Both the position numbers and the translations under genes were made by a program. This document shows positions 1-64,000 of a stretch of 64,000 nt of DNA, piece after piece. How positions within the stretch are numbered: position 1 is the stretch's first letter; each line of letters opens with the position of its first letter. The notes under the pieces were generated by a model that was not told the DNA's origin, made no database searches, and worked only from the letters and a program-made list of their open reading frames with translations. The DNA comes from Pedobacter aquae (GTDB lineage Bacteria; Bacteroidota; Bacteroidia; Sphingobacteriales; Sphingobacteriaceae): NCBI RefSeq assembly GCF_008195825.1, contig NZ_CP043329.1, positions 1,860,001 to 1,924,000 on the forward strand. Reading direction: 5' to 3'.

Positions 1-286
1 GATGAAGCTTCTTTAACCATAATCTTCTGCAAACAGAATAAATAAAGGTTTTTAGTTTACTGCTTAATTCAAAATCTCCACTTTTAATTTTACCATGCAA
101 TACAATAATTGCTTCTTGGTAAATATCTTTAGCATCATCCTCATTACCGTTGTTATTAATAACAAGTTGTAGTATCATAGGAAAATAAGCTAGATACAAA
201 TGCTTTAAAATGGAAGATGAATTATTCAGAATACCTAAAATAATCTCACTATCTGTTGGCTTCGAATGATTTATCTTTTTATTCAA
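1..286 (-). CDS. ECF-type RNA polymerase sigma factor, N-terminal part (runs off the window)
   Basis: The gene is cut by the left edge; about 95 N-terminal codons are visible. It matches sigma-70 region 2 of the short Bacteroidetes ECF-like sigma factors: a -10-recognition helix reading NEDDAKDIYQEAIIVLHGKI, followed by ELSSKLKTFIYSVCRRLW. Such factors bind core RNA polymerase and redirect it to specific promoters. Region 4 must lie outside the window. I chose the TTG at 286 because an in-frame TAA lies five codons upstream and no ATG occurs before the conserved core. No anti-sigma gene is visible on this side. Confidence 0.75.
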   Translation of the reverse strand, partial: MNKKINHSKPTDSEIILGILNNSSSILKHLYLAYFPMILQLVINNNGNEDDAKDIYQEAIIVLHGKIKSGDFELSSKLKTFIYSVCRRLWLKKLH

Positions 287-636
287 TGTTAATACGATTT
301 AAACGGAATTGTAACCCAAAGTTGGTAAAAAAAAACTTTAAGCCAATTAAAATATGAAGAACTATGCAACAATAATTTTAAGAGTATAACTCATGGTAAG
401 AAAATCTCTAAAAATCTAAAGATTATTTCATGACTTATACAAAATATCTGTATAAACAATTAGACTTAAAGCATTTTAAAATATTTCTAAAAATTATTTT
501 CGCAATAAAAACCCTGATTTATTAGCAGTTAGCAGGTTTTTTCTTTTTTTATTAAAAAAATATTTAAAAATCGGGTTACCTTTTTACCTTTGCAGTATTA
601 ACGATTAAATTATCAAAAATTAAAAAAGAAATTAAC
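287..636. other. AT-rich intergenic region between divergent genes
   Basis: This stretch separates the leftward sigma factor from the rightward small lipoprotein gene. It is very AT-rich and has no coding-like frame. The only features I can support are the promoter box just upstream of the lipoprotein and a weak imperfect hairpin near 507-542, which I did not call. Confidence 0.6.
585..592 (+). promoter_or_regulatory. Bacteroidetes -7 promoter box upstream of the small lipoprotein
   Basis: TACCTTTG is a perfect match to the TAnnTTTG -7 consensus used by the primary sigma factor of Bacteroidetes. It ends 44 bases before the ATG at 637, leaving room for an AT-rich leader. I do not see a clear TTG at the -33 position. 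Confidence 0.55.
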
Positions 637-825
637 ATGAAAAATTTATTAAAATTCGGATTTTTTGCTTTAGCTATCTCTTTATCAGTAGTTGCTTGTA
701 ACTCTAACAAACCAGCTGAAGAAGCAACTGATTCAGTTGTTACTGATTCTGTAGTTGTTGATACTGCTGCTGTTGATACTGCTGCTGTTGATACTGCTGC
801 TGTTGATACTGCTGCTGCTATGTAA
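637..825 (+). CDS. Small lipoprotein with VDTAA tandem repeats
   Basis: The 62-residue product starts with a lipoprotein signal peptide (MKNLLKFGFFALAISLSVVAC); the lipobox ends at Cys21. The mature part is about 40 residues, acidic, and made largely of repeats: DSVVTDSVVVDTAA and then VDTAA several times. No enzymatic domain is visible. It is probably an abundant envelope lipoprotein, because it has a consensus promoter and a strong terminator of its own. Function unknown. It resembles other tiny repeat-bearing Bacteroidetes lipoproteins only in general style. Confidence 0.8.
   Translation: MKNLLKFGFFALAISLSVVACNSNKPAEEATDSVVTDSVVVDTAAVDTAAVDTAAVDTAAAM
757..816 (+). repeat. Four copies of a 15-bp in-frame tandem repeat
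   Basis: The unit GTTGATACTGCTGCT occurs four times back to back with no differences and encodes VDTAA. The length is a multiple of three, so copy-number change would alter only protein length. Confidence 0.9.
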
Positions 826-850
826 GCAAAAATCTTTTTAAGATTTTAAG

Positions 851-882
851 AAAAAGCCCTTGCTATTAGCGAGGGCTTTTTT
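851..882 (+). terminator. Rho-independent terminator of the small lipoprotein
   Basis: AAAAAGCCCTTGC and GCGAGGGCTTTTTT pair around a short TATTA loop, and the run of T follows directly. It lies 26 bases after the lipoprotein stop codon. Confidence 0.85.
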
Positions 883-924
883 ACGTTAAATACATTTTGA
901 TTTACCTCAATATCCTAAACAAAA

Positions 925-952
925 AAAGGTTGTCTTTTTCAAGACAACCTTT
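925..952 (-). terminator. Terminator downstream of tRNA-His
   Basis: AAAGGTTGTCTT and AAGACAACCTTT form a 12-bp stem with a four-base loop. Read on the minus strand it is followed by a T run, so it fits the end of the tRNA-His transcript that begins near 1035. Confidence 0.75.
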
Positions 953-960
953 CAAATAAG

Positions 961-1035
961 GGCGGACGATGGGGCTCGAACCCACGACCCTCGGCACCAC
1001 AAACCAATGCTCTAACCAACTGAGCTACGACCGCC
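961..1035 (-). tRNA. tRNA-His (anticodon GTG)
   Basis: The minus strand folds as a complete cloverleaf: D arm TAGCTCAGTTGGTTAGAGC, anticodon loop TTGTGGT, T loop TTCGAGC. Two histidine identity elements are present, an extra G at -1 and C73 as discriminator. The 3' CCA is not encoded. The acceptor stem GCGGTCG / CGTCCGC has one U5-U68 mismatch, the only irregular pair apart from G-U wobbles. Confidence 0.95.
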
Positions 1036-1178
1036 GTTTCGTGTTGCAAAAGTAGAATCTTTTATGATATATGCCAAATTTTGCTGAAACATTTTTTTAT
1101 AATAAAACTAAATTATTGATTGTTAGCCTGATTATTTTATTTCCTTTAGGTATTTAGTCTTTTCTTTATCTTCGTTGG

Positions 1179-1652
1179 ATGATTGAAATTTTTACTGATG
1201 GTGCTTCTAGTGGTAACCCCGGACCAGGTGGGTATGGTGTGATTCTGCGTTCTGGTAATCATTATAAAGAACTTGCAGATGGCTTTAGACTCACTACCAA
1301 CAATAGAATGGAGCTATTAGCTGTTTGCGCTGGCTTAGAAGCTTTAAAAAGCTTAAACCAACAAGTGACTATTTTTTCAGACTCTAAATACGTAATTGAT
1401 GCTGTAGAAAAAAAATGGGTATTTGGCTGGCTAAAAAAGGGCTTTGCTGGTAAAAAAAACAAAGATTTATGGCTGAGATTTTTAAACGCCTACAAGCTTC
1501 ATCAAGTAAAATTTGTTTGGGTAAAAGGACATGCCGGACATCCAGAAAATGAACGGTGCGACCAATTAGCTGTTTTAGCAGCAAAAGGAAAGGAATTAAA
1601 AATAGACACTGTTTTTGAAATGGAAAATAAAATCAATAAGACCATTTTATAA
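1179..1652 (+). CDS. rnhA: Ribonuclease HI
   Basis: The 157-residue protein is a full-length type 1 RNase H, which cuts the RNA strand of RNA-DNA hybrids and helps remove primers and R-loops. The four catalytic carboxylates are visible: Asp7 in FTDGASSGNPGPGG, Glu45 in NNRMELLA, Asp68 in FSDSKYV, and Asp128 in GHAGHPENERCDQLA. The basic stretch around 84-96 (WLKKGFAGKKNKD) fits the substrate-binding protrusion. It is convergent with fbp, and the terminator stem overlaps its last codons. Confidence 0.97.
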   Translation: MIEIFTDGASSGNPGPGGYGVILRSGNHYKELADGFRLTTNNRMELLAVCAGLEALKSLNQQVTIFSDSKYVIDAVEKKWVFGWLKKGFAGKKNKDLWLRFLNAYKLHQVKFVWVKGHAGHPENERCDQLAVLAAKGKELKIDTVFEMENKINKTIL

Positions 1653-1671
1653 CAGTCTTATTGATATTTTT
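1632..1671. terminator. Convergent terminator embedded in the rnhA 3' end
   Basis: ATCAATAAGAC (1632-1642) and GTCTTATTGAT (1655-1665) form a perfect 11-bp stem, followed by ATTTTTT. The left arm lies inside the last rnhA codons. On the minus strand the stem is followed by T-rich sequence, so it can also end the fbp transcript. Confidence 0.75.
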
Positions 1672-2690
1672 TAAGCTATTGCTATTGGCGAGTATTCACG
1701 CATCATTTCTTCGGCCTCTAAAACCATTGTGGTAGACCCAATAAAAATAGCTGCCCTTTGGTGAATCTCTGTCACTTCCATATCTAAAATTCTTTCGTAA
1801 CCATTGGTAGCCCTCCCTCCTGCTTGTTCTATAATAAAAGCTAAAGGATTACATTCATAAACCAACCTTAATTTACCATTAGGTGCACTTGCTGTAGAAG
1901 GGTAAATATAAATTCCTCCCTTAATTAAATTACGATGCAAATCGGCCACCATAGAACCTATATATCTTGATGTATATGGCCTTGAAGTAGCTGCATCTTC
2001 AACTTGGCAATACTTAATATATTTCTTTACACCTTCTGGAAAATGAACATAATTACCCTCATTAATACTATAAATAGAGCCCCTTTCCGGGATTCTCATT
2101 TCTGGGTGTGATAAACAAAACTCTCCGATAGAAGGATCTAAGGTAAAACCGTTTACGCCTTTACCAGTAGTATAAACCAACATGGTAGAAGAACCATAAA
2201 TGATATAACCTGCCGCAACTTGTTCTGTTCCTTTCTGCAGAATATCTTCTAAAACACCAGGACCTTCTTTACTTTTTCTTCTATAAATAGAAAATGTGGT
2301 ACCTACAGCAACATTTACGTCAATATTAGATGAGCCGTCTAAAGGATCTATAGCAACTACATACTTAGCATTTTTAGACACTTCTTTATTTAATAATACA
2401 ACCTCTTCGTTTTCTTCTGAAGCTACCAAACAACACTCGCCCCCACTACTCAAAGCAGAAATAAATTGTTCATTAGCATAAACATCCAATTTTTTTTGTG
2501 TTTCGCCTTGTACATTTACGATACCCGATTCTCCTAATATATCTGCTAAACCAGCTTTATTAATTTCTCGGTTAACAATTTTTGCTGCAATACCAATATC
2601 TCTCAAAAGACGAGAAAGTTCTCCTTTCGCATAAGGAAAATCTGCTTGTTTCTCTATTATAAATTGGCCTAGTGTTGTAACTCCTATCAT
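1671..2690 (-). CDS. fbp: Fructose-1,6-bisphosphatase class 1
   Basis: The 339-residue enzyme hydrolyses fructose-1,6-bisphosphate to fructose-6-phosphate in gluconeogenesis. Class 1 signatures are clear: the metal-binding [20 protein letters not shown], an upstream acidic cluster in [10 protein letters not shown], and [20 protein letters not shown] near the C-terminus. Length matches the family. It is the last gene of a probable trmN6 - phosphodiesterase - fbp operon, with a 24-base gap to the gene above. Confidence 0.97.
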
Positions 2691-2714
2691 AAATACCTTA
2701 GTGTATAATTTACA

Positions 2715-3209
2715 TTATCTTGCGCCTAATTCGACGACTTCTAAAGTATGAATTTTTTCTTCGGAAATGCAAAATCTAATTAAAGTTCTCTGCTTATGCC
2801 ATCCTATTTTTCCGGCAGCACCCGGATTTATATGCAAGCATTGTATTTTTTTATCAAACATTACTTTTAAGATATGTGAATGACCAGAAATAAACAACTT
2901 TGGCGGCTTAGTGTAAATTTCTTTTTTCACAGATGGGCTATACCTATCTGGATAACCTCCTATATGTGTCATCCAAACATTAACTTTTTCGCAAGTAAAT
3001 TTCAAATGCTCTGGATAAACTGCTCTTAAAGCATGATCATCTATATTTCCATAAACGCCTCTTAGAGGTTTAAAAGCAGCTAATTCATCAGCTAGTGCTA
3101 AAGTACCAAAATCTCCGGCATGCCAAATCTCATCGCAGGTATCGAAATATTTAAAAACAGCATCGTCTAAATAACTGTGTGTATCTGATAACAATCCAAT
3201 TTTAACCAT
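2715..3209 (-). CDS. YfcE/MJ0936-type metallophosphoesterase
   Basis: The 164-residue cytoplasmic protein is a small calcineurin-like phosphodiesterase. Metal-ligand motifs appear in order: GLLSDTHSYLD, HAGDFG, GNIDD, THIGG and GHSHI, then NPGAAG. Family members hydrolyse phosphodiesters in vitro; the physiological substrate cannot be read from the sequence. The start is eight bases below the trmN6 stop, so the genes are probably co-transcribed. Confidence 0.93.
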   Translation of the reverse strand: MVKIGLLSDTHSYLDDAVFKYFDTCDEIWHAGDFGTLALADELAAFKPLRGVYGNIDDHALRAVYPEHLKFTCEKVNVWMTHIGGYPDRYSPSVKKEIYTKPPKLFISGHSHILKVMFDKKIQCLHINPGAAGKIGWHKQRTLIRFCISEEKIHTLEVVELGAR

Positions 3210-3217
3210 ATAATATG

Positions 3218-3930
3218 CTAAAAAATAGTAAAGAAGTTTTTAAGTGCGCTTTTGTATTGCAAAGAATGCTCGCCCTCTCTTTCGTAAATTGTAAAAACCT
3301 CTATTTGCTCTTCTAATGAAGGATTTTTTTGAAACTTTAAGATATGCCTGAAACCTTCTTTATCCTGAAAAGATTTAACAACTATTTTTCTTTCGAGATG
3401 TAAATAATAATCATTTGCTAAATGTTGTAATAAAAGTGAAATTTCTAAAGGAACAATAATTTCTAAGCTACCATGTTCATGTAAATGGGTTGATGCTATT
3501 CTTAGCAAATCAATAAAAAAGCCTCATCTGTATGTTTGGCTAAGTTTGTTTGATGATGTGGAGATTTTAAAGCATTGAGAAAAAAAGGTGGGTTAGAAAT
3601 AATTAAATCGTACTTTTTTGTTGGATGCATCTCGAAAAACTCAATAAAGCTATGATGATGTGCTGCCAAACGCTCGTGAAATAAAGAGTTCTGAAAATTT
3701 AAACTTGCGGTATCAACAGCTCGATAATCTATATCTAAAGCATCTATTTTACTTTGATGATTTCTTTGCGCCAACATTAAAGCTATCACTCCTGTACCGG
3801 TTCCGATATCGCAAATACTTTTTGCCTTTTGAACATCGCATAAGGCGCCCAATAATACTCCATCGGTATTAATTTTCATAGGGCAATTTTCCTGATTGAC
3901 AATAAACTCTTTAAAATGAAATACCGACAT
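3218..3930 (-). CDS. trmN6: tRNA1(Val) A37 N6-methyltransferase, reading frame broken once
   Basis: Two reading frames together give one YfiC/TrmN6 protein of about 237 residues, which methylates A37 of tRNA-Val with SAM. The first frame (3930 down to 3502) has the start FHFKEFIVNQENCPMKINTDGVLLGA-type segment, the SAM motif DIGTGTGVIALMLAQ and the catalytic SNPPFF. It ends prematurely after KHTDEAFLLIC. The second frame (from 3508 down) continues with LLRIASTHLHEHG and the usual C-terminal half. A six-T run at 3515-3520 on the coding strand is one base short of joining them as HTDEAFFIDLLRIA. It is either a sequencing error, a real mutation or a -1 frameshift. Confidence 0.88.
3494..3520 (-). 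other. In-frame slippery heptamer and downstream hairpin in trmN6
   Basis: On the coding strand the zero-frame codons are GCT TTT TTA, so the heptamer T TTT TTA has exactly the X XXY YYZ phase needed for tandem -1 slippage. Six bases later TGCTA-AGAA-TAGCA can form a five-bp hairpin, which also covers the zero-frame stop TAA. A -1 slip gives the expected family sequence. The stem is short, and a missing T in the run explains the same data. Confidence 0.4.
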
Positions 3931-3982
3931 ATAACAAATTTAGGTTTTTGATTGGCTACAAAAGCATCAAAGCTTAAACAAA

Positions 3983-4018
3983 AAATGCTCTTTCAACTTT
4001 AACGTTAAAAGAGCATTT
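3983..4018 (-). terminator. Terminator of purL
   Basis: AAATGCTCTTT and AAAGAGCATTT form an 11-bp stem. On the minus strand it is followed by a T run, 21 bases after the purL stop codon. Confidence 0.8.
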
Positions 4019-4038
4019 ATTCTGATAGGATAATAAAT

Positions 4039-6291
4039 TTATTCTCCTAAAATATGGTGTAATACATTATCGTAAGTTGATTTAGCATCTTGAACAGAAC
4101 CGAAATTTTCATCATCTACCAATAATGAACCTGTGGTTACATGACCTAACAAGCTAAATTCTATTTCTGTAGTTGCCATAAACTCTACAAAAGCTTCTTG
4201 CTCTTCTGGTTTAACGCTAACTACAATACGTCCTTGCGCTTCACCAAATAAGAAAGCATCTTTTCTGATTTCTGAATCTGAATTGATATTGAAACCCAAT
4301 TTGTTTGGCATAGAAGCCTCTAATAAGGCAATATACAAACCTCCATCAGCAACATCATGAGCAGATTGGACAAGCTTATTGCTGATTAATTGTTTGATTA
4401 CTTGGTGTGTATCGTACTCTTTATCTAAATCAAAATAAGGCGCAGGAGACGCCGAAATCTTATGATAAGATGCCAAATATTGTGAAGATGCGATATCGTT
4501 TACAGACTCGCCAACTAGATAGATTAAATCTCCTTCTTGTTTGAAGTCTAGTGTCATCATGTTATTGATATCATCCATAACACCTAACATACCAATAGTT
4601 GGTGTTGGGAAAACCGGACCTTCATCTGATGATTGATTATAGAAAGAAACATTACCACCTGTTACCGGAGTTTCAAATTTGGTACAAGCTTCGCCCATAC
4701 CTTTGATAGCTCCTACAAATTGCCAGTAAACTTCTGGCACATAAGGATTACCAAAGTTAAGACAGTTGGTGATAGCTACAGGCTCTCCTCCAGCACAAGT
4801 AATATTTCTTGCAGCTTCTGCTACAGCTATAGCACAACCTTTTTGAGGGTCTGCATTTACATATCTTGAATTACAGTCTACCGTAAGTACGATAGCTTTA
4901 TCAGTATCTTTAACGGAAACTACTGCTGCATCGCTTGGTTTATTGGTAACCATATTGGCGGTACCAACCATAGAATCGTACTGACTAGTTACCCATCTTT
5001 TAGATGCGATATTTGGATGATTGGTTAAATGCTGAGCTACAGCTTTTAAGTCTTCTGGCTCTTTAACATCATTGATATTAAATTTCTGGAATTCTTGATA
5101 ATAAGTAGGCTCTTTGTATTCGCGTTGGTAAACCGGAGCACCACCACCTAGAACTAAATCATCGGCAGGAACATCGGCAACTAACTCGCCATTCATGAAA
5201 TATTGTAGTCGTTTGGTATCTGTAACCTCACCTATAATAGCGCAATTTAAATCCCATTTCTCGAAAACAGCTTCTACTAAAGCTTCTTTTCCTTTTTCTA
5301 CTACAATAAGCATACGCTCTTGAGACTCTGATAATAAAATCTCGAAAGGAAGCATATTTTGTTGACGGGTAGGTACTTTATCTAAATCTATACGCATACC
5401 ATGCTCGCCTTTGGCAGACATTTCTGAGTTAGAACAGATGATACCTGCCGCACCCATATCTTGCATACCTACAACGGCACCAGTTTTTATTACTTCTAAT
5501 GAAGCTTCTAACAATAATTTTTCTTGGAAAGGATCACCAACCTGAACTGCTGGTAAATCATTAACAGAATCTTCGGTGATATCTTTTGAAGCAAAAGCAG
5601 CACCATTGATACCGTCTTTACCTGTAGCAGAACCTACTATGTAAACCGGATTACCTACACCGTGTGATGTTGCAGAAACTGTTTCTCCTACTTTCACAAT
5701 ACCGGCAGACATGGCATTTACAAGTGGATTAACATGGTAACACTCATCAAAAAACACTTCACCACCTACAGTAGGAATACCAAAGGCATTTCCATAATCA
5801 CCAATACCTTTTACAACGCCTTTAATTAACCATTGTGTTTTAGGGTGATTGGGATCTCCAAATCTCAATGAATTTAGTTGAGCAATAGGTCTTGCTCCCA
5901 TCGTAAAAATATCACGATTAATACCACCCACACCAGTTGCGGCACCTTGATAAGGCTCTAAAGCTGAAGGGTGGTTATGAGATTCTATTTTAAATACACA
6001 AGCTATACCATCGCCAAGATCTACCATTCCTGCATTTTCTTCACCAGCTTTGGCTAGCATTCTAGGCCCATCTTTAGGTAAGGTTTTTAACCAAGTGATA
6101 GAGTTTTTGTAAGAACAGTGCTCGCTCCACATGACAGAGAATATAGATAATTCTGTGAAATTTGGTGTTCTGCCTAAAATTTCTTTTATTTTTTCGAACT
6201 CTTCGGGACGTAAACCTAAATCTTTTGCGGTTTCTTGTGTGGTAAGGTTATTATTTTCCAATTTGATACGTATATTTGAATTAGGCCTCAA
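4039..6291 (-). CDS. purL: Phosphoribosylformylglycinamidine synthase subunit PurL
   Basis: The 750-residue enzyme converts FGAR to FGAM in purine synthesis using ATP and glutamine-derived ammonia. It is the small PurL type without a fused glutaminase domain. Visible motifs are [11 protein letters not shown] (the conserved His), [24 protein letters not shown] (ATP and metal site), [16 protein letters not shown], and the second AIRS-like half with [11 protein letters not shown] and HDVADGGL. The N-terminus could begin slightly downstream at a TTG before ENNNLTTQE. It stands alone here; purM lies 16 kb away. Confidence 0.96.
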
Positions 6292-6349
6292 AGGTATGAA
6301 TTCAAATCAGTTACTAAAAGAGATTTTAACATCTTCTTTCTAAAATTGT

Positions 6350-9300
6350 ATGCTAAAAATTAAGTTTCTTAAAGTATTTCTATTATTTGGCTGTTTATTA
6401 TTTTGCAATCTCTTGCAGGCACAACCGTTCGGTAACGAGTGGATAATTCCTTCACAAAAATATGTCAAAATTAAAGTTTCTGAAGAAGGACTATTTGGAA
6501 TAGACTTAAACCAAATTATACAATCTGGTTTAGTTACGCAAAACATTGACCCCAAAAAATTTCAACTTTTTAATAAAGGGAAAGAAGTTGCAATTTTGGT
6601 AACAGGTGATGCTGACAATGTCTTTGATGCTAATGATAAAATAGTTTTTTATGGTAAACCCAATGATGCATCACTAGATAAAGTTTTATATAACAACCAG
6701 GCCGATTTACCAAATGAGGAAGTAAGCATCTATGAAAATGACAATTACTACTTTTTAACCTACAGCAATAACACAACTGGATTAAGATTAAAAGAATTTC
6801 AACAAAACAACACTGGATTATCTGAAGAAAACTGGATTATTGCTAAAAGTAGAGTTAACCTTACGGACAGCTATTATCCTGGTGAATTTATCCTTTCTGC
6901 CATGAGTTTATCTGAATATATTGAAGGAGAAGGTTTCATGAGTAATACTTTTGGTAAAGGCCAAACTTCTAATCTGAATCTAAACACTCCAGATATTATA
7001 TCAAGCAGTTTTCAACCGCAATTATCATTTTATGTAGCTGGTAGGTCTAACGCTTCTTCTACCAATGCTAATGGCTTTAATCATCATTTAAGAGTTTCAT
7101 TAAATAATGTTACTGTGTTTGATACTTTATTTAGAGGATATAAAACTGTTAGAAAAACTTTGCCAATCACACTCAATACAAATAATAATCAAATAAGCTT
7201 TACGTCTATTGATGATTTAGGTGCTCTTACAGATTTTCAGGCTATTTCTTATGCGGAAATAACTTATGCGAGAGGCACAAATATCAATAACCTTACTAGC
7301 TTAAAATTCATCATAAATAACAGTAAGGCTATAAGCTTTTTAAGATTTAGAAATTCTGGTCTTGCTAACCCCGTTTTATGGGATTTGACTACTGATTTTA
7401 TGATCAGAGGAGTAAAAAATTCTACAAATGCAGATTTTGTTATCAATACTACAAGTCAACAAAAAAGTTTTTTTTTAGCTGATTTGGATAATTTGAAATC
7501 AACAAACCTTACACCAGTAACATTTAGAAATTTCTTAACCACAGATGTGAAGTCGTTTTTGATGATATCAAATAAGCTACTTACAACAGGAGCTAATAAT
7601 TACAAAACTTATAACGATACAAGAAATATTGAAACTACGATTGCTTATACGGATGATTTATATAATGAGTTTTACTATGGGTTTCATCATCCATTGGCAT
7701 TAAAAAATTTTGTGCATGGGCAATAGCAAGAGGGAATACAAAACCAGAATATCTTTTACTTTTAGGTAAAGGAATGGAGATTTCTAAAGGTAATTTTAAT
7801 AATAATTTAGTCCCTACAATAGGATTCCCAGCATCTGATAATATGCTCACATCGGGCTTAAATGGCAGCAATTTAGAACCTGGTTTGGCAACAGGAAGAG
7901 TACCTGCAAAAACCAATGAAGAGGTTGAAAATTATTTGAATAAACTTAAAGTTTATGAACAATTACCTAATGAGAATTGGAGGAAGAAGCTTTTACATAT
8001 ATCTGGGGGCAATAGTAGCTCTGAAAATACTTCCTTTTTTAATTATCAAAATTTATTATTCGAGAGTGCAAGGAGGGAATTTTTTGGTGCAGGATTGGTT
8101 AGGGTCAGAAAAAATGTTGTTAATCCGGTGACGGACATACTTACTGATAAAATAATGTCTGAAACGCAATTAGGCACCGGCCTTATTTCATATTTAGGGC
8201 ATGGAAGCTCTAATACGACTGAAATTATATTAGCTGATTTAAATAAATTAAACAATGAAAACAAACCAGCAATTTACTTAGTAAACGGATGTAGTACAGG
8301 TGCTGCATTTAGTACTCAATCATCATCCTTAAGTGAACAATTTATCTTACAAAAGAGATCTGGTGCTGTTTTATGGATTGGAACAACAAGTGAAGGAGTT
8401 GCTTCTTATTTGAATGGGGCCTCTTTAAATTACTATAATAATTGGTTTAAAAATTCTTACGGAGAATCAGTTTCAAAAGGATTATTTAGAGGGCTCAAGA
8501 CTTATCAAAACCCCAATGACAGACTTAATGTTGCGCATACCAGACAATATATTGTTCTAGGAGATCCTTTTTTAAAGTTTTATTCTCCTGACAAACCTGA
8601 TTATGATATTGAATCTATAATAATCTCTCCCGGCCAAACAGCAGCAAATCCTAATTTAAATATTCAAATTATCATAAAAAATCTTGCAAAAGCCCTAAAT
8701 AATAAAGTAACATTAAAAATATCAAGAAGACTATCAGATAATTCAGAGGTTAATTTACCTGATACAAGTATCAATATCTTCAATACAGACACTATTAATG
8801 TTAATTTCAATAATACAAATATTATAAGTTCTGGAAATAACAGAATAATGATTCAAATTAATCCTCAAAGATTAGTCGAAGAAACCAATTATTTTAATAA
8901 TACAGCGATTAAAGACTTCTTTTTGCCAGGAAATGGTTTAAAAATTATTTCACCATTTAATAAAAGTATAGTTAAAAATCAGACCTTAAAACTTCAAGTT
9001 CAATCTGAAAATTTACTTACTAATTCTGCTGAGTATTTTTTTGAAATTGATACTACTCCGGATTTTAACTCAGTATTCCGAAAAGAGTCTGGATTAATAA
9101 GCTCAAGTTCAATAGCATCATGGAATCCCAACATTAATATGGAAAACAACAAAATCTATTATTGGAGGACTAGGCTTAATCTGGACCCATTAAGAGGTGG
9201 AGCATGGATATACTCAAGCTTTACATATGTTCAAGATTTTCAAGGAGAAGGCTATAATATCGGACATGAAGGACAATTAGGTGATTTTACTTTTGACAAC

Positions 9301-11226
9301 ATCAATGCCGTAAGACCATTCTTAATGAGCTTCAACACATCTAACATGCTCACCAACATAAAAACAAGAGGAGATGATGCACCTACTAATGTTGAAAAAA
9401 GAATAAGAATAGATGGTTTAGCAATATCATATGCTTCAATTGAGTTTAATGGAATAACTATGCTTGCGTTTAATCCTATCAATTATGCTGAGAGATTTCA
9501 ATATCCAAGTCCTTATAATTATATAAATCCTCCTGGTAGTGGTTTCTATGCCGGTCCATCTGGTCAATATAGATATGATATAAGGAATTCAACAGACTTG
9601 GATTCATTAGTAAGATACTTAAATCAAATACCTAAAGGACACCACATTATAGGTTTCAATGGATCAAATGCGGCGTTTAATCTGTTACCTCAATATGTGT
9701 TAGATGAATTCAGAAAACTTGGATTAACAAAATTAGAAACTATAAAAAAAGGTGAACCTTATGGCTTTTGGGTTACTAAAGGTAATCTTGGAAGCGTGAA
9801 AGAAATTACAGCAGATTATTCATCTTCTATCCCACCGGCTCTTCAGTTAATTTCTGGAGACAATCCAATATCATATCCCGGAAAAAACGGCAGCTTATCA
9901 ACTGGTATTATAGGACCTGCTAAGAGTTGGAATAAACTAGAATTTAATTTAGAAAATTCAATTAATGACAATTTTAATATTACTGTAGTAGGTGTAGATA
10001 CTTTAAATAATCAGATAAACTTATTTAATAGCATTAATAATAAAATAGTTGATATTTCTCAAATAAATGCAAAGAATTACCCCTATCTAAAATTTAATTA
10101 CCAGTTCAACAACAATGTAGAAGCAAAACTTCCTAAAACAAACTTTTTACGAGTTACCTATCAACCCGTTTCAGATATATCTTTCTATCCTGAGTTAAAA
10201 AATGAACAATATAAAATATCCTTAGATGAAGGTGACTCCATTAAATGGAATATTGGTCTTAAAAATTTCGGACCAGTTATTTCAGACTCTTTAAAAGTTA
10301 AATATGAACTTATTAGTTCGAATAGAACGATTACAAAAAACTTTAAATTACCGTTTTTACTTAATGTGAATGAAACCAATAATATTATTATACATGTTCC
10401 TACAATTGGTTTCTCTGGAGAGTGTTTACTTAAAGTATCTATTTCACAAATAGGATTAAAGGAAGAAAATATATTTAATAATGTTATATCTTCTAATTAC
10501 ACTATAAATAAAGACAAAATTCCTCCGGTGGTTAATGTTACATTCGATGGTAAACATATAATAAATGGCGAATTAGTTTCTCCAAATCCTCACATCAAAA
10601 TCATGAGTTATGATGATAATAAGTTTTTGCTAATGAGAGATACGAGTTTGATAGAATTATCCATTAGAAATATAAATGATAACAATTTTAAGAGAATATA
10701 TTTTAGTGGACCTCAATTATCATTCTCGAATTTAAATGGAGCTAATCAGATAAATATTGATTATCTCCCAGAAAAATTTGTCGACGGCAATTATACTCTA
10801 AAAATCACGTCTAAAGATGTAAGTGGGAACAAGCAACTAAACAACGATTTTGAAATTGATTTCGAAGTTGTTAACAAACAGTCTATTACTAATTTTTATC
10901 CTTATCCTAACCCAGTCAGTGATAAAATGAAATTCGTCTTTACACTTACTGGAGATAAAATACCTGAAAATATTAAAATTCAAATATTAACGGTAAGTGG
11001 TAGAGTTATCAAAGAAATATCAAAAGAAGAACTTGGCAGTATTAGAATTGGTAATAATATTTCTGACTATACTTGGGATTGTACAGATGACTTTGGAAAC
11101 AGATTAGCTAATGGAGTTTATTTCTATAAAGTTGATATTTCAGATAGCAGTAATATAAAACATAGAGAATCTGAAGGTGATAAATACTTCAAAAACAAGA
11201 TGGGTAAAATTTATATCATTAAATAA
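6350..11226 (+). CDS. PorU2-like type IX secretion sortase / C25 family cysteine peptidase, frame broken once
   Basis: Two frames join into one protein of about 1625 residues. A signal peptide (KVFLLFGCLLFCNLLQAQ) begins the first frame, which stops at 7726 after LALKNFVHGQ. The second frame reads in-phase across the same DNA as KNFCAWAIARGNTKPEYLLL and runs to 11226. The gingipain-type dyad is present: YLGHGSSN (His about 618 of the joined protein) and YLVNGCSTG (Cys about 648). The C-terminus has a FlgD-like type IX sorting fold (YPYPNPVSDKMKF, then DDFGNRLANGVYFYKV). Length far exceeds ordinary PorU and fits the PorU2 group. PorU-type enzymes cleave sorting domains at the cell surface. One base is missing near 7708-7711. 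Confidence 0.85.
7705..7711 (+). other. In-frame slippery heptamer at the porU2 frame break
   Basis: Codons AAA AAT TTT GTG give the heptamer A AAT TTT in X XXY YYZ phase, preceded by an A6/T4 run. A -1 slip, or one extra T, yields AAT TTT TGT GCA TGG, which restores the conserved C25 peptidase sequence. I see no strong structure directly after it. Confidence 0.35.
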
Positions 11227-12402
11227 TTTTTTTATCTGCATAAAAAGAAAAGAGCAAAGAAGATACTTGCGAAATACTCCCGGCGATAGCTGCTCCCATT
11301 ATCCCGAATTTATAAGTGAGTATTATGCCAAAGAGAGCTATAGTTAATAAACCAATCAAGAAAGATATTGTGTTTAAATGTCTTTTATTTATAACCCCGA
11401 AGTATTCCATATAAATCGTATTTAATGATTTGGCAAGTATCCCAGGTAAAAAATATAATAAAAACATTTTTATTTGTATAAAATCCTTTCCTAGAACTTT
11501 CACATATAAAAAGTTTGGAACGCAAAAAACAATGATTATTATAAGAATTGTGCCTAAAAAACTAAGAGTTAACATTTTATTGCGAATTTTCTTTATATCA
11601 CCATGATTATCATATTTAATGACTTCTGAAAAAAATATTGTAGCTACACTTTTTGAGAAAATCCAGATAGATTCTGCTATTAAAGTGATGACAGAAAAAA
11701 CTCCTAGTAATGATAAACCTAAAAACTTATTGATGATAAAATAATTAGTCCTTGAATTAAAAAGGAGTACTAGATTATTTAATTGATTTATAGAACCAAT
11801 TTTAAAGGAATTATTAAAAGTATCTTCAAAATTTCTGATGCTTTTAAAGCTAAATAACTTTATAAACCACCATACAGAAAGAAATAATATGATTATCAAT
11901 ACACCTAACAATAAATCAATATAAATTACTTCATTAAATGAATTAAAAAGTTTAATAAAAAGAAAGATAAAAAGCAAATGTAATATTGGCTGGCTAATTC
12001 TGAGGAAATTATATTTTTCGTATAACTTATTCACCAGAAAAACCTCCATAACATTTTGAATTAGAGTAAATAGTACTGCGGCTATTATTGTTTCATAAAG
12101 CTGATCTTGAGGAATGATCCCTAACCAAAACATAATGAAACTTACAATAGGCGCAACTAGGAAACACCATAATGTTGTTAAGATGACTAAAGAAGACAAA
12201 GAAGTTTTATTATAAACAAACCCTATGGAACTTGTCCCAATAATAGCTGTGAATATTTGAACTAACGAAGTATTTAGTAAGAATAAACTTAAACTACCTC
12301 TACCATCAAGACCTACATATTGTAATGTATAAATAACTATAAAAGCATTTAAAATTGTATATCCAACAGAACTTTGGAAATTATAAAAATACTTTTAATC
12401 AT
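11219..12402 (-). CDS. Wzx-like polysaccharide flippase (MATE/MOP-type), N-terminus frame-broken
   Basis: The joined product is about 394 residues with some twelve hydrophobic segments, in the style of Wzx/oligosaccharide flippases that move lipid-linked glycans across the inner membrane. The long frame runs down from about 12385 and contains LQYVGLDGRGSLSLFLLN, typical of the family's first loop. A start at 12402 (ATGA overlap with the stop of the upstream acyltransferase) gives MIKSIF and joins it as MIKSIFYNFQSSVGYTILNA if the T5 run at 12385-12389 had six T. Convergent with porU2; the ends overlap by eight bases. Confidence 0.75.
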
Positions 12403-13370
12403 TTCATCTTCTTTCTAAGCGTTTTAACAAAACTATCGAATTTACGTTTAGTTAATACTGCCTTCCATCTCCAACTATTAAATTTTACTCGATAAAATGG
12501 AGTTAGTTCACCCTTAAATTGCCTCTTAAAGTTACTTATACCTTTAGTATTTGCACCACATAAATCAAAGGATAAATATCCGTGAGATTTCAAATAATAA
12601 TAATTCTCTGCATAAATAGCGCTATGTACACCAGTATGATATGAGGTTTTATTAGAAGTAACAAGGAAATTATTAGCTATCAAGGAGCTATCGTCCAGAA
12701 GTATTATTGATGAGCAAATCAATTCATCATTGACTGTATACTTGGCATTCATAGAATAACAGAAATTTACATCAAAAAGCTTCGCAATAAATTCAACCAT
12801 TTTCTCGCTGTAAATACTAGAATAGCCTAAACTAATGAAACTTTTATAATGATATTGAAGTATTTCTTCACTAATTGAGTTATTAGCCTCAAATTTTATG
12901 TCATACTTTTTACTCTTATTTATTATATTATTTACTTTGGAGTTAAAATTTAAATCTTGAGATAAATCACTAATATAAGTATAATAAACATCCGCTTTAA
13001 ACCCACTCCAATAAAAAGCTCTTATGTCTTTAATATTAGGCGGTAAATTAAATTCAATTCTGTTAAATTTTTGCGTTAATAAAGATATCCAATAGAGAAT
13101 GCCTTCTTGTATGATTAAATCAGATTTCGAATTTAACCAAATTGCAGTGTAAAAATACTCATTAGGTTGAATAATCTGATTTGCTTTTTGATATAATATG
13201 GATCCTAAAATCGGAACTTTATCATTAAAAATTATACTTAAAAAAGGCTTTAAATTAAACGTCTCACAATTAATCTTAATAAACTTAGAACTATTTAATA
13301 CAGATTGTCTGCCTAAACTTTGTGTTATTGCACACCATTCATCTAAATCATCATATATAACAACTTTCAT
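12399..13370 (-). CDS. FemAB-like GNAT-fold acyltransferase
   Basis: The 323-residue cytoplasmic protein has no signal peptide or membrane helix. The C-terminal third carries the FemAB/BioF2-like GNAT pattern: VHSAIYAENYYYLKSHGYLSFDLCGANTKGISNFKRQFKGELTPFYRV in outline, with the hallmark GANTKGISNFKRQF. Such proteins transfer aminoacyl or acyl groups to peptidoglycan precursors or glycan intermediates. The stop overlaps the flippase start (ATGA), so it is translationally coupled to it and probably modifies a surface glycan or its carrier-linked precursor. A paralogue lies at 14929-15870. Substrate unknown. Confidence 0.7.
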   Translation of the reverse strand: MKVVIYDDLDEWCAITQSLGRQSVLNSSKFIKINCETFNLKPFLSIIFNDKVPILGSILYQKANQIIQPNEYFYTAIWLNSKSDLIIQEGILYWISLLTQKFNRIEFNLPPNIKDIRAFYWSGFKADVYYTYISDLSQDLNFNSKVNNIINKSKKYDIKFEANNSISEEILQYHYKSFISLGYSSIYSEKMVEFIAKLFDVNFCYSMNAKYTVNDELICSSIILLDDSSLIANNFLVTSNKTSYHTGVHSAIYAENYYYLKSHGYLSFDLCGANTKGISNFKRQFKGELTPFYRVKFNSWRWKAVLTKRKFDSFVKTLRKKMK

Positions 13371-13453
13371 TATTCGTTTTAATCTAAATACTTATTTAAT
13401 TTAGAAAATTAAATATAATCATCATTAAAGAAAAAATATTATCTTATATCAAT

Positions 13454-13990
13454 ATGGCATTTTTTAACCAACTAAAAAAAGAGAATAAAGTTCTTTATTA
13501 TGGGATATTGATATTTATGTTCTTCACACTTTTAGCAAATTCTTTAAGATTAGAAATTGTTCCATTTTTTGTCTTTAAAATGTATTCTTATCCTTTGCCT
13601 ACAACTAAAGAAGTTCCATTTTATGTTTTAGAATACAATAATAAAGAATTTAATGTTCCTGAAATCTGGAATCATCATAAAAGAATGCTCTTTTATTATT
13701 CTATTGAACATCAACAAGATATACAAAAAAATAATGGTTATGATAAATTTCAAACAAGACTCAAATCTTATTTTTCTAATATTGCTTTTTTAAAAGAGCA
13801 CTCTCTTTATCCATATCAGTATCAGAAGCACACAGACTATGCGCAATGGCTTTCTTCTTATTTAGAGGAAGTGACTAAAGAAAAAATAAAATATATAAAA
13901 ATATTTAAAGTCGTAGTTGTTTTTGATAAATACAAGATAAAAGTAAAAAACAGGAAGCAAATCATAGAGTATGTCAACCGCAGAAATTAG
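13454..13990 (+). CDS. Unknown protein with one N-terminal membrane helix
   Basis: I do not recognise this 178-residue protein. Residues about 13-40 form one hydrophobic helix (YYGILIFMFFTLLANSLRL followed by IVPFFVF). The remainder is rich in Tyr, Lys and Asn and looks like a soluble domain anchored to the membrane; the last 40 residues are basic. Its end overlaps the next membrane-protein gene by 20 bases, so the two are likely co-translated and act together. It is divergent from the acyltransferase operon, with an 83-base shared promoter region. Confidence 0.6.
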   Translation: MAFFNQLKKENKVLYYGILIFMFFTLLANSLRLEIVPFFVFKMYSYPLPTTKEVPFYVLEYNNKEFNVPEIWNHHKRMLFYYSIEHQQDIQKNNGYDKFQTRLKSYFSNIAFLKEHSLYPYQYQKHTDYAQWLSSYLEEVTKEKIKYIKIFKVVVVFDKYKIKVKNRKQIIEYVNRRN

Positions 13991-14852
13991 AAATGTAGCA
14001 CCTTACAGAGCTTATATAATTAGGATTAGCTTTATTTTTTTCTTAGTTATACTTATTTGGAAGTATTATTCACATGTATTACCTCATCAATTAAATAATC
14101 CAGTTTTATTTAGTTTAGGCTTAGATCCTTTGTATATTTTATATTACTTATCAAGTATTAGTGAAGTTCTAACAAGAGAAAATTATTCACATGTATTTTC
14201 TACTTTATTGTTTTTATCAACTATATATCCCATTATAAATCCCAATAACCATAGATTTTTAATTATTTATGCTATACTATATTTAACCTATTTTATAGTA
14301 TTTAATACTTTTCTAACATTTCATGCGCATTACATGAGCTGTATTTTACTACTTAATTTGTGTTTTACAATTAAGGAGAATATAAATTTTAATCTGATAT
14401 GGGAATTAATGAGGTACTTTATATGCTGGGTTTATTCTTCAGCATTTATTTGGAAAATTATAAACGGCTCATTCTTTCAAAGTTCTTTCGGATTAGAAAT
14501 TATCAAAACTAGCCAAGCTTCATTTATATACTCAAATCCAAACAATTTCTGGAGTTCATTGTACTTTTTCTTTTTATCAAACCCTGTATTAACTAATTTA
14601 GGAACTGTATTTATTTTTTTACTGGAAGCTCTTTTTCTGATAGGATTCTTTACAAAAAAAATAGACGGATTATTGATTTTATCAATTTTTATAATTCATC
14701 TAATTATATATTTATTTGTAGATACATTATTTGTAGAGCAATGTATATTATCTATTGCACTAATTTCAACTAGAACTTGGCAAAAAATAGTGAAGAAACA
14801 GAATCGATTTTTAAAAATTTCAAGTCGTAAAAATCCACCTAATATTAATTAA
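13971..14852 (+). CDS. Multi-pass membrane protein, possibly HTTM-like
   Basis: The 293-residue protein has about seven hydrophobic segments. The order of helices, a His-containing segment FHAHYMSCILLL, and a Trp/Lys segment (YSSAFIWKIINGSFF) recall the HTTM/vitamin-K-carboxylase-like membrane family, but the match is by eye and weak. The start overlaps the preceding gene in a different frame, which suggests translational coupling. Its partner upstream has a membrane anchor and a soluble domain. Between two FemAB-like genes, it may belong to a surface glycan or lipid modification system. Confidence 0.5.
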   Translation: MSTAEIRNVAPYRAYIIRISFIFFLVILIWKYYSHVLPHQLNNPVLFSLGLDPLYILYYLSSISEVLTRENYSHVFSTLLFLSTIYPIINPNNHRFLIIYAILYLTYFIVFNTFLTFHAHYMSCILLLNLCFTIKENINFNLIWELMRYFICWVYSSAFIWKIINGSFFQSSFGLEIIKTSQASFIYSNPNNFWSSLYFFFLSNPVLTNLGTVFIFLLEALFLIGFFTKKIDGLLILSIFIIHLIIYLFVDTLFVEQCILSIALISTRTWQKIVKKQNRFLKISSRKNPPNIN

Positions 14853-14928
14853 TAGTTATACTAAAAATATAGGTTTTTGATATTATAAAAAGATTAGAAA
14901 CTATCTTTTATAAAATTTAACACCATAA

Positions 14929-15870
14929 TTAGCTATTTAGACAAGATTTAATTATATTTTTTAATGTCAATTTGAATTTATTTAATTTGGCATTAGCTCG
15001 ATTATATTTTAAAATATAGTAGGGTTTAAGTTCTGGTAGAAAATTTTGCTTAAATTCAGCTATGTTAGAATAATTAGCTCCTAAATAATCAAAATATGAT
15101 ATTTGATTTTCAAAAAGCCACTTTTGACTCTCAATATACATAAATGCATTAACCGCAGATTTATTTTCTGTTTTTAAACTTGAGCAAAATAAAAAATATC
15201 CACAGTCAACATCTCTATTTATTAATACAATACCAGAAGCTAACCTTTTCCCTTCTAAATTATTAACAGAAAAACACGAGATTAATTTTTCATCATAAAG
15301 AGTCTTTAAGTAATTAAATAAAAATGTCTTAGATTTCATCCTGATTTCTTTTTTACTTAAGAAATCATATTGTTCTTGAAAAATTTGTTTAAAATCAAAT
15401 TCTTCCCTAAACTTTAAATTATAAATTGAAGTTGCTCTTTTATAATGTTTGACAACGTTATAAGAATAATTAATATCTTCAGTTCTTTTTACGTATGTAT
15501 ATCTTAATTGTATAAAAAAATTATATCTTGAAAACGTTCTTAAATCTTTGATATCAATTAAACGGAACTCTATTTTTTTATATTGTTTGATTAGCAGCTC
15601 AATCGCGTTGTTTAAATCCTCTCTGGAGTTCTTAGTATTGAGGTTATCTTTAATCCAAATAAAAGAATAGTGATAAATATTTGGATGAACTATTGAATTA
15701 CCATCGATATACAAGAAGAATCTAATAGAATATTCTCCATCCCTATTTTTATAAGCTAGATATTTAGGTATTAAACCATAATGAATTGTTGTTTTATTTT
15801 GAATAAGAAGTCTAAAATTTTTCTTTTCAAATAGATTCAAAAACTCATATTCACTTAATTCCTCTAACAT
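14929..15870 (-). CDS. FemAB-like GNAT-fold acyltransferase, second copy
   Basis: The 313-residue protein is a diverged paralogue of the one at 12399-13370. It shares the length, the lack of a signal peptide, and the C-terminal hallmark (YFDYLGANYSNIAEFKQNF and then PELKPYYILKYN), equivalent to DLCGANTKGISNFKRQF. The N-terminal half is very divergent, so the two probably use different acceptors. It follows the TonB gene by 33 bases on the same strand but need not be functionally linked to it. AT-rich like its neighbours. Confidence 0.65.
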   Translation of the reverse strand: MLEELSEYEFLNLFEKKNFRLLIQNKTTIHYGLIPKYLAYKNRDGEYSIRFFLYIDGNSIVHPNIYHYSFIWIKDNLNTKNSREDLNNAIELLIKQYKKIEFRLIDIKDLRTFSRYNFFIQLRYTYVKRTEDINYSYNVVKHYKRATSIYNLKFREEFDFKQIFQEQYDFLSKKEIRMKSKTFLFNYLKTLYDEKLISCFSVNNLEGKRLASGIVLINRDVDCGYFLFCSSLKTENKSAVNAFMYIESQKWLFENQISYFDYLGANYSNIAEFKQNFLPELKPYYILKYNRANAKLNKFKLTLKNIIKSCLNS

Positions 15871-15903
15871 TTCATCATTATGGATTTAAGTGTAAATATA
15901 CCA

Positions 15904-16749
15904 TCAATCCAACCTAAAAACAATAGGAATAACATAAGAAACCCTTACCGTTTTACCATTTTGTTTTCCTGGTTTCCATAATGGAGATTTTTTTATCACT
16001 CTTATAGCTTCTTCATCGCAGCCAGCACCTATACCTCTTAAAACTTTTATATTAGTGATTTCGCCGTTTCTTTCTACCACAAAAGATACGGTTACACGAC
16101 CTTGAATTTCATTTTCTCTAGCTATAGCAGGATATTGTAAGTTCTTATTTAAATATTTAGCCCATGCTGTCATCCCTCCAGGAAATTCTGGCATTTCTTC
16201 TGCAGAAACTAAATACTCATTTCCGGATTCAGTATTTGAACCTGCTTCTAAAATTCCATTCGCCCCTTCATGATGAGTAGCATTAAGTCCGCCAGTTTCG
16301 CCTGCTTTATCTGTAGAACTTATAATTCCTGTTTCTAATTCCTTTAAGGTTGGAGCCTCCTTAGTCACCAAATCATCGGTTGTTGGTTTAAAATTAGTGT
16401 ATTTAATTTCTTTTTGCGCTGTTTGCTTTGGAATAGCTATCTCAGAACCTGCTTTTACCTTATTGAGTTGTTTTGGAGGTAGTTCTATTTCTATAATCTT
16501 ATGTATCTTCTGGTCATCTTCCTTAGAATTATCAATTGGTATAACATCTACTACTTTTTGCTTATAGAGATAATAAGCAGATGGACCAATAATAAGCAGC
16601 GCAAAGCCAAATGAAGCTATAAACAATGCCTTAGCTAGATAGTTACCAGAATTTTTTCTCAGCTCGTAAGCTCCGTAAACTTGGTTTCTGCCATCAAAAA
16701 TAAGATTAAGCCACTCAATCTTATTTAAATTAAATTTTGAGTATAACAT
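15904..16749 (-). CDS. TonB family energy-transducing protein
   Basis: The 281-residue protein spans the periplasm and passes proton-motive-force energy to TonB-dependent receptors. It has a cytoplasmic N-terminus with FDGRNQVYGAYELRK, one membrane helix (about 42-62), a Pro/Lys/Glu-rich spacer, the motif PEFPGGMTAWAKYL and a C-terminal TonB domain (YPAIARENEIQGRVTVSFVV through VSYVIPIVFRLD). This is the common Bacteroidetes TonB form. No ExbB/ExbD genes are nearby. Confidence 0.92.
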   Translation of the reverse strand: MLYSKFNLNKIEWLNLIFDGRNQVYGAYELRKNSGNYLAKALFIASFGFALLIIGPSAYYLYKQKVVDVIPIDNSKEDDQKIHKIIEIELPPKQLNKVKAGSEIAIPKQTAQKEIKYTNFKPTTDDLVTKEAPTLKELETGIISSTDKAGETGGLNATHHEGANGILEAGSNTESGNEYLVSAEEMPEFPGGMTAWAKYLNKNLQYPAIARENEIQGRVTVSFVVERNGEITNIKVLRGIGAGCDEEAIRVIKKSPLWKPGKQNGKTVRVSYVIPIVFRLD

Positions 16750-16854
16750 AAGAAGTAGAATTGTTTTACTAAAAATATAAAATTTTAATGTCAGTATCCA
16801 ATTTTTTCTTGAAATAAAATTATATATCCCGGTACTCTACAAACAAGCTTTAAA

Positions 16855-16896
16855 CAAAAAAACAGCCGAGGATTTTAGTCTCGACTGCTTTTTTTC
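16855..16896 (-). terminator. Terminator of the amt/DUF6733-like transcript
   Basis: CAGCCGAG and CTCGACTG pair with one mismatch, flanked by A and T runs that extend the stem. On the minus strand a T run follows. It lies just below the stop of the gene at 16928-17656. Confidence 0.75.
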
Positions 16897-16927
16897 TCTC
16901 TATGATGTGTGTATTTAAACGTATTTG

Positions 16928-17656
16928 TTAGAAGTTGAAAAAGAAAGACATTTTATAGAAATCAGGACCAGTAGTACCGTCTTCTAAATTAGCCCCACCT
17001 GCAAATCTTAATCCAGCGTTACCTTTTGAAAATTGAACATAAGGACCTAACCAAGTATAAACAGTGCTACCTTCAACACTTGCTCCTGTAGCGCTTGTAC
17101 CACCGGTAAAATCTAAAGTCTCATAATGAGCCCCTAAAGATAACCAAGAACTTGCTTTAACACCAGCATTTAACCAGTAGTGTAAATAGTTGTTTTTATT
17201 AGGTTTTTCGTCTCTTAAAGCTCCGTAGTAACCTACATAAAGTTGACCTTCATATTTATCGCTACTGTGGTTGATAGTTAAGTTTGGTACTATACCATCA
17301 CCAGCTACTGGTCTACCAGCTACACCTGAAGATAATAAGTTACCCATAGTGAAACCTAATTGAGGATTGATACTGAAAGTTCCTGCTGTAAAGTTAAGAC
17401 CAGCACCAAACTCTGTCCAGTTACCCCATGCTTGAGCTGTACCAGCTCCCCATTGGATACCATAAAAGGTAAAAGCAGTTTTATCATTAAAAGCATACGC
17501 ACCTGTTAACATTGGGTTAACTCCAAAAAAAGCATCCGTATTTAAAGATAAACCAAATGATAGCTTGCTTTTTTCTTCTTGAGCTGTTGCTTTTGAAATA
17601 CTCAAGATAGTTAAACCTAATACCAGTGCTAAAGGAAAAATAAATAATTTTTTCAT
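16928..17656 (-). CDS. Outer-membrane beta-barrel protein (DUF6733-like)
   Basis: The 242-residue protein has a signal peptide (MKKLFIFPLALVLGLTILSI, cleavage near ATAQ) and then alternating beta-strand segments ending in a terminal Phe (MSFFFNF), as expected for an outer-membrane barrel. It starts 95 bases downstream of amt on the same strand, and glnA type III is divergent from amt. This suggests the barrel is expressed with ammonium uptake and may act as a channel under nitrogen limitation. The channel role is inferred from context only. Confidence 0.75.
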   Translation of the reverse strand: MKKLFIFPLALVLGLTILSISKATAQEEKSKLSFGLSLNTDAFFGVNPMLTGAYAFNDKTAFTFYGIQWGAGTAQAWGNWTEFGAGLNFTAGTFSINPQLGFTMGNLLSSGVAGRPVAGDGIVPNLTINHSSDKYEGQLYVGYYGALRDEKPNKNNYLHYWLNAGVKASSWLSLGAHYETLDFTGGTSATGASVEGSTVYTWLGPYVQFSKGNAGLRFAGGANLEDGTTGPDFYKMSFFFNF

Positions 17657-17698
17657 AATTTTTGTTTTTGTGTTTATTATTTAGTTAAGTTTAATTTA

Positions 17699-17739
17699 TG
17701 GAGCCAGGTTAATAAAGAGAGAATAAAAACCCGACTCCA
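17699..17739 (-). other. Intercistronic hairpin between amt and the beta-barrel gene
   Basis: TGGAGCCAGGTT (17699-17710) and AACCCGACTCCA (17728-17739) form a 12-bp stem with two wobble pairs on the minus-strand RNA. The U run after it is poor, so it may be an attenuator or a processing/stability element that sets the ratio of the two products, not a full terminator. Confidence 0.55.
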
Positions 17740-17750
17740 ATATTTTTATG

Positions 17751-19057
17751 TTATAATTCTTCTTGATGTTGAGTTAAATCTAAACCATGAATTTCTTCTT
17801 CATCAGAAACCCTTAAAGGCATAATGAAATTGGTTATGCGTAGAAGAATATAAGAACCTACAAATGCAAATATTGAAACTCCAATTAGTGTTAGAATATG
17901 CAGTACAAATAATTTAGTTTCGCCATAGAATAAGCCATTGCCTGTGGTATTAGCAGCGTTAACACTTTGCGAAGCAAAAACACCAGTTAAAATCATCCCA
18001 ACCATACCGCCAACACCATGACAAGGGAATACATCTAATGTATCATCGATATCAGTTTTTGTTCTCCACAATACAACCAGATTACTAATAATTGCAGCGA
18101 CAAAACCTATTATAAATGAACTTGTAATAGTTACAAAGCCAGCAGCTGGAGTGATAGCAACTAAGCCAACAACTGCCCCAATACAAGCGCCTATTGCGGT
18201 TGGCTTTTTCCCTCTCATCATATCAAAGAAAACCCAAGCCATTGCAGCCGCTGCAGAAGCGGTTGTAGTTGTGGCAAGAGCGGTTGCTGCTAGTACACCA
18301 GCACCACCTGCAGATCCTGCATTAAAACCAAACCAACCAAACCATAGTAAGCTGGTTCCAAGAATAACATAGCTTATTCTTGCCGGAGTGTGATCTATTT
18401 GATTTCTCTTCTTTAAGAATAATGCTGCAGCAAGTGCTGCCCAACCTGCAGACATGTGCACTACAGTACCTCCGGCAAAATCTAGAACTCCTAATCCGAA
18501 TAATAATCCTTCTGGATGCCAAGTTGCATGTGCTAAAGGAGTATATATAAATACCATAAATAAACACAAGAACAATAAATAAGAGTTAAATTTTATACGC
18601 TCAGCGAAGGCCCCTGTTATAAGTGCAGGAGTAATTACCGCAAACTTTAATTGGAACATAGCGAATAAGATTAAAGGCACCGTAGGCATTAAAGACCATG
18701 AAGCAGTACCTAAAGTATCTTTCATCATGAAAAAAGTACGAGGATCTCCAATGATACCACCAATGTCTTCACCAAATGCTAAACTGAACCCGAAAACCAT
18801 CCATAAGATTGTAATCAACCCCATACATACAAAACTTTGTAACATAGTGGAGATTACATTTTTCTTTCTCACCATTCCACCATAAAAAAAGGCTAAGCCT
18901 GGCGTCATCAATAACACTAATGCCGTAGAAACCAACAGCCAAGCTGTATCTCCAGTGTCAATTGTCGTGTCTTTAACTTGTAAAACGTCTCCGTTAGGAA
19001 AAATAAAACAGAGTATTGCTACTATAAGTATAGCAATGAAGGGTACATTTTTTTCAT
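17751..19057 (-). CDS. amt: Ammonium transporter, frame broken at the start codon region
   Basis: The product imports ammonium across the inner membrane. Eleven hydrophobic segments and family motifs are present: LLMTPGLAFFYGGMVRKKN, the twin histidines in GGTVVHMSAGWAAL and CHGVGGMVGMILTGVF, and the C-terminal HGLDLTQHQEEL tail. The main frame is open up to about 19050 but lacks a start. ATG at 19057 followed by seven A gives an early stop; with eight A it reads MKKNVPFIAILIVAILCF, a proper signal-like first segment, joined to DTGDTAWLLVSTALV. About 435 residues when joined. Divergent from glnA. Confidence 0.9.
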
Positions 19058-19550
19058 GTTATTAGTTTAGGGTTTAAATTATATGTCCAAAAAAGCATAT
19101 TATTAATTTTAAATATTATAATTATTACAAAGATTAATTAATAATAATTCATTTTTGACATTGCTAAATTGTATATTTTATAAATTACATCAAAATAATT
19201 TTAGTTTTTTAACTATTTTTTAGTATATTTTTAAATAAACACATATAATTTTATTCAATTTTGAGTTATTTTTAATAAAAAAACTAGAATTTTATATTTT
19301 CTTTAAAGTAAATAAGAAACTATTAGCACACTTTTAATGCTCTTTCTTCAAAAAAGAACATTAAAACTTCAAACACCCGTCAGAAAATTGATAACAGAAA
19401 GATTTTTTTATCATAAAAATGGGATTTTCAAAAAAAAGCTCTAATTCTTGACATATTTTTTTAATATTTTATTGAGATTTAAGAAAAAGCCCGTACTTTT
19501 AGCCAAAATTTAATCAAAAACATAATTTATTCATTAAAATAACCTAAGCA
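19058..19550. other. Long AT-rich regulatory region between amt and glnA
   Basis: These 493 bases between divergent nitrogen genes contain no coding-like frame. The sequence is extremely AT-rich. I can support one promoter for glnA near its right end and see no clear palindromic operator. Such length between two coordinately used genes suggests more than simple promoters, but I cannot point to a defined site. Confidence 0.5.
19472..19501 (+). promoter_or_regulatory. Candidate promoter of glnA
   Basis: TTG at 19472-19474 and TACTTTTA at 19494-19501 are separated by 19 bases, matching the Bacteroidetes arrangement of a -33 TTG and a -7 TAnnTTTG box with one mismatch (final A for G). The ATG at 19551 is about 50 bases downstream. 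Confidence 0.5.
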
Positions 19551-21725
19551 ATGTCAACAATCAGGTTTCAAGCTTTACAGACTGTTTTAACCAGAACTAT
19601 TCCTGAGGTAAAACAACCATCATTTAAAATCTCTGATTTTTATGGTTCAAATGTTTTCGATAAGAAGAAAATGCAAGACTATCTACCTAAAGAAACTTTT
19701 AAGGCAGTACTTGCTTCTATAGAAAGCGGCTCTCCTATAAGTAGAGAAATTGCAGAACAGATTTCTTCGGCTATGAAAGCTTGGGCTATGAGTAAAGGTG
19801 TAACACACTATACTCACTGGTTTCAACCTTTAACAGGAACTACTGCAGAAAAACATGATTCTTTCTTTGAGCCAGCATCAGACGGCCAAGCTATAGAAAG
19901 ATTTGCTGGCGACGCACTAGTACAACAAGAGCCAGATGCTTCAAGTTTCCCTAATGGTGGTATCCGTAGCACTTTTGAAGCTCGTGGTTATACTGCTTGG
20001 GATCCATCTTCTCCTGCATTTATTTTTGGTAAAACATTATGTATCCCAACAGTATTTGTTTCTTATACTGGTGAGGCTTTAGATTATAAAGCTCCTTTAT
20101 TAAAAGCACTATCTGTAATGGATAAAGCTGCTACAGAAGTTTGCCACTATTTTGATAAAAGCATTGAAAAAGTAAATGCTTCTTTAGGTATAGAGCAAGA
20201 GTACTTCTTAGTTGATTTAGCATTATTTAATGCAAGACCAGATTTATTCTTAACCGGAAGAGCTTTATTTGGCCATGCATCTGCTAAAGGACAACAGTTA
20301 GAAGACCATTATTTTGGTTCTATCCCTGAAAGAGTTTTAGCTTACATGCAAGATTTTGAAAACGAAGCTTTACAATTAGGTATTCCTTTAAAAACTCGTC
20401 ATAATGAGGTTGCTCCATCTCAATTTGAGTGTGCTCCTATTTATGAAGAAATAAACTTAGCTATTGACCATAACCAATTATTAATGGATTTAATGGAGAA
20501 AGTAGCTAAGAGACATAACTTCAAAGTTTTATTACACGAGAAACCATACGCCGGTATTAACGGATCTGGTAAACACAATAACTGGTCTTTAATTACTAAC
20601 ACTGGTAAAAACTTACTTGCTCCGGGTAAAACTCCTAAAAACAACTTGATGTTCTTAACATTCTTTGTTAACACCATCAAAGCTGTATATGAGCATGCAG
20701 ATTTATTAAGAGCGTCTATTGCCTCTGTAAGTAACGATCACCGTTTAGGTGCTAACGAAGCTCCACCAGCAATTATCTCTATTTTCTTAGGCGAGCAATT
20801 AAATGATGTTCTTGATGAAATTGAAACTTCAAGAATTTCTAAAAAAGCCAAAGAAGATTCTGCAATGTGGCATAGCATTCCAAAAATCCCTCAGATTCTT
20901 TTGGATAATACAGATCGTAACCGTACTTCTCCTTTCGCTTTCACAGGTAATAAATTTGAGCTTAGAGCAGTAGGTTCTTCTGCTAACTCTTCTAGCCCAA
21001 TGACTGTGTTAAATATGATTGTTGCAGATCAATTAACTAAATTTAAAGCAGAAGTTGATAAATTAATCAAAAAAGGAGACAAGAAAGATGTTGCTATCTT
21101 AACTGTTCTTAAAAAATACATCAAAGAATCTAAAAATATCCGTTTTGAAGGTAATGGATATAGCGATGAGTGGGCTGCTGAAGCAGAAAAACGTGGCTTA
21201 CAAAACATCAAAACTACACCTAAAGCTTTAGATGCATTAGTTTCTGAAAAAACTGAGAAAATTTTTGAAGAAACTGGCGTATTTACAAAAAGAGAAGCTC
21301 ACGCAAGACACGAAATCTTATTAGAGGCTTATTACAAAAAACTTCAAATTGAAGCTCGCGTAATTGGCGAATTAGTAACTAACGTAATTCTTCCTGCTGC
21401 TGTTAAATATCAAACAGAATTGATTACTAACGTAAAAGGTTTGAAAGATTTAGGTTTAGCTAAAGACACTTATGCTTCTCAATTAGAAATCATTGAGCGT
21501 TTATCAAAACACATCAACTTTATTAAATCTAATGTTGAGCAAATGGTTGATGAGCGTAAAAAAGCTAACGTTCTTGAAGATAGCCGTGATAAAGCCATTG
21601 CTTACGATGAAAAAGTTAAATCTTACTTCGAACCAATTAGATATCACGTTGATAAATTAGAATTATTAGTTGATGATACTATATGGCCTCTACCAAAATT
21701 CAGAGAGCTATTATTTATCAAATAA
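19551..21725 (+). CDS. glnA: Type III glutamine synthetase
   Basis: The 724-residue enzyme condenses glutamate and ammonia to glutamine with ATP. Size and sequence fit GSIII (GlnN type), typical of Bacteroidetes, not the 470-residue GSI. Visible segments are THWFQPLTGTTAEKHD and FFEP in the N-terminal region, LGIEQEYFLVD with catalytic Glu residues, KTRHNEVAPSQFECAPIYEE, the ATP/glutamate site HEKPYAGINGSGKHNNWS, and NRTSPFAFTGNKFELRAVGS. The product uses ammonium brought in by the divergent amt. Confidence 0.97.
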   Translation: MSTIRFQALQTVLTRTIPEVKQPSFKISDFYGSNVFDKKKMQDYLPKETFKAVLASIESGSPISREIAEQISSAMKAWAMSKGVTHYTHWFQPLTGTTAEKHDSFFEPASDGQAIERFAGDALVQQEPDASSFPNGGIRSTFEARGYTAWDPSSPAFIFGKTLCIPTVFVSYTGEALDYKAPLLKALSVMDKAATEVCHYFDKSIEKVNASLGIEQEYFLVDLALFNARPDLFLTGRALFGHASAKGQQLEDHYFGSIPERVLAYMQDFENEALQLGIPLKTRHNEVAPSQFECAPIYEEINLAIDHNQLLMDLMEKVAKRHNFKVLLHEKPYAGINGSGKHNNWSLITNTGKNLLAPGKTPKNNLMFLTFFVNTIKAVYEHADLLRASIASVSNDHRLGANEAPPAIISIFLGEQLNDVLDEIETSRISKKAKEDSAMWHSIPKIPQILLDNTDRNRTSPFAFTGNKFELRAVGSSANSSSPMTVLNMIVADQLTKFKAEVDKLIKKGDKKDVAILTVLKKYIKESKNIRFEGNGYSDEWAAEAEKRGLQNIKTTPKALDALVSEKTEKIFEETGVFTKREAHARHEILLEAYYKKLQIEARVIGELVTNVILPAAVKYQTELITNVKGLKDLGLAKDTYASQLEIIERLSKHINFIKSNVEQMVDERKKANVLEDSRDKAIAYDEKVKSYFEPIRYHVDKLELLVDDTIWPLPKFRELLFIK

Positions 21726-21751
21726 GCTAAAAGCAGAAGGCTTAAAGCAAC

Positions 21752-21789
21752 AAAAAAAGCGTATCTAGATTTCTGGATACGCTTTTTTT
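21752..21789. terminator. Bidirectional terminator after glnA
   Basis: AAAAAAAGCGTATC and GATACGCTTTTTTT form a strong stem with a ten-base loop. T runs exist on both strands, so it can end glnA and also a leftward RNA coming from 21927. Confidence 0.85.
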
Positions 21790-21793
21790 ATGG

Positions 21794-21927
21794 GCGTTAG
21801 GACAGGTTTTACATTGCTCCAAAGCAGTCTCCCCTAGGAAACATGCTTAACCATTGAGACCTGTATCCTCGCCTATCTGCAAAAAGGGTCTTTACCAAAA
21901 GCATCCCTTTTGGACAATCCCTAACGC
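21794..21927 (-). ncRNA. Candidate structured small RNA or mobile repeat element
   Basis: The ends GCGTTAGG (21794-21801) and CCTAACGC (21920-21927) are perfect complements. Inside are a second helix (ACAGGTTT 21802-21809 with AGACCTGT 21857-21864), a helix AAAAGGG/CCCTTTT (21882-21888/21905-21911) and an alternative CCAAAAG/CTTTTGG (21895-21901/21907-21913) that excludes it. The whole resembles a three-way junction. Read on the minus strand it begins GCGTTAGGGATTG and ends at CCTAACGCCC next to a terminator with a minus-strand T run. I recall similar GCGTTAGGGATTG...ACGCCC elements scattered in Bacteroidetes genomes; I cannot verify the family here. Strand is inferred. Confidence 0.45.
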
Positions 21928-22001
21928 AATCCAGATAACAAATTTTTTATACAGTTCTGTCTTTTTAATTCTTACTTTCTACTTTCTACTCCCTACTTTA
22001 T

Positions 22002-22009
22002 TATCTTTG
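22002..22009 (+). promoter_or_regulatory. -7 promoter box immediately upstream of purM
   Basis: TATCTTTG matches TAnnTTTG perfectly and ends only six bases before the ATG at 22016. If used in the usual geometry, transcription would start at or next to the start codon, giving a nearly leaderless message. Confidence 0.5.
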
Positions 22010-22015
22010 CAAACC

Positions 22016-23194
22016 ATGAGTGATAATAGATACAATCAAAGAGGCGTTTCTGCGGGTAAAGAAGACGTACATAACGCAATAAAAAATATAGATAAAGGAA
22101 TTTTCCCTCAAGCTTTTTGTAAAATCATTCCTGATATTTTAGGTGATGACGATGCTTATTGCAATATCATGCATGCAGATGGTGCCGGAACAAAATCATC
22201 TCTAGCTTATATCTATTGGAAAGAAACCGGAGATTTATCGGTATGGAAAGGCATAGCACAAGACGCTATCATCATGAACCTTGATGATTTACTTTGTGTA
22301 GGTGCAACTGATAAAATTTTATTATCATCAACCATAGGAAGAAATAAAAACTTAATTCCAGGCGAAGTTATCGCCGAAATTATTAATGGTACCGAGGAAA
22401 TCTTAGCAGATTTACGCTCTATGGGTGTAAATATTTACTCAACAGGCGGAGAAACAGCTGATGTTGGCGATATTGTTAGAACCATCATTGTAGACTCTAC
22501 CGTTACTTGCAGAATGAAACGTTCTGATATTATTTCTAACCACACCATAAAAGCAGGAAATGTAATAGTTGGTTTAGCATCAGATGGGCAAGCTAATTAC
22601 GAAAGCTTTTATAATGGAGGAATGGGGTCTAACGGACTTACATCCGCAAGACATGATGTTTTTCATAAATATATTGCTGAAAAATATCCAGAGAGTTATG
22701 ACCCAGCAGTTCCTTACGACTTATTATTCTCTGGCAGTAAAAAATTAACTGATGAAATTAAAGTTAATGATACTACAGTTTTAACAGCAGGAAAATTGGT
22801 TTTATCTCCAACCAGAACTTATGCTCCTATTATCAAACAAATATTAGACAAATACAGAAGTCAAATAAATGGCATGGTACATTGTAGTGGAGGCGCACAA
22901 ACAAAGGTTCTTCACTTTATAGAAAACCTACATGTGATAAAAGATAATTTATTCCCTACTCCTACATTGTTTGAATTGATTCAAGAACAATCTGGTACAG
23001 ATTGGAAAGAAATGTATAAAGTTTTTAATATGGGACATCGTATGGAACTTTATGTAGACGAAAACATAGCTGAAGATATTATCGAAATATCATCATCTTT
23101 TGGTGTTAAAGCACAAATTATTGGAAGAGTAGAAGCTTCTGAAACGAAGCAAGTCACTGTAGATAGTCAATACGGCACATTTATCTACAACTAA
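22016..23194 (+). CDS. purM: Phosphoribosylformylglycinamidine cyclo-ligase (AIR synthase)
   Basis: The 392-residue enzyme closes the imidazole ring, turning FGAM into AIR in purine synthesis. Motifs include MSDNRYNQRGVSAGKEDVHN, HADGAGTKSSLAY, DLLCVGATDKIL, YSTGGETADVGD and MVHCSGGAQTK, and the length matches Bacteroidetes PurM. I chose the ATG at 22016 because upstream in-frame codons cross a low-complexity CTTTCTACT tract and the structured element and are not protein-like. Confidence 0.93.
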   Translation: MSDNRYNQRGVSAGKEDVHNAIKNIDKGIFPQAFCKIIPDILGDDDAYCNIMHADGAGTKSSLAYIYWKETGDLSVWKGIAQDAIIMNLDDLLCVGATDKILLSSTIGRNKNLIPGEVIAEIINGTEEILADLRSMGVNIYSTGGETADVGDIVRTIIVDSTVTCRMKRSDIISNHTIKAGNVIVGLASDGQANYESFYNGGMGSNGLTSARHDVFHKYIAEKYPESYDPAVPYDLLFSGSKKLTDEIKVNDTTVLTAGKLVLSPTRTYAPIIKQILDKYRSQINGMVHCSGGAQTKVLHFIENLHVIKDNLFPTPTLFELIQEQSGTDWKEMYKVFNMGHRMELYVDENIAEDIIEISSSFGVKAQIIGRVEASETKQVTVDSQYGTFIYN

Positions 23195-23211
23195 GAACAT
23201 GATAGATATTA

Positions 23212-23247
23212 AAAAAAGGGCTTCTGAAATTTCAAAAGCCCTTTTTT
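23212..23247. terminator. Convergent terminator between purM and the S46 peptidase
   Basis: AAAAAAGGGCTT and AAGCCCTTTTTT form the stem. T runs flank it on both strands, so it can serve both convergent genes. Confidence 0.85.
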
Positions 23248-23265
23248 GTTGTCAAAGCAACTTTA

Positions 23266-25434
23266 TTATTTAGTTCTAATATCTAATTCATCAATGATAT
23301 TTTTTGCACCTCCAAGTACATCAATACACCATAAAACAAATCTAACATCAACGTTGATAGTACGTTTATAGTTCTTATCAAAAGCGATATCGCCACTCAT
23401 GGCTTCCCAGTTACCATCAAATGCTAAACCAATAAGCTCTCCTTTACCATTGATAACCGGAGAACCAGAATTACCGCCAGTAATATCATTATTACTAATA
23501 AAACCAACCGTTAAAGTTCCGTTCTTACCATATCTTCCAAAATTCTTGGCGTTATAAGCTTCTATTAAATTCTGAGGTAAATCAAACTCATCATCACCAG
23601 GAACATATTTTTGCATCATACCATCAATAGAAGTTGTGGTTTGGTATAAAATACCATCCTTAGGAGAGTAATTTTGAACGTTTCCATAAGAAATTCTCAT
23701 GGTTGAGTTTGCATCAGGGAACATTAATTTTCCATTACTCTTCTTTAGTAAAGCTTGAAGATGTAAATGATCTAGCTTTGCTTTACTTTCTTCAAAATCT
23801 GTAATGATACCTCCAAAATTAGATTTTACATACTCTGCTGGAACCAGATTTTTAGCATATTGGTATCCCGGATCTTTATCTAAAGCCTTTAAATCAGGGT
23901 TATTTAAGAAAGCTCTTAGAGCTTCTGGTTTAACTATTAAAGATTTCTCCCAAACTTCATTAGTAAACTTCTTAAATGTAGCTTCTGGTGAACCATCCCA
24001 ATATTTTTCTAAAATTAAAGTGATAAATTGTGGATGTTGACTTTTAGGAATATCTGTATAAAAAGCATTTAGAATTTGAGCAAATATCTTCTTATCAGCA
24101 GATTCATTATAAACTGTTTCATAAGCAGCTACGGTTTCTTCTACTCTAGCCTTAATATTTTTTAAAGCTTCTGGGTTATCTTTTGCTTTTTCTAAAGCAT
24201 TAATGATGGGACCAAGCTGCATCCCTATTTTCACCCATTCTGAAGCCATAAAGCCTTCATTGATAAAAGCTCTGTGTACAGCATAAGCTTCATAGGCTTT
24301 ATAGATATCACTATATTTTTGCATTAAAGAAGCATATTCTGGTGTATTGGCCGCCCAAGTAGTAAAATTAGCTTCCTCTTCTTGCTTCTTGTCGTAAATC
24401 TTTAGTCTTTTTAATTGCTCAGTTTGGCCAATAAAGTATTTCCAATAATTAGCAATGCTAGCATATTTAGAAGAAATTTTCAGTCTGAAAGCTACATCCT
24501 TATCCATTTCTTCTTTCCAAGCCTTTAAACGGATATCTCTTAGTTTAACAATTTCTGGCGAAACATACTCGGTTGCCAACTTAACACCATGAGAAGTTAA
24601 AAATCTATCTGTTCTTCCTGGGAAACCATAAACCATAGCAAAATCGCCATTTTCAATGCCTTTTATAGATACAGGCAGGTATTTTTTAGGAACATAAGGT
24701 TTGTTATCAGCAGCGTAAGCTGCTGGTTTATTGTCTTGATTAGCATAAACTCTAAAAACAGAGAAATCTCCGGTATGACGTGGCCATTCCCAGTTATCGG
24801 TATCGCCACCAAACTTACCAATAGATTGTGGCGGAGTACCAACCAATCTGATATCATTAAATTTCTCAAAAATGTAAAGAAAATACTGATTGCCTTTATA
24901 GAAATCTCTTACAAAAGCCTCATAATTAGTTCCTTTTGTAGCTTCTGCCGCTAAACTTTTTCCTACTTCTAAAATTTTAGCAGCCTTTTCCTTATCAGAA
25001 AGACCTTGAGTAGCATCCATAACTTTTTGTGTAACGTCCTCCATCTTTACCAAAAAATTAACAAAAAGACCCGGAATTGGCTTTTCTTCACCAAAGTTTT
25101 TTGCGTAAAAACCATTATCTAGAATGTTATCCTGCGGTGTAGATTTTGAAGCGATAGCATCATAACCACAATGGTGGTTAGTAAAAATCAATCCGTTTTT
25201 AGAAACAATTTCTCCGGTACAAAATCCACCGAAAGAAACAATTGCATCTTTTAAACTAGCTTTATTAATACTGTAAAGGTCTTCAGGAGTTAATTTAAAA
25301 CCCTGTTTTTTCATCTGATCGTAGTTTTTACCAATCAGCATCGGGATCCACATCCCTTCATCAGCTTTAGCTATATTACCTAAAAGTAATAAAAGCGAAA
25401 GCGATAGAATTGCAAAAAATTTAATTTTCTTCAT
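23266..25434 (-). CDS. S46 family dipeptidyl-peptidase (DPP7-like)
   Basis: The 722-residue periplasmic serine peptidase removes dipeptides from peptide N-termini, supplying amino acids. A signal peptide precedes ADEGMWIP, the start of the mature S46 domain. The catalytic His is in IFTNHHCGYD (about 86-90), and the catalytic Ser in ITGGNSGSPVINGKGELIG near 655. The S1-pocket segment reads FDGNWEAMSGDI: Gly stands where DPP11 enzymes have the Arg that selects acidic residues, so a DPP7-type preference for hydrophobic P1 residues is inferred. Confidence 0.92.
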   Translation of the reverse strand: MKKIKFFAILSLSLLLLLGNIAKADEGMWIPMLIGKNYDQMKKQGFKLTPEDLYSINKASLKDAIVSFGGFCTGEIVSKNGLIFTNHHCGYDAIASKSTPQDNILDNGFYAKNFGEEKPIPGLFVNFLVKMEDVTQKVMDATQGLSDKEKAAKILEVGKSLAAEATKGTNYEAFVRDFYKGNQYFLYIFEKFNDIRLVGTPPQSIGKFGGDTDNWEWPRHTGDFSVFRVYANQDNKPAAYAADNKPYVPKKYLPVSIKGIENGDFAMVYGFPGRTDRFLTSHGVKLATEYVSPEIVKLRDIRLKAWKEEMDKDVAFRLKISSKYASIANYWKYFIGQTEQLKRLKIYDKKQEEEANFTTWAANTPEYASLMQKYSDIYKAYEAYAVHRAFINEGFMASEWVKIGMQLGPIINALEKAKDNPEALKNIKARVEETVAAYETVYNESADKKIFAQILNAFYTDIPKSQHPQFITLILEKYWDGSPEATFKKFTNEVWEKSLIVKPEALRAFLNNPDLKALDKDPGYQYAKNLVPAEYVKSNFGGIITDFEESKAKLDHLHLQALLKKSNGKLMFPDANSTMRISYGNVQNYSPKDGILYQTTTSIDGMMQKYVPGDDEFDLPQNLIEAYNAKNFGRYGKNGTLTVGFISNNDITGGNSGSPVINGKGELIGLAFDGNWEAMSGDIAFDKNYKRTINVDVRFVLWCIDVLGGAKNIIDELDIRTK

Positions 25435-25453
25435 ATTGTTAGTGTTGTCAATC

Positions 25454-25461
25454 CAAAATTA
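25454..25461 (-). promoter_or_regulatory. -7 box of the S46 peptidase gene
   Basis: On the minus strand TAATTTTG matches TAnnTTTG perfectly, 19 bases above the ATG at 25434. No clear -33 TTG at the usual distance. Confidence 0.4.
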
Positions 25462-25511
25462 ACGTTAAAAACAAGATTGTGTTTTTTTTCATGCAATTGT
25501 TACAAAATAAA

Positions 25512-25541
25512 AAAGGCCATCAGTTTTCACTAATGGCCTAA
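25512..25541 (-). terminator. Terminator of the Oar-like/DUF4394 operon
   Basis: AGGCCAT and ATGGCCT, extended by flanking A/T pairs, form a stem; the minus-strand read-out ends in TTTTTT. It lies 20 bases beyond the stop of the DUF4394 gene. Confidence 0.75.
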
Positions 25542-25559
25542 ATGTTCAAATAATTATAA

Positions 25560-27296
25560 CTAGAAACCTAAACCTACTGTGAAAGCTCTAACTTTTCTTG
25601 GAAACACAACCCCAGGATTTGCAGAACCTAAACTTAAGTTGATGGTGTAAATTCTAGTTTCTGTTCCTTTGGTAAGGATAGCATATGCGGTATTACTTAC
25701 CGCACCAACATCAAAACCATTTGCAGCATCAGCAGTTACGTTTAATTTCCCTACTCTTGTTACTCTTCCATTTGCCGCATCGTTAATTCTATACAAACTA
25801 TCTGTAGTTGTATTCATCACAAAGAATACAGGATTTGAAGAAGGGAGAAGATTGTTATTATATGCTGTTGCAGAGAATGTCACACTATTACTTCCGTTTA
25901 TTCCAGCATCTATGTTTGAAACTAATCCTGTTGTAGGACTTACTCTTAAATTCTGGCCAGTATTACTAACTATCCTAATTAAATCAGCATTAGGAATAAA
26001 ATCAAAACCAAATGATGTACCTGACAACAATGGAACTAATGGTAAAGTTCCTACTACTGTTGCCGCTCCGGTAGCTGGATTAATCACATAAACTCTACTA
26101 GAATTACCTAAAGCATACAACTGGCCATTTAATGGCCTAAAATCTAAACCCACAATAGTTTCATTAGCTTGCAAACCACTTATTGTTTTGGAAACAGGCT
26201 CTGGTTTAGTTAAGTTAAATATTAATAAGTTGTTATTAGCATCATCAATAGCATAACCAACAGGTGCTGGAGCGATAGCTAAACCAATTAAAGCGGTTGC
26301 AGCAACCCCATTATTTGGTGCAGGCAAAGGTATAACCCCTAAATCAATTGCTTTTCCTGTTGCCAAGTTAATTTGGAATAACGTTGGGTTTCCAGGAACT
26401 GCATTTACAGCAGATGAAGGATTAGCAGGAGGACCAGCAGTAATACCACCTATAGGTATTGCAGGTGCGGCGCCATTTTGATTGGTAAATACAGCCAAGG
26501 CCTCCCCATTTGGAGCAATATCAAAACCTGCTAAAGCAGAATTCCTAAAGTTTGTGATATTAGTATTGTAAGCTGTAGAAAATGTTGGATCAGTATTAAT
26601 AGTAATAGGTCTGATACCTAAAGAACCTACCGTTGTTAAAGCACCTGTATTAGGAACTTGCTTATATAATCTTGCATTAATTAAATCCAAGTTGTATAGT
26701 TCAGTAGTATTAGATCCATTTAAATTATTAGTATAAGCAGCCTCAACTAAAACAGCATCAGAAACACTATTAATTGCTCCATCGGTTGCTAATATAGTTC
26801 CATCATTAGGGTTTAGCCTATAATTTTGACCAGTCTTAGTAATCAATCTTATAAAATCTAAGGTTGGGTCAAAATCAAAACCTGCTACTATACCTACCGT
26901 TGTAGCTAATGCTGGAGTAAAAGGAGTTGAGTTTACAGCTCTAGCATTTCCATTTAAAGGATTTAGAATATATAATCTACTCTGGTTACTAATACCATAT
27001 AAAATACCAGTAGCTGGACGATAATCTATAGCTAAAATACTTTCTCCTGTTTGTAAACCACTAATAGATACGGCTGCGCCAACTATTTGATTAACATTTG
27101 ATGCATTGTATCTAATTAATTGACCGCCTGTACTAACAGTATTGGTATTAGTTAAACCAACAAAAGTAACGTTTGGCCTAACTCCATTTGGATTAATTGA
27201 AAGTTCATCTTCTTGTTTACAAGAAGTCATAGAACTTATAAATAAGGCTACTAAGCCTAATATTTTTATGTTTGAATTTATGAGTTTCATCTTCAT
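25560..27296 (-). CDS. DUF4394 lipoprotein with two repeats
   Basis: The 578-residue protein has a lipoprotein signal (LGLVALFISSMTSC). The rest is two related DUF4394 halves, each with the pattern of short beta repeats: LQTGESILAIDYRPATGILYG... and LQANETIVGLDFRPLNGQLYA..., followed by YRLNPNDGTI / LRVSPTTGLV type segments. This suggests a beta-propeller-like fold on the cell surface. Its function is unknown. It starts 28 bases after the receptor gene stop, so the two are co-transcribed. It has no similarity to SusD that I can see. Confidence 0.85.
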   Translation of the reverse strand: MKMKLINSNIKILGLVALFISSMTSCKQEDELSINPNGVRPNVTFVGLTNTNTVSTGGQLIRYNASNVNQIVGAAVSISGLQTGESILAIDYRPATGILYGISNQSRLYILNPLNGNARAVNSTPFTPALATTVGIVAGFDFDPTLDFIRLITKTGQNYRLNPNDGTILATDGAINSVSDAVLVEAAYTNNLNGSNTTELYNLDLINARLYKQVPNTGALTTVGSLGIRPITINTDPTFSTAYNTNITNFRNSALAGFDIAPNGEALAVFTNQNGAAPAIPIGGITAGPPANPSSAVNAVPGNPTLFQINLATGKAIDLGVIPLPAPNNGVAATALIGLAIAPAPVGYAIDDANNNLLIFNLTKPEPVSKTISGLQANETIVGLDFRPLNGQLYALGNSSRVYVINPATGAATVVGTLPLVPLLSGTSFGFDFIPNADLIRIVSNTGQNLRVSPTTGLVSNIDAGINGSNSVTFSATAYNNNLLPSSNPVFFVMNTTTDSLYRINDAANGRVTRVGKLNVTADAANGFDVGAVSNTAYAILTKGTETRIYTINLSLGSANPGVVFPRKVRAFTVGLGF

Positions 27297-27324
27297 TTTC
27301 TTATTTTAATTAACAACTTATATA

Positions 27325-30300
27325 TTAATTAAATATATACCTTAACCCAAATTGCATACTGTATGTAGATGCAAAGCCTACGTTATCTCTTAGAATTGTT
27401 GGTGATGGTGCATTTCCATCAAACTGTAATCTATAAGTAGGTCTTGTAGCACCATTTGCATCAAGTGCGGCTAAATTAGTAGGTACTAATAATTGATTTC
27501 TAACTAAGAAATAGCGTACTCCCCAGTTTCTGTTAATTAAATTCCCAAAGTTTTCTACTGTTACATTGAATTGCAACGTATTTTTCTTTTTACCTACGTT
27601 AACAAATAAATCTTGAAGTAAGTTTAAATCTACGTTATTAACCCATGGTAAAAGTCCACCATTACGTTCTGCATACTGACCTCTTCTTGAGTTCAAGTAT
27701 TTATCTTGCTCTATCAATCTAAAGAACAAATCACTTTGCTGTTGAGCAGTATATGTAATTTGATTAGGTGCAGTACCAGCGGTAAAAGGAGTAAAAGTAA
27801 TCTCGCTAGGGTTTCTTGGAACATAAATTAAATCAGCATTAGCTCCATCTCTATTCATATCTTGAGAATAGGTGTAAGAAACTCTACCTTGACTTGAACC
27901 TTCATAGATCAAAGAAATAGTGGTTCCTAAATTACGTAAGTATTCTTTCTTGTAAGTAATACCCGCTACAACTCTATCAGGTACAAATCCATTATATCCT
28001 AGTTCTTTACTATTAGAACCATTAACAGTAGGATTATTTAACCAAGAACCTGATGGTTGATCACCGCCGCCATCAAAAAAGTTTTTACCTTCTTGTCTGG
28101 TGTAAGCAATAAATGACGAGAAGCCTTTACTAAATTGCTTCTCTATTCTAGCTGTGACAGAATAATTGTAACCACCACTAGCATTATCTAAAACATAAGT
28201 GTTTAAAGCGCCTGTTGCAGTTGGTGTTACCAAACCAGCGCTAGTTAATTTATTGATATACTTATCCGCATTGGCATTCGGATAAATTATTCTATTATCT
28301 GGATATCCAGAAACGTTTAAAGGTGCGGCTTTAGTAGGATCTAAGTTTGGATTTCTAAAAAACACCTGATTAATATCATAATTATAAATACCTTCAATAG
28401 TACCAATTAAACCTAAAGGTAATTTAACATCCATAGCTAAACTTGTTTTAAAAGCTTGTGGTGCTTTTACATTTGGGGTCAGCATAGAAATTGCATTAGG
28501 TAAAGCCTGACCAGGCGTTGGTTGTGTTGTAGGTAGATAAGCGTTAATATCCTCACTAAATTTTCTATTTGGAATAGGTGCAAAATTATTTTGCAAAACT
28601 TCCGAGAATTGTAACAAACCTGAATCTCCTGCTTGACTAACAATCCAAACTTTTGGAATACCTCCAGAATAAACACCAACAGCACCTCTAAATTGTAAGG
28701 TTCTATCTCCTTTTACATCATAATTAAAACCAAATCTTGGTGAAATAAGTAAAGCAGAACTCGGTAAAACACCAGTATCTAATTTCTCACCATTTGCAAA
28801 GGTTAACGGTTTTAACAGTGGATGACTTAATAAATCTTGCTTATAAGTGTATAAGTCCCCTCTAATACCAAAAGACAAACGTAATCTATCATTTACTGTA
28901 AAGTCATCTTGAGCATATAATGAATATTTCGAGTCTCTAAAAGTAGGGAATGCCTGAGCATATCCCGGGGTTAAAGAAAAAGTTTTTGCGTAACCAATTG
29001 GGTCTACATCATTTTTAAAATCATCAAAAGAATTGAAGATATAGTAACTAGTTCCAAAACGTTGGAAACCGTTTTGCGTAGTACTGGTTTCAAACTCAAT
29101 ACCTGCTAATAAATTATGTCTTCCAATTGTAGTTTGTACATAATCTATAACATTATAAGATTCTACATCTCTTAGGTTTCCAAAACTAAATGGCTCATAA
29201 CCAAAAGAAGTAAATGGTCTTCCGTCTTTTAGGATATCAACGAATGGAAATACAGAACTATTGCTGGTTCTAGGTTCGTTTTGATTAGAGTAAGATGCTC
29301 TTAAAGTGTTGGAAAATCTACCTCCACCAAATGTTGAGTTTAACTCTGCAACTAGGGAATAATAGTTATTATCTGTAAAATAGTTTGAATTTTCAAAAGC
29401 TAAAGCGTTATTATCTGTTCTAGATCCATTTACAGGATAAGGGCTACCTAAGAAAGGATTAGTGGAGCCACTTAAAAAAGTAGGGCTTTTACTTTCTAAT
29501 TGCGAATAACGCAGTGTGAATTTATGGTCTTTATTGATATTCCAATCTAATCTACCTAATAAGTTTAAACGCTCACTTTGAAAGCCATAGCCATCGTAAG
29601 CCCCGGTTTCATAACCATAGGTATCTCTTAAATACTGGCTTATCTCATCTAGCTCTGCTCTTGTTGGTCTATTTGCTCTCGGGTTAACACCAAAATCTGA
29701 TGGATCAATAGATGCTAATCTATTTTGACCTGGTCTATCTTGTTTATCAGATTCAACACTAGCAAAGAAGAATAATTTATTCTTAATGATAGGTCCACCA
29801 AGTCTAAATCCATAAATTTTTACATCATTAGGGTTAGGAATTAACTCATCGTGTCCTCCAACTCTCGTACCTACATTATTTTGATTTCTAAAATAAGTAT
29901 ACGCAGAACCAGAAAACTCATTTGTTCCTGAACGTGTTGTAGCATTAACAGCACCACCAATAAAACCTGATTGTCTTACGTCTACAGGAGTAACATTTAC
30001 AGAAATCTCTCCTAAAGCATCTAATACAATAGGATTTGCTTGACCACCAGGTAAGTTAGTTCCAATACCAAAACTATTGTTAAAGTTTGCACCATCGACC
30101 GTAATGTTATTTTGACGATAATTACCACCACCAATACTATTACCTTGCGCTTGAGGGGTTACCCTGGTCAAGCTATTAATACCTCTGTTGATTGTAGGAA
30201 TCTCATTAATCTGAGCTGTACCAATATTAGTTACAGAACCTGATCTGTCTGAACTTAAAATTGAATTACCACCCGCAGTTATAACTATTTCGCTTAACTC

Positions 30301-30645
30301 TGTACTAGCTTGTGATAAAGTAACATTCAGAACAAACGGCTCTCCTAAGGTTAAGAAAAGGTTACTTGAAGTTTTAGCCTGATAACCTATATAAGTTATT
30401 TGAACTGTGTAAGGACCGCCTGGTCTCATGTTTAAAAGGGAAAATCTACCATCAGCGTTTGTGGTAGTGGCATAAACTGTACCGGTTGGTAAGTGTGTTG
30501 CTTTTACAGTACCTCCAATAATAGTTTCTTTAGAGTCTCGCACTGTTCCAGTCATACTACTAGTTGTAATTTGCCCATAAGCCACAGAAGTGACAGCTAG
30601 CATCAGTACAAACAAGTAATTTAGTGTTAGTAAATACTTCTTCAT
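27325..30645 (-). CDS. Oar-like TonB-dependent receptor with carboxypeptidase-like N-terminal domain
   Basis: The 1106-residue outer-membrane protein has a signal peptide (cleavage near SVAYGQ), a carboxypeptidase-regulatory-like domain at about 28-110 (GTVRDSKETIIGGTVKATH ... GRFSLLNMRPGGPYTV), a plug region (IPTINRGINSLTRVTPQAQG, NITVDGANFNNSFG) and a long beta-barrel ending in MQFGLRYIFN. This is the Oar/OmpA-related receptor class, not a SusC. Substrate unknown. It pairs with the DUF4394 lipoprotein downstream. Confidence 0.92.
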   Translation of the reverse strand: MKKYLLTLNYLFVLMLAVTSVAYGQITTSSMTGTVRDSKETIIGGTVKATHLPTGTVYATTTNADGRFSLLNMRPGGPYTVQITYIGYQAKTSSNLFLTLGEPFVLNVTLSQASTELSEIVITAGGNSILSSDRSGSVTNIGTAQINEIPTINRGINSLTRVTPQAQGNSIGGGNYRQNNITVDGANFNNSFGIGTNLPGGQANPIVLDALGEISVNVTPVDVRQSGFIGGAVNATTRSGTNEFSGSAYTYFRNQNNVGTRVGGHDELIPNPNDVKIYGFRLGGPIIKNKLFFFASVESDKQDRPGQNRLASIDPSDFGVNPRANRPTRAELDEISQYLRDTYGYETGAYDGYGFQSERLNLLGRLDWNINKDHKFTLRYSQLESKSPTFLSGSTNPFLGSPYPVNGSRTDNNALAFENSNYFTDNNYYSLVAELNSTFGGGRFSNTLRASYSNQNEPRTSNSSVFPFVDILKDGRPFTSFGYEPFSFGNLRDVESYNVIDYVQTTIGRHNLLAGIEFETSTTQNGFQRFGTSYYIFNSFDDFKNDVDPIGYAKTFSLTPGYAQAFPTFRDSKYSLYAQDDFTVNDRLRLSFGIRGDLYTYKQDLLSHPLLKPLTFANGEKLDTGVLPSSALLISPRFGFNYDVKGDRTLQFRGAVGVYSGGIPKVWIVSQAGDSGLLQFSEVLQNNFAPIPNRKFSEDINAYLPTTQPTPGQALPNAISMLTPNVKAPQAFKTSLAMDVKLPLGLIGTIEGIYNYDINQVFFRNPNLDPTKAAPLNVSGYPDNRIIYPNANADKYINKLTSAGLVTPTATGALNTYVLDNASGGYNYSVTARIEKQFSKGFSSFIAYTRQEGKNFFDGGGDQPSGSWLNNPTVNGSNSKELGYNGFVPDRVVAGITYKKEYLRNLGTTISLIYEGSSQGRVSYTYSQDMNRDGANADLIYVPRNPSEITFTPFTAGTAPNQITYTAQQQSDLFFRLIEQDKYLNSRRGQYAERNGGLLPWVNNVDLNLLQDLFVNVGKKKNTLQFNVTVENFGNLINRNWGVRYFLVRNQLLVPTNLAALDANGATRPTYRLQFDGNAPSPTILRDNVGFASTYSMQFGLRYIFN

Positions 30646-30672
30646 AAATTATAAGTTAGTGTTAATTAAGGG

Positions 30673-30680
30673 CAAAGATA
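30673..30680 (-). promoter_or_regulatory. -7 box of the Oar-like receptor operon
   Basis: The minus strand reads TATCTTTG, a perfect TAnnTTTG match, 27 bases above the ATG at 30645. I do not see a -33 TTG. Confidence 0.5.
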
Positions 30681-30856
30681 ACTTGAAGAAATCACTTTGC
30701 ATTATCATTTACATTAAATTAATGTTAATTCCACAAAGAATTTATTAACATTTTACAATTATTACATCTAGTTATGATTAAAAAGCATTGTTATGTTAAT
30801 ACTTCACTCCCCTTTTTAGATTATTTTCTTAAATTCGAAGCCAAATTTAAATAGAT

Positions 30857-32245
30857 ATGAATTACGATCTTATTGTTATTGGTAGCGGTCCGGGTGGATA
30901 TGTAGCAGCTATTAGAGCGGCACAACTGGGCTTAAAAACTGCTATTGTAGAAAAAGAGTCTTTAGGTGGAATTTGCCTAAACTGGGGTTGTATACCAACA
31001 AAAGCGTTGTTGAAAAGTGCTCAAGTTTTTGAATATATCAATCATGCTGCAGATTACGGTATTAAAGTTAATGGCGCTGAGGCTGATTTTGAAGCTGTTA
31101 TAAAGAGAAGTCGTGGTGTTGCCGATGGCATGAGTAAAGGAATCCAATTCCTGATGAAGAAAAATAAAATCGATGTCATCATGGGGTATGGAAAAATAAA
31201 AAAAGGTGGTAAAGTAGAAATTAAAACTGCCGATGGTTCTGTTAAAGAGTATACAGCAAAGCATACTATTTTAGCAACAGGTGGCCGTTCTAGAGAGCTT
31301 CCAAACTTAAAACAAGACGGTAAAAAAATTATTGGCTACCGCGATGCTATGGTGCTTCCAAAACTACCTAAAAGCTTAGTAGTCGTAGGTTCTGGCGCTA
31401 TTGGTGTTGAGTTTGCCTATTTCTATGCAACCATGGGTACCAAAGTAACCATTGTTGAGTTTATGGATAATATTGTCCCAGTTGAGGATGAAGAAATCTC
31501 AAAACAATTGGCTCGCTCTTTCAAAAAAGTGGGTATAGAAATCATGACAAAATCTTCTGTAGAAGCTGTTAACACTAGCGGAGAACTTTGCAAAGTTTCT
31601 ATCAAAACAGAAAGTGGCGTTAAAGAAATAGAAGCCGAAGTTGTTTTATCTGCTGTTGGGGTTACTACCAACATAGAAGGAATTGGTTTAGAAGATGTTG
31701 GAGTTAAAACCGATAAAGGAAAAGTTCTTGTAGATAAATTTTACAAAACTAATGTAGATGGTGTTTACGCTATTGGAGATATTGTGATGGGTCAAGCTCT
31801 AGCTCACGTTGCCTCTGCAGAAGGTATTATTTGCGTTGAGAAAATTGCTGGTCACCACCCAGAACCTCTAGACTATAACAATATCCCAGGATGTACTTAT
31901 TGCTCTCCTGAAATTGCTTCAGTTGGCTATACCGAGAAAAAAGCAAAAGAAGCAGGTTACGAAATTAAAGTAGGTAAGTTCCCATTCTCTGCTTCAGGAA
32001 AAGCGAGTGCAGCAGGCGCTAAAGATGGCTTTGTTAAAGTTATTTTTGACGCTAAATATGGCGAATTCCTTGGCGCACACATGATAGGAACTAACGTTAC
32101 AGAAATGATTGCCGAAATTGTAGTAGCTAGAAAATTAGAAACTACTGGTATGGAAATCGTAAAATCTGTACACCCACACCCTACCATGAGCGAAGCCATC
32201 ATGGAAGCGGCAGCAGATGCTTACGGAGAAGTGATTCATTTGTAA
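30857..32245 (+). CDS. lpdA: Dihydrolipoyl dehydrogenase
   Basis: The 462-residue flavoenzyme reoxidises dihydrolipoamide in the 2-oxo acid dehydrogenase complexes. The FAD motif VIGSGPGGYVAAIRAA, the redox pair Cys40-Cys45 in GGICLNWGCIPTKALL, the NAD motif VVGSGAIGVEFAYFYATMG and the C-terminal HPHPTMSEAIMEAA with the catalytic His-Glu are all present. Length is standard. No E1 or E2 genes are adjacent, so it is probably a shared E3 subunit. A long tandem-repeat region begins right after the stop. Confidence 0.97.
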   Translation: MNYDLIVIGSGPGGYVAAIRAAQLGLKTAIVEKESLGGICLNWGCIPTKALLKSAQVFEYINHAADYGIKVNGAEADFEAVIKRSRGVADGMSKGIQFLMKKNKIDVIMGYGKIKKGGKVEIKTADGSVKEYTAKHTILATGGRSRELPNLKQDGKKIIGYRDAMVLPKLPKSLVVVGSGAIGVEFAYFYATMGTKVTIVEFMDNIVPVEDEEISKQLARSFKKVGIEIMTKSSVEAVNTSGELCKVSIKTESGVKEIEAEVVLSAVGVTTNIEGIGLEDVGVKTDKGKVLVDKFYKTNVDGVYAIGDIVMGQALAHVASAEGIICVEKIAGHHPEPLDYNNIPGCTYCSPEIASVGYTEKKAKEAGYEIKVGKFPFSASGKASAAGAKDGFVKVIFDAKYGEFLGAHMIGTNVTEMIAEIVVARKLETTGMEIVKSVHPHPTMSEAIMEAAADAYGEVIHL

Positions 32246-32380
32246 TTTAGTTGGTTAGATGGTTAGTTTGTTAGATGGTTAGTTGGTTAGATGGTTAGTT
32301 GGTTAGTTTGTTAGATGGTTAGATGGTTAGTTGGTTAGATGGTTAGTTGGTTAGATGGTTAGTTGGTTAGATGGTTAGTT
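32246..32380. repeat. About sixteen copies of an 8-bp repeat GGTTAG(A/T)T
   Basis: The units GGTTAGTT, GGTTAGAT and GTTTGTTAG-type variants follow each other without interruption from the lpdA stop. No reading frame of interest is present. The array is complementary in sequence to the AACTAACC motifs of the array to its right. Confidence 0.9.
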
Positions 32381-32396
32381 GATTTATCTTTAATTT

Positions 32397-32716
32397 CTAA
32401 CAAACTAAAATTACGACAAGTACTAACAAACTAACCAACTAATACCTAACAAACTAAAATTACGACAAGCACTAACAAACTAACCAACTAATAACTAACA
32501 AACTAAAATTACGACAAGCACTAACAAACTAACCAACTAATAACTAACAAACTAAAATTACGACAAGCACTAACAAACTAACCAACTAATATCTAACAAA
32601 CTAAAATTACGACAAGCCCTAACAAACTAACCAACTAATAACTAGCCAACTAACATCACAATAAGCCCTAACAAACTAATACCTAACAAACTAACCAACT
32701 AACACCTAACCAACTA
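32397..32716. repeat. Five copies of a 49-bp tandem repeat plus degenerate ends
   Basis: Units begin CAAACTAAAATTACGACAAG at 32401, 32450, 32499, 32548 and 32597, exactly 49 bases apart and nearly identical. The rest of each unit is built of CTAACAAACTAACCAACTAA, whose complement is the 8-bp repeat of the left array. Degenerate units run up to the start codon of the next gene at 32719. There are no unique spacers, so it is not a CRISPR array. Confidence 0.92.
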
Positions 32717-32718
32717 CC

Positions 32719-33573
32719 ATGAAACTCCATACCTTAGATACCGGTTTTTTTAAATTAGATGGTGGTGCTATGTTTGGTGTTGTACCAAAAGCTATCTGGA
32801 ATAAAACCAACCCGGCAGATGAAAACAATCTATGCACATGGGCCATGCGTTGTTTGCTGATTGAAGATGGTGATAAAATCATTTTGGTAGATAATGGTAT
32901 CGGCGATAAGCAAGATGAAAAATTTTTAAGTCATTATCATTTACATGGTGATGCTAGTTTAGATAGTTCCTTAGCCAAACTTGGTTATAACAAAGATGAT
33001 ATTACTGATGTTATTTTAACACATTTACATTTTGATCATTGTGGAGGTTCTATCATCAAGAAAGGTGATGAACTAGTTCCAGCATTTAAAAATGCAAATT
33101 ATTGGAGCAACCAACAACATTGGGAATGGGCTGTTTTACCCAATGCCAGAGAAAAAGCATCCTTTTTAAAAGAAAATATCCTACCTATTCATGAAAGTGG
33201 ACAGCTAAAATTCATTCCGGTAGAAGATGGTTATGCCTTTTCAGAAAATATTAACATACGCTTTGCTTTTGGCCATACAGATGCAATGATGCTTCCTGAA
33301 ATTCATATCGATGGCACAACATTCTTGTATATGGCAGATTTACTTCCTTCTGTTGGCCATATCCCTCAGCCCTATGTCATGTCTTACGATATGTTTCCTT
33401 TAAAAACCTTAGAAGAGAAAAAAAGGATATTGGAACTGGCAGAAAAAAACAACTATATCCTAATTTTAGAACATGACCCCATTCATGAATGCTGTACTTT
33501 ACAGATGACAGAAAAAGGGATAAGACTTCATAAAACTTTCGATTTGAAAGATTATAAGCAACAAATTGTTTAA
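32719..33573 (+). CDS. MBL-fold metallo-hydrolase
   Basis: The 284-residue cytoplasmic protein has the metallo-beta-lactamase fold: metal motif THLHFDHCGGS, a second His in FAFGHTDAMM, Asp in YMADLLPS, and a late LEHDP. The N-terminus LDTGFFKLDGGAMFGVVPK is typical of a Bacteroidetes branch related to quorum-quenching and glyoxalase-like MBL enzymes. The true substrate cannot be deduced. The 49-bp repeat array ends directly before the ATG, leaving almost no conventional leader. Confidence 0.88.
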   Translation: MKLHTLDTGFFKLDGGAMFGVVPKAIWNKTNPADENNLCTWAMRCLLIEDGDKIILVDNGIGDKQDEKFLSHYHLHGDASLDSSLAKLGYNKDDITDVILTHLHFDHCGGSIIKKGDELVPAFKNANYWSNQQHWEWAVLPNAREKASFLKENILPIHESGQLKFIPVEDGYAFSENINIRFAFGHTDAMMLPEIHIDGTTFLYMADLLPSVGHIPQPYVMSYDMFPLKTLEEKKRILELAEKNNYILILEHDPIHECCTLQMTEKGIRLHKTFDLKDYKQQIV

Positions 33574-33633
33574 AATATTTTTAGCAAAAAGCATACTGGC
33601 TAAATAATTGATTCTTGCTGACGAAAACATTAT

Positions 33634-34452
33634 ATGTTGGCAAAACCATCTTTTACCTATTTACTTACACTTTTCGTTTCCTGTATTACTTTTTCCTGTA
33701 ATAAACTAGAATACAGCCCAAATCAAAGCTTCTCAAAAAATAGTGCATCGGCAATAAACGCAAAAAACATAGCTAAATTAGCAAAACAACAATCCGCAGA
33801 TGATACTTTAAGATTTATCCTTACCGGAGATACACAGCGCTCTTACGACCAAGCAACCGCTTTGGTTAAATTGGTAAATTCTAAATTCCCTAAGCTAGAT
33901 TTTGTGATCCTTAGTGGTGATATATCTGATTTTGGCTTACTACAAGAAATGGTTTGGGTAACTGATATTTATAACGGCTTACAAGTACCCTATTTAGCCG
34001 TCATTGGAAATCATGATTTAATAGCTAACGGCAGAAATGTTTACCTAAAGATGTTTGGCGATTTGAATTTCACTTTCACGCATAAAGGAGTAAAGTTTAT
34101 TTGCCATGATGACAACAGTAGGGAATATCAATTTAACGGGAATGTACCAGATTTAACATGGATAGCACAAGAATTGCAAACTAGCAATGAAGTTGAGGCT
34201 ATTGTAGGGGTAGCACACATCCCACCAAGAGGTGGAGATTTTGACCCTGCAATGGAAGACGCTTATATTCATTTATTTAACGCCCCTAAAGTAGTAGCCT
34301 GTTTATTTGCCCATGAAAATAAAAGCGATTTATATTATCCTATAGCAGGTGGAGTTCCATTTATTGTAACAGATGCCGTCACCAATAGAGAGTGCTTGTA
34401 TGTAGAAATTGTAAACGGGAAATTATTCAAAAATGAAAACATTACCTACTAA
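33634..34452 (+). CDS. Lipoprotein metallophosphoesterase with an altered last metal motif
   Basis: The 272-residue protein has a lipobox ending FVSCITFSC and a calcineurin-like phosphoesterase domain: LTGDTQRS, LSGDISDFG, IGNHD and VAHIPPRGG are intact. The usual final GHxH is replaced by FAHENKSD, so one metal ligand appears missing or shifted. The periplasmic location is inferred from the lipobox. Its end overlaps the next gene by 20 bases, suggesting translational coupling to a small outer-membrane protein. Substrate unknown. Confidence 0.8.
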   Translation: MLAKPSFTYLLTLFVSCITFSCNKLEYSPNQSFSKNSASAINAKNIAKLAKQQSADDTLRFILTGDTQRSYDQATALVKLVNSKFPKLDFVILSGDISDFGLLQEMVWVTDIYNGLQVPYLAVIGNHDLIANGRNVYLKMFGDLNFTFTHKGVKFICHDDNSREYQFNGNVPDLTWIAQELQTSNEVEAIVGVAHIPPRGGDFDPAMEDAYIHLFNAPKVVACLFAHENKSDLYYPIAGGVPFIVTDAVTNRECLYVEIVNGKLFKNENITY

Positions 34453-35049
34453 AATATATTTGCTAGCCATTTGCTTATATATAGGTCAAATAGGCTTTGC
34501 ACAAGAACCAGATTCTGTACCACATAAGTGGTACACGCCTACCAGTATCACGGTACAGCATGCGGGAAGTATAGGCTTCTTTAGTGTTGGTGCAGGATAT
34601 TTCCTTAATAAAAGTCACTCGAGCACATTAGACATCAGCTATGGATATGTACCCGCTAAGTTTGGTGGAGATTTAAATATTGTTGCTGCAAAATTTAGCT
34701 GGAGACCATTTGCTGTTAGATTAACCGACTGGGCTTTGATACTCCCAATTAACCCTGGAGCCTTTTTATCTTATCATGCGGGTGGTGATTATGATTCTTC
34801 TTGGGATGATGATGATTATCCCGAAGGTTATTATTGGTGGTCAACCGCTTTTAGACCTCATGTTACATTAAGTACAGAAATTAAGTTGGATGCTAGGAAG
34901 ATTTTTAAAACATCTGGGATAAAAGTATAAGTTTCTATTCAGAATTTAACACCAATGAACTGTATTTTGTAAGCTATTTTCAAAATATGAGGCGTTTAGA
35001 CGTGAATGACATTTTTAAGCTCGGCTTTGGCACAAGAATTTATTTTTAA
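34433..35049 (+). CDS. Small outer-membrane beta-barrel protein, frame broken near the C-terminus
   Basis: The first frame gives a signal peptide (cleavage near GFAQ) and barrel strands and stops at 34930 after KTSGIKV. The -1 frame continues without a stop as SFYSEFNTNELYFVSYFQNM and ends KLGFGTRIYF at 35049, a proper barrel terminus with a final Phe. The joined length is about 205 residues. One base seems missing in the A4 run at 34921-34924. No family assigned. Coupled to the phosphoesterase upstream. Confidence 0.7.
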
Positions 35050-35238
35050 AAGATTAATTAAGAGCTTAAAAATCTATCTATCAATAAATTAATACAAAAA
35101 ACAAAATCTTAACAGACACCTGACAAAATGTTGATGGAATGATTTTTGCGGAGCAATTTCTAAATGTTTAATTTAAATTTTTTCTAAAATAACTCCAACA
35201 TTTTCATATAATTAACGTTAAATCAAACAAAGTTTTAT

Positions 35239-35246
35239 TAGCTTTG
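35239..35246 (+). promoter_or_regulatory. -7 promoter box of rpoD
   Basis: TAGCTTTG matches TAnnTTTG perfectly and leaves a 44-base leader to the ATG at 35291. The promoter of the primary sigma gene thus uses the consensus that the sigma factor itself recognises. Confidence 0.6.
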
Positions 35247-35290
35247 CAAGCTTTCGTTATTCAGAAAAATAGAGAATATATAATAAATAG

Positions 35291-36151
35291 ATGAGACAAC
35301 TCAAGATTACGCAATCCATTACCAATCGTGAATCACAATCACTTGACAAGTACCTTCACGAAATTGGAAAAGTTGATCTAATTACAGCAGAAGAGGAAGT
35401 AATCCTCGCACAGAAAATCAGAGAGGGCGACCAAGCAGCCCTAGAACGTCTTACAAAGACAAACTTACGTTTCGTTGTTTCCGTAGCAAAACAATATCAA
35501 AATCAAGGCCTTACCCTAGGCGACCTTATAAATGAGGGAAATTTAGGCTTAATTAAAGCCGCAAAAAGGTTTGATGAAACTAAAGGTTTCAAATTCATTT
35601 CATATGCAGTTTGGTGGATTCGCCAATCAATCTTACAAGCTATTGCAGAGCAATCACGTATTGTACGTTTGCCGCTTAACCAAGTAGGTTCTTTAAGTAA
35701 GATTAGTAAGGCGTTTTCTAAACTAGAACAAGAATTTGAAAGAGAGCCATCTCCAGAAGAACTTGCAGATATTTTAGAAACTACGGTTGATAAAATTTCA
35801 GATACATTAAGTAACTCTGGTCGTCATGTATCCATGGATGCGCCGTTTGTACAAGGAGAAGAAAATACGCTTCTAGATGTACTAGAAAACGATAACCCGG
35901 ATACTGATAGTATGTTGATTGATGAATCTTTATCTGAAGAGATAAAACGTTCTTTATCAACTTTAACAGAAAGAGAAAGAGAAATTATTGTCCTTTTCTT
36001 TGGTTTAAGCACCAATCATCCACTTTCTTTAGAAGAAATTGGCGAAAAATTTAACTTAACCCGCGAACGTGTTCGTCAGATTAAAGATAAAGCGCTACAA
36101 AGACTTCGTCATACTTCAAGAAGTAAAATCTTAAAATCTTATTTAGGATAA
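35291..36151 (+). CDS. rpoD: Primary RNA polymerase sigma factor
   Basis: The 286-residue protein is the compact housekeeping sigma factor of Bacteroidetes, lacking region 1.1 and the large non-conserved insert. Region 1.2 is at [16 protein letters not shown], region 2 at [57 protein letters not shown] in outline, region 3 at [10 protein letters not shown], and region 4 at [14 protein letters not shown] with the helix-turn-helix [20 protein letters not shown]. It should direct transcription from the TAnnTTTG promoters seen in the window. Confidence 0.97.
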
Positions 36152-36175
36152 GCATCCTTTTCAAGAATAAACTTT

Positions 36176-36208
36176 CAAAAAGACTGTCTACAAAAAAGGC
36201 AGTCTTTT
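36176..36208. terminator. Convergent terminator after rpoD
   Basis: AAAAAGACTG and CAGTCTTTTT form a 10-bp stem, with T runs on both strands. It lies between convergent rpoD and the DUF2490 gene. Confidence 0.8.
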
Positions 36209-36224
36209 TAGTTTTAACCAGAGT

Positions 36225-36923
36225 TTAGAAACTGAAAATGGTATTTACCCTCAACGCAGATATAAACCTATCTTTCCCACTAAAAGACTCTTGTTGGGTA
36301 AATTGGTAAAACGGACTAACCTTTAATTTTTGACCAATAGCGCATTGAAAACCTAAATGAATTCTATTTTGATCAAAATGAGAACCCACGGCATTTTCTC
36401 TTGAATTATACATGATTTCATCTCCAAAAATTAAGCTTAAATCACTTTGCTTATTAAGCGCTAATAATTTCTTTATCAAATTAATCTGAAATCTCACCCT
36501 TAGGTTGGAACTTAAGTTAGCATGTTCATCAAAATATCTTTGTTCTATTCTTAACCTATTCATGGTATTAAAAGAACCTATATTTTTCCTATAGTTAGCC
36601 TGTATATAAAATCTGTTTTCTTTACTGTAAAAAGTTTCTTGCGATGTCTCAAAATATGCGTATCCAATGCCTAATTCTAGGTCATTATTTACATTGTATT
36701 TGATATCAGGCCTTAAAAGCCAAAGCTGCTCCTTATCAAAAAAACCAGTAAAGCGAGGCATATATTCTACCGACATGGCAAATTTATGAGTAAGTTTTTT
36801 AGCTATTCTAAAACTCATCCAGTTTTCTAGAGGTTGCGCTTCGGCATAAACATTGCTCAATAAAAGAATACATGGCAGAAATATTTTTCTTGAAAACATC
36901 CAGATCATCCTAAAAATTTGCAA
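36225..36923 (-). CDS. DUF2490 outer-membrane protein
   Basis: The 232-residue protein has a signal peptide (cleavage near YAEAQP) and the DUF2490 pattern of amphipathic strands: WMSFRIAKKLTHKFAMSVEYMPRF, RPDIKYNVNNDLELGIGYAYF, NRLRIEQRYF, and a terminal Phe. Predicted as an outer-membrane beta-barrel of unknown function. The first six codons may be an over-extension. Confidence 0.85.
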   Translation of the reverse strand: MQIFRMIWMFSRKIFLPCILLLSNVYAEAQPLENWMSFRIAKKLTHKFAMSVEYMPRFTGFFDKEQLWLLRPDIKYNVNNDLELGIGYAYFETSQETFYSKENRFYIQANYRKNIGSFNTMNRLRIEQRYFDEHANLSSNLRVRFQINLIKKLLALNKQSDLSLIFGDEIMYNSRENAVGSHFDQNRIHLGFQCAIGQKLKVSPFYQFTQQESFSGKDRFISALRVNTIFSF

Positions 36924-36972
36924 TTTACAATCAGGAAAATTATTTACAGCCCATTAACAGATATATTTACAA

Positions 36973-38049
36973 ATGAAAGATATTCCTTTAACCGTTAAAA
37001 GATCTATAGAGCTTTTAGGATTAGTGCTGATTATGACCGTTATTTTCTTAGGTAACGATATTATCATGCCGCTATTAATGGCCTTTTTCATCAGCATTAT
37101 GCTGTTACCGGTTTATCGTTTCTTTAAAAAATATAAGTTTCCTGATATTATTTCTATTGTTATACCGATTATAACTTTATTAGTTGTTGTAGCTGGCTTA
37201 GTTTGGTTTTTATCTTCTCAAGTAGCTGTTTTGGCTGATGATTTTCCTCAGATTAAACAAAATGTAAATACCCATTTAGACTCTTTAAGTTATTGGATTA
37301 ATAAAACCTTTAAAATCTCATCAAAAGAACAAATAGATTTTATTAACGAACAAAGCAATAAGCTACTTAGCTCGGCAGGTAATATTCTATCCGGCGCAGT
37401 AGGCTCTGTTTCGGACTTTTTCTTGTTCTTTGGGCTTTTACCTATTTATATTTACTTGTTCTTATTCTACAAAAACTTATTCCTGAGATTCATTTTTATG
37501 TGGTTTAAAGACGATAGCCATGAAAAGGTAAAAGAAAGCCTTAAGGCAACTGAAACCATCATTAAAAGTTATTTAATAGGCTTATTGATACAAGTAACCT
37601 ATATGACTATTTTACTTGGTGGAATTTTAATGCTTATTGGCATTAAACACGCTTTATTGATTGGGGTTATATTTGCACTTTTAAACTTGATACCTTATAT
37701 AGGAGCCTTGTTTGGCAATATCATTGGTGTTTTGCTTACGCTAACATCATCTGAAGAATTATGGCCTGTTCTAACTGTTCTGGTTGTTATTGCTGCTGTA
37801 CAGTTTTTAGATAATAATATTTTAATGCCTAAGATTGTGGGCTCAAAAGTTAAAATAAATGCTTTAAGCGCCATTTTAGGTGTTATCATAGGCGGTACGC
37901 TTGCTGGTATATCCGGAATGTTTTTAGCCTTACCTATTATTGCAGTACTCAAAATCATTTTTGACCGCTCTGAGATGTTTAAACATTGGGGCGTTCTTTT
38001 GGGTGATGAAAAACCTGAACAAAGCCCAATGAATTTAGAAAGACCATAG
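36973..38049 (+). CDS. AI-2E family transporter
   Basis: The 358-residue inner-membrane protein has about eight helices in the family arrangement: two at the N-terminus, a third, a soluble segment with SSKEQIDFINEQSNKLLSS, then a second bundle including LIPYIGALFGNIIGV and the family signature DNNILMPKIVGSKVKINAL. Family members act as exporters or Na+/H+ antiporters; the TqsA-like autoinducer role is not implied. It ends 10 bases from the convergent DUF3299 gene. Confidence 0.92.
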   Translation: MKDIPLTVKRSIELLGLVLIMTVIFLGNDIIMPLLMAFFISIMLLPVYRFFKKYKFPDIISIVIPIITLLVVVAGLVWFLSSQVAVLADDFPQIKQNVNTHLDSLSYWINKTFKISSKEQIDFINEQSNKLLSSAGNILSGAVGSVSDFFLFFGLLPIYIYLFLFYKNLFLRFIFMWFKDDSHEKVKESLKATETIIKSYLIGLLIQVTYMTILLGGILMLIGIKHALLIGVIFALLNLIPYIGALFGNIIGVLLTLTSSEELWPVLTVLVVIAAVQFLDNNILMPKIVGSKVKINALSAILGVIIGGTLAGISGMFLALPIIAVLKIIFDRSEMFKHWGVLLGDEKPEQSPMNLERP

Positions 38050-38059
38050 TTGATGCTAT

Positions 38060-38503
38060 TTATTTAGCAACAGCTCCATTTAATAATTGGAAAGTTGCCC
38101 CATCAGGGTTTTCATTAATTTTTAATTTCCCTTTAATAGTGACAGGTTTATTTGAAAATTTTATTGGGACATCCATCATCACTTCTACCATTTCTGGGAT
38201 ATCTCCCTCGCCACAGAACTGACATTGCATAATAGGTAAAACAGATAGTAAAAAGGTTTTGTGTAAAGCGGCAGTTTTAAGCGGCACTATATATCCTGGC
38301 AAGGTAATAGTTGTTCCGTTTAGTACCATTAAAGGAGGAGGAAAATAAGGCTCATAAGTTCCAGAAGCACTTTTTTTAATGGTTCTGGTACTTAATAAAT
38401 CCCAATATTTATTCATTAAAGGAATATGTTTTGGCGCTTGTGCGAAAACAGATGAGCTAGTAACTACTCCAACAAAAAACAATAAAAACAAAATCCCTCT
38501 CAT
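38060..38503 (-). CDS. DUF3299-like periplasmic protein with a Cys pair
   Basis: The 147-residue protein has a signal peptide (cleavage near VFAQ) and a domain resembling DUF3299: PPLMVLNGTTITLPGYIVPLK followed by a Cys-bearing segment, here MQCQFCGEGDIPEMVEV. The two Cys may bind metal or react as thiols. The start codon touches the stop of the ABC permease, so it is the third gene of an ATPase-permease-DUF3299 operon. A role in metal or envelope-component transport is inferred from this pairing. Confidence 0.75.
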   Translation of the reverse strand: MRGILFLLFFVGVVTSSSVFAQAPKHIPLMNKYWDLLSTRTIKKSASGTYEPYFPPPLMVLNGTTITLPGYIVPLKTAALHKTFLLSVLPIMQCQFCGEGDIPEMVEVMMDVPIKFSNKPVTIKGKLKINENPDGATFQLLNGAVAK

Positions 38504-39674
38504 TAATTATTTAAAATTTTGGCAATATCATAACGGTAAACTTGCATAGCTGGTATAATAGCAGCTATGCCACCAAGCGCAATACCTGTGAATAAAACAT
38601 AAAATTCGTCTTTTAAAAACAAATAACCAGAGAATAGAACTTGTGATTCGCCATCCAAACTACCTAAAACATCTACCAAAATATGCCCAGCTGCTAAACC
38701 TAATAAAGCACCAAAAAAAGTAAGGATGATACCTTCTATCAACATCATCATAAAAAGCTGTTGTTTTGAGGCTCCTAAAATGCGTAGCACAGCTAAATCA
38801 TATTTGCGCTCTTTAAGGGATGAAAATAAAGTTACAAAAACACTTATGGCAGCTATAAGGATAATTAAAATGGCAAAATAATGCAAAACATCAAAGCCTA
38901 TGCCTACCAAAGAAAATAAACGAGCACTTTCTATAGCTGGCGATGCTGCTTGTAAATTGGTTTGCTCATTTATCATTTTTGGAAATAGAATGGTTGATAC
39001 CGGAGAGCGATATTGAATCAAGATAGAAGTAATATCTTGCTCTTCTTCAATAACTTCTTCATGATGATGCATAGCCCAAATGCTTGATAAGTGGGTAATT
39101 ACCAATTGGTCTGCACTAGTATTTTGCTTTTTTAAGATCCCCACCACTTTATAAGCGTGTTCCTCATGAACCTCTGCCCACTGGTTAAGCCATGTGAGCC
39201 ATAAATAAGAGCGCCAAGCTTTATATTTTTTGCTTTAGCAACATCGGCACCTATAACAACTTCAAAATTCTTCTCCCAAAGTTTACCGCTTGCCAATTTT
39301 AATTGATGCAATTGTAAAAAAGATGGCTCAGTACCTACAATTCTGTAGCCTTCATAACTATCTCCCAAAGCAATAGGCACAGCCAGTTTAACCATTCTAT
39401 TTTTCTGAATTTCTTCAAAATCCTGTAAAGGGATATTACCCGTAGGAAAATCAATAAAATAAACGCTGCTTAATATCAATTGTAAAGGACTGCCTTTGGT
39501 ACCAACAACCGCATCAACATAAGCTGCGTTACGTTCTAACTTCTGCGTAAGCTGATGAGAAACTAAAATAAGCGTAGTAATAATAGCCATACCAAAAGCC
39601 ACTAGCAAGACACTTAAAAAAGATGATAGCTTTTTAGCTTTTAATGCTTTGATACTTATCCCTACTATAGTCAT
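38503..39674 (-). CDS. FtsX/MacB-type ABC transporter permease, frame broken once
   Basis: The joined protein is about 390 residues: a helix at about 15-38, a large periplasmic domain, then three C-terminal helices (VLHYFAILIILIAAISVFV, LFMMMLIEGIILTFFGALLG, the last near DEFYVLFTGIALGGIAAI). The first frame stops at 39132 after NTLIKWWGS; the second continues QWAEVHEEHAYKVVGIL. Reading them together requires one more A around 39185-39186, giving HGLNQWAEVHEEH. It partners with the ATPase encoded four bases upstream. Confidence 0.82.
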
Positions 39675-39677
39675 AAC

Positions 39678-40304
39678 CTAAATTTGATAAGTATTTTTGA
39701 AACAATCTTTAACTCTTTTATCATGCGTTGCGATGATTAAACCTGCTTGATTTACAGCTGCCTGAGCTATAAAAAGATTTAAAACTACTTTAGCATTTTC
39801 ATCATCTAAACTTGATGTTGGCTCGTCTGCGATGATATATTTTGGCTTGTTTAAAACTGCCCTCGCGATAGAAACTCTTTGTAATTGCCCCACGCTTAAT
39901 TGTTTAGGGTAATGGTTTAGCTTATCGCTAATCTGTAATTGTTCTAAAACCTCCAAGATGCGATTTTTATCTTCTTTAAGTTTGGCAAACTTTTGTGCTA
40001 CCAGCAAATTCTCTGAAACGGTTAAACTAGGGATAAGATATGATTTTTGGAAAACGATACCCAAATGTCTAGCTCGCCATTGGTCTAAATCATTTCCTGT
40101 AAGTTGATACACATCCTGTTGATTGATGTTAACAATGCCCGAAGATGGCTTTAATAAACCCGTTAAGATATTTAGCAGCGTTGTTTTACCGCTACCAGAA
40201 TTACCTAATACCAGCCAGTGTTCATCAGATTTAATTGCTAAATCTTTAAAATTGATGCTTTTTGTATGAGGATAAGAATATGTAATTCCGCTTAAGGTAA
40301 TCAT
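39678..40304 (-). CDS. ABC transporter ATP-binding protein
   Basis: The 208-residue nucleotide-binding subunit belongs to the LolD/MacB-like group. Walker A is GNSGSGKTTLLN, the Q-loop is in VFQKSYLIPSLTVSEN, the signature is LSVGQLQRVSIARA and Walker B is YIIADEPTSSLDDENA, with the H-loop in IIATHDKRV. It drives the FtsX-type permease encoded directly downstream. Group members power extrusion or mechanical work, not import. Confidence 0.93.
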   Translation of the reverse strand: MITLSGITYSYPHTKSINFKDLAIKSDEHWLVLGNSGSGKTTLLNILTGLLKPSSGIVNINQQDVYQLTGNDLDQWRARHLGIVFQKSYLIPSLTVSENLLVAQKFAKLKEDKNRILEVLEQLQISDKLNHYPKQLSVGQLQRVSIARAVLNKPKYIIADEPTSSLDDENAKVVLNLFIAQAAVNQAGLIIATHDKRVKDCFKNTYQI

Positions 40305-40390
40305 GCTATGGTGCTATTAATTTACAAAATAAGCGATTTTTAACACTATAAAGCCTCATTAATGGATGAAAAATAAAGAATAGCATAAAA

Positions 40391-40411
40391 AATGCCGGCT
40401 TAACCGGCATT
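40391..40411 (-). terminator. Terminator of the uxuA operon
   Basis: ATGCCGG-CTTAA-CCGGCAT is a perfect seven-bp stem; on the minus strand it is followed by a T run, just beyond the uxuA stop. Confidence 0.8.
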
Positions 40412-40417
40412 TCTTGG

Positions 40418-41590
40418 TTACAATATACTTTTTGAGATTCCTAATTCTAAACCTCTAAGTTCTGCTAATCCGCGTAAGCGACCAATGGCAGAATAACCCG
40501 GATTGGTTTTTTTGGTCAAATCATCTAACATTTGATGACCATGGTCTGGCCTAATCGGGATATTTACCTGTCTTTTTTGCATCAATTTTACAATCTCTGC
40601 AACTACAGCATACATATCCACATCGCCCTCTAAATGATTATCCTCATAAAAATCACCAAATTCATTTCTTCTGGTGCTTCTTAGATGAAGAAAATTGATA
40701 CGCTCTCCAAACTGACGAACCATAGCAGGCAAATCATTATCGGGTCTTACACCAAAAGAACCAGTACAAAAGCATAAACCATTACTTAAAGATGGTACAG
40801 CATCAGCCAAAGCTTGAATATCTGAAGCGGTACTTACCACACGTGGTAAACCTAATATGGCATAAGGTGGGTCATCTGGATGGATAACCATTTTTACGCC
40901 ACATGATTCTGCTACGGGTATAACCTGCTTTAAGAAGAAAATTAAGTTTTGTCTAAGTTTATCAGCATCAATACCAGCATATTGGTCTAATGCTAATTGA
41001 AATTTCTCTACCGTGAAACTCTCTTCGCTACCGGGTAATCCTGCAATAATATTTCTTTCTAACAAAGCTTTATCAGCATCACTCATAGCAGCAAAACGCT
41101 CTTTAGCTCTCTTAATTTCATCGGCAGTATAATCTTGCTCTGCTCCTTTCCTTTTCAGGATAAATAAATCAAAAGCAATAAAAGCCGCTTTTTCAAAACG
41201 TAGGGCTTTAGAACCATCGGCAACGGTAAAAGCCAAATCGGTACGTGTCCAGTCTAAAACAGGCATAAAGTTATACGTAACCGTATAAATACCGCAAGCA
41301 GCTAAGTTTTGAAGAGATTGCTTATAATTTTCTATATGCAATAAATAATCTCCTGTTTGGGTTTTTATAGCTTCTGATACAGGTACGCTCTCTACAACGT
41401 TCCAAACCAAACCAGCATTTTGCACTTCTGCTTGTCGTTTTTTTATTTCTTCAACTGTCCAAACTTGTCCGTTAGGTATATGATGAAGAGCGGTTACAAC
41501 GCCCATACATCCTGCTTGCAGAATATCTGATAAACTTACCGGATCATTAGGACCATACCAACGCATGGTTGGCAACATTTGATATGACAT
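40418..41590 (-). CDS. uxuA: Mannonate dehydratase
   Basis: The 390-residue TIM-barrel enzyme dehydrates D-mannonate to 2-keto-3-deoxygluconate in glucuronate breakdown. Motifs include [81 protein letters not shown] and [13 protein letters not shown] with metal ligands. Length is standard. It follows the SDR reductase by 17 bases, forming a two-gene uronate operon; no isomerase or kinase lies nearby. Confidence 0.95.
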
Positions 41591-41607
41591 TTATGCTAAA
41601 TATGTAA

Positions 41608-42435
41608 TTAAACCCCTCCGAAGGTAGCAAAACCACCATCTACGTTAACAATTGTACCCGTTACAAATTTAGAAGCATCACTTAATAACCAAATTAAAGC
41701 GCCTTCTAGCTCTTCTGCTTTACCAAAACGTTTGTATGGAGTTTGTTTGATAACTAAATTTCCTCTCTCTGTATAGCTACCATCTTCTTTGGTTAATAAG
41801 GTTCTGTTTTGCTCTGTTAAGAAGAACCCTGGTGCTATAGCGTTCATTCTGATTTGGTCTTTATAACGATTAGCCAACTCTACAGCAAACCACTTAGTAT
41901 AAGAATCTATAGCTGTTTTTGCCATGCTATACCCCAAAACTTTGGTAATAACACGCTGCGAAGCCATAGAAGATATATTTACAATACTACCATTACCTGT
42001 TTTGGCAATTTCGGCTCCAAAAACTTGAGTAGGTAAAACGCTTCCAAAAAGGTTAAGATCTAAAACTTGTTTTAAAGCTGGTATATCCAACTTAAAAATA
42101 TCTGCTGATGGATCTACCACAGCACCAGGCATATTGCCTCCAGCACCATTTACTAAACCATCTATTCTGCCAAAAGCAGCTAAAACTTGCTCCTTTGCTT
42201 TTAAAAGACTTTCTTCATTTAACACATCAGCTACAACAGCTATAGCTTTACCACCTTTAGCTTTAATAGCTTCTGCTCTTTCTTTTGCTACTGCCTCATT
42301 TCTCCCTAAAATAGCAACGCTACCACCCGCTTCTGCAATAGCATTTACAAAAGACTCGCCTAAAACACCTGTTGCACCGGTAACAATAATTACCTTACCT
42401 TCCAGAGAGAAAGGGTTATTTTTGTTGATCATCAT
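41608..42435 (-). CDS. SDR-family D-mannonate oxidoreductase (UxuB-type by context)
   Basis: The 275-residue short-chain dehydrogenase has the cofactor motif GATGVLGESFVNAIAEAGG, the GNMPG loop in VNGAGGNMPGA, catalytic Ser in VNISSMAS and YSMAKTA with the Tyr-Lys pair. Genes of this type next to uxuA reduce D-fructuronate to D-mannonate, replacing classical UxuB in Bacteroidetes. The assignment rests on the operon with uxuA. Confidence 0.87.
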   Translation of the reverse strand: MMINKNNPFSLEGKVIIVTGATGVLGESFVNAIAEAGGSVAILGRNEAVAKERAEAIKAKGGKAIAVVADVLNEESLLKAKEQVLAAFGRIDGLVNGAGGNMPGAVVDPSADIFKLDIPALKQVLDLNLFGSVLPTQVFGAEIAKTGNGSIVNISSMASQRVITKVLGYSMAKTAIDSYTKWFAVELANRYKDQIRMNAIAPGFFLTEQNRTLLTKEDGSYTERGNLVIKQTPYKRFGKAEELEGALIWLLSDASKFVTGTIVNVDGGFATFGGV

Positions 42436-42545
42436 ATTATAATTAAATTGGTTTTATGTCCTCTAGTAAAGACAAAGGCGAAATTATAAAATTAATTGAA
42501 AAAGCGATTAATTAATTGAAATTAAGCAAATTGATATTAAATTTC

Positions 42546-43031
42546 TTAATAAGATTTTAAGAGTTTGATGATATTTTGATAAGTTTGAGTAACTGCAAAA
42601 GAAATAACAGCCGCTGCATCTCCTGAAAACACATCTCTATAAGCCAGGCTTTTATCTTGATGAAGAATATGTGTAAAAATAGTACCTACTGGTTTGTATG
42701 GTGCTTCGCTACCGCCTGGGCTACACAAACCTGTAATGGCAACTACTATATCAGCACTTATAAAATCTTTTAAACCGATTGCCATTTGCCTGGTTACCTC
42801 GGCAGATTCTGGCGTATAATGTTCAATCATGGTATCGCTTACGCCAAGATATTGCTTTTTTAACTCACCATCATAACAAACTAAACCGCCTTTAAATACC
42901 GCTCCAGAGCCTTCTACAGTAGCAAAACCTGCACATAAAGCTCCTGAAGTAACACTTTCTGCAAAAGCAATAGTTAACTTTTTATTTTTTAGTAGTTGGC
43001 AACATTGTTTGGCAAGCTCTTCCATAATCAT
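42546..43031 (-). CDS. pncC: Nicotinamide-nucleotide amidohydrolase (CinA C-terminal type)
   Basis: The 161-residue protein is a stand-alone PncC/CinA C-terminal domain, which deamidates NMN to NaMN in the pyridine nucleotide cycle. Visible motifs are IAFAESVTSGALCAGFATV, FKGGLVCYDGELKKQYLGV, and the conserved VAITGLCSPGGSEAPYKPVGT. No N-terminal molybdopterin-binding domain is present. Start could be either of two Met, residues 1 or 3. Confidence 0.9.
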   Translation of the reverse strand: MIMEELAKQCCQLLKNKKLTIAFAESVTSGALCAGFATVEGSGAVFKGGLVCYDGELKKQYLGVSDTMIEHYTPESAEVTRQMAIGLKDFISADIVVAITGLCSPGGSEAPYKPVGTIFTHILHQDKSLAYRDVFSGDAAAVISFAVTQTYQNIIKLLKSY

Positions 43032-43060
43032 GGAATTACAATTTTAACGCCAACACTTGC

Positions 43061-44314
43061 TTATTCTATTAGAAAAGAATCTTCTGTATCATCAGTTAAA
43101 CTAAATTGGTTGTTATCTGTACCCGCAATACCCTCTACAGAACCATGAATATGGGCTGCATTTAACATTACTTTTTCCAATTGCTTTTCGCGAGCTTTCC
43201 ATAATTTCTCCATAGCATCCCGTTCTCTTTGGATGCTCATTTTCATGCTTAGGAAACCTTCACGGATGGCTTTCCATTGCTCGGCAAATTCATTCCCCGT
43301 AAGATAATCATACAACATGTGCATTTTATCTCCTTTATTTTCTTGAGAACGGGCTACTCCTGCTATTTTAATGATACCATCTCTTAATAAATGAGCAACT
43401 GCTTTAACTTCCGCAAAAGAGCAAATCCAAACACCGTCTCTTTCACCAAAGCAATCCATACCTTTAGGGTAAACCTGGCTAACGATTACCGCAACATCTA
43501 CACCTGTGCTACGCATATCTTTTTTAAGTTTTTCTATCCATTCCATAGAAAAATCTTTTGTGCGTTTACTCTCGTAGATGATTTTACCACAATCTTGCCC
43601 GAATTTATTACGCACCAATTGTACGCAATCTGCACCGCGAACGCCTTTGCCTACTTCAGAAATCACATCAAAAGGGAAGCTGTTTTTTAAGAGCTCTTCT
43701 AAAATTAACTCTTGAACTTCGCCTTGTAATTGCATAGAACCTTGCTCGGCTTTTCTACGCATTTCTTCTGCCAGCTTTTTCTGATCCTCGATTTGCTTTT
43801 CTAATTCTCTAACTTTAAGCTGGTACTCGGTATCTTTAACACTACTTTTTTCTGCTTCTTGTTTTCTAATTTGTTCTGCTAACTCTTGGCGCTGCTCTTG
43901 AAGCTTTCTTTGTAGCTGAATTTCTAGCTCTGCTTCTTTATCTTTTAATGCTTGTTCTTGCTTTAAAAATTCTAATTCTTTTTGGCGGGCAAGCTTCAAT
44001 TTTTCTTCGTTTTCTTTATTATTTTGTTCTAATAAGGCAAGTTTATTCTCAAAATCATTAGCAATTGCCTTACGTAAATTTTCTTCTACATTTTGCTGCA
44101 ACAGTTTTTTTTCTTGTTGCAAGCGCAGTTCAAAAGCTTGCTCTTGTTGCTGTTTTTCTTTATCAAGATCTTCTAGTTTCTTCTTAAACTCCTCTTCCTT
44201 TTGCTTGGTAAAAGACAGCATTTTCTCTCTCAATTCTTTCTTATACTCCTCTGTCATAGCTTCTTCCATAGGAAAAACATGAGCGCAATTAGGACATTTA
44301 ATTTCTGTAGACAT
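43061..44314 (-). CDS. DUF2130 coiled-coil protein
   Basis: The 417-residue protein opens with a short zinc-ribbon-like segment (IKCPNCAHVFPMEEA), then a long charged coiled coil at about 20-200, rich in Glu, Lys and Gln. The DUF2130 core follows with GADCVQLVRNKFGQDCGKIIYESKRTKDFSMEWIEKLK and VAVIVSQVYPKG. The core looks nuclease-like (acidic and ESKRT residues), but no activity is established. Function unknown. Confidence 0.88.
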   Translation of the reverse strand: MSTEIKCPNCAHVFPMEEAMTEEYKKELREKMLSFTKQKEEEFKKKLEDLDKEKQQQEQAFELRLQQEKKLLQQNVEENLRKAIANDFENKLALLEQNNKENEEKLKLARQKELEFLKQEQALKDKEAELEIQLQRKLQEQRQELAEQIRKQEAEKSSVKDTEYQLKVRELEKQIEDQKKLAEEMRRKAEQGSMQLQGEVQELILEELLKNSFPFDVISEVGKGVRGADCVQLVRNKFGQDCGKIIYESKRTKDFSMEWIEKLKKDMRSTGVDVAVIVSQVYPKGMDCFGERDGVWICSFAEVKAVAHLLRDGIIKIAGVARSQENKGDKMHMLYDYLTGNEFAEQWKAIREGFLSMKMSIQRERDAMEKLWKAREKQLEKVMLNAAHIHGSVEGIAGTDNNQFSLTDDTEDSFLIE

Positions 44315-44395
44315 GAATAATATTTTGATGTTAGAATTTACAAATTTACATCGCTAAAGCTAAAAAAAATAGCAAATTATACCTAATGCGTATAA

Positions 44396-45151
44396 CTATT
44401 TTAAAAGCATGATTACAGAAGCTAGTAAAGTAATGGCAATGATAAACCAGCGGAAAGTTTTATCGGTCAATTGTTTTACAACGGTTATCCCTACATAAGC
44501 GCCTAATAGTATGGCTGGTATAGTTAAAAGATTTAACACAAAACCATCCCAATGTATGGTATGCCATACAAAAACATGGAAAGGAACTTTAAAAACATTT
44601 ATCACAAAGAAAAACCATGCAGTTGTACCAATAAAAGAGTTTTTATTAAGCTTCATAGATAAAAAATATACTGCCATAACGGTACCAGCTAAATTTCCTA
44701 TCATAGATGTAAAACCTCCGGCTATGCCCATAGAGGCTGCAAAAGCCGGATGTTTAGGAATCTTTTCTCTATTTGTCCGCTCCATCCAAATCATGACCAT
44801 AACACTTAACACAATAATAACAGCCATAAAGGCTCTAAATATGCTATCGTTTATATAAGTGCCCACCCAAGTGCCTAAAATAATACCTACTGCTGCCCAA
44901 GGAAATAATTTCTTTAGATAAGACCACTCGGCATGGCGGTGGTAGTATATAACACCAAAAATATCTGCTATAATAAGCATGGGTAAAATGATTCCACTTG
45001 ATGACTGTCCGCCGAAATAAATAGCCATAACCGGCACAGAAAGCATACTTGTACCATGAATACCTGTTTTAGACATCCCTACCAAAAAGGCTACCAGCAT
45101 AATTACCCAAACTTGGGTTATATCATAAGAAAAGGAAAAAATCTCTATCAA
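44396..45151 (-). CDS. TSUP family (TauE/SafE) membrane permease
   Basis: The 251-residue inner-membrane protein has about eight helices in two repeats. Family motifs are MLVAFLVGMSKTGIHGTSMLSVPV and the second-repeat ASMGIAGGFTSMIGNLAGTVMAVYFL. Members transport sulfite, sulfonates or other organic anions. No sulfur genes adjoin it here, so the substrate is open. Confidence 0.88.
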   Translation of the reverse strand: MIEIFSFSYDITQVWVIMLVAFLVGMSKTGIHGTSMLSVPVMAIYFGGQSSSGIILPMLIIADIFGVIYYHRHAEWSYLKKLFPWAAVGIILGTWVGTYINDSIFRAFMAVIIVLSVMVMIWMERTNREKIPKHPAFAASMGIAGGFTSMIGNLAGTVMAVYFLSMKLNKNSFIGTTAWFFFVINVFKVPFHVFVWHTIHWDGFVLNLLTIPAILLGAYVGITVVKQLTDKTFRWFIIAITLLASVIMLLK

Positions 45152-45209
45152 AGCGTTCAGGTTATGTATGACAAAACAACTAAGAATTTATGTGATAGAA
45201 GAATTTATT

Positions 45210-47651
45210 TTAAGGATGTTGAGTTTGTAACGGCAAAGAGAAATAAAAAGTAGAACCATTACCTATTTCACTTTCTATCCAGAAATCGCCATCGTGTCTA
45301 TTGATGATTTCTTTAGAAATAAACAAACCTAAACCCAAGCCTTGAAATATCATTGCCGTTTTATCAACCCTAAAATAACGGTCTGATATATGTAAAATAT
45401 TTGCATCAGAAATTCCTATTCCATAATCCTGCACAGCCACAATTAATTGATTGCCTTGAACTTTAGTGCTTACGTTTACCTCTTTTGCATTTGGAGAATA
45501 TTTTATAGCGTTGGATAAAAAATTATAAATCACCTGTTCTATTCTAAATTTATCTCCGTTAATATTTACCCTTGCAGATTCTAATAAATTAATTTGATGT
45601 GTTGGAGATATATTTTGAATACTGGCAATACTTTCTTCAAGCATTTGATGAAAATCAAACTCTTTGATATGATAGGTAAGTTTTCCTGCATTTATTTTAG
45701 ACACGTCTAGTAAATCGGCAATTAAAATCTCTAGCCTTTTGAGGTTTTTAGATGCTTTTAACACAAATTGATAGGCTTTATCATCCTCATTTAAAGATTT
45801 TTCTATCAGTTGGATAAAAGCTTTTACACTGGTTAAAGGTGTTTTAAGCTCGTGACTGGCTATACTTAAAAATTCGTCTTTTTTAGCCGATAATTCTTTT
45901 TCTGCTTGTTGCACCAATTCTTGTTCGGTAATATCTATAATACTACCAATAAAACCAGCAAAATCACCATCAATATCATAAGGATTGGCTTGCGCATACA
46001 CCCAACGTAAAGCGCCATCGGCTCTTCTAAGCTGAAATTTGTTTTGGTATGATGTTTTGGTAGCTATTGCATTTGCCCAAGCTGCTTTGCGTTCTTCATC
46101 ATCTCCGGGTGGAATTGCAGTTCTAAAGCCTGAACCCAAGCTTTCGGTAATACCTAATCCCGTAAAGGCTGTCCATTGCTTATTTACATAAACAAAATTG
46201 CCCATCGCATCAGATTTCCAAACCATAAAAGGCGTTTCATCTGCCAAGGTTTTAAAATACTCTTCGCTATCTTTTAATTGTTTAAGTTGTTGTTTTTGGT
46301 CGTGGATATCACTATTAGAACCTACCCAAACCAACACTTCATTTTCTTTATTTTTTAAAGGAACACCTTTTATTAAATGCCAACGGTATTCGCCTTTTGC
46401 ATTTTGCAAGCGGGCTTCAATAGTGAAATTTTGGTCGTATTTCATAGCCTGCGACCATAAAATTTGCACTATAGCTTTGTCTTCTGGGTGTACGGTATCA
46501 AACCAACTCCAACCATTTGATGATGATTTCCCTACATAAGCTAACCAAAGCTTATTCACATAAATAATATCTCTTCCGTTGGCTGATGTCATCCAAACTT
46601 TTTCAGGCATGGTATCGGCCATAGAAGCAAAACGGTCTTTACTAATTTCCATTTCCTGGTTTGCTAGAACCAAATCTGTTACATCAAAACCAAATGTGGC
46701 AATACCATCTACCTTACCTTCATAATCATAAACAGGGGTAATTAAATAATCTAGATAAATATTTACCATTTCGCCTGCTTCATTTTTATAACGAGCTTTA
46801 TGGCGCTTACCTTTAGCTGCTATACCGCTACGGTATACTTTCTCACTTATTTCTTTATCTTCTTCACTGACTAAATCGGGGAATAATTCTTCAGGAGTTT
46901 TACCGATATAATCATCTCGATGGGTGAAATCTGTAATGGCCTTATTAACAAAAGTATATCTCAATTCTGGCCCTCTTCTGATAGAAATATAAGCCGGAGC
47001 ATTCATAAAAACCGATTTAAACTCTTCCTGCTGGCGCTTAATAATGGTATTAAACTGTTTGGTTTTTGCATCAACCTCTTTTTTAGCAGAAATATCTATC
47101 ACGTAAGTAATAGCATCTCCTCTTTTATCATTTAGTAACCTTGCAGAACCTAATAAAACCCAAACTTTGCTACCATCTTTATGATAATATTGCTTTTCAA
47201 AAGGCACACACTCGCCTTTTGCTTTTAATTGTTGAAGCGCTTGAAGAGATTCTTCTTTAAACTCTGGCGGTGTTAATTGATCCCAACGGATAAACCCTTG
47301 TTCTAGTTCCTCTCTGGTGTAACCAATAATATCCAAAAAAGCATCATTAGCATCTACAATTAAACCATTGAAATCAGAAATTAAAATTCCTAATACGTTA
47401 GCATCGTAAATACGTCCAAATTTTTGCTCGGCATTTTTGAATTTATACTTTGCATTTTGTATAGTTATACTGATGTTTTTTCTAAGCAATAAGAAAAATA
47501 AAATAGCCGCTGTTAATAAAATAGCGATGATGATTTTAAAGGTAATTAAATCAATATTTTCTATAAAGAATAAAATAACTGTAATAGAAATAATGAAAAG
47601 AAGTGCTATAGAAGCTATTTCAAGGGCATGGTAAACTTTCTTTTCATTCAT
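45210..47651 (-). CDS. Hybrid-free multi-PAS sensor histidine kinase
   Basis: The 813-residue kinase has two N-terminal helices (about 10-56), four PAS domains (about 70-190, 205-325, 335-455 and 460-580; segments such as FGRIYDANVLGILISDFNG and YIGKTPEELFPDLVSEED), a HisKA with phospho-acceptor His in LSIASHELKTPLTSVK, and a HATPase with NFLSNAIKYSPNAK, GIGISD and FQGLGLGLFIS. No receiver domain and no response regulator gene are adjacent. It probably senses an intracellular or redox signal via PAS. Divergent from raiA. Confidence 0.93.
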   Translation of the reverse strand: MNEKKVYHALEIASIALLFIISITVILFFIENIDLITFKIIIAILLTAAILFFLLLRKNISITIQNAKYKFKNAEQKFGRIYDANVLGILISDFNGLIVDANDAFLDIIGYTREELEQGFIRWDQLTPPEFKEESLQALQQLKAKGECVPFEKQYYHKDGSKVWVLLGSARLLNDKRGDAITYVIDISAKKEVDAKTKQFNTIIKRQQEEFKSVFMNAPAYISIRRGPELRYTFVNKAITDFTHRDDYIGKTPEELFPDLVSEEDKEISEKVYRSGIAAKGKRHKARYKNEAGEMVNIYLDYLITPVYDYEGKVDGIATFGFDVTDLVLANQEMEISKDRFASMADTMPEKVWMTSANGRDIIYVNKLWLAYVGKSSSNGWSWFDTVHPEDKAIVQILWSQAMKYDQNFTIEARLQNAKGEYRWHLIKGVPLKNKENEVLVWVGSNSDIHDQKQQLKQLKDSEEYFKTLADETPFMVWKSDAMGNFVYVNKQWTAFTGLGITESLGSGFRTAIPPGDDEERKAAWANAIATKTSYQNKFQLRRADGALRWVYAQANPYDIDGDFAGFIGSIIDITEQELVQQAEKELSAKKDEFLSIASHELKTPLTSVKAFIQLIEKSLNEDDKAYQFVLKASKNLKRLEILIADLLDVSKINAGKLTYHIKEFDFHQMLEESIASIQNISPTHQINLLESARVNINGDKFRIEQVIYNFLSNAIKYSPNAKEVNVSTKVQGNQLIVAVQDYGIGISDANILHISDRYFRVDKTAMIFQGLGLGLFISKEIINRHDGDFWIESEIGNGSTFYFSLPLQTQHP

Positions 47652-47718
47652 AGGTAAAAGAAGTTAAAGCTATCATTAATTAAAATGGGTTTATGTACGT
47701 TTAAAACAGTAAGCGAGT

Positions 47719-47734
47719 TGTGATATATATCACT
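47719..47734. promoter_or_regulatory. CRP/FNR-like palindrome between the kinase and raiA
   Basis: TGTGATATATATCACT contains the perfect 14-base palindrome GTGATATATATCAC and matches the TGTGA-N6-TCACA CRP consensus at nine of ten fixed bases. It lies 68 bases above the kinase start and 82 bases above raiA. Which CRP/FNR-family protein would bind it is unknown. Confidence 0.5.
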
Positions 47735-47815
47735 AAAATTATACCATCTTATTACAAAATATAAGCTATTAAAGGCATACTTTTAGATATATTTAAACAA
47801 CAAAATACATACGTT

Positions 47816-48130
47816 ATGATTATACAGGTTAATACAGACAACAACATCGAAGGAAAAGAAAGATTAAATGAATATGTTAAAGGCATTATAAGCGAAAGCC
47901 TTAACAGATTTAGCGGCCATATTACAAGAGTTGAAGTGCATTTAAGTGATGAAAACGGGCAAAAAGAAGGTGCTGATGATAAGCGTTGTTTATTAGAAGC
48001 AAGAGTTGAAGGTTTAAAACCTGTTGTAGTTACCAACTTTGCAGAAAACTTGCATAAAGCCGTAGACGGAGCAATTAGCAAAATGAAAAGTGCTTTAGAT
48101 AGTGCTTTAGGAAAAATTAAAGAACATTAA
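47816..48130 (+). CDS. raiA: Ribosome hibernation factor, short HPF/RaiA type
   Basis: The 104-residue protein has the S30Ae fold: MIIQVNTDNNIEGKERLNEYVK, ITRVEVHLSDENG and EARVEGLKPVVVTNFAENLHKAVDGAISKMKSAL. It binds the 30S subunit and silences or protects ribosomes in stationary phase or stress. It is shorter at the N-terminus than E. coli RaiA. The CRP-like palindrome upstream suggests energy- or oxygen-dependent control. Confidence 0.85.
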   Translation: MIIQVNTDNNIEGKERLNEYVKGIISESLNRFSGHITRVEVHLSDENGQKEGADDKRCLLEARVEGLKPVVVTNFAENLHKAVDGAISKMKSALDSALGKIKEH

Positions 48131-48144
48131 GAAATCATCTTTTT

Positions 48145-48229
48145 AAAGGTGTTTAAATTTCATCAGCGTAAGGTTATTTTTATTTACCTTTCCGCAAAAT
48201 CTTTAGATTGATGAAATTTAAACACCTTT
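48145..48229. repeat. Long perfect inverted repeat (21-bp arms)
   Basis: The arms at 48145-48165 and 48209-48229 are perfect complements (left arm starts AAAGGTGTTTAAATT). The 43-base loop has a further stem, GCG-AAGGT with ACCTT-CGC. A T run follows the right arm. It lies between raiA and the CDGSH gene, 15 bases from each. It may be a terminator, an attenuator or a small palindromic element. Confidence 0.85.
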
Positions 48230-48244
48230 TTTATTAAAATTATT

Positions 48245-48469
48245 ATGGCAAAAACTAAACTTACGGTAAATAATAACGGTTCTTTAAAAGTAGAAGGCGA
48301 TTTTGAAATTGTTGACAAAGCAGGAAATGTATACCATTTAGGAGGCAGAGAAATAGTTTCTTTATGCAGATGTGGTTTATCTAAAAACAAACCTTTTTGC
48401 GATGGTGCGCACAAAGGCCATTTTGAGCATGATGCTACTGCTTTTGACCTTCCTCCTAGAAATATTTAA
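48245..48469 (+). CDS. CDGSH iron-sulfur domain protein
   Basis: The 74-residue cytoplasmic protein carries the CDGSH motif, CRCGLSKNKPFCDGAH, whose three Cys and one His hold a [2Fe-2S] cluster. Such small proteins take part in electron transfer or redox sensing. It follows raiA with only the long inverted repeat between, so it may be read through from the raiA promoter. Confidence 0.93.
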   Translation: MAKTKLTVNNNGSLKVEGDFEIVDKAGNVYHLGGREIVSLCRCGLSKNKPFCDGAHKGHFEHDATAFDLPPRNI

Positions 48470-48477
48470 GTAAAAAA

Positions 48478-48503
48478 AGCAGCCTAATTTTCATTAGGCT
48501 GCT
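48478..48503 (-). terminator. Terminator of the glycine-zipper lipoprotein
   Basis: AGCAGCCTAAT and ATTAGGCTGCT form a perfect 11-bp stem with a four-base loop; on the minus strand a T run follows. It could also fold in the CDGSH transcript, but without a U run there. Confidence 0.85.
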
Positions 48504-48532
48504 CGTATAAATAATATGAAGAAATATTAATA

Positions 48533-49006
48533 TTATTGTGCTCTGCCAGATTGTTTATCTTTTTGTCTTCCGATGATATAACCTGTACCAGCACCAACCA
48601 CACCTCCTATTGCAGCACCTCTACCATCTTTTTTATCAACTAAAATACCAGTTACCGCACCTGCACCTGCACCTATAACGGCTCCTTTTGCTGCTGAACT
48701 CCAGCCTTTTTTCTCTGGCTGGCTAGCCACAGTATTACTACCACTAGAAACAGAAGATGAAGACCTATAACTATTACGAACTTCTTCCCTTGCTGCAGCT
48801 TTTGCTGCTGCTATTTCCTCGGCTCTTTTTGCTTCGTCTTTTCTAGCTTGCTCTGCCCTTTCAAAGCTATCTAATCTTAAACTATCTCTAATAATTTTCA
48901 CAGAATCTTTAAAGGTATAAGTTTGATTACCTTGATTATTTTTAGCGTTACTATTACATGCAGATACCGCTACGGCAACTGCAAGCGACATGATTAATAA
49001 TCTCAT
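48533..49006 (-). CDS. Glycine-zipper (YMGG-like) lipoprotein
   Basis: The 157-residue protein has a lipobox (LAVAVAVSAC), a charged Ala/Glu/Lys helical segment at about 45-85, a Ser-rich linker and a C-terminal Gly zipper: KGAVIGAGAGAVTGILVDKK and GGVVGAGTGYIIGRQKDK. The two glycine stretches are predicted to insert in or pack against a membrane, as in YMGG-like proteins. Function unknown. Confidence 0.85.
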   Translation of the reverse strand: MRLLIMSLAVAVAVSACNSNAKNNQGNQTYTFKDSVKIIRDSLRLDSFERAEQARKDEAKRAEEIAAAKAAAREEVRNSYRSSSSVSSGSNTVASQPEKKGWSSAAKGAVIGAGAGAVTGILVDKKDGRGAAIGGVVGAGTGYIIGRQKDKQSGRAQ

Positions 49007-49087
49007 AATTTCTTATTTTTTCTATCCTCATTAACCTATGTATTTAGGTTAATAACCACCCAAACACTAAGAAAAAACTATGCCAAC

Positions 49088-49687
49088 TTATAAAAGTATT
49101 TTATTGCTGAGCTCTTTATCTATAGAAATATAACCCGGATATTTAATAAGTTTATTGCCAATAACTATGCTTGGTTTAATCTTCAAAGTCACCAGTCCTT
49201 TTTGTTCTTTATCAGTATTTAAGAAATCTATAATTTCATTACGGATTTTATCGTCGGCTAATAAGCTATAAATATTTGCCTTTAAAGCGATGGGTATAAT
49301 AGTAGAGGAGCCTGTACCAATGCTAACTTTCTGGTTTACAAAGCCATTAGCTATCTCCCTACCTTTTATCATGATTAAATATTCAAACTGATTGATAGAG
49401 GCCTGCCTTGATGTTGGATTGGTAATTTGAAGATTAACATTTCCCTCTATAGGGATATTCTTTCTTAGCAAGCCTAGTGCAATGCCGGGATATTTTGCCA
49501 AATTAAAATCTTTAGCTGTAGAAAAATCTTTAATAGCTATACCTGCTAGGTAAACACTATCTGCCGAGCGAATATGATACTTACAATCTTCTAAAGCTTT
49601 AAGCTCTCTGGTTTGTTTATTTATACCACAAGCTGTAGCAAAAACAGACACTAAGGTTAACAATAAAATATGCTTGGTTAATTTCAT
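49088..49687 (-). CDS. LEA14-like lipoprotein
   Basis: The 199-residue protein has a signal with lipobox SVFATAC. The middle (IEGNVNLQITNPTSRQASINQFEYLIMIKGREIANG) resembles the LEA type 2/WHy beta-sandwich, including the N-P turn typical of that fold. A structural or stress role in the periplasm is likely; the ligand is not known. Confidence 0.7.
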   Translation of the reverse strand: MKLTKHILLLTLVSVFATACGINKQTRELKALEDCKYHIRSADSVYLAGIAIKDFSTAKDFNLAKYPGIALGLLRKNIPIEGNVNLQITNPTSRQASINQFEYLIMIKGREIANGFVNQKVSIGTGSSTIIPIALKANIYSLLADDKIRNEIIDFLNTDKEQKGLVTLKIKPSIVIGNKLIKYPGYISIDKELSNKILL

Positions 49688-49744
49688 GAATCTTTATTTT
49701 TATATCATAACGCTTAAAGCGGATGAAATATATCTCAGCAAATT

Positions 49745-49984
49745 TTATTCATCTTCTAATTTTCCCTTTTCGGGATGATCATACTCTTCTGAAGTGCTTG
49801 TTAAAGGCGGGTGTCCTTGAAATTCGGCATTAACATCATCAACCCATTGTTCCTTATTGGTAGGTTGGTGTTCATTTTCCTCATGAGGATAAAATGGAGA
49901 TCTTTCTAAAGGCTCTTGCTCTGGAATATCTTCTGTAATGATTTTATTTTTCAAAGGTTTCATAAGCGTTTTTTTCTGTAACAC
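49745..49984 (-). CDS. Short acidic hypothetical protein
   Basis: The 79-residue protein is highly charged, rich in Glu, Pro and His, with no hydrophobic segment, and is probably disordered. The true start may be the Met at codon 8 (49963), as MKPLKNKIITEDIPEQEP. I do not recognise it, and only the open frame and typical codon use support it. Confidence 0.55.
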   Translation of the reverse strand: MLQKKTLMKPLKNKIITEDIPEQEPLERSPFYPHEENEHQPTNKEQWVDDVNAEFQGHPPLTSTSEEYDHPEKGKLEDE

Positions 49985-50007
49985 TTACAAAAACACGACC
50001 AATACCA

Positions 50008-50409
50008 TTAGAACTTAATTTTTTTGGCTGTTATCCTTTTCGTATCCTGATCCATGGTTTCAAAAACCAATTTTTGGGCATTTAGCTCTTTTACCAGAAA
50101 AGGTATAGCTCTTTTTTGTCCGTCTGGCAATACCTCTTCATAACGGATGATATCACCATCTAAAACAAAAGTGCCTTCTGATAATATTTTTCCAGAAGAA
50201 ACAATTTTGGCTTTACCGCTTTTTTCAAAAACGACATAAGGTTCATCAGCCTTGAGCTCTTCGCCTTCTGTAATGATAATGGGATTTTGCCTCAAAAACT
50301 CAACTTTTTGGTATAACCATTTACCTTCAATTTCCTCTGTTCTTAAGCTTTGCTTACAAGCGAAAAGTAAGCTAAAACCCAATAAGATCATGTATAATTT
50401 ATAGCTCAT
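50008..50409 (-). CDS. Lipocalin-like small lipoprotein
   Basis: The 133-residue protein has a lipobox (LLGFSLLFAC) and a lipocalin-like beta pattern beginning IEGKWLYQKVEF, with FEKSGKAKIVSSGKILSEGTFVLDGD and a basic end. This matches the style of Bacteroidetes lipocalin-like lipoproteins of unknown ligand. The start overlaps the end of the gene above by 11 bases. Confidence 0.65.
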   Translation of the reverse strand: MSYKLYMILLGFSLLFACKQSLRTEEIEGKWLYQKVEFLRQNPIIITEGEELKADEPYVVFEKSGKAKIVSSGKILSEGTFVLDGDIIRYEEVLPDGQKRAIPFLVKELNAQKLVFETMDQDTKRITAKKIKF

Positions 50410-50916
50410 TATTTTTTGTTCTGTTTGTGCGTATCATGGTTCCAAAATCCATATCATACTCCATAGCTTGTAGGGTTTGGGTAAGCCTTTTTACTCGGGT
50501 TATATCTGTTTTGGCTTTATTAATCCAATTGATGAAATAGTTGCGATGAGATTTACTCAACTTCATAAAGTTATCCATTAACTCATCTTGTTCTGCAAGA
50601 CAAGCTTCTAAATCTTCCGGAAGTTCTACTTTAAAATCAACATCTTCTTCTAAAGTAAGTTTTACCATAGCTCCAGGTCCTTTAGCGATATCTTTTCTAA
50701 TGGCTTGTTTTAAAGGCAATATGAAATCACCATCGCCAACAGGCAAAAGTGCTAAACCGTTAAAATTATAATTGTCTATTTCTCCTCTCACCCTAAAACT
50801 AACTTTGCAAGACGGTTTTAAATCGGCAGCTATATGGCTTGGAATATCAATATATGTCCAACCGGTTTTTTCACCCATTTGTCCGTACTTTTTATAAGTT
50901 TTTGAAGCGTAATCAT
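50399..50916 (-). CDS. DUF1905/YdeI-domain protein, N-terminus possibly frame-broken
   Basis: The ATG at 50878 gives 159 residues: GEKTGWTYIDIPSHIA and VSFRVRGEIDNYNFNGLALLPVGDGDFILPL (DUF1905), then the YdeI/OmpD-associated segment LSKSHRNYFINWINKAKTDITRVKRL. Homologues usually start about 12 residues earlier in the style MITF-ATIKKFGKMGEKTGW. ATG at 50916 would give MITLQKLIKKYGQMGEKTGW if the A5 run at 50889-50893 had six A. The longer span is my inference; the safe start is 50878. Role unknown. Confidence 0.65.
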
Positions 50917-50946
50917 CTACACTAAAGTATACATTATCAAGAAATA

Positions 50947-51786
50947 TTAATGCTTAAATTGGTATTTAAGACTTAAACCTTGATAGTTAAAACCCATAGC
51001 AGGTGTAAGAGACAAATTTGTATTATTGCTTTTCTTGTGTAACTGAGGCACTAAAATACCAGCCCCGGCACCTATAGCATAGCCTAATAAATTATCAGAA
51101 AGAAAATGTTTACCCGCTTTTAATCTTAAATAGCCTACGGTAGCTGGTACAGCCGCTGCTGCGGCCCAAACGTATGGTTTAGCTTTAGAATCGGGATTAA
51201 AATCTTGAAAAACTTTAGCTACAAAGAAAGAAGCTGCTGCCGTTGCTGCTGTATGCCCTGCAAAAAAAGAACGTTGTGCATCTTTATCTATACGATCTTC
51301 TACTGGTAAGCTGGCATTATAAACCAAAGGTCTGCTACGGTCTACCAAACCCGCTGTTAAAGTAAAAGCAGCACCGGTAACAGCCATAGTTTCAACAAAT
51401 AGCACCATTACTTGCCCAGCATGAGAGCGTTGACTTTTATTTAAGAAAGCCATGATGGGTGCAGCAGCAAAAGAGGCGTAAAAAGGGATATAGCTATCTT
51501 TATCAGCCTTATCAGAAAAATTCCCTGCTGTACCTCTGTCCATAAAAAAGATATCTTCTTTATTTAAATCGTTTAGCTGGGCCAAAGTAAGTTCATCTTT
51601 ATTTTTAATGATACTAAGGCCTAAAACATTTAAGCCAACCAAACCTGCAACAATAGGTGCATCGGTTTTAAAACTGGTTCTATAAGGCGATGATTGCTCT
51701 TGAGCAAATACTAAATTCCCGAAAAATAAGGATAATAATACGAGGGTGTAAAATGATTTTAAGTTCATATGTTTTTCTTTTAGCAA
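50947..51786 (-). CDS. PAP2-family phosphatase
   Basis: The 279-residue protein has a signal peptide and the PAP2 motifs: DRSRP, RSFFAGHTAATAA and LRLKAGKHFLSDNLLGY. The usual PSGH is FAGH here. PAP2 enzymes dephosphorylate lipid phosphates such as undecaprenyl pyrophosphate or lipid A. The start is more likely at Met7 (MNLKSFYTLV). The C-terminus (SLTPAMGFNYQGLSLKYQFKH) looks like an added beta segment. Confidence 0.87.
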   Translation of the reverse strand: MLKEKHMNLKSFYTLVLLSLFFGNLVFAQEQSSPYRTSFKTDAPIVAGLVGLNVLGLSIIKNKDELTLAQLNDLNKEDIFFMDRGTAGNFSDKADKDSYIPFYASFAAAPIMAFLNKSQRSHAGQVMVLFVETMAVTGAAFTLTAGLVDRSRPLVYNASLPVEDRIDKDAQRSFFAGHTAATAAASFFVAKVFQDFNPDSKAKPYVWAAAAAVPATVGYLRLKAGKHFLSDNLLGYAIGAGAGILVPQLHKKSNNTNLSLTPAMGFNYQGLSLKYQFKH

Positions 51787-51838
51787 AATTTTTTGATTGA
51801 TTTACACCTAATCAAAGTACTTGCCAAAAACCTAGAAC

Positions 51839-52558
51839 TTACATTTTATACACAATACCAAAGCTTAAAGAGGTATAACCACCTTTAAGATTTTTATTTT
51901 TAATGAGCCCAAAATTACTACCACTAGTATATTGTAGGTTAAGATTTTTACCAATTTTCATCCTGGTAAAGAAAAGAGGTTCTATAAAAACATTACTTTC
52001 TAAAGGTGCATTAATGTTATTGATGGTAAAATCTCGCATACTGATATAGTTTACACGTATTGCTGTACCATAAGTTAGCGGGAATTTAGAACCAAATAGT
52101 TTCAAATCTTTCTTCTTGTTTTTACTGAAATTTACTTGAGCAAAGGCTTTACTTAATGATGCATCTTGTATTTCTGTTATTTCAGGACCATCAAAAGTTA
52201 AATCTTTATACACCCTTCTGGAGTTACCAAAGCCAAAACCACCGTAAACTTCTAAAACACGCTCTTTTTGCTCGCCAAAGGTGGTAAAGTAGCCCGCTCC
52301 TATCTCCATAAAATCAGATGTAAAATCTCTTTTATCTTTAACTTGGTCTACATAAGCTCCGCTAAAAATAACACCAATATGGTTTGATACTGCATAAGCC
52401 GCATTAGCGCTAATATTTCCTTTTAAACCTATATGGCCGTCTACATTAAACTCGCCTTTGTTACGCAACATAGGTGTATTGGGTACATTAGGTAAATAAA
52501 GGGAAGAGCATGAACTCAGTAATACACCAACCAATACTATCGAAAAGATTTTTATCAT
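51839..52558 (-). CDS. Lipoprotein-like outer-membrane barrel protein
   Basis: The 239-residue protein has a lipobox (LVGVLLSSCSSLYLP) and beta-strand periodicity through its length (FNVDGHIGLKGNISANAAYAVS, VLEVYGGFGFGN, SLSFGIVYKM). It is predicted as a lipidated outer-membrane protein. I do not recognise the family. It begins 52 bases after the PAP2 gene region on the same strand and precedes it in transcription order. Confidence 0.65.
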   Translation of the reverse strand: MIKIFSIVLVGVLLSSCSSLYLPNVPNTPMLRNKGEFNVDGHIGLKGNISANAAYAVSNHIGVIFSGAYVDQVKDKRDFTSDFMEIGAGYFTTFGEQKERVLEVYGGFGFGNSRRVYKDLTFDGPEITEIQDASLSKAFAQVNFSKNKKKDLKLFGSKFPLTYGTAIRVNYISMRDFTINNINAPLESNVFIEPLFFTRMKIGKNLNLQYTSGSNFGLIKNKNLKGGYTSLSFGIVYKM

Positions 52559-52638
52559 ATGTTTTTGTTACAATTTACAAGAATCCTAAACGAAGAAAAA
52601 CCAGCATTAGTTTATACTCCAATTCTGGCATCTCCTTT

Positions 52639-53061
52639 TTAGGGCTTTTTGGTAAATCTCATGATGGCTACATCATCAATCAAAAGTGTTAAAGCGCTTT
52701 CATTTACAATGTAACGTGTAGATTTTTTTAAGCTTTCAAGAAATAATTGTTCTCCTTGTCCTTCGCAAAATCTTTTCGTTAGGGCCATAGGGGTATTAAA
52801 ATCTATACCATTATCGGTAATCAGCAAAGCGCCACTTAAGCTATTGCAACTGGTATTACCATAAAGTTTATTGCTTGCAATATCAAAGGTGAGTTGTGGC
52901 TTTTGGTTGGGATATAAACCTTCAAAAGCTATTCTAGGGCCAGAGATATAATTAAGCTCCCAAGTACCAGTGAGTTGGTTTTTATCTTCCGTTGCTTTTT
53001 TAACAGCACAGCTACTGATGATGCATATGAAAAAGAAAATGAGGTAGTTGTGTTTTTTCAT
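52639..53061 (-). CDS. META domain lipoprotein
   Basis: The 140-residue protein has a lipobox (IFFFICIISSC) and a META/HslJ-like domain: LTGTWELNYISGPRIAFEGLYPNQKPQLTFD, YGNTSCNSLSGALLI with the conserved G-N-T-S-C-N, and TKRFCEG. Related domains are linked with heat-shock or stress resistance; function here is unknown. Confidence 0.88.
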   Translation of the reverse strand: MKKHNYLIFFFICIISSCAVKKATEDKNQLTGTWELNYISGPRIAFEGLYPNQKPQLTFDIASNKLYGNTSCNSLSGALLITDNGIDFNTPMALTKRFCEGQGEQLFLESLKKSTRYIVNESALTLLIDDVAIMRFTKKP

Positions 53062-53105
53062 AATATTATTTTTTTAATGATAAATATAAGGAAAGGCTGT
53101 CGCTA

Positions 53106-53969
53106 TCAAAACTTCTCTTCTATTCCTAAGCCAAATAGAGCAAAATCGTATTTCACAGGATCGTCTTTATCAAGCAATCTTAATTGCTGCGTAAGTTCTA
53201 AAGCTGTTTGCCAATCGGTTTGTTTACGTGTTATCAGATGAAGTTTACGAGCTACCCTATCTACATGTAAATCGCAAGGGCAAATCAATTGTGAGGGTTT
53301 TATCCTATTCCAAATACCAAAGTCTACACCTTTATCATCATCACGAACCATCCAACGCAAAAACATATTTAAACGCTTACAAGTAGATTTTTGTAATGGC
53401 GATGAGATGTGCTTTTTAGTGCGATGAGGAAAATCTGGCAAAGAGAAAAAATAAGATCTAAAGAAATTAAGGTTGCCTTCAATGGTTTCAGCTGCTAAAT
53501 CTTCTTGTAAGCAAACTGCCGATTGATTTTTATCTTTCTTTTTTAATTGCGGACTTTCCAGATAAGCATCTTGATAAACTTGCTGCAATTGAAAGGGTAA
53601 AAAAGCATCTTCTAAACTCTCGAAATTACTATAATGATGCTTGAAGAAATGGATAAAATATAAAGTATCGGTATAGTTAAAGGTACGATGTTTAAAATGC
53701 TGAAATCTTTTTAAATCTTGCTCTTGATGATGAAGGATAAAATCATGCGGAGTGCCATCCATTAAATCAATCAGCTCTTTACATTTATTAATGATGGTGA
53801 TTCTTTGTCCCCAAGCTAAAATAGAAGCCCAAAACCCCATGATTTCTATATCTTGTTTTTTAGAAAACAAATGCGGGATACATATAGGATCATGAGCAAT
53901 AAAACCAGGTTGGTTGTATTGAATAACTTTTTGATCAAGAAAAGCTTTGAGATTTATGATTTGAGACAT
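53106..53969 (-). CDS. TIGR02757-type conserved protein
   Basis: With the start at 53969 (MSQIINLKAFLDQ) the protein has 287 residues. The family is recognised by IPHLFSKKQDIEIMGFWASILAWGQR, NMFLRWMVRDDDKGVDFGIW and LICPCDLHVDRVARKLHL. The NTD-like DHVDRVARK pattern and Trp-rich core recall HhH-GPD relatives, but no enzymatic activity is known. An upstream extension to 54035 is not conserved in style. Confidence 0.85.
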   Translation of the reverse strand: MSQIINLKAFLDQKVIQYNQPGFIAHDPICIPHLFSKKQDIEIMGFWASILAWGQRITIINKCKELIDLMDGTPHDFILHHQEQDLKRFQHFKHRTFNYTDTLYFIHFFKHHYSNFESLEDAFLPFQLQQVYQDAYLESPQLKKKDKNQSAVCLQEDLAAETIEGNLNFFRSYFFSLPDFPHRTKKHISSPLQKSTCKRLNMFLRWMVRDDDKGVDFGIWNRIKPSQLICPCDLHVDRVARKLHLITRKQTDWQTALELTQQLRLLDKDDPVKYDFALFGLGIEEKF

Positions 53970-54078
53970 AAGGTATTGAAATTTCAGATATGAGACGTTA
54001 GGCTTGAGAAGTGATACAAAGAAATTATACACCAAGAGCGTACATACTCTGTACTTTCTACTCTATACTTTTGACTTT

Positions 54079-55218
54079 CTACTTTAACGCCTCTTTTAAA
54101 TCTTCCAGTAAATCTTCAATATCTTCTACGCCAACGCTTAATCTTAATAAATTATCAGTAACACCAACTTTTTCACGTTCCTCTCTTGGGATAGAGCCAT
54201 GCGTCATAGTTGCAGGATGATTAATTAAAGATTCTACTCCGCCAAGAGACTCTGCCAAAGAAAACACTTTGAAGGAAGAGGCTATTCTGAAAGTTTCTTG
54301 TAAATCGGCACCTTTTAAAACTATAGAAATCATCCCACCAAATCCTCTCATTTGCTTTTTAGCAATATCATGATTAGGATGATCCTGAAAACCTGGCCAA
54401 TAAATTTTTTCTACTTTAGGATGGTTTTTCAAGAATTGAGCAACAAGAGCTCCGTTTTCGCAATGCGCTTTCATGCGAAGATGCAAGGTTTTAATCCCTC
54501 TTAAAGCTAAAAAGGCATCTTGCGGACCAGGTGTTGCACCACAAGAATTGTAGATAAACCATAATTTCTTATACAAATCTTCATCGTTTACTACTAAAGC
54601 GCCCATCACAACATCAGAATGCCCTGCAATGTATTTGGTAACCGAGTGCATCACGATATCTGCACCTAAATCTAAAGGATTTTGTAAATATGGCGATGCA
54701 AAAGTATTATCAACCGTTAGCAATAACTGATGCGCTTTAGCAATTTTGGCACAAGCCTCAATATCAATAATTTGCATAGTTGGATTGGTAGGCGTTTCTA
54801 TCCAAATTTGCTTGGTATTGGCATTGATATAAGGCAGCATATTATCCGGATTTGACAAATCCAGAAAATGAAATTTGATACCATAATTGGCAAATATTTT
54901 CGTAAAGATGCGGTAAGAACCACCATATAAATCATTCCCGGTGATAACCTCATCACCAGGCTTTAGTAGTTTCATAACGGCATCTGTAGCACCCATGCCG
55001 CTAGAAAATGCTAAACCAAATTTTCCATTTTCTATCGCCGCAAGGCAATCTTCTAAAGCTTTACGAGTAGGATTTGTACCTCTAGAATATTCGTAGCCCT
55101 TATGTTCTCCAGGAGATTTCTGCCAGTAAGTAGAAGTCTGATAAATAGGAGTCATCACAGCCCCGGTTGTTGGGTCGGGTTCTTGTCCTGCATGTATAGC
55201 TTTAGTTGCAAATTTCAT
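54079..55218 (-). CDS. Cystathionine gamma-synthase/lyase family PLP enzyme
   Basis: The 379-residue enzyme belongs to the Cys/Met metabolism PLP family. Signatures: TKAIHAGQEPDPTTGAVMTPIYQTST, YEYSRGTNPTRKALE, SSGMGATDAVM, VDNTFASPYLQNP, the PLP-lysine motif HSVTKYIAGHSDVVMG, and ESLINHPATMTHGSIP. The sequence is compatible with cystathionine gamma-synthase (methionine) or a beta/gamma-lyase; sequence alone does not decide. It is followed by the TIGR02757 gene. Confidence 0.9.
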   Translation of the reverse strand: MKFATKAIHAGQEPDPTTGAVMTPIYQTSTYWQKSPGEHKGYEYSRGTNPTRKALEDCLAAIENGKFGLAFSSGMGATDAVMKLLKPGDEVITGNDLYGGSYRIFTKIFANYGIKFHFLDLSNPDNMLPYINANTKQIWIETPTNPTMQIIDIEACAKIAKAHQLLLTVDNTFASPYLQNPLDLGADIVMHSVTKYIAGHSDVVMGALVVNDEDLYKKLWFIYNSCGATPGPQDAFLALRGIKTLHLRMKAHCENGALVAQFLKNHPKVEKIYWPGFQDHPNHDIAKKQMRGFGGMISIVLKGADLQETFRIASSFKVFSLAESLGGVESLINHPATMTHGSIPREEREKVGVTDNLLRLSVGVEDIEDLLEDLKEALK

Positions 55219-55282
55219 AAAAACACCATTTTAAAATTTTCCTACTTCCAACTCACCATCTGCTACTTACTCATTACCATTA

Positions 55283-56755
55283 TTAATAAGCTCTCGCAAA
55301 TAATACTCGTTGGCTTGATGGTTTTCCAGTTACCATACAAAGGCCTTCTTCCTGTTCGTTATTTAAAGGAATACATCTGATAGTAGCTTTTGTTTCTTCT
55401 TTAATTTTGGCTTCGGTTTCAGAAGTTCCATCCCAATGTGCGGCAATAAAGCCGGGTGTTTCATCTAAAGCCTTTTTAAAATCATCGTAAGAATCTACTT
55501 TTCTGGTATTCTCTGTTCTAAACTGTAAAGCCTTGTTATAAATACTTTCTTGAATTTCTTCCAGTAAAAGTTCTATTCTGTTGGCTATGCCATCTCTTGA
55601 TACCGTTTCTTTTGTTTTGGTATCTCTTCTAGCAAGCTCAACGGTATTATTCTCTAAATCTCTACCTCCCATGGCTAAACGTACAGGTACACCTTTTAGT
55701 TCATATTCTGCAAATTTAAAGCCTGGTCTTTGTGTATCACGGTCATCATATTTAACAGAAATACCCTTTTGCTTTAAATCTTTGATGATAACATCAACAG
55801 CTTCAGAAATTTTAGCCAACTCTTCTTCTCCTTTGTAGATAGGTACTATCACCACTTGTATTGGAGCCAATTTTGGAGGTAATACCAATCCGCTATCATC
55901 AGAATGGGCCATAATTAAAGCGCCCATTAAACGGGTAGAAACGCCCCATGAAGTTGCCCAAACAAACTCTTGTTTACCTTCTTTACTGGTAAATTTTACA
56001 TCAAAAGCTTTGGCGAAATTTTGCCCCAAAAAATGCGAAGTTCCAGCTTGTAAAGCTTTACCATCTTGCATTAAAGCTTCAATACAATAGGTGTCTAAAG
56101 CTCCTGCAAAACGCTCATTAGCGGTTTTCTTACCTTTTACTACGGGTAAAGCCATCCAGTTTTCTGCAAAATCTGCATACACATCAAGCATTTGCTCGGT
56201 TTCTGCAATAGCTTCTTCTGCGGTTGCATGCGCTGTATGGCCTTCCTGCCATAAAAACTCTGCAGTGCGTAAAAATAAACGTGTACGCATTTCCCAACGT
56301 ACCACATTAGCCCATTGGTTTACTAAAATTGGCAAATCTCGGTAAGACTGTATCCAACCTTTATAAGTATTCCAGATAATGGTTTCTGATGTTGGCCTAA
56401 CGATTAATTCTTCCTCAAGTTTGGCATCTTCATCAACAATGATATTGCCGTTTCCATCATTTTTTAATCGATAATGTGTAACCACGGCACACTCAGTTGC
56501 AAAACCATCTACGTGAGATGCTTCTTTAGAAAAAAATGACTTAGGGATGAATAAAGGAAAATAAGCGTTGCTGTGGCCAGTTTCTTTAAATTTCTGATCC
56601 AAAACAGCCTGCATTTTCTCCCAAATAGAGTATCCATAGGGCTTAATCACCATACAACCTCTAACGGCAGAGTGTTCTGCAAGGTCGGCCTTTGCTACTA
56701 ATTCGTTATACCATTGTGAATAGTCTTGTGATCTGCTTGTTAATCCTTTACTCAT
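55283..56755 (-). CDS. proS: Prolyl-tRNA synthetase, archaeal/eukaryotic-like short form
   Basis: The 490-residue class II synthetase charges tRNA-Pro. It begins [19 protein letters not shown] and has [38 protein letters not shown] (motif 2), [46 protein letters not shown] (motif 3) and the C-terminal zinc-like extension with [12 protein letters not shown]. The bacterial INS editing domain is absent. I chose 56755; the longer reading from 56806 adds an unlikely lead. Confidence 0.94.
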
Positions 56756-56928
56756 GAGCTGATATGGAATAATTTTTGTACTTTTAATATTGATTCTAGT
56801 GCTCAAAGTTATAAAAATATTACACTTATAATTTTAGGTTTGATGCAACCAATTGTAATATTTTACGTCTTATAAACGTATGTTATTGTTAGACCAGAAT
56901 TGTCTTTAAGACCTTAAAAATATACAAC

Positions 56929-57965
56929 ATGAAAAATAGAGTTATTATATCGGTAATTAGTGGGGGATTGCTCTAATTCTAGGTGGTTGTGCTACCGGCA
57001 ATATCGCTACACAAACGGCTTTGTACGATGATGTTTACAACTCGGAAGTAGAAGCCAGAGCTTTGACATTTACGCCAAGGCCAGCAGCTAATGCTAACAA
57101 CCATAGTTATGATTATTCTACTGATAATTATGCTTATGAAGAAGAAGCTGCACCTCGTTTGGATATAGAAAACCGTAACGATTACAATTGGAGAGACCAT
57201 TATTACAATAACAACCTTGCATTTGACCCATTTTTTGACCCTGCATTTTCTATGGGTTCTATGGGTTGGAATAATTGGGGTTGGAATAGCTGGAACAGAC
57301 CAGGTTTTGGTTTCAATTTAGGATGGAACAACTGGGGTTGGAATAATTGGAACTTAGGCTGGAATAATTGGGGATGGAACAATTGGGGTTGGAATAATTG
57401 GGCTTATAACCCTTGGTACAGTCCTTTAGGTTCTCCTTATTGGGGCATATATTCTTTCAATAACCCTTGGGGTGGCGGTTGGATTGGCAATGGCGGCTTA
57501 TGGGGTGGCGGAGGATTTTTTCCGGGTGGAGGTGTCATCACCAGACCTAACAGCCCAAGGCCTTCCAGAGGAAGCGTTGCAACAAGACCTATTGATGCTG
57601 ATGGAAGTAGCGTAAGCAGAATCCCTCGTCCAACAGGTCCGGTGAGTACAACTAGACCAGGAACGTCATCAAGACCTACAAGAGATAGCTATGGAGATTA
57701 TAGCAGACCAGCAACTTCTAGTACAAGACCATCTTCTAATGGAGGTTCATCTAGCCCATCAGGAAATAGTAGACCAACAAGATCCGAAGCACAACAAAGT
57801 AGGCCTTCACGTACAGAAAGCAGCAGGCCATCTCGTACAGAAAGACCAAGTTATTCTCCTTCTCCAAGCTATAGCCCACCTTCAAATAGTGGTGGCAGTT
57901 CTGGCGGTAGTAGCAGAGGTTCTTCTGGAGGCCGCAGTTCTGGTGGTGGCAGACCATCAAGATAA
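56929..57965 (+). CDS. Trp/Asn/Gly-repeat lipoprotein, frame broken near the start
   Basis: The frame from ATG 56929 stops after 15 codons; with a sixth G in the G5 run at 56962-56966 it reads MKNRVIISVISGGIALILGGCATGN, a lipoprotein signal with lipobox LGGC, and continues to 57965 (about 345 residues). The middle repeats WNNWGWN/NLGWNNWGWNNW units at about 82-135, and the last third is a Ser/Pro/Arg-rich tail (RPSRTESSRPSRTERPSY...) with a Gly/Ser end. Low-complexity, probably exported and surface-exposed; function unknown. Confidence 0.75.
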
Positions 57966-57981
57966 TTTTATCATAATTTTT

Positions 57982-58051
57982 TGTCAAATTGAGCGGAGTC
58001 GAAATATTGTTTTACGTCCTTTTAAAGGCTTCGACTCCGCTCAGCCTGACA
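57982..58051. repeat. REP-like inverted repeat, Bacteroidetes TCCGCTCA type
   Basis: TGAGCGGAGTCGAA (57990-58003) and TTCGACTCCGCTCA (58030-58043) are perfect complements; TGTCA and TGACA pair outside them. I recall this TGACA-GGCTGAGCGGAGTCGAA element as dispersed in Bacteroidetes genomes. Between two rightward genes it may act as a terminator or stabiliser. Only one copy is in this window. Confidence 0.7.
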
Positions 58052-58152
58052 CTAAAAAAATGTGTTGATAAAGTTCAATTTATAAAAGATATACTTTATT
58101 AAATATCAGTGGTTGAAACTTAATACCTCTGATGATTATCCTTACAAAAAAC

Positions 58153-59643
58153 ATGAAATTAAAAATATTTGCTCTTACAACTTTTATAGTAGGTGCGGTT
58201 TCAAGTGTTTCTGCACAATACACTGCTGACGCATTAAAATTCTCTGGAACAGAAAATAGTGTTACTGCTAGGTTTGGAGGTTTAGGTGGCCCACATACTT
58301 CTTTAGGTGGAGATTTAAGTTCTCTTTATGGTAACCCAGCAGGTTTGGGCATGTTTAGTAGTTCTGAATTTAGCTTTACCCCTGGCTATGTTAATTCATC
58401 AAATAAAACCACTTATTTAGGCCAAAACTCAGAATCTTCTTTAGGCAACCTAAATATCAATAATTTAGGCGTTGTGTTTCATAGTCCAACATACAGAACA
58501 GGCGATTTAAAAAAAGGCCTTGTATCCATAAACTTTGGTATAGGCTATCAAAAAAACAACTTTTTTAGAAATGAAATTTCTTTTGATGGTGTTACCAATA
58601 ATGCTAATGGATTGGGAAATTATTTTGCTTACCTAGGTAATACAGACATAAATCCAGATAATAATCAACCTTATCCTCCTAATCAAATTTTTGATAATTT
58701 GGTATTTGCAGCGCATGAGGGCTTTTTAATAGATTACAATACTGATGCCAACGAGTCTTTTTATTCTTCTAATACTCGAGCTAATGCAAATCAGGTAGTT
58801 TCGTACGATAGAAAAGGCGGGCAATCTAATGTTGATTTCTCTTTAGGAATGAATTTTAGCAATAAATTTTATCTGGGCTTTGGATTAGGCTTAGCATCTA
58901 TAAATTATCGTTCAGAAGAATTGTTAAATGAACAAGGTTTAAATTTTGTTGATAACGTAAACTATAATGCCAATTTCACTAAGAGTTTTGATACTAGAGG
59001 TTCTGGCGTAAACTTCAAAATAGGTGCTATTTTAAAACCTGTTAAAGAAATTAGGCTGGGATTATCTTTAGAAACACCTACTTATTATTCTATTGATGAT
59101 GATTATTATGAAGAACTTTCTTTAAGAGACCCTGATAACAGGCTGATTACTGATAATAACTCTTCACCTTTTTCTTATCGTTTAAACACGCCTTTAAAAT
59201 TGAACGGAGGTATTTCCTTCTTTATAGGCAATAAAGGTTTTATCAGTGCCGATATTAATTATCAGGATTTTTCTACTATAAAATTTAGGTCTGATGAAAA
59301 TGCTTTAAACATCAATACCAATAGGCAGATTACTTCTACCTATCAAGAAAGTATCAATGTGGGTTTAGGCGCCGAGTTTAAGGTTACCAATAGCGTAGCT
59401 TTAAGAGCTGGCTATAGAAATTTAGGAAGTCCTTATCAGGATATTGACTTTAAAGCTCATAGATATACCGGAGGAATTGGCTATCGTTTTGGTTCTTACA
59501 CATTAGATTTTGCGTTACAGCACCAACAAAATAGCGCCTTATCTACCTCATTTTATACTTTTGATAATCCACAAGTTACTCCGTTTGCTAATACTAAGAC
59601 TAACGTAACGGCGGTAAGTATAACTTTTGGAGCTAGATTTTAG
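58153..59643 (+). CDS. OmpP1/FadL-type outer-membrane protein
   Basis: With start at 58153 (MKLKIFALTTFIVGAVSSVS, cleavage near SAQ) the protein has 496 residues. It has the FadL/OmpP1-like N-terminal signature (TARFGGLGGPHTSLGGDLSSLYGNPAGLGMF), strands through the barrel (LGFGLGLASINYRSEEL, INVGLGAEFKVTNSVALRAGYRN), and ends FGARF. FadL-like barrels carry hydrophobic compounds across the outer membrane; the substrate is unknown. Upstream codons from 58132 are not signal-like. Confidence 0.85.
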   Translation: MKLKIFALTTFIVGAVSSVSAQYTADALKFSGTENSVTARFGGLGGPHTSLGGDLSSLYGNPAGLGMFSSSEFSFTPGYVNSSNKTTYLGQNSESSLGNLNINNLGVVFHSPTYRTGDLKKGLVSINFGIGYQKNNFFRNEISFDGVTNNANGLGNYFAYLGNTDINPDNNQPYPPNQIFDNLVFAAHEGFLIDYNTDANESFYSSNTRANANQVVSYDRKGGQSNVDFSLGMNFSNKFYLGFGLGLASINYRSEELLNEQGLNFVDNVNYNANFTKSFDTRGSGVNFKIGAILKPVKEIRLGLSLETPTYYSIDDDYYEELSLRDPDNRLITDNNSSPFSYRLNTPLKLNGGISFFIGNKGFISADINYQDFSTIKFRSDENALNINTNRQITSTYQESINVGLGAEFKVTNSVALRAGYRNLGSPYQDIDFKAHRYTGGIGYRFGSYTLDFALQHQQNSALSTSFYTFDNPQVTPFANTKTNVTAVSITFGARF

Positions 59644-59660
59644 ATATCTCTAAAAGTCAT

Positions 59661-59699
59661 AAAAAAGCCTTAAATGCATCATGCATTTAAGGCTTTTTT
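59661..59699 (+). terminator. Terminator of the OmpP1/FadL-type gene
   Basis: AAAAAAGCCTTAAATGCAT and ATGCATTTAAGGCTTTTTT are near-perfect complements with a T run. It lies 18 bases after the stop. Confidence 0.85.
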
Positions 59700-59777
59700 A
59701 TGCTGGAATCTTAAACAATAACTCATTTTTCGCAACTATATTATGTCTTAAAAAGATATGAAGAGTTTAGTTTATTA

Positions 59778-60056
59778 CTATTTATCTTCATAATGTCCCC
59801 AAAAAGCAAGAACTAAAACGATTACCTTATCATCCATTATCTTATAAACTAAGCGATGTTTATCTGTAATTCTACGAGACCAAACTATAGACTTAAAGTA
59901 TTTTAATTTTTCAGGTTTGCCTGTTCCTTTTGTAGGATGTTCTCGTAATTCATTTAAAAGCCTATCAATCTTTGTAAGAACTTTTCTATCACCTGCTTTT
60001 TTATGTCTTTCAATATCTAAAATAGCTTCATCGGTTAGTTCTATGGTATAACTCAT
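59778..60056 (-). CDS. YoeB/Txe family toxin
   Basis: The 92-residue protein is a RelE-superfamily mRNA interferase of the YoeB group: TDEAILDIERHKKAGDRKVLTKIDRLLNEL, GTGKPEKLKYFKSIVWSRRITDKHRLVYKI and WGHYEDK at the C-terminus, where the group has catalytic His and Tyr. Such toxins cut mRNA at the ribosome when the antitoxin is lost. Its start overlaps the antitoxin stop by four bases. Confidence 0.9.
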   Translation of the reverse strand: MSYTIELTDEAILDIERHKKAGDRKVLTKIDRLLNELREHPTKGTGKPEKLKYFKSIVWSRRITDKHRLVYKIMDDKVIVLVLAFWGHYEDK

Positions 60057-60277
60057 AAACCTAAAAACTTCTTTTGCTCTTCTTTAGCTATCCTTTTTAT
60101 TTTTCCTAGATCTGCTTGCTCAATTGATTTGTCTATTTTAGCGGTAAATTCATCTTTACTTAACAAAGTTTTATCCTCTAATTTTACTACTTCAAAACGG
60201 ACTTTCATTTCTTCCAATAAGGATTCAAGTAAAGATTTCTGCTTATCATTTTTAGGATATATGGTAATGCTGTCCAT
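60053..60277 (-). CDS. Antitoxin partner of the YoeB-type toxin
   Basis: The 74-residue protein precedes and overlaps the toxin by four bases, the standard order for this class. The N-terminus (MDSITIYPKNDKQKSLLESLLEEMKV) resembles DUF2683-type antitoxins; the C-terminus (IEQADLGKIKRIAKEEQKKFLGL) is basic and probably clamps the toxin. The DNA-binding part is short, and autoregulation is inferred. Confidence 0.85.
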   Translation of the reverse strand: MDSITIYPKNDKQKSLLESLLEEMKVRFEVVKLEDKTLLSKDEFTAKIDKSIEQADLGKIKRIAKEEQKKFLGL

Positions 60278-60399
60278 TTTCTTATTTTTAAGATGATATA
60301 CAAAATTAATAAAAGTATTACGTAATATACTAAAATGAATTTTCCAAATTTTACTTCTTAATTGAAATTAGCCAATCAAAAATCCATTAAAAAAAGCAA

Positions 60400-61374
60400 T
60401 TATTTCTTCACTACAAGCTCTCTTAACTCGCTATTAGGGTGATATTGATGATTACCTTCATGAAAGGCTAAGATAAGTGTCTTGCCTGGCCCCACAATAT
60501 GTACTTTACCTTCTGGTGTAATGGTTGCAACGGTTAAATCAGAACTTCTGTAAATTAAGGGAAGTTTGGCACTAGAGCTAGCTCCTGCATCAAAATCAGC
60601 ATCTCCTAGTTTTTTAACTGCTAAAGGCGGATAATTGATTTTTTGCTCTTGCTTATCGTACATCTTACCACCTTTATCTTTAAAATGTTGTACGTTACGC
60701 CATATCACTTTAGGACTCTCATGGCCATCCCTTACCGTACCATAAACACCATATTTATGATAATTCCCATTAAAATTATTGATAGCTTTTTCGTTATCTG
60801 CCAACTCAAAAACTTTCTCATCATTTAAATAGACCATAAATTTATTACCCACATCTTCTTGCAGGTGTATCACATTTACCTTTATCTCTTTCCCGTAAAT
60901 ATTATCCATCACTTTAACTCTAGTTGATGAACCACAATTAATGGTTAAGCTTCCGTTATCTTCATGAAAACCTCTTAGCATAAATTGCGTTGCACCTTCA
61001 TGACTTCCCCAAATCTGCATTAAGCATTCGTCATCTAAAGGTTTAAAAATGGTTACATAACCTTCAAACTGGCGAGCACCATATTCATACTCGTTTATCA
61101 ACCTAATTTCTGCCCGGTTAGATTTCTTATCATACAATTGGAATGTTTCTGTCTTATCTTTAGGGTTATAAGTGTAACTGGCGTTTTTACCCACCGATGT
61201 ATGTAGCTCTTGATGCGCTGTCCAATCGTACATCATGTGTTTGCCAACCTCGTTACAGAGGTGTATTTTCTTTTTAGGATGATAGTTTTCCCAAGTAATA
61301 CTACTTACAGGAATTTGAGCCATCAATTGAGATGATATAAATACCACCACAGTAGTTAATTTTAATTTTAGCAT
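60400..61374 (-). CDS. PL7-like secreted jelly-roll protein with an altered catalytic motif
   Basis: The 324-residue protein has a signal peptide (cleavage near LMAQ). The core resembles polysaccharide lyase family 7/alginate-lyase-like folds: NRAEIRLINEYEYGARQFEG (the R-x-E-x-R strand) and YHKYGVYGTVRD (the Y-x-K-x-G-x-Y strand). The usual QIH motif reads QIWGSHEG, lacking the catalytic His at that place. The C-terminal 75 residues look like an Ig-like domain (DFDAGASSSAKLPLIYRSSD). It may bind, not cleave, polysaccharide. Confidence 0.6.
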   Translation of the reverse strand: MLKLKLTTVVVFISSQLMAQIPVSSITWENYHPKKKIHLCNEVGKHMMYDWTAHQELHTSVGKNASYTYNPKDKTETFQLYDKKSNRAEIRLINEYEYGARQFEGYVTIFKPLDDECLMQIWGSHEGATQFMLRGFHEDNGSLTINCGSSTRVKVMDNIYGKEIKVNVIHLQEDVGNKFMVYLNDEKVFELADNEKAINNFNGNYHKYGVYGTVRDGHESPKVIWRNVQHFKDKGGKMYDKQEQKINYPPLAVKKLGDADFDAGASSSAKLPLIYRSSDLTVATITPEGKVHIVGPGKTLILAFHEGNHQYHPNSELRELVVKK

Positions 61375-61504
61375 GATTTAGCTTATAAAGGTTTATTGGT
61401 CTTAACCCAAATATCAAAATTAAAAAGAATGAAAAACTACTGCATATTAGCAGATTCATCATTCAAATTAGCGTTAAAAAATTATGATAAACCGTTTTTT
61501 AATC

Positions 61505-61538
61505 AAAAAAAGGCACCTACTCAAGCAGATACCTTTTT
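61505..61538 (-). terminator. Terminator of dps
   Basis: On the minus strand AAAAAGGTATCTGC pairs with GTAGGTGCCTTTTT through several G-U pairs, with a T run after. It is 20 bases beyond the dps stop. Confidence 0.7.
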
Positions 61539-61557
61539 AAATCATCAATGAAGAAAT

Positions 61558-62040
61558 TTATTTATTTCCGTTGTATGCTCTCAACATCCAACTGGTTTTT
61601 TCTTGAAACTTCATAAAACCTGTAATCATATCGGCAGTACCTTCATCATTCGCATTTTCTGAGGCATTTTCGATGATTTCTCTTTCTAAATCAATAAGGG
61701 TTTTATAATCTTGCAATACAGCATCAACCATTTGCGCTGGCGCTAAACCTTCTGTTTGTATTTCTTTAATTTGAGCAACTTCTACATAACTTTTAAAAGT
61801 ACTGTAAGGAGATTTGCCTAAAGTTAATACACGTTCTGCAAGTTCATCAATGGTGAGTTGGGCGTTATTGTATAATTCTTCAAATTTCACATGTAGCGTA
61901 AAAAAATCATTCCCTCTAACATTCCAATGGCAGCCTCTAAGCTTTTGATAATGAACTTGATAATTAGCTAATAAATCATTCAGTTGGTCTACTAATGCTA
62001 CTACTTTTTTGTCGTTTAATCCTATTTTGTTTGTTGCCAT
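61558..62040 (-). CDS. dps: Dps family ferritin-like protein
   Basis: The 160-residue protein forms dodecamers that oxidise and store iron and shield DNA. The ferroxidase-site pattern is present: NYQVHYQKLRGCHWNVRGNDFFTLHVKFEELYNNAQLTIDELAERV with the His, Asp and Glu ligands. It lacks the Lys-rich N-terminal tail of E. coli Dps, so DNA binding is uncertain. It starts 32 bases after the nfeD gene on the same strand. Confidence 0.93.
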   Translation of the reverse strand: MATNKIGLNDKKVVALVDQLNDLLANYQVHYQKLRGCHWNVRGNDFFTLHVKFEELYNNAQLTIDELAERVLTLGKSPYSTFKSYVEVAQIKEIQTEGLAPAQMVDAVLQDYKTLIDLEREIIENASENANDEGTADMITGFMKFQEKTSWMLRAYNGNK

Positions 62041-62072
62041 AATCTATAAGTATGATTTAAATTAAAAGGTAA

Positions 62073-63404
62073 TTAGCTATCAGATTTTCTAACTACCAGA
62101 TTATAATTTTCAATCTTACTTACAACAATATTCGTTCCGTTCTCAATAAAACCATCATTAGAAACAGCATCGTACCAATTCCCATCTATTTCTATTTTAC
62201 CTGATGGACGTAAATCGGTTTTAGCAAAACCAGTTTTACCAATAAAAGTGGTTTCTGGTTTCCTTACCTGATAGCCTTGTGTTGCCTGTTGCTCATCCTC
62301 TAAAACTAATCTTTTAAACATTTTAGATTTCAGGATATTGCCACCAAAGAAAGCACCAACTACAACTGCCCCAATCATAGAGAGGAGAACCAGCAAGAAA
62401 GAATTGGTTAAACGCTCACCACTGGTGACGCTAAAATCAAAGAAATCATTCAAAATAAGGCTAAAGGCCAATCCGCTTATAATCATCACAATGCCTAAAA
62501 TACCAAAAATTCCAAAGCCGGGGATAAGAAATATTTCTAACACCAATAAAGCTATCCCCACAATAAATAATAGAATCTCCCAGTTATCTGCTAAACCTTC
62601 TAAATATAGAGGAGCGAAAAATAATAAAGCCGCTACAACAGAAACAAGCAAGGCAAAACCAATTCCGGGTGCTTGTAACTCAAAATAAATTCCTCCAATA
62701 ATTAATAAAATTAAAATACCACTTACAGCCGGGTTGATTAAAAAGCCTATAATATTGTCTATTAAAGTAGGTTGATAAACTTCCAAATCGTAAGACTTTA
62801 AACCTTCTTTGGCTAGTAATTCTTTTATAGAGCTAGCTTCTGCATCGCAAAAACCATTAGCAATAGCTTCTGAAGTGGTAAAAGTGAGTACCTTACCTTT
62901 GGGTTTAATATTAGGTATTTCTAAATCCGGATCAACAAAACCTTCTGCTATTTTAGGGTTTCTACCTTTGCTTTCTGCCGTAGTACGCATTAAGCCACGC
63001 ATATAAGATTGATATTTCTCTGGTAGCACCTCGCCTTCTGCGTTTACAACACTTGCTGCGCCAATACTTGCTCCTTTGTGCATATAAATTTTATCGCAAG
63101 CTATAGCAATTAAAGCACCGGCTGATGCTGCATTGTTATCTATAAAAACAACAGTTTTCATGGGTGCGGTTAAAATAGCAGAGCGTATAGAATCTGCATA
63201 ATCTAGCATGCCGCCAAAGGTATTCATGTGTATCAATAAAACATCGGCTTTTTGTTGTTTCGCATTTTCTATAGCTATTCTAGTTGTACGCCAAGCAGCC
63301 GGATTTATTTCTTGCTTTAAGTTAAACTGATAAACTTTTGGCTGCGCCATTGCAAATTGACTGCCTATAAACACACTTATGAACAAGTAAAAGATATGCT
63401 TCAT
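62073..63404 (-). CDS. NfeD-type membrane-bound ClpP-class serine protease
   Basis: The 443-residue protein has a signal peptide, a ClpP-class (SDH) protease domain (LIHMNTFGGMLDYADSIRSA, VFIDNNAASAGALIAIACDKIYMHKGASIGAASVV with nucleophile Ser in ASAGA), then five membrane helices around 215-340 and a C-terminal OB-fold NfeD domain (TFIGKTGFAKTDLRPSGKIEIDGNWYDAVSNDGFIENG). This full-length NfeD form is associated with membrane-protein quality control, often beside a stomatin gene, which is not seen here. Confidence 0.93.
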   Translation of the reverse strand: MKHIFYLFISVFIGSQFAMAQPKVYQFNLKQEINPAAWRTTRIAIENAKQQKADVLLIHMNTFGGMLDYADSIRSAILTAPMKTVVFIDNNAASAGALIAIACDKIYMHKGASIGAASVVNAEGEVLPEKYQSYMRGLMRTTAESKGRNPKIAEGFVDPDLEIPNIKPKGKVLTFTTSEAIANGFCDAEASSIKELLAKEGLKSYDLEVYQPTLIDNIIGFLINPAVSGILILLIIGGIYFELQAPGIGFALLVSVVAALLFFAPLYLEGLADNWEILLFIVGIALLVLEIFLIPGFGIFGILGIVMIISGLAFSLILNDFFDFSVTSGERLTNSFLLVLLSMIGAVVVGAFFGGNILKSKMFKRLVLEDEQQATQGYQVRKPETTFIGKTGFAKTDLRPSGKIEIDGNWYDAVSNDGFIENGTNIVVSKIENYNLVVRKSDS

Positions 63405-63430
63405 GATATTAATTTCTATTTTTGATTAAG

Positions 63431-64000
63431 ATGTTAAATAAAGATACATTAAAGCCCTTACTAAACCAGAATATTGAAGGAATTATCTGGAAAATAATGT
63501 TGGATGATGAGCAAAACTGCTTAGCTATAGAAAGTAGAACTTTAGCAAAACAGGTAGTATTTTCTGTTTACGATTTTAATAAACAAACTTTCCTTATCCT
63601 TAACTATGCTTTTGAGGAAAGCTGGCAATTGGGTTTATTAGCAGTTCATGAGTACAAATTGGTGCTACATGGTTTCGAAAATGAATTTGCCCCTACTCCA
63701 AAAAACATATTGGTATTTGATTTAGCACAACAAAAACTTAGCTGGCAAAACTATAGTCATACTGCCCAGGCTGTTTATAAAGAAGGTATAATGGCTTATA
63801 ATGCTAGAATAATGCCTCGTAAACTAGAATTATTAGATTTAAATACAGGCTCATCTTTAGGTTATGTTAAAACTAATGAAGCCTTAAAGCAGCTTCAAAA
63901 TCAAATTATTTTACCAGAAAATAAGCTTGCAGAAAATATTTGGGAAACAGCGCAACAATTAATTTACAAAGACCTTTTTATAAGAAGCTTATACCTAAAA
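63431..64000 (+). CDS. DUF4905-like protein, N-terminal part (runs off the window)
   Basis: From the ATG at 63431 the frame is open to the right edge, 190 codons. The start reads MLNKDTLKPLLNQNIEGIIW, with later segments VVFSVYDFNKQTFLILNYAFEESWQLGL and NARIMPRKLELLDLNTG. I recognise this only as similar to the DUF4905 family; function unknown. It diverges from nfeD with a 26-base shared region. Confidence 0.7.
   Translation, partial: MLNKDTLKPLLNQNIEGIIWKIMLDDEQNCLAIESRTLAKQVVFSVYDFNKQTFLILNYAFEESWQLGLLAVHEYKLVLHGFENEFAPTPKNILVFDLAQQKLSWQNYSHTAQAVYKEGIMAYNARIMPRKLELLDLNTGSSLGYVKTNEALKQLQNQIILPENKLAENIWETAQQLIYKDLFIRSLYLK

Follow-up and report, generated by a model that had tools for sequence, protein, structure and literature searches.

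A predicted FNR-type site in the promoter of a second, divergent ribosome hibernation factor gene of Pedobacter aquae

The palindrome at 47719-47734 of the window (the whole 64,000-nucleotide stretch of Pedobacter aquae DNA that was analysed), TGTGATATATATCACT, is probably bound by an FNR-type regulator of the family's low-oxygen regulon, which would activate a raiA-like gene. It lies in a 164-bp intergenic gap between the start of a PAS kinase (47651, minus strand) and that of the raiA-like gene (47816, plus strand) and contains, at 47720-47733, the perfect 14-base palindrome GTGATATATATCAC that an earlier note on this DNA had reported there. The same note had proposed control of raiA, the kinase or both by a CRP/FNR-family regulator, and this is supported by comparative evidence, namely a shared motif and its spacing to the -7 box. 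We predict the raiA promoter to be an FNR-type target, working like other FNR-type low-oxygen promoters. The features of the region are as follows (offsets are counted from site start to box start):

45210..47651, minus strand: PAS-domain sensor histidine kinase gene, 813 aa, divergent from raiA (Pfam PAS, HisKA, HATPase_c)
47665..47672, minus strand: kinase-side -7-like box TAGCTTTA, offset 62 (61 in L024; a weaker TAGCTCTA at 60 in L026)
47719..47734, no strand: predicted FNR-type palindromic site TGTGATATATATCACT with core GTGATATATATCAC, from motif match, conservation and uniqueness
47778..47785, plus strand: predicted -7 box of the raiA promoter, TACTTTTA, matching TAnnTTTG at five of six letters, offset 59
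47788..47795, plus strand: alternative -7-like box TATATTTA, five of six letters (TATCTTTA in L026), offset 69
47816..48130, plus strand: second S30AE-domain gene, HPF/RaiA-like, 104 aa (Pfam PF02482, 40.4 bits, cut-off 23.7)
48145..48229, plus strand: long terminator-like stem-loop behind raiA with a T run after it (34-nt arms, 82% complementary)
48245..48469, plus strand: CDGSH iron-sulfur protein gene, the downstream neighbour (Pfam PF09360)

The product of the raiA-like gene is predicted to be a ribosome hibernation factor of the HPF/RaiA-like kind: it matches, at E 1.7e-21, the ribosomal subunit interface protein in the solved structure 7m4z, and scores under the NCBIfam yfiA equivalog cut-off (30.9 vs. 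40.9 bits). The genome holds two S30AE genes, of which the one in the window is the second and more divergent. The standard gene (hpf) is at 316114, after a recombinase gene and before tuf (xerC and tuf both named by eye), the canonical Bacteroidota arrangement xerC-hpf-tuf; it shares the S30AE domain with the raiA-like gene but differs from it in neighbourhood, and has no strong site upstream, the best motif score there being 4.5 bits.

The regulatory motif was learned de novo, by an expectation-maximisation (EM) search for a 16-bp palindrome upstream of D-lactate dehydrogenase-like genes that adjoin a response-regulator/FNR fusion (REC-cNMP-HTH_Crp), at 18 loci of other genera (13 genera). 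Five of the 23 other-genus loci, in which no dehydrogenase start was recognised, were excluded from the learning (L217, L223, L224, L231 and L235). A first run returned the start of the dehydrogenase coding sequence as its top result and the site motif third, after which the regions were truncated at the start codon; the top motif of the search is AgTGAtntanaTCAcT. It carries T or C after TGA, almost never A, and the raiA site shares its palindromic TGA(T/C)N4(A/G)TCA core, matching it at 17.5 bits; the core GTGATATATATCAC is identical in one dehydrogenase promoter of the training set (L232). A scan of the window with this motif placed the palindrome at the top with a runner-up of 9.9 bits, and a score of at least 17.5 bits was reached in three of 200 random 64-kb sequences generated with the dinucleotide transition frequencies of the window.

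These results narrow the proposal of the earlier note, which had compared the site with that of E. coli CRP: the FNR side of the CRP/FNR assignment stood, as the motif is of FNR type, and the CRP side did not, as TTGTGAN6TCACAA is rarer in this genome than its reversed control (5 vs. 12). The classic CRP, HcpR or Rex consensus (TTGTGA N6 TCACAA), through which the site would respond to cAMP, nitrosative stress or NADH, is in fact approached within one mismatch by the 18-mer TTGTGATATATATCACTA, and Rex boxes on record read TTGTGAAW4TTCACAA (excerpt of PMC2883068). We consider this reading very unlikely, however, since the base after TGA in the learned motif is a misfit with Rex, P. glucosidilyticus has TTATGAT at the site, and the consensus was rejected for want of genome-wide over-representation. 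Counts against the control were likewise 4 vs. 11 in G007, 11 vs. 11 in G003 and 3 vs. 8 in G004.

Within its own genome the regulon is informative by the location of its sites and not by their number, because the count equals that of the reversed control: the looser pattern was not over-represented genome-wide here (8 vs. 8) or in G003 (14 vs. 18). The pattern WRTGAYNNNNRTCAYW has eight own-genome matches, seven of them intergenic by ORF coordinates, a figure for the motif matches only. Neighbours of the own-genome sites are a metal P-type ATPase, a cytochrome c/Rrf2 pair, a CoA-transferase, a thioredoxin-like gene, trhO, raiA and a SusC/D-like pair (the last named by eye). A further pattern, KTGATNNNNATCAM, occurred 30 times against 11 in the control, yet only 7 of the 30 were intergenic and this enrichment was discarded as evidence. 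Of the 104 strict sites counted, 67 distinct ones from other genomes were examined in context, and 31 of these were intergenic and 36 coding. Intergenic strict sites in other genera stand before ccoN twice (L327, L329), hemA (L292), Hsp20 (L295), metal ATPases (L278, L329, and L308 by its metal-binding domain), a cytochrome c (L296) and a CRP/FNR gene (L294); the genes behind many other intergenic strict sites have no evident oxygen link. The close relative G004 has no strict motif match against three in the control.

Spacing between site and promoter provided a second line of evidence. The Bacteroidota -7 box (TAnnTTTG) was sought in 26 promoters, 17 of dehydrogenase genes, which are homologous and so not 17 independent cases, and nine others (eight in other genomes, one in this genome), hand-picked because they lie upstream of genes recognisably tied to low oxygen or stress; L229 (8.0 bits) was excluded. 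All 16 perfect -7 boxes fall at an offset of exactly 59 bp, as do boxes of at least five of six letters in 22 of the 26 promoters, the exceptions being L234, L292, L295 and L296, whilst the chance of a box at one given position is ~0.011. At this offset, at least five of six letters are matched in both ccoN promoters and in all four metal-ATPase promoters, and the dehydrogenase of this genome has a perfect (6/6) box there. An unselected check, covering the intergenic strict sites of other genomes read towards each gene start within 350 bp (39 site-and-direction cases), gave the same peak: offset 59 with eight cases against a mean of 0.58 per offset, followed by offset 38 with three, and coding sites gave offset 59 in 1 of 72.

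The raiA promoter keeps this fixed register, with TACTTTTA (five of six letters, the final G absent) at exactly 59 in all four species sharing the locus. Combining the motif with the -7 box spacing, the palindrome is the best hit of the window at 24.0, with the second at 9.5. When site and box were written as a plain pattern with one mismatch allowed, the palindrome alone was matched (zero mismatches), and this version of the spacing test was set aside as too loose, 0.54 matches being expected by chance. Sigma-70-type promoter matches near the site (7 vs. 3.2 expected) were also disregarded, given that the -7 box of Bacteroidota is a different one (excerpts of PMC6847099 and PMC9723704).

Alternatively, the site could act on the divergently transcribed PAS kinase, alone or together with raiA, and the kinase would then be a feed-forward sensor. 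The gap is shared, the kinase side carries TAGCTTTA at 62 in this genome and 61 in L024, the box TAGCTCTA at 60 gives the kinase side of L026 a combined score of 16.6, and a kinase match at E <= 1e-100 is confined to the four genomes in which the site also precedes raiA. Against this, the kinase-side offset changes with the species and no five-of-six box lies near 59 in two of the four (L025, L026), so that kinase control seems rather unlikely. Since the raiA side has the offset 59 in every one of the four species and the kinase side a variable one or none, raiA is the better-supported target of the predicted site.

Conservation was followed through the genus and beyond. Among named organisms, the nearest relatives found were Pedobacter puniceum, whose raiA protein is 99% identical, and P. 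glucosidilyticus (two records, 96%); a raiA-like relative at E <= 0.001 is present in 14 of 18 genus genomes, and the kinase, at E <= 1e-100, in 4 of 18. The block TGATATATATCACTAAAATTATACCAT is identical in the four species with the locus while its flanks diverge, with ATGAT instead of GTGAT at one site edge in P. glucosidilyticus, and the site scores 17.5, 17.5, 15.5 and 15.5 bits in the four. In the other ten genus genomes with a second S30AE gene, the best upstream score was 9.4. We scored 73 raiA-homologue loci from named genomes (76 minus L084, L097 and L099): three reach 14 bits, all of them close relatives, whilst the upstream regions of the other 70 stay under 14 bits, the best being 12.5 (L091). 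Among control upstream regions 4 of 561 reach 14 bits, in a set that includes kinase upstream regions holding the same site.

The expectation of the earlier note that the palindrome should recur upstream of orthologous raiA genes therefore held for the three close orthologues (3/3) and failed for the distant second-S30AE homologues examined, which have no site of similar strength. Because no distant homologue examined has such a site, the raiA site is, on comparison of these sequences, a lineage-specific recruitment limited to a small clade. Low-oxygen genes were also sought by eye around 11 loci, ten of them RaiA-like homologues of other groups, and none stood out.

A chance AT-rich palindrome without function would fit the statistics of the bare 16-mer, which are unexceptional: with up to three mismatches it has two matches, both of them the same site read on the two strands, against 1.2 expected. 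The 15-mer TGTGATATATATCAC, by comparison, is single-copy in the 3.85-Mb genome, its reversed control pattern having no match. The conserved block amid diverging flanks, the best motif match of the window and the exact spacing all argue against a chance origin, which we hold to be highly improbable.

Which protein would bind was approached through the regulators encoded in the family. This genome encodes CRP/FNR regulators, with three HTH_Crp_2 matches above the Pfam cut-off and three weak ones, and the strongest is an intact receiver-cNMP-HTH_Crp fusion, which we call REC-FNR (G000:C1:1371660-1372703). Its gene lies behind a histidine kinase gene and before those of a D-2-hydroxyacid dehydrogenase and a protein read as hemN by eye, and its recognition helix carries ETVSR, like the ETISR of E. 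coli FNR. REC-FNR orthologues (E <= 1e-60) are found in 25 of 41 family genomes, and the strict motif exceeds its reversed control in those 25 (81 vs. 33) but not in the 16 without it (23 vs. 24; Fisher p 0.011, or an estimated p of ~0.018 after removal of the five sites adjoining the regulator).

The same site might be bound by a second protein, an FNR homologue with an N-terminal Cys cluster that would sense oxygen directly. Homologues of this type (E <= 1e-60) occur in 16 of the 41 family genomes, one of them, L294, is itself preceded by the motif, and in the five genomes with the Cys-cluster FNR but no REC-FNR the motif slightly outnumbers its control (11 vs. 7, from few genomes). The figures, which include coding sites, are 37 vs. 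18 in the 14 genomes with only REC-FNR, 44 vs. 15 in the 11 with both and 12 vs. 17 in the 11 with neither. The 37 vs. 18 speaks against the Cys-cluster protein as the binder, and so does the state of its gene here (~G000:C1:3514474-3515124), split between two frames with a stop in this assembly, although the relative G004 has an intact copy. Either protein may bind the motif; we judge the Cys-cluster protein in place of REC-FNR at this site to be a less likely, though not negligible, possibility. REC-FNR is the better guess as binder here, not a certainty, because it is intact and the Cys-cluster gene is frameshifted in this assembly. This frame-broken homologue (L003, G000:C1:3513403-3516621) is near molybdenum-cofactor genes, read by eye.

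Elsewhere in the genome, another CRP/FNR gene (L004, G000:C1:206200-209358) is directly followed by two genes, named by eye, for a TauE-like exporter and a metallo-beta-lactamase/rhodanese protein, and a GTGATAAATGTCAC site lies between these two; this is possibly a sulfide-response unit.

From these computed features (motif, spacing, conservation and regulator presence) we infer the following course of events at the raiA promoter. With the Bacteroidota -7 box placed at -12 to -5 (excerpts of PMC6847099 and PMC9723704), the centre of the site falls at -63.5, where a regulator dimer would sit relative to a transcription start at ~47790, the position implied by the -7 box at 47778-47785. Because raiA has only the upstream site and no box at -41.5, the mode of activation would be class I, from upstream. 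The likeliest protein would be the intact REC-FNR, joining a kinase signal to FNR-type DNA binding. A drop in oxygen (or the kinase signal) would lead to raiA being made and ribosomes entering hibernation. This gives a testable promoter model, consisting of the site, its -7 box, the predicted start and a candidate regulator.

In dehydrogenase promoters a second, half-conserved box is centred at -41.5, e.g. in L225, L226 and L216, where the two boxes stand in tandem at a distance of 22 bp (centres -63.5 and -41.5); this second box is degenerate (TTGATTAGCCTCAT-like) and overlaps the expected -33 region. At G000:C1:1794751 and 3789609, before a cytochrome c gene and trhO, the FNR-type site is single and centred at about -41, the perfect -7 box lying at offsets of 36 and 38; in other genomes there is a minor second peak at offsets of 36-38. 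As a by-product, the motif and its rigid geometry (site start 59 bp before TAnnTTTG, centres -63.5 and -41.5) could be used to read FNR-type regulons in the family.

FNR-type low-oxygen regulons that include cbb3 oxidase and heme genes are known from E. coli FNR, Pseudomonas Anr and FixK, and E. coli FNR prefers the flank TTGAT...ATCAA. The regulon described here resembles them in its TGA(T/C)-N4-(A/G)TCA core, in the ccoN, metal ATPase and hemA genes behind the motif and in the second box at -41.5 of its dehydrogenase promoters, whereas its preferred flank is GTGAT...ATCAC, its promoter has a Bacteroidota -7 box and its main candidate regulator has a receiver domain. For Shigella flexneri, a study of anaerobiosis and FNR tabulates yfiA (RaiA) with a value of 2.70 (excerpt of PMC4229854), although phylum and promoter differ from ours and the excerpt mentions no site upstream of yfiA. 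A parallel in outcome is mycobacterial RafH (Rv0079, MSMEG_3935), a hibernation factor under the hypoxia response regulator DosR (excerpt of PMC10799931). As in mycobacteria, where oxygen control has been measured, a hibernation factor would here be placed under a low-oxygen regulator, but the regulator family and the site differ, and RafH is a long two-domain HPF whilst the Pedobacter protein is a single S30AE domain.

A broader interpretation, which we offer tentatively, is that a two-component FNR may have brought a second, divergent hibernation factor into the microaerobic regulon of a small Pedobacter clade, making hibernation part of the cbb3/low-oxygen programme, as an independent Bacteroidota counterpart of DosR-RafH. 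The prediction would link ribosome hibernation to oxygen supply in Bacteroidota. Among the matches listed in the open-licence literature, as judged by title and start of abstract, none concerned this regulon in Pedobacter, and none of those listed concerned FNR control of a Bacteroidota hibernation factor.

The stem-loop at 48145-48229 separates raiA from the CDGSH gene, ending 15 nt before the start of the latter; it has a folding energy of -32.7 kcal/mol (z -7.5), matches no Rfam family at gathering score and is kept in all four species, and could be either a terminator or a leader. On the other flank of the region, a TauE gene (44396-45151) adjoins the PAS kinase of the window.
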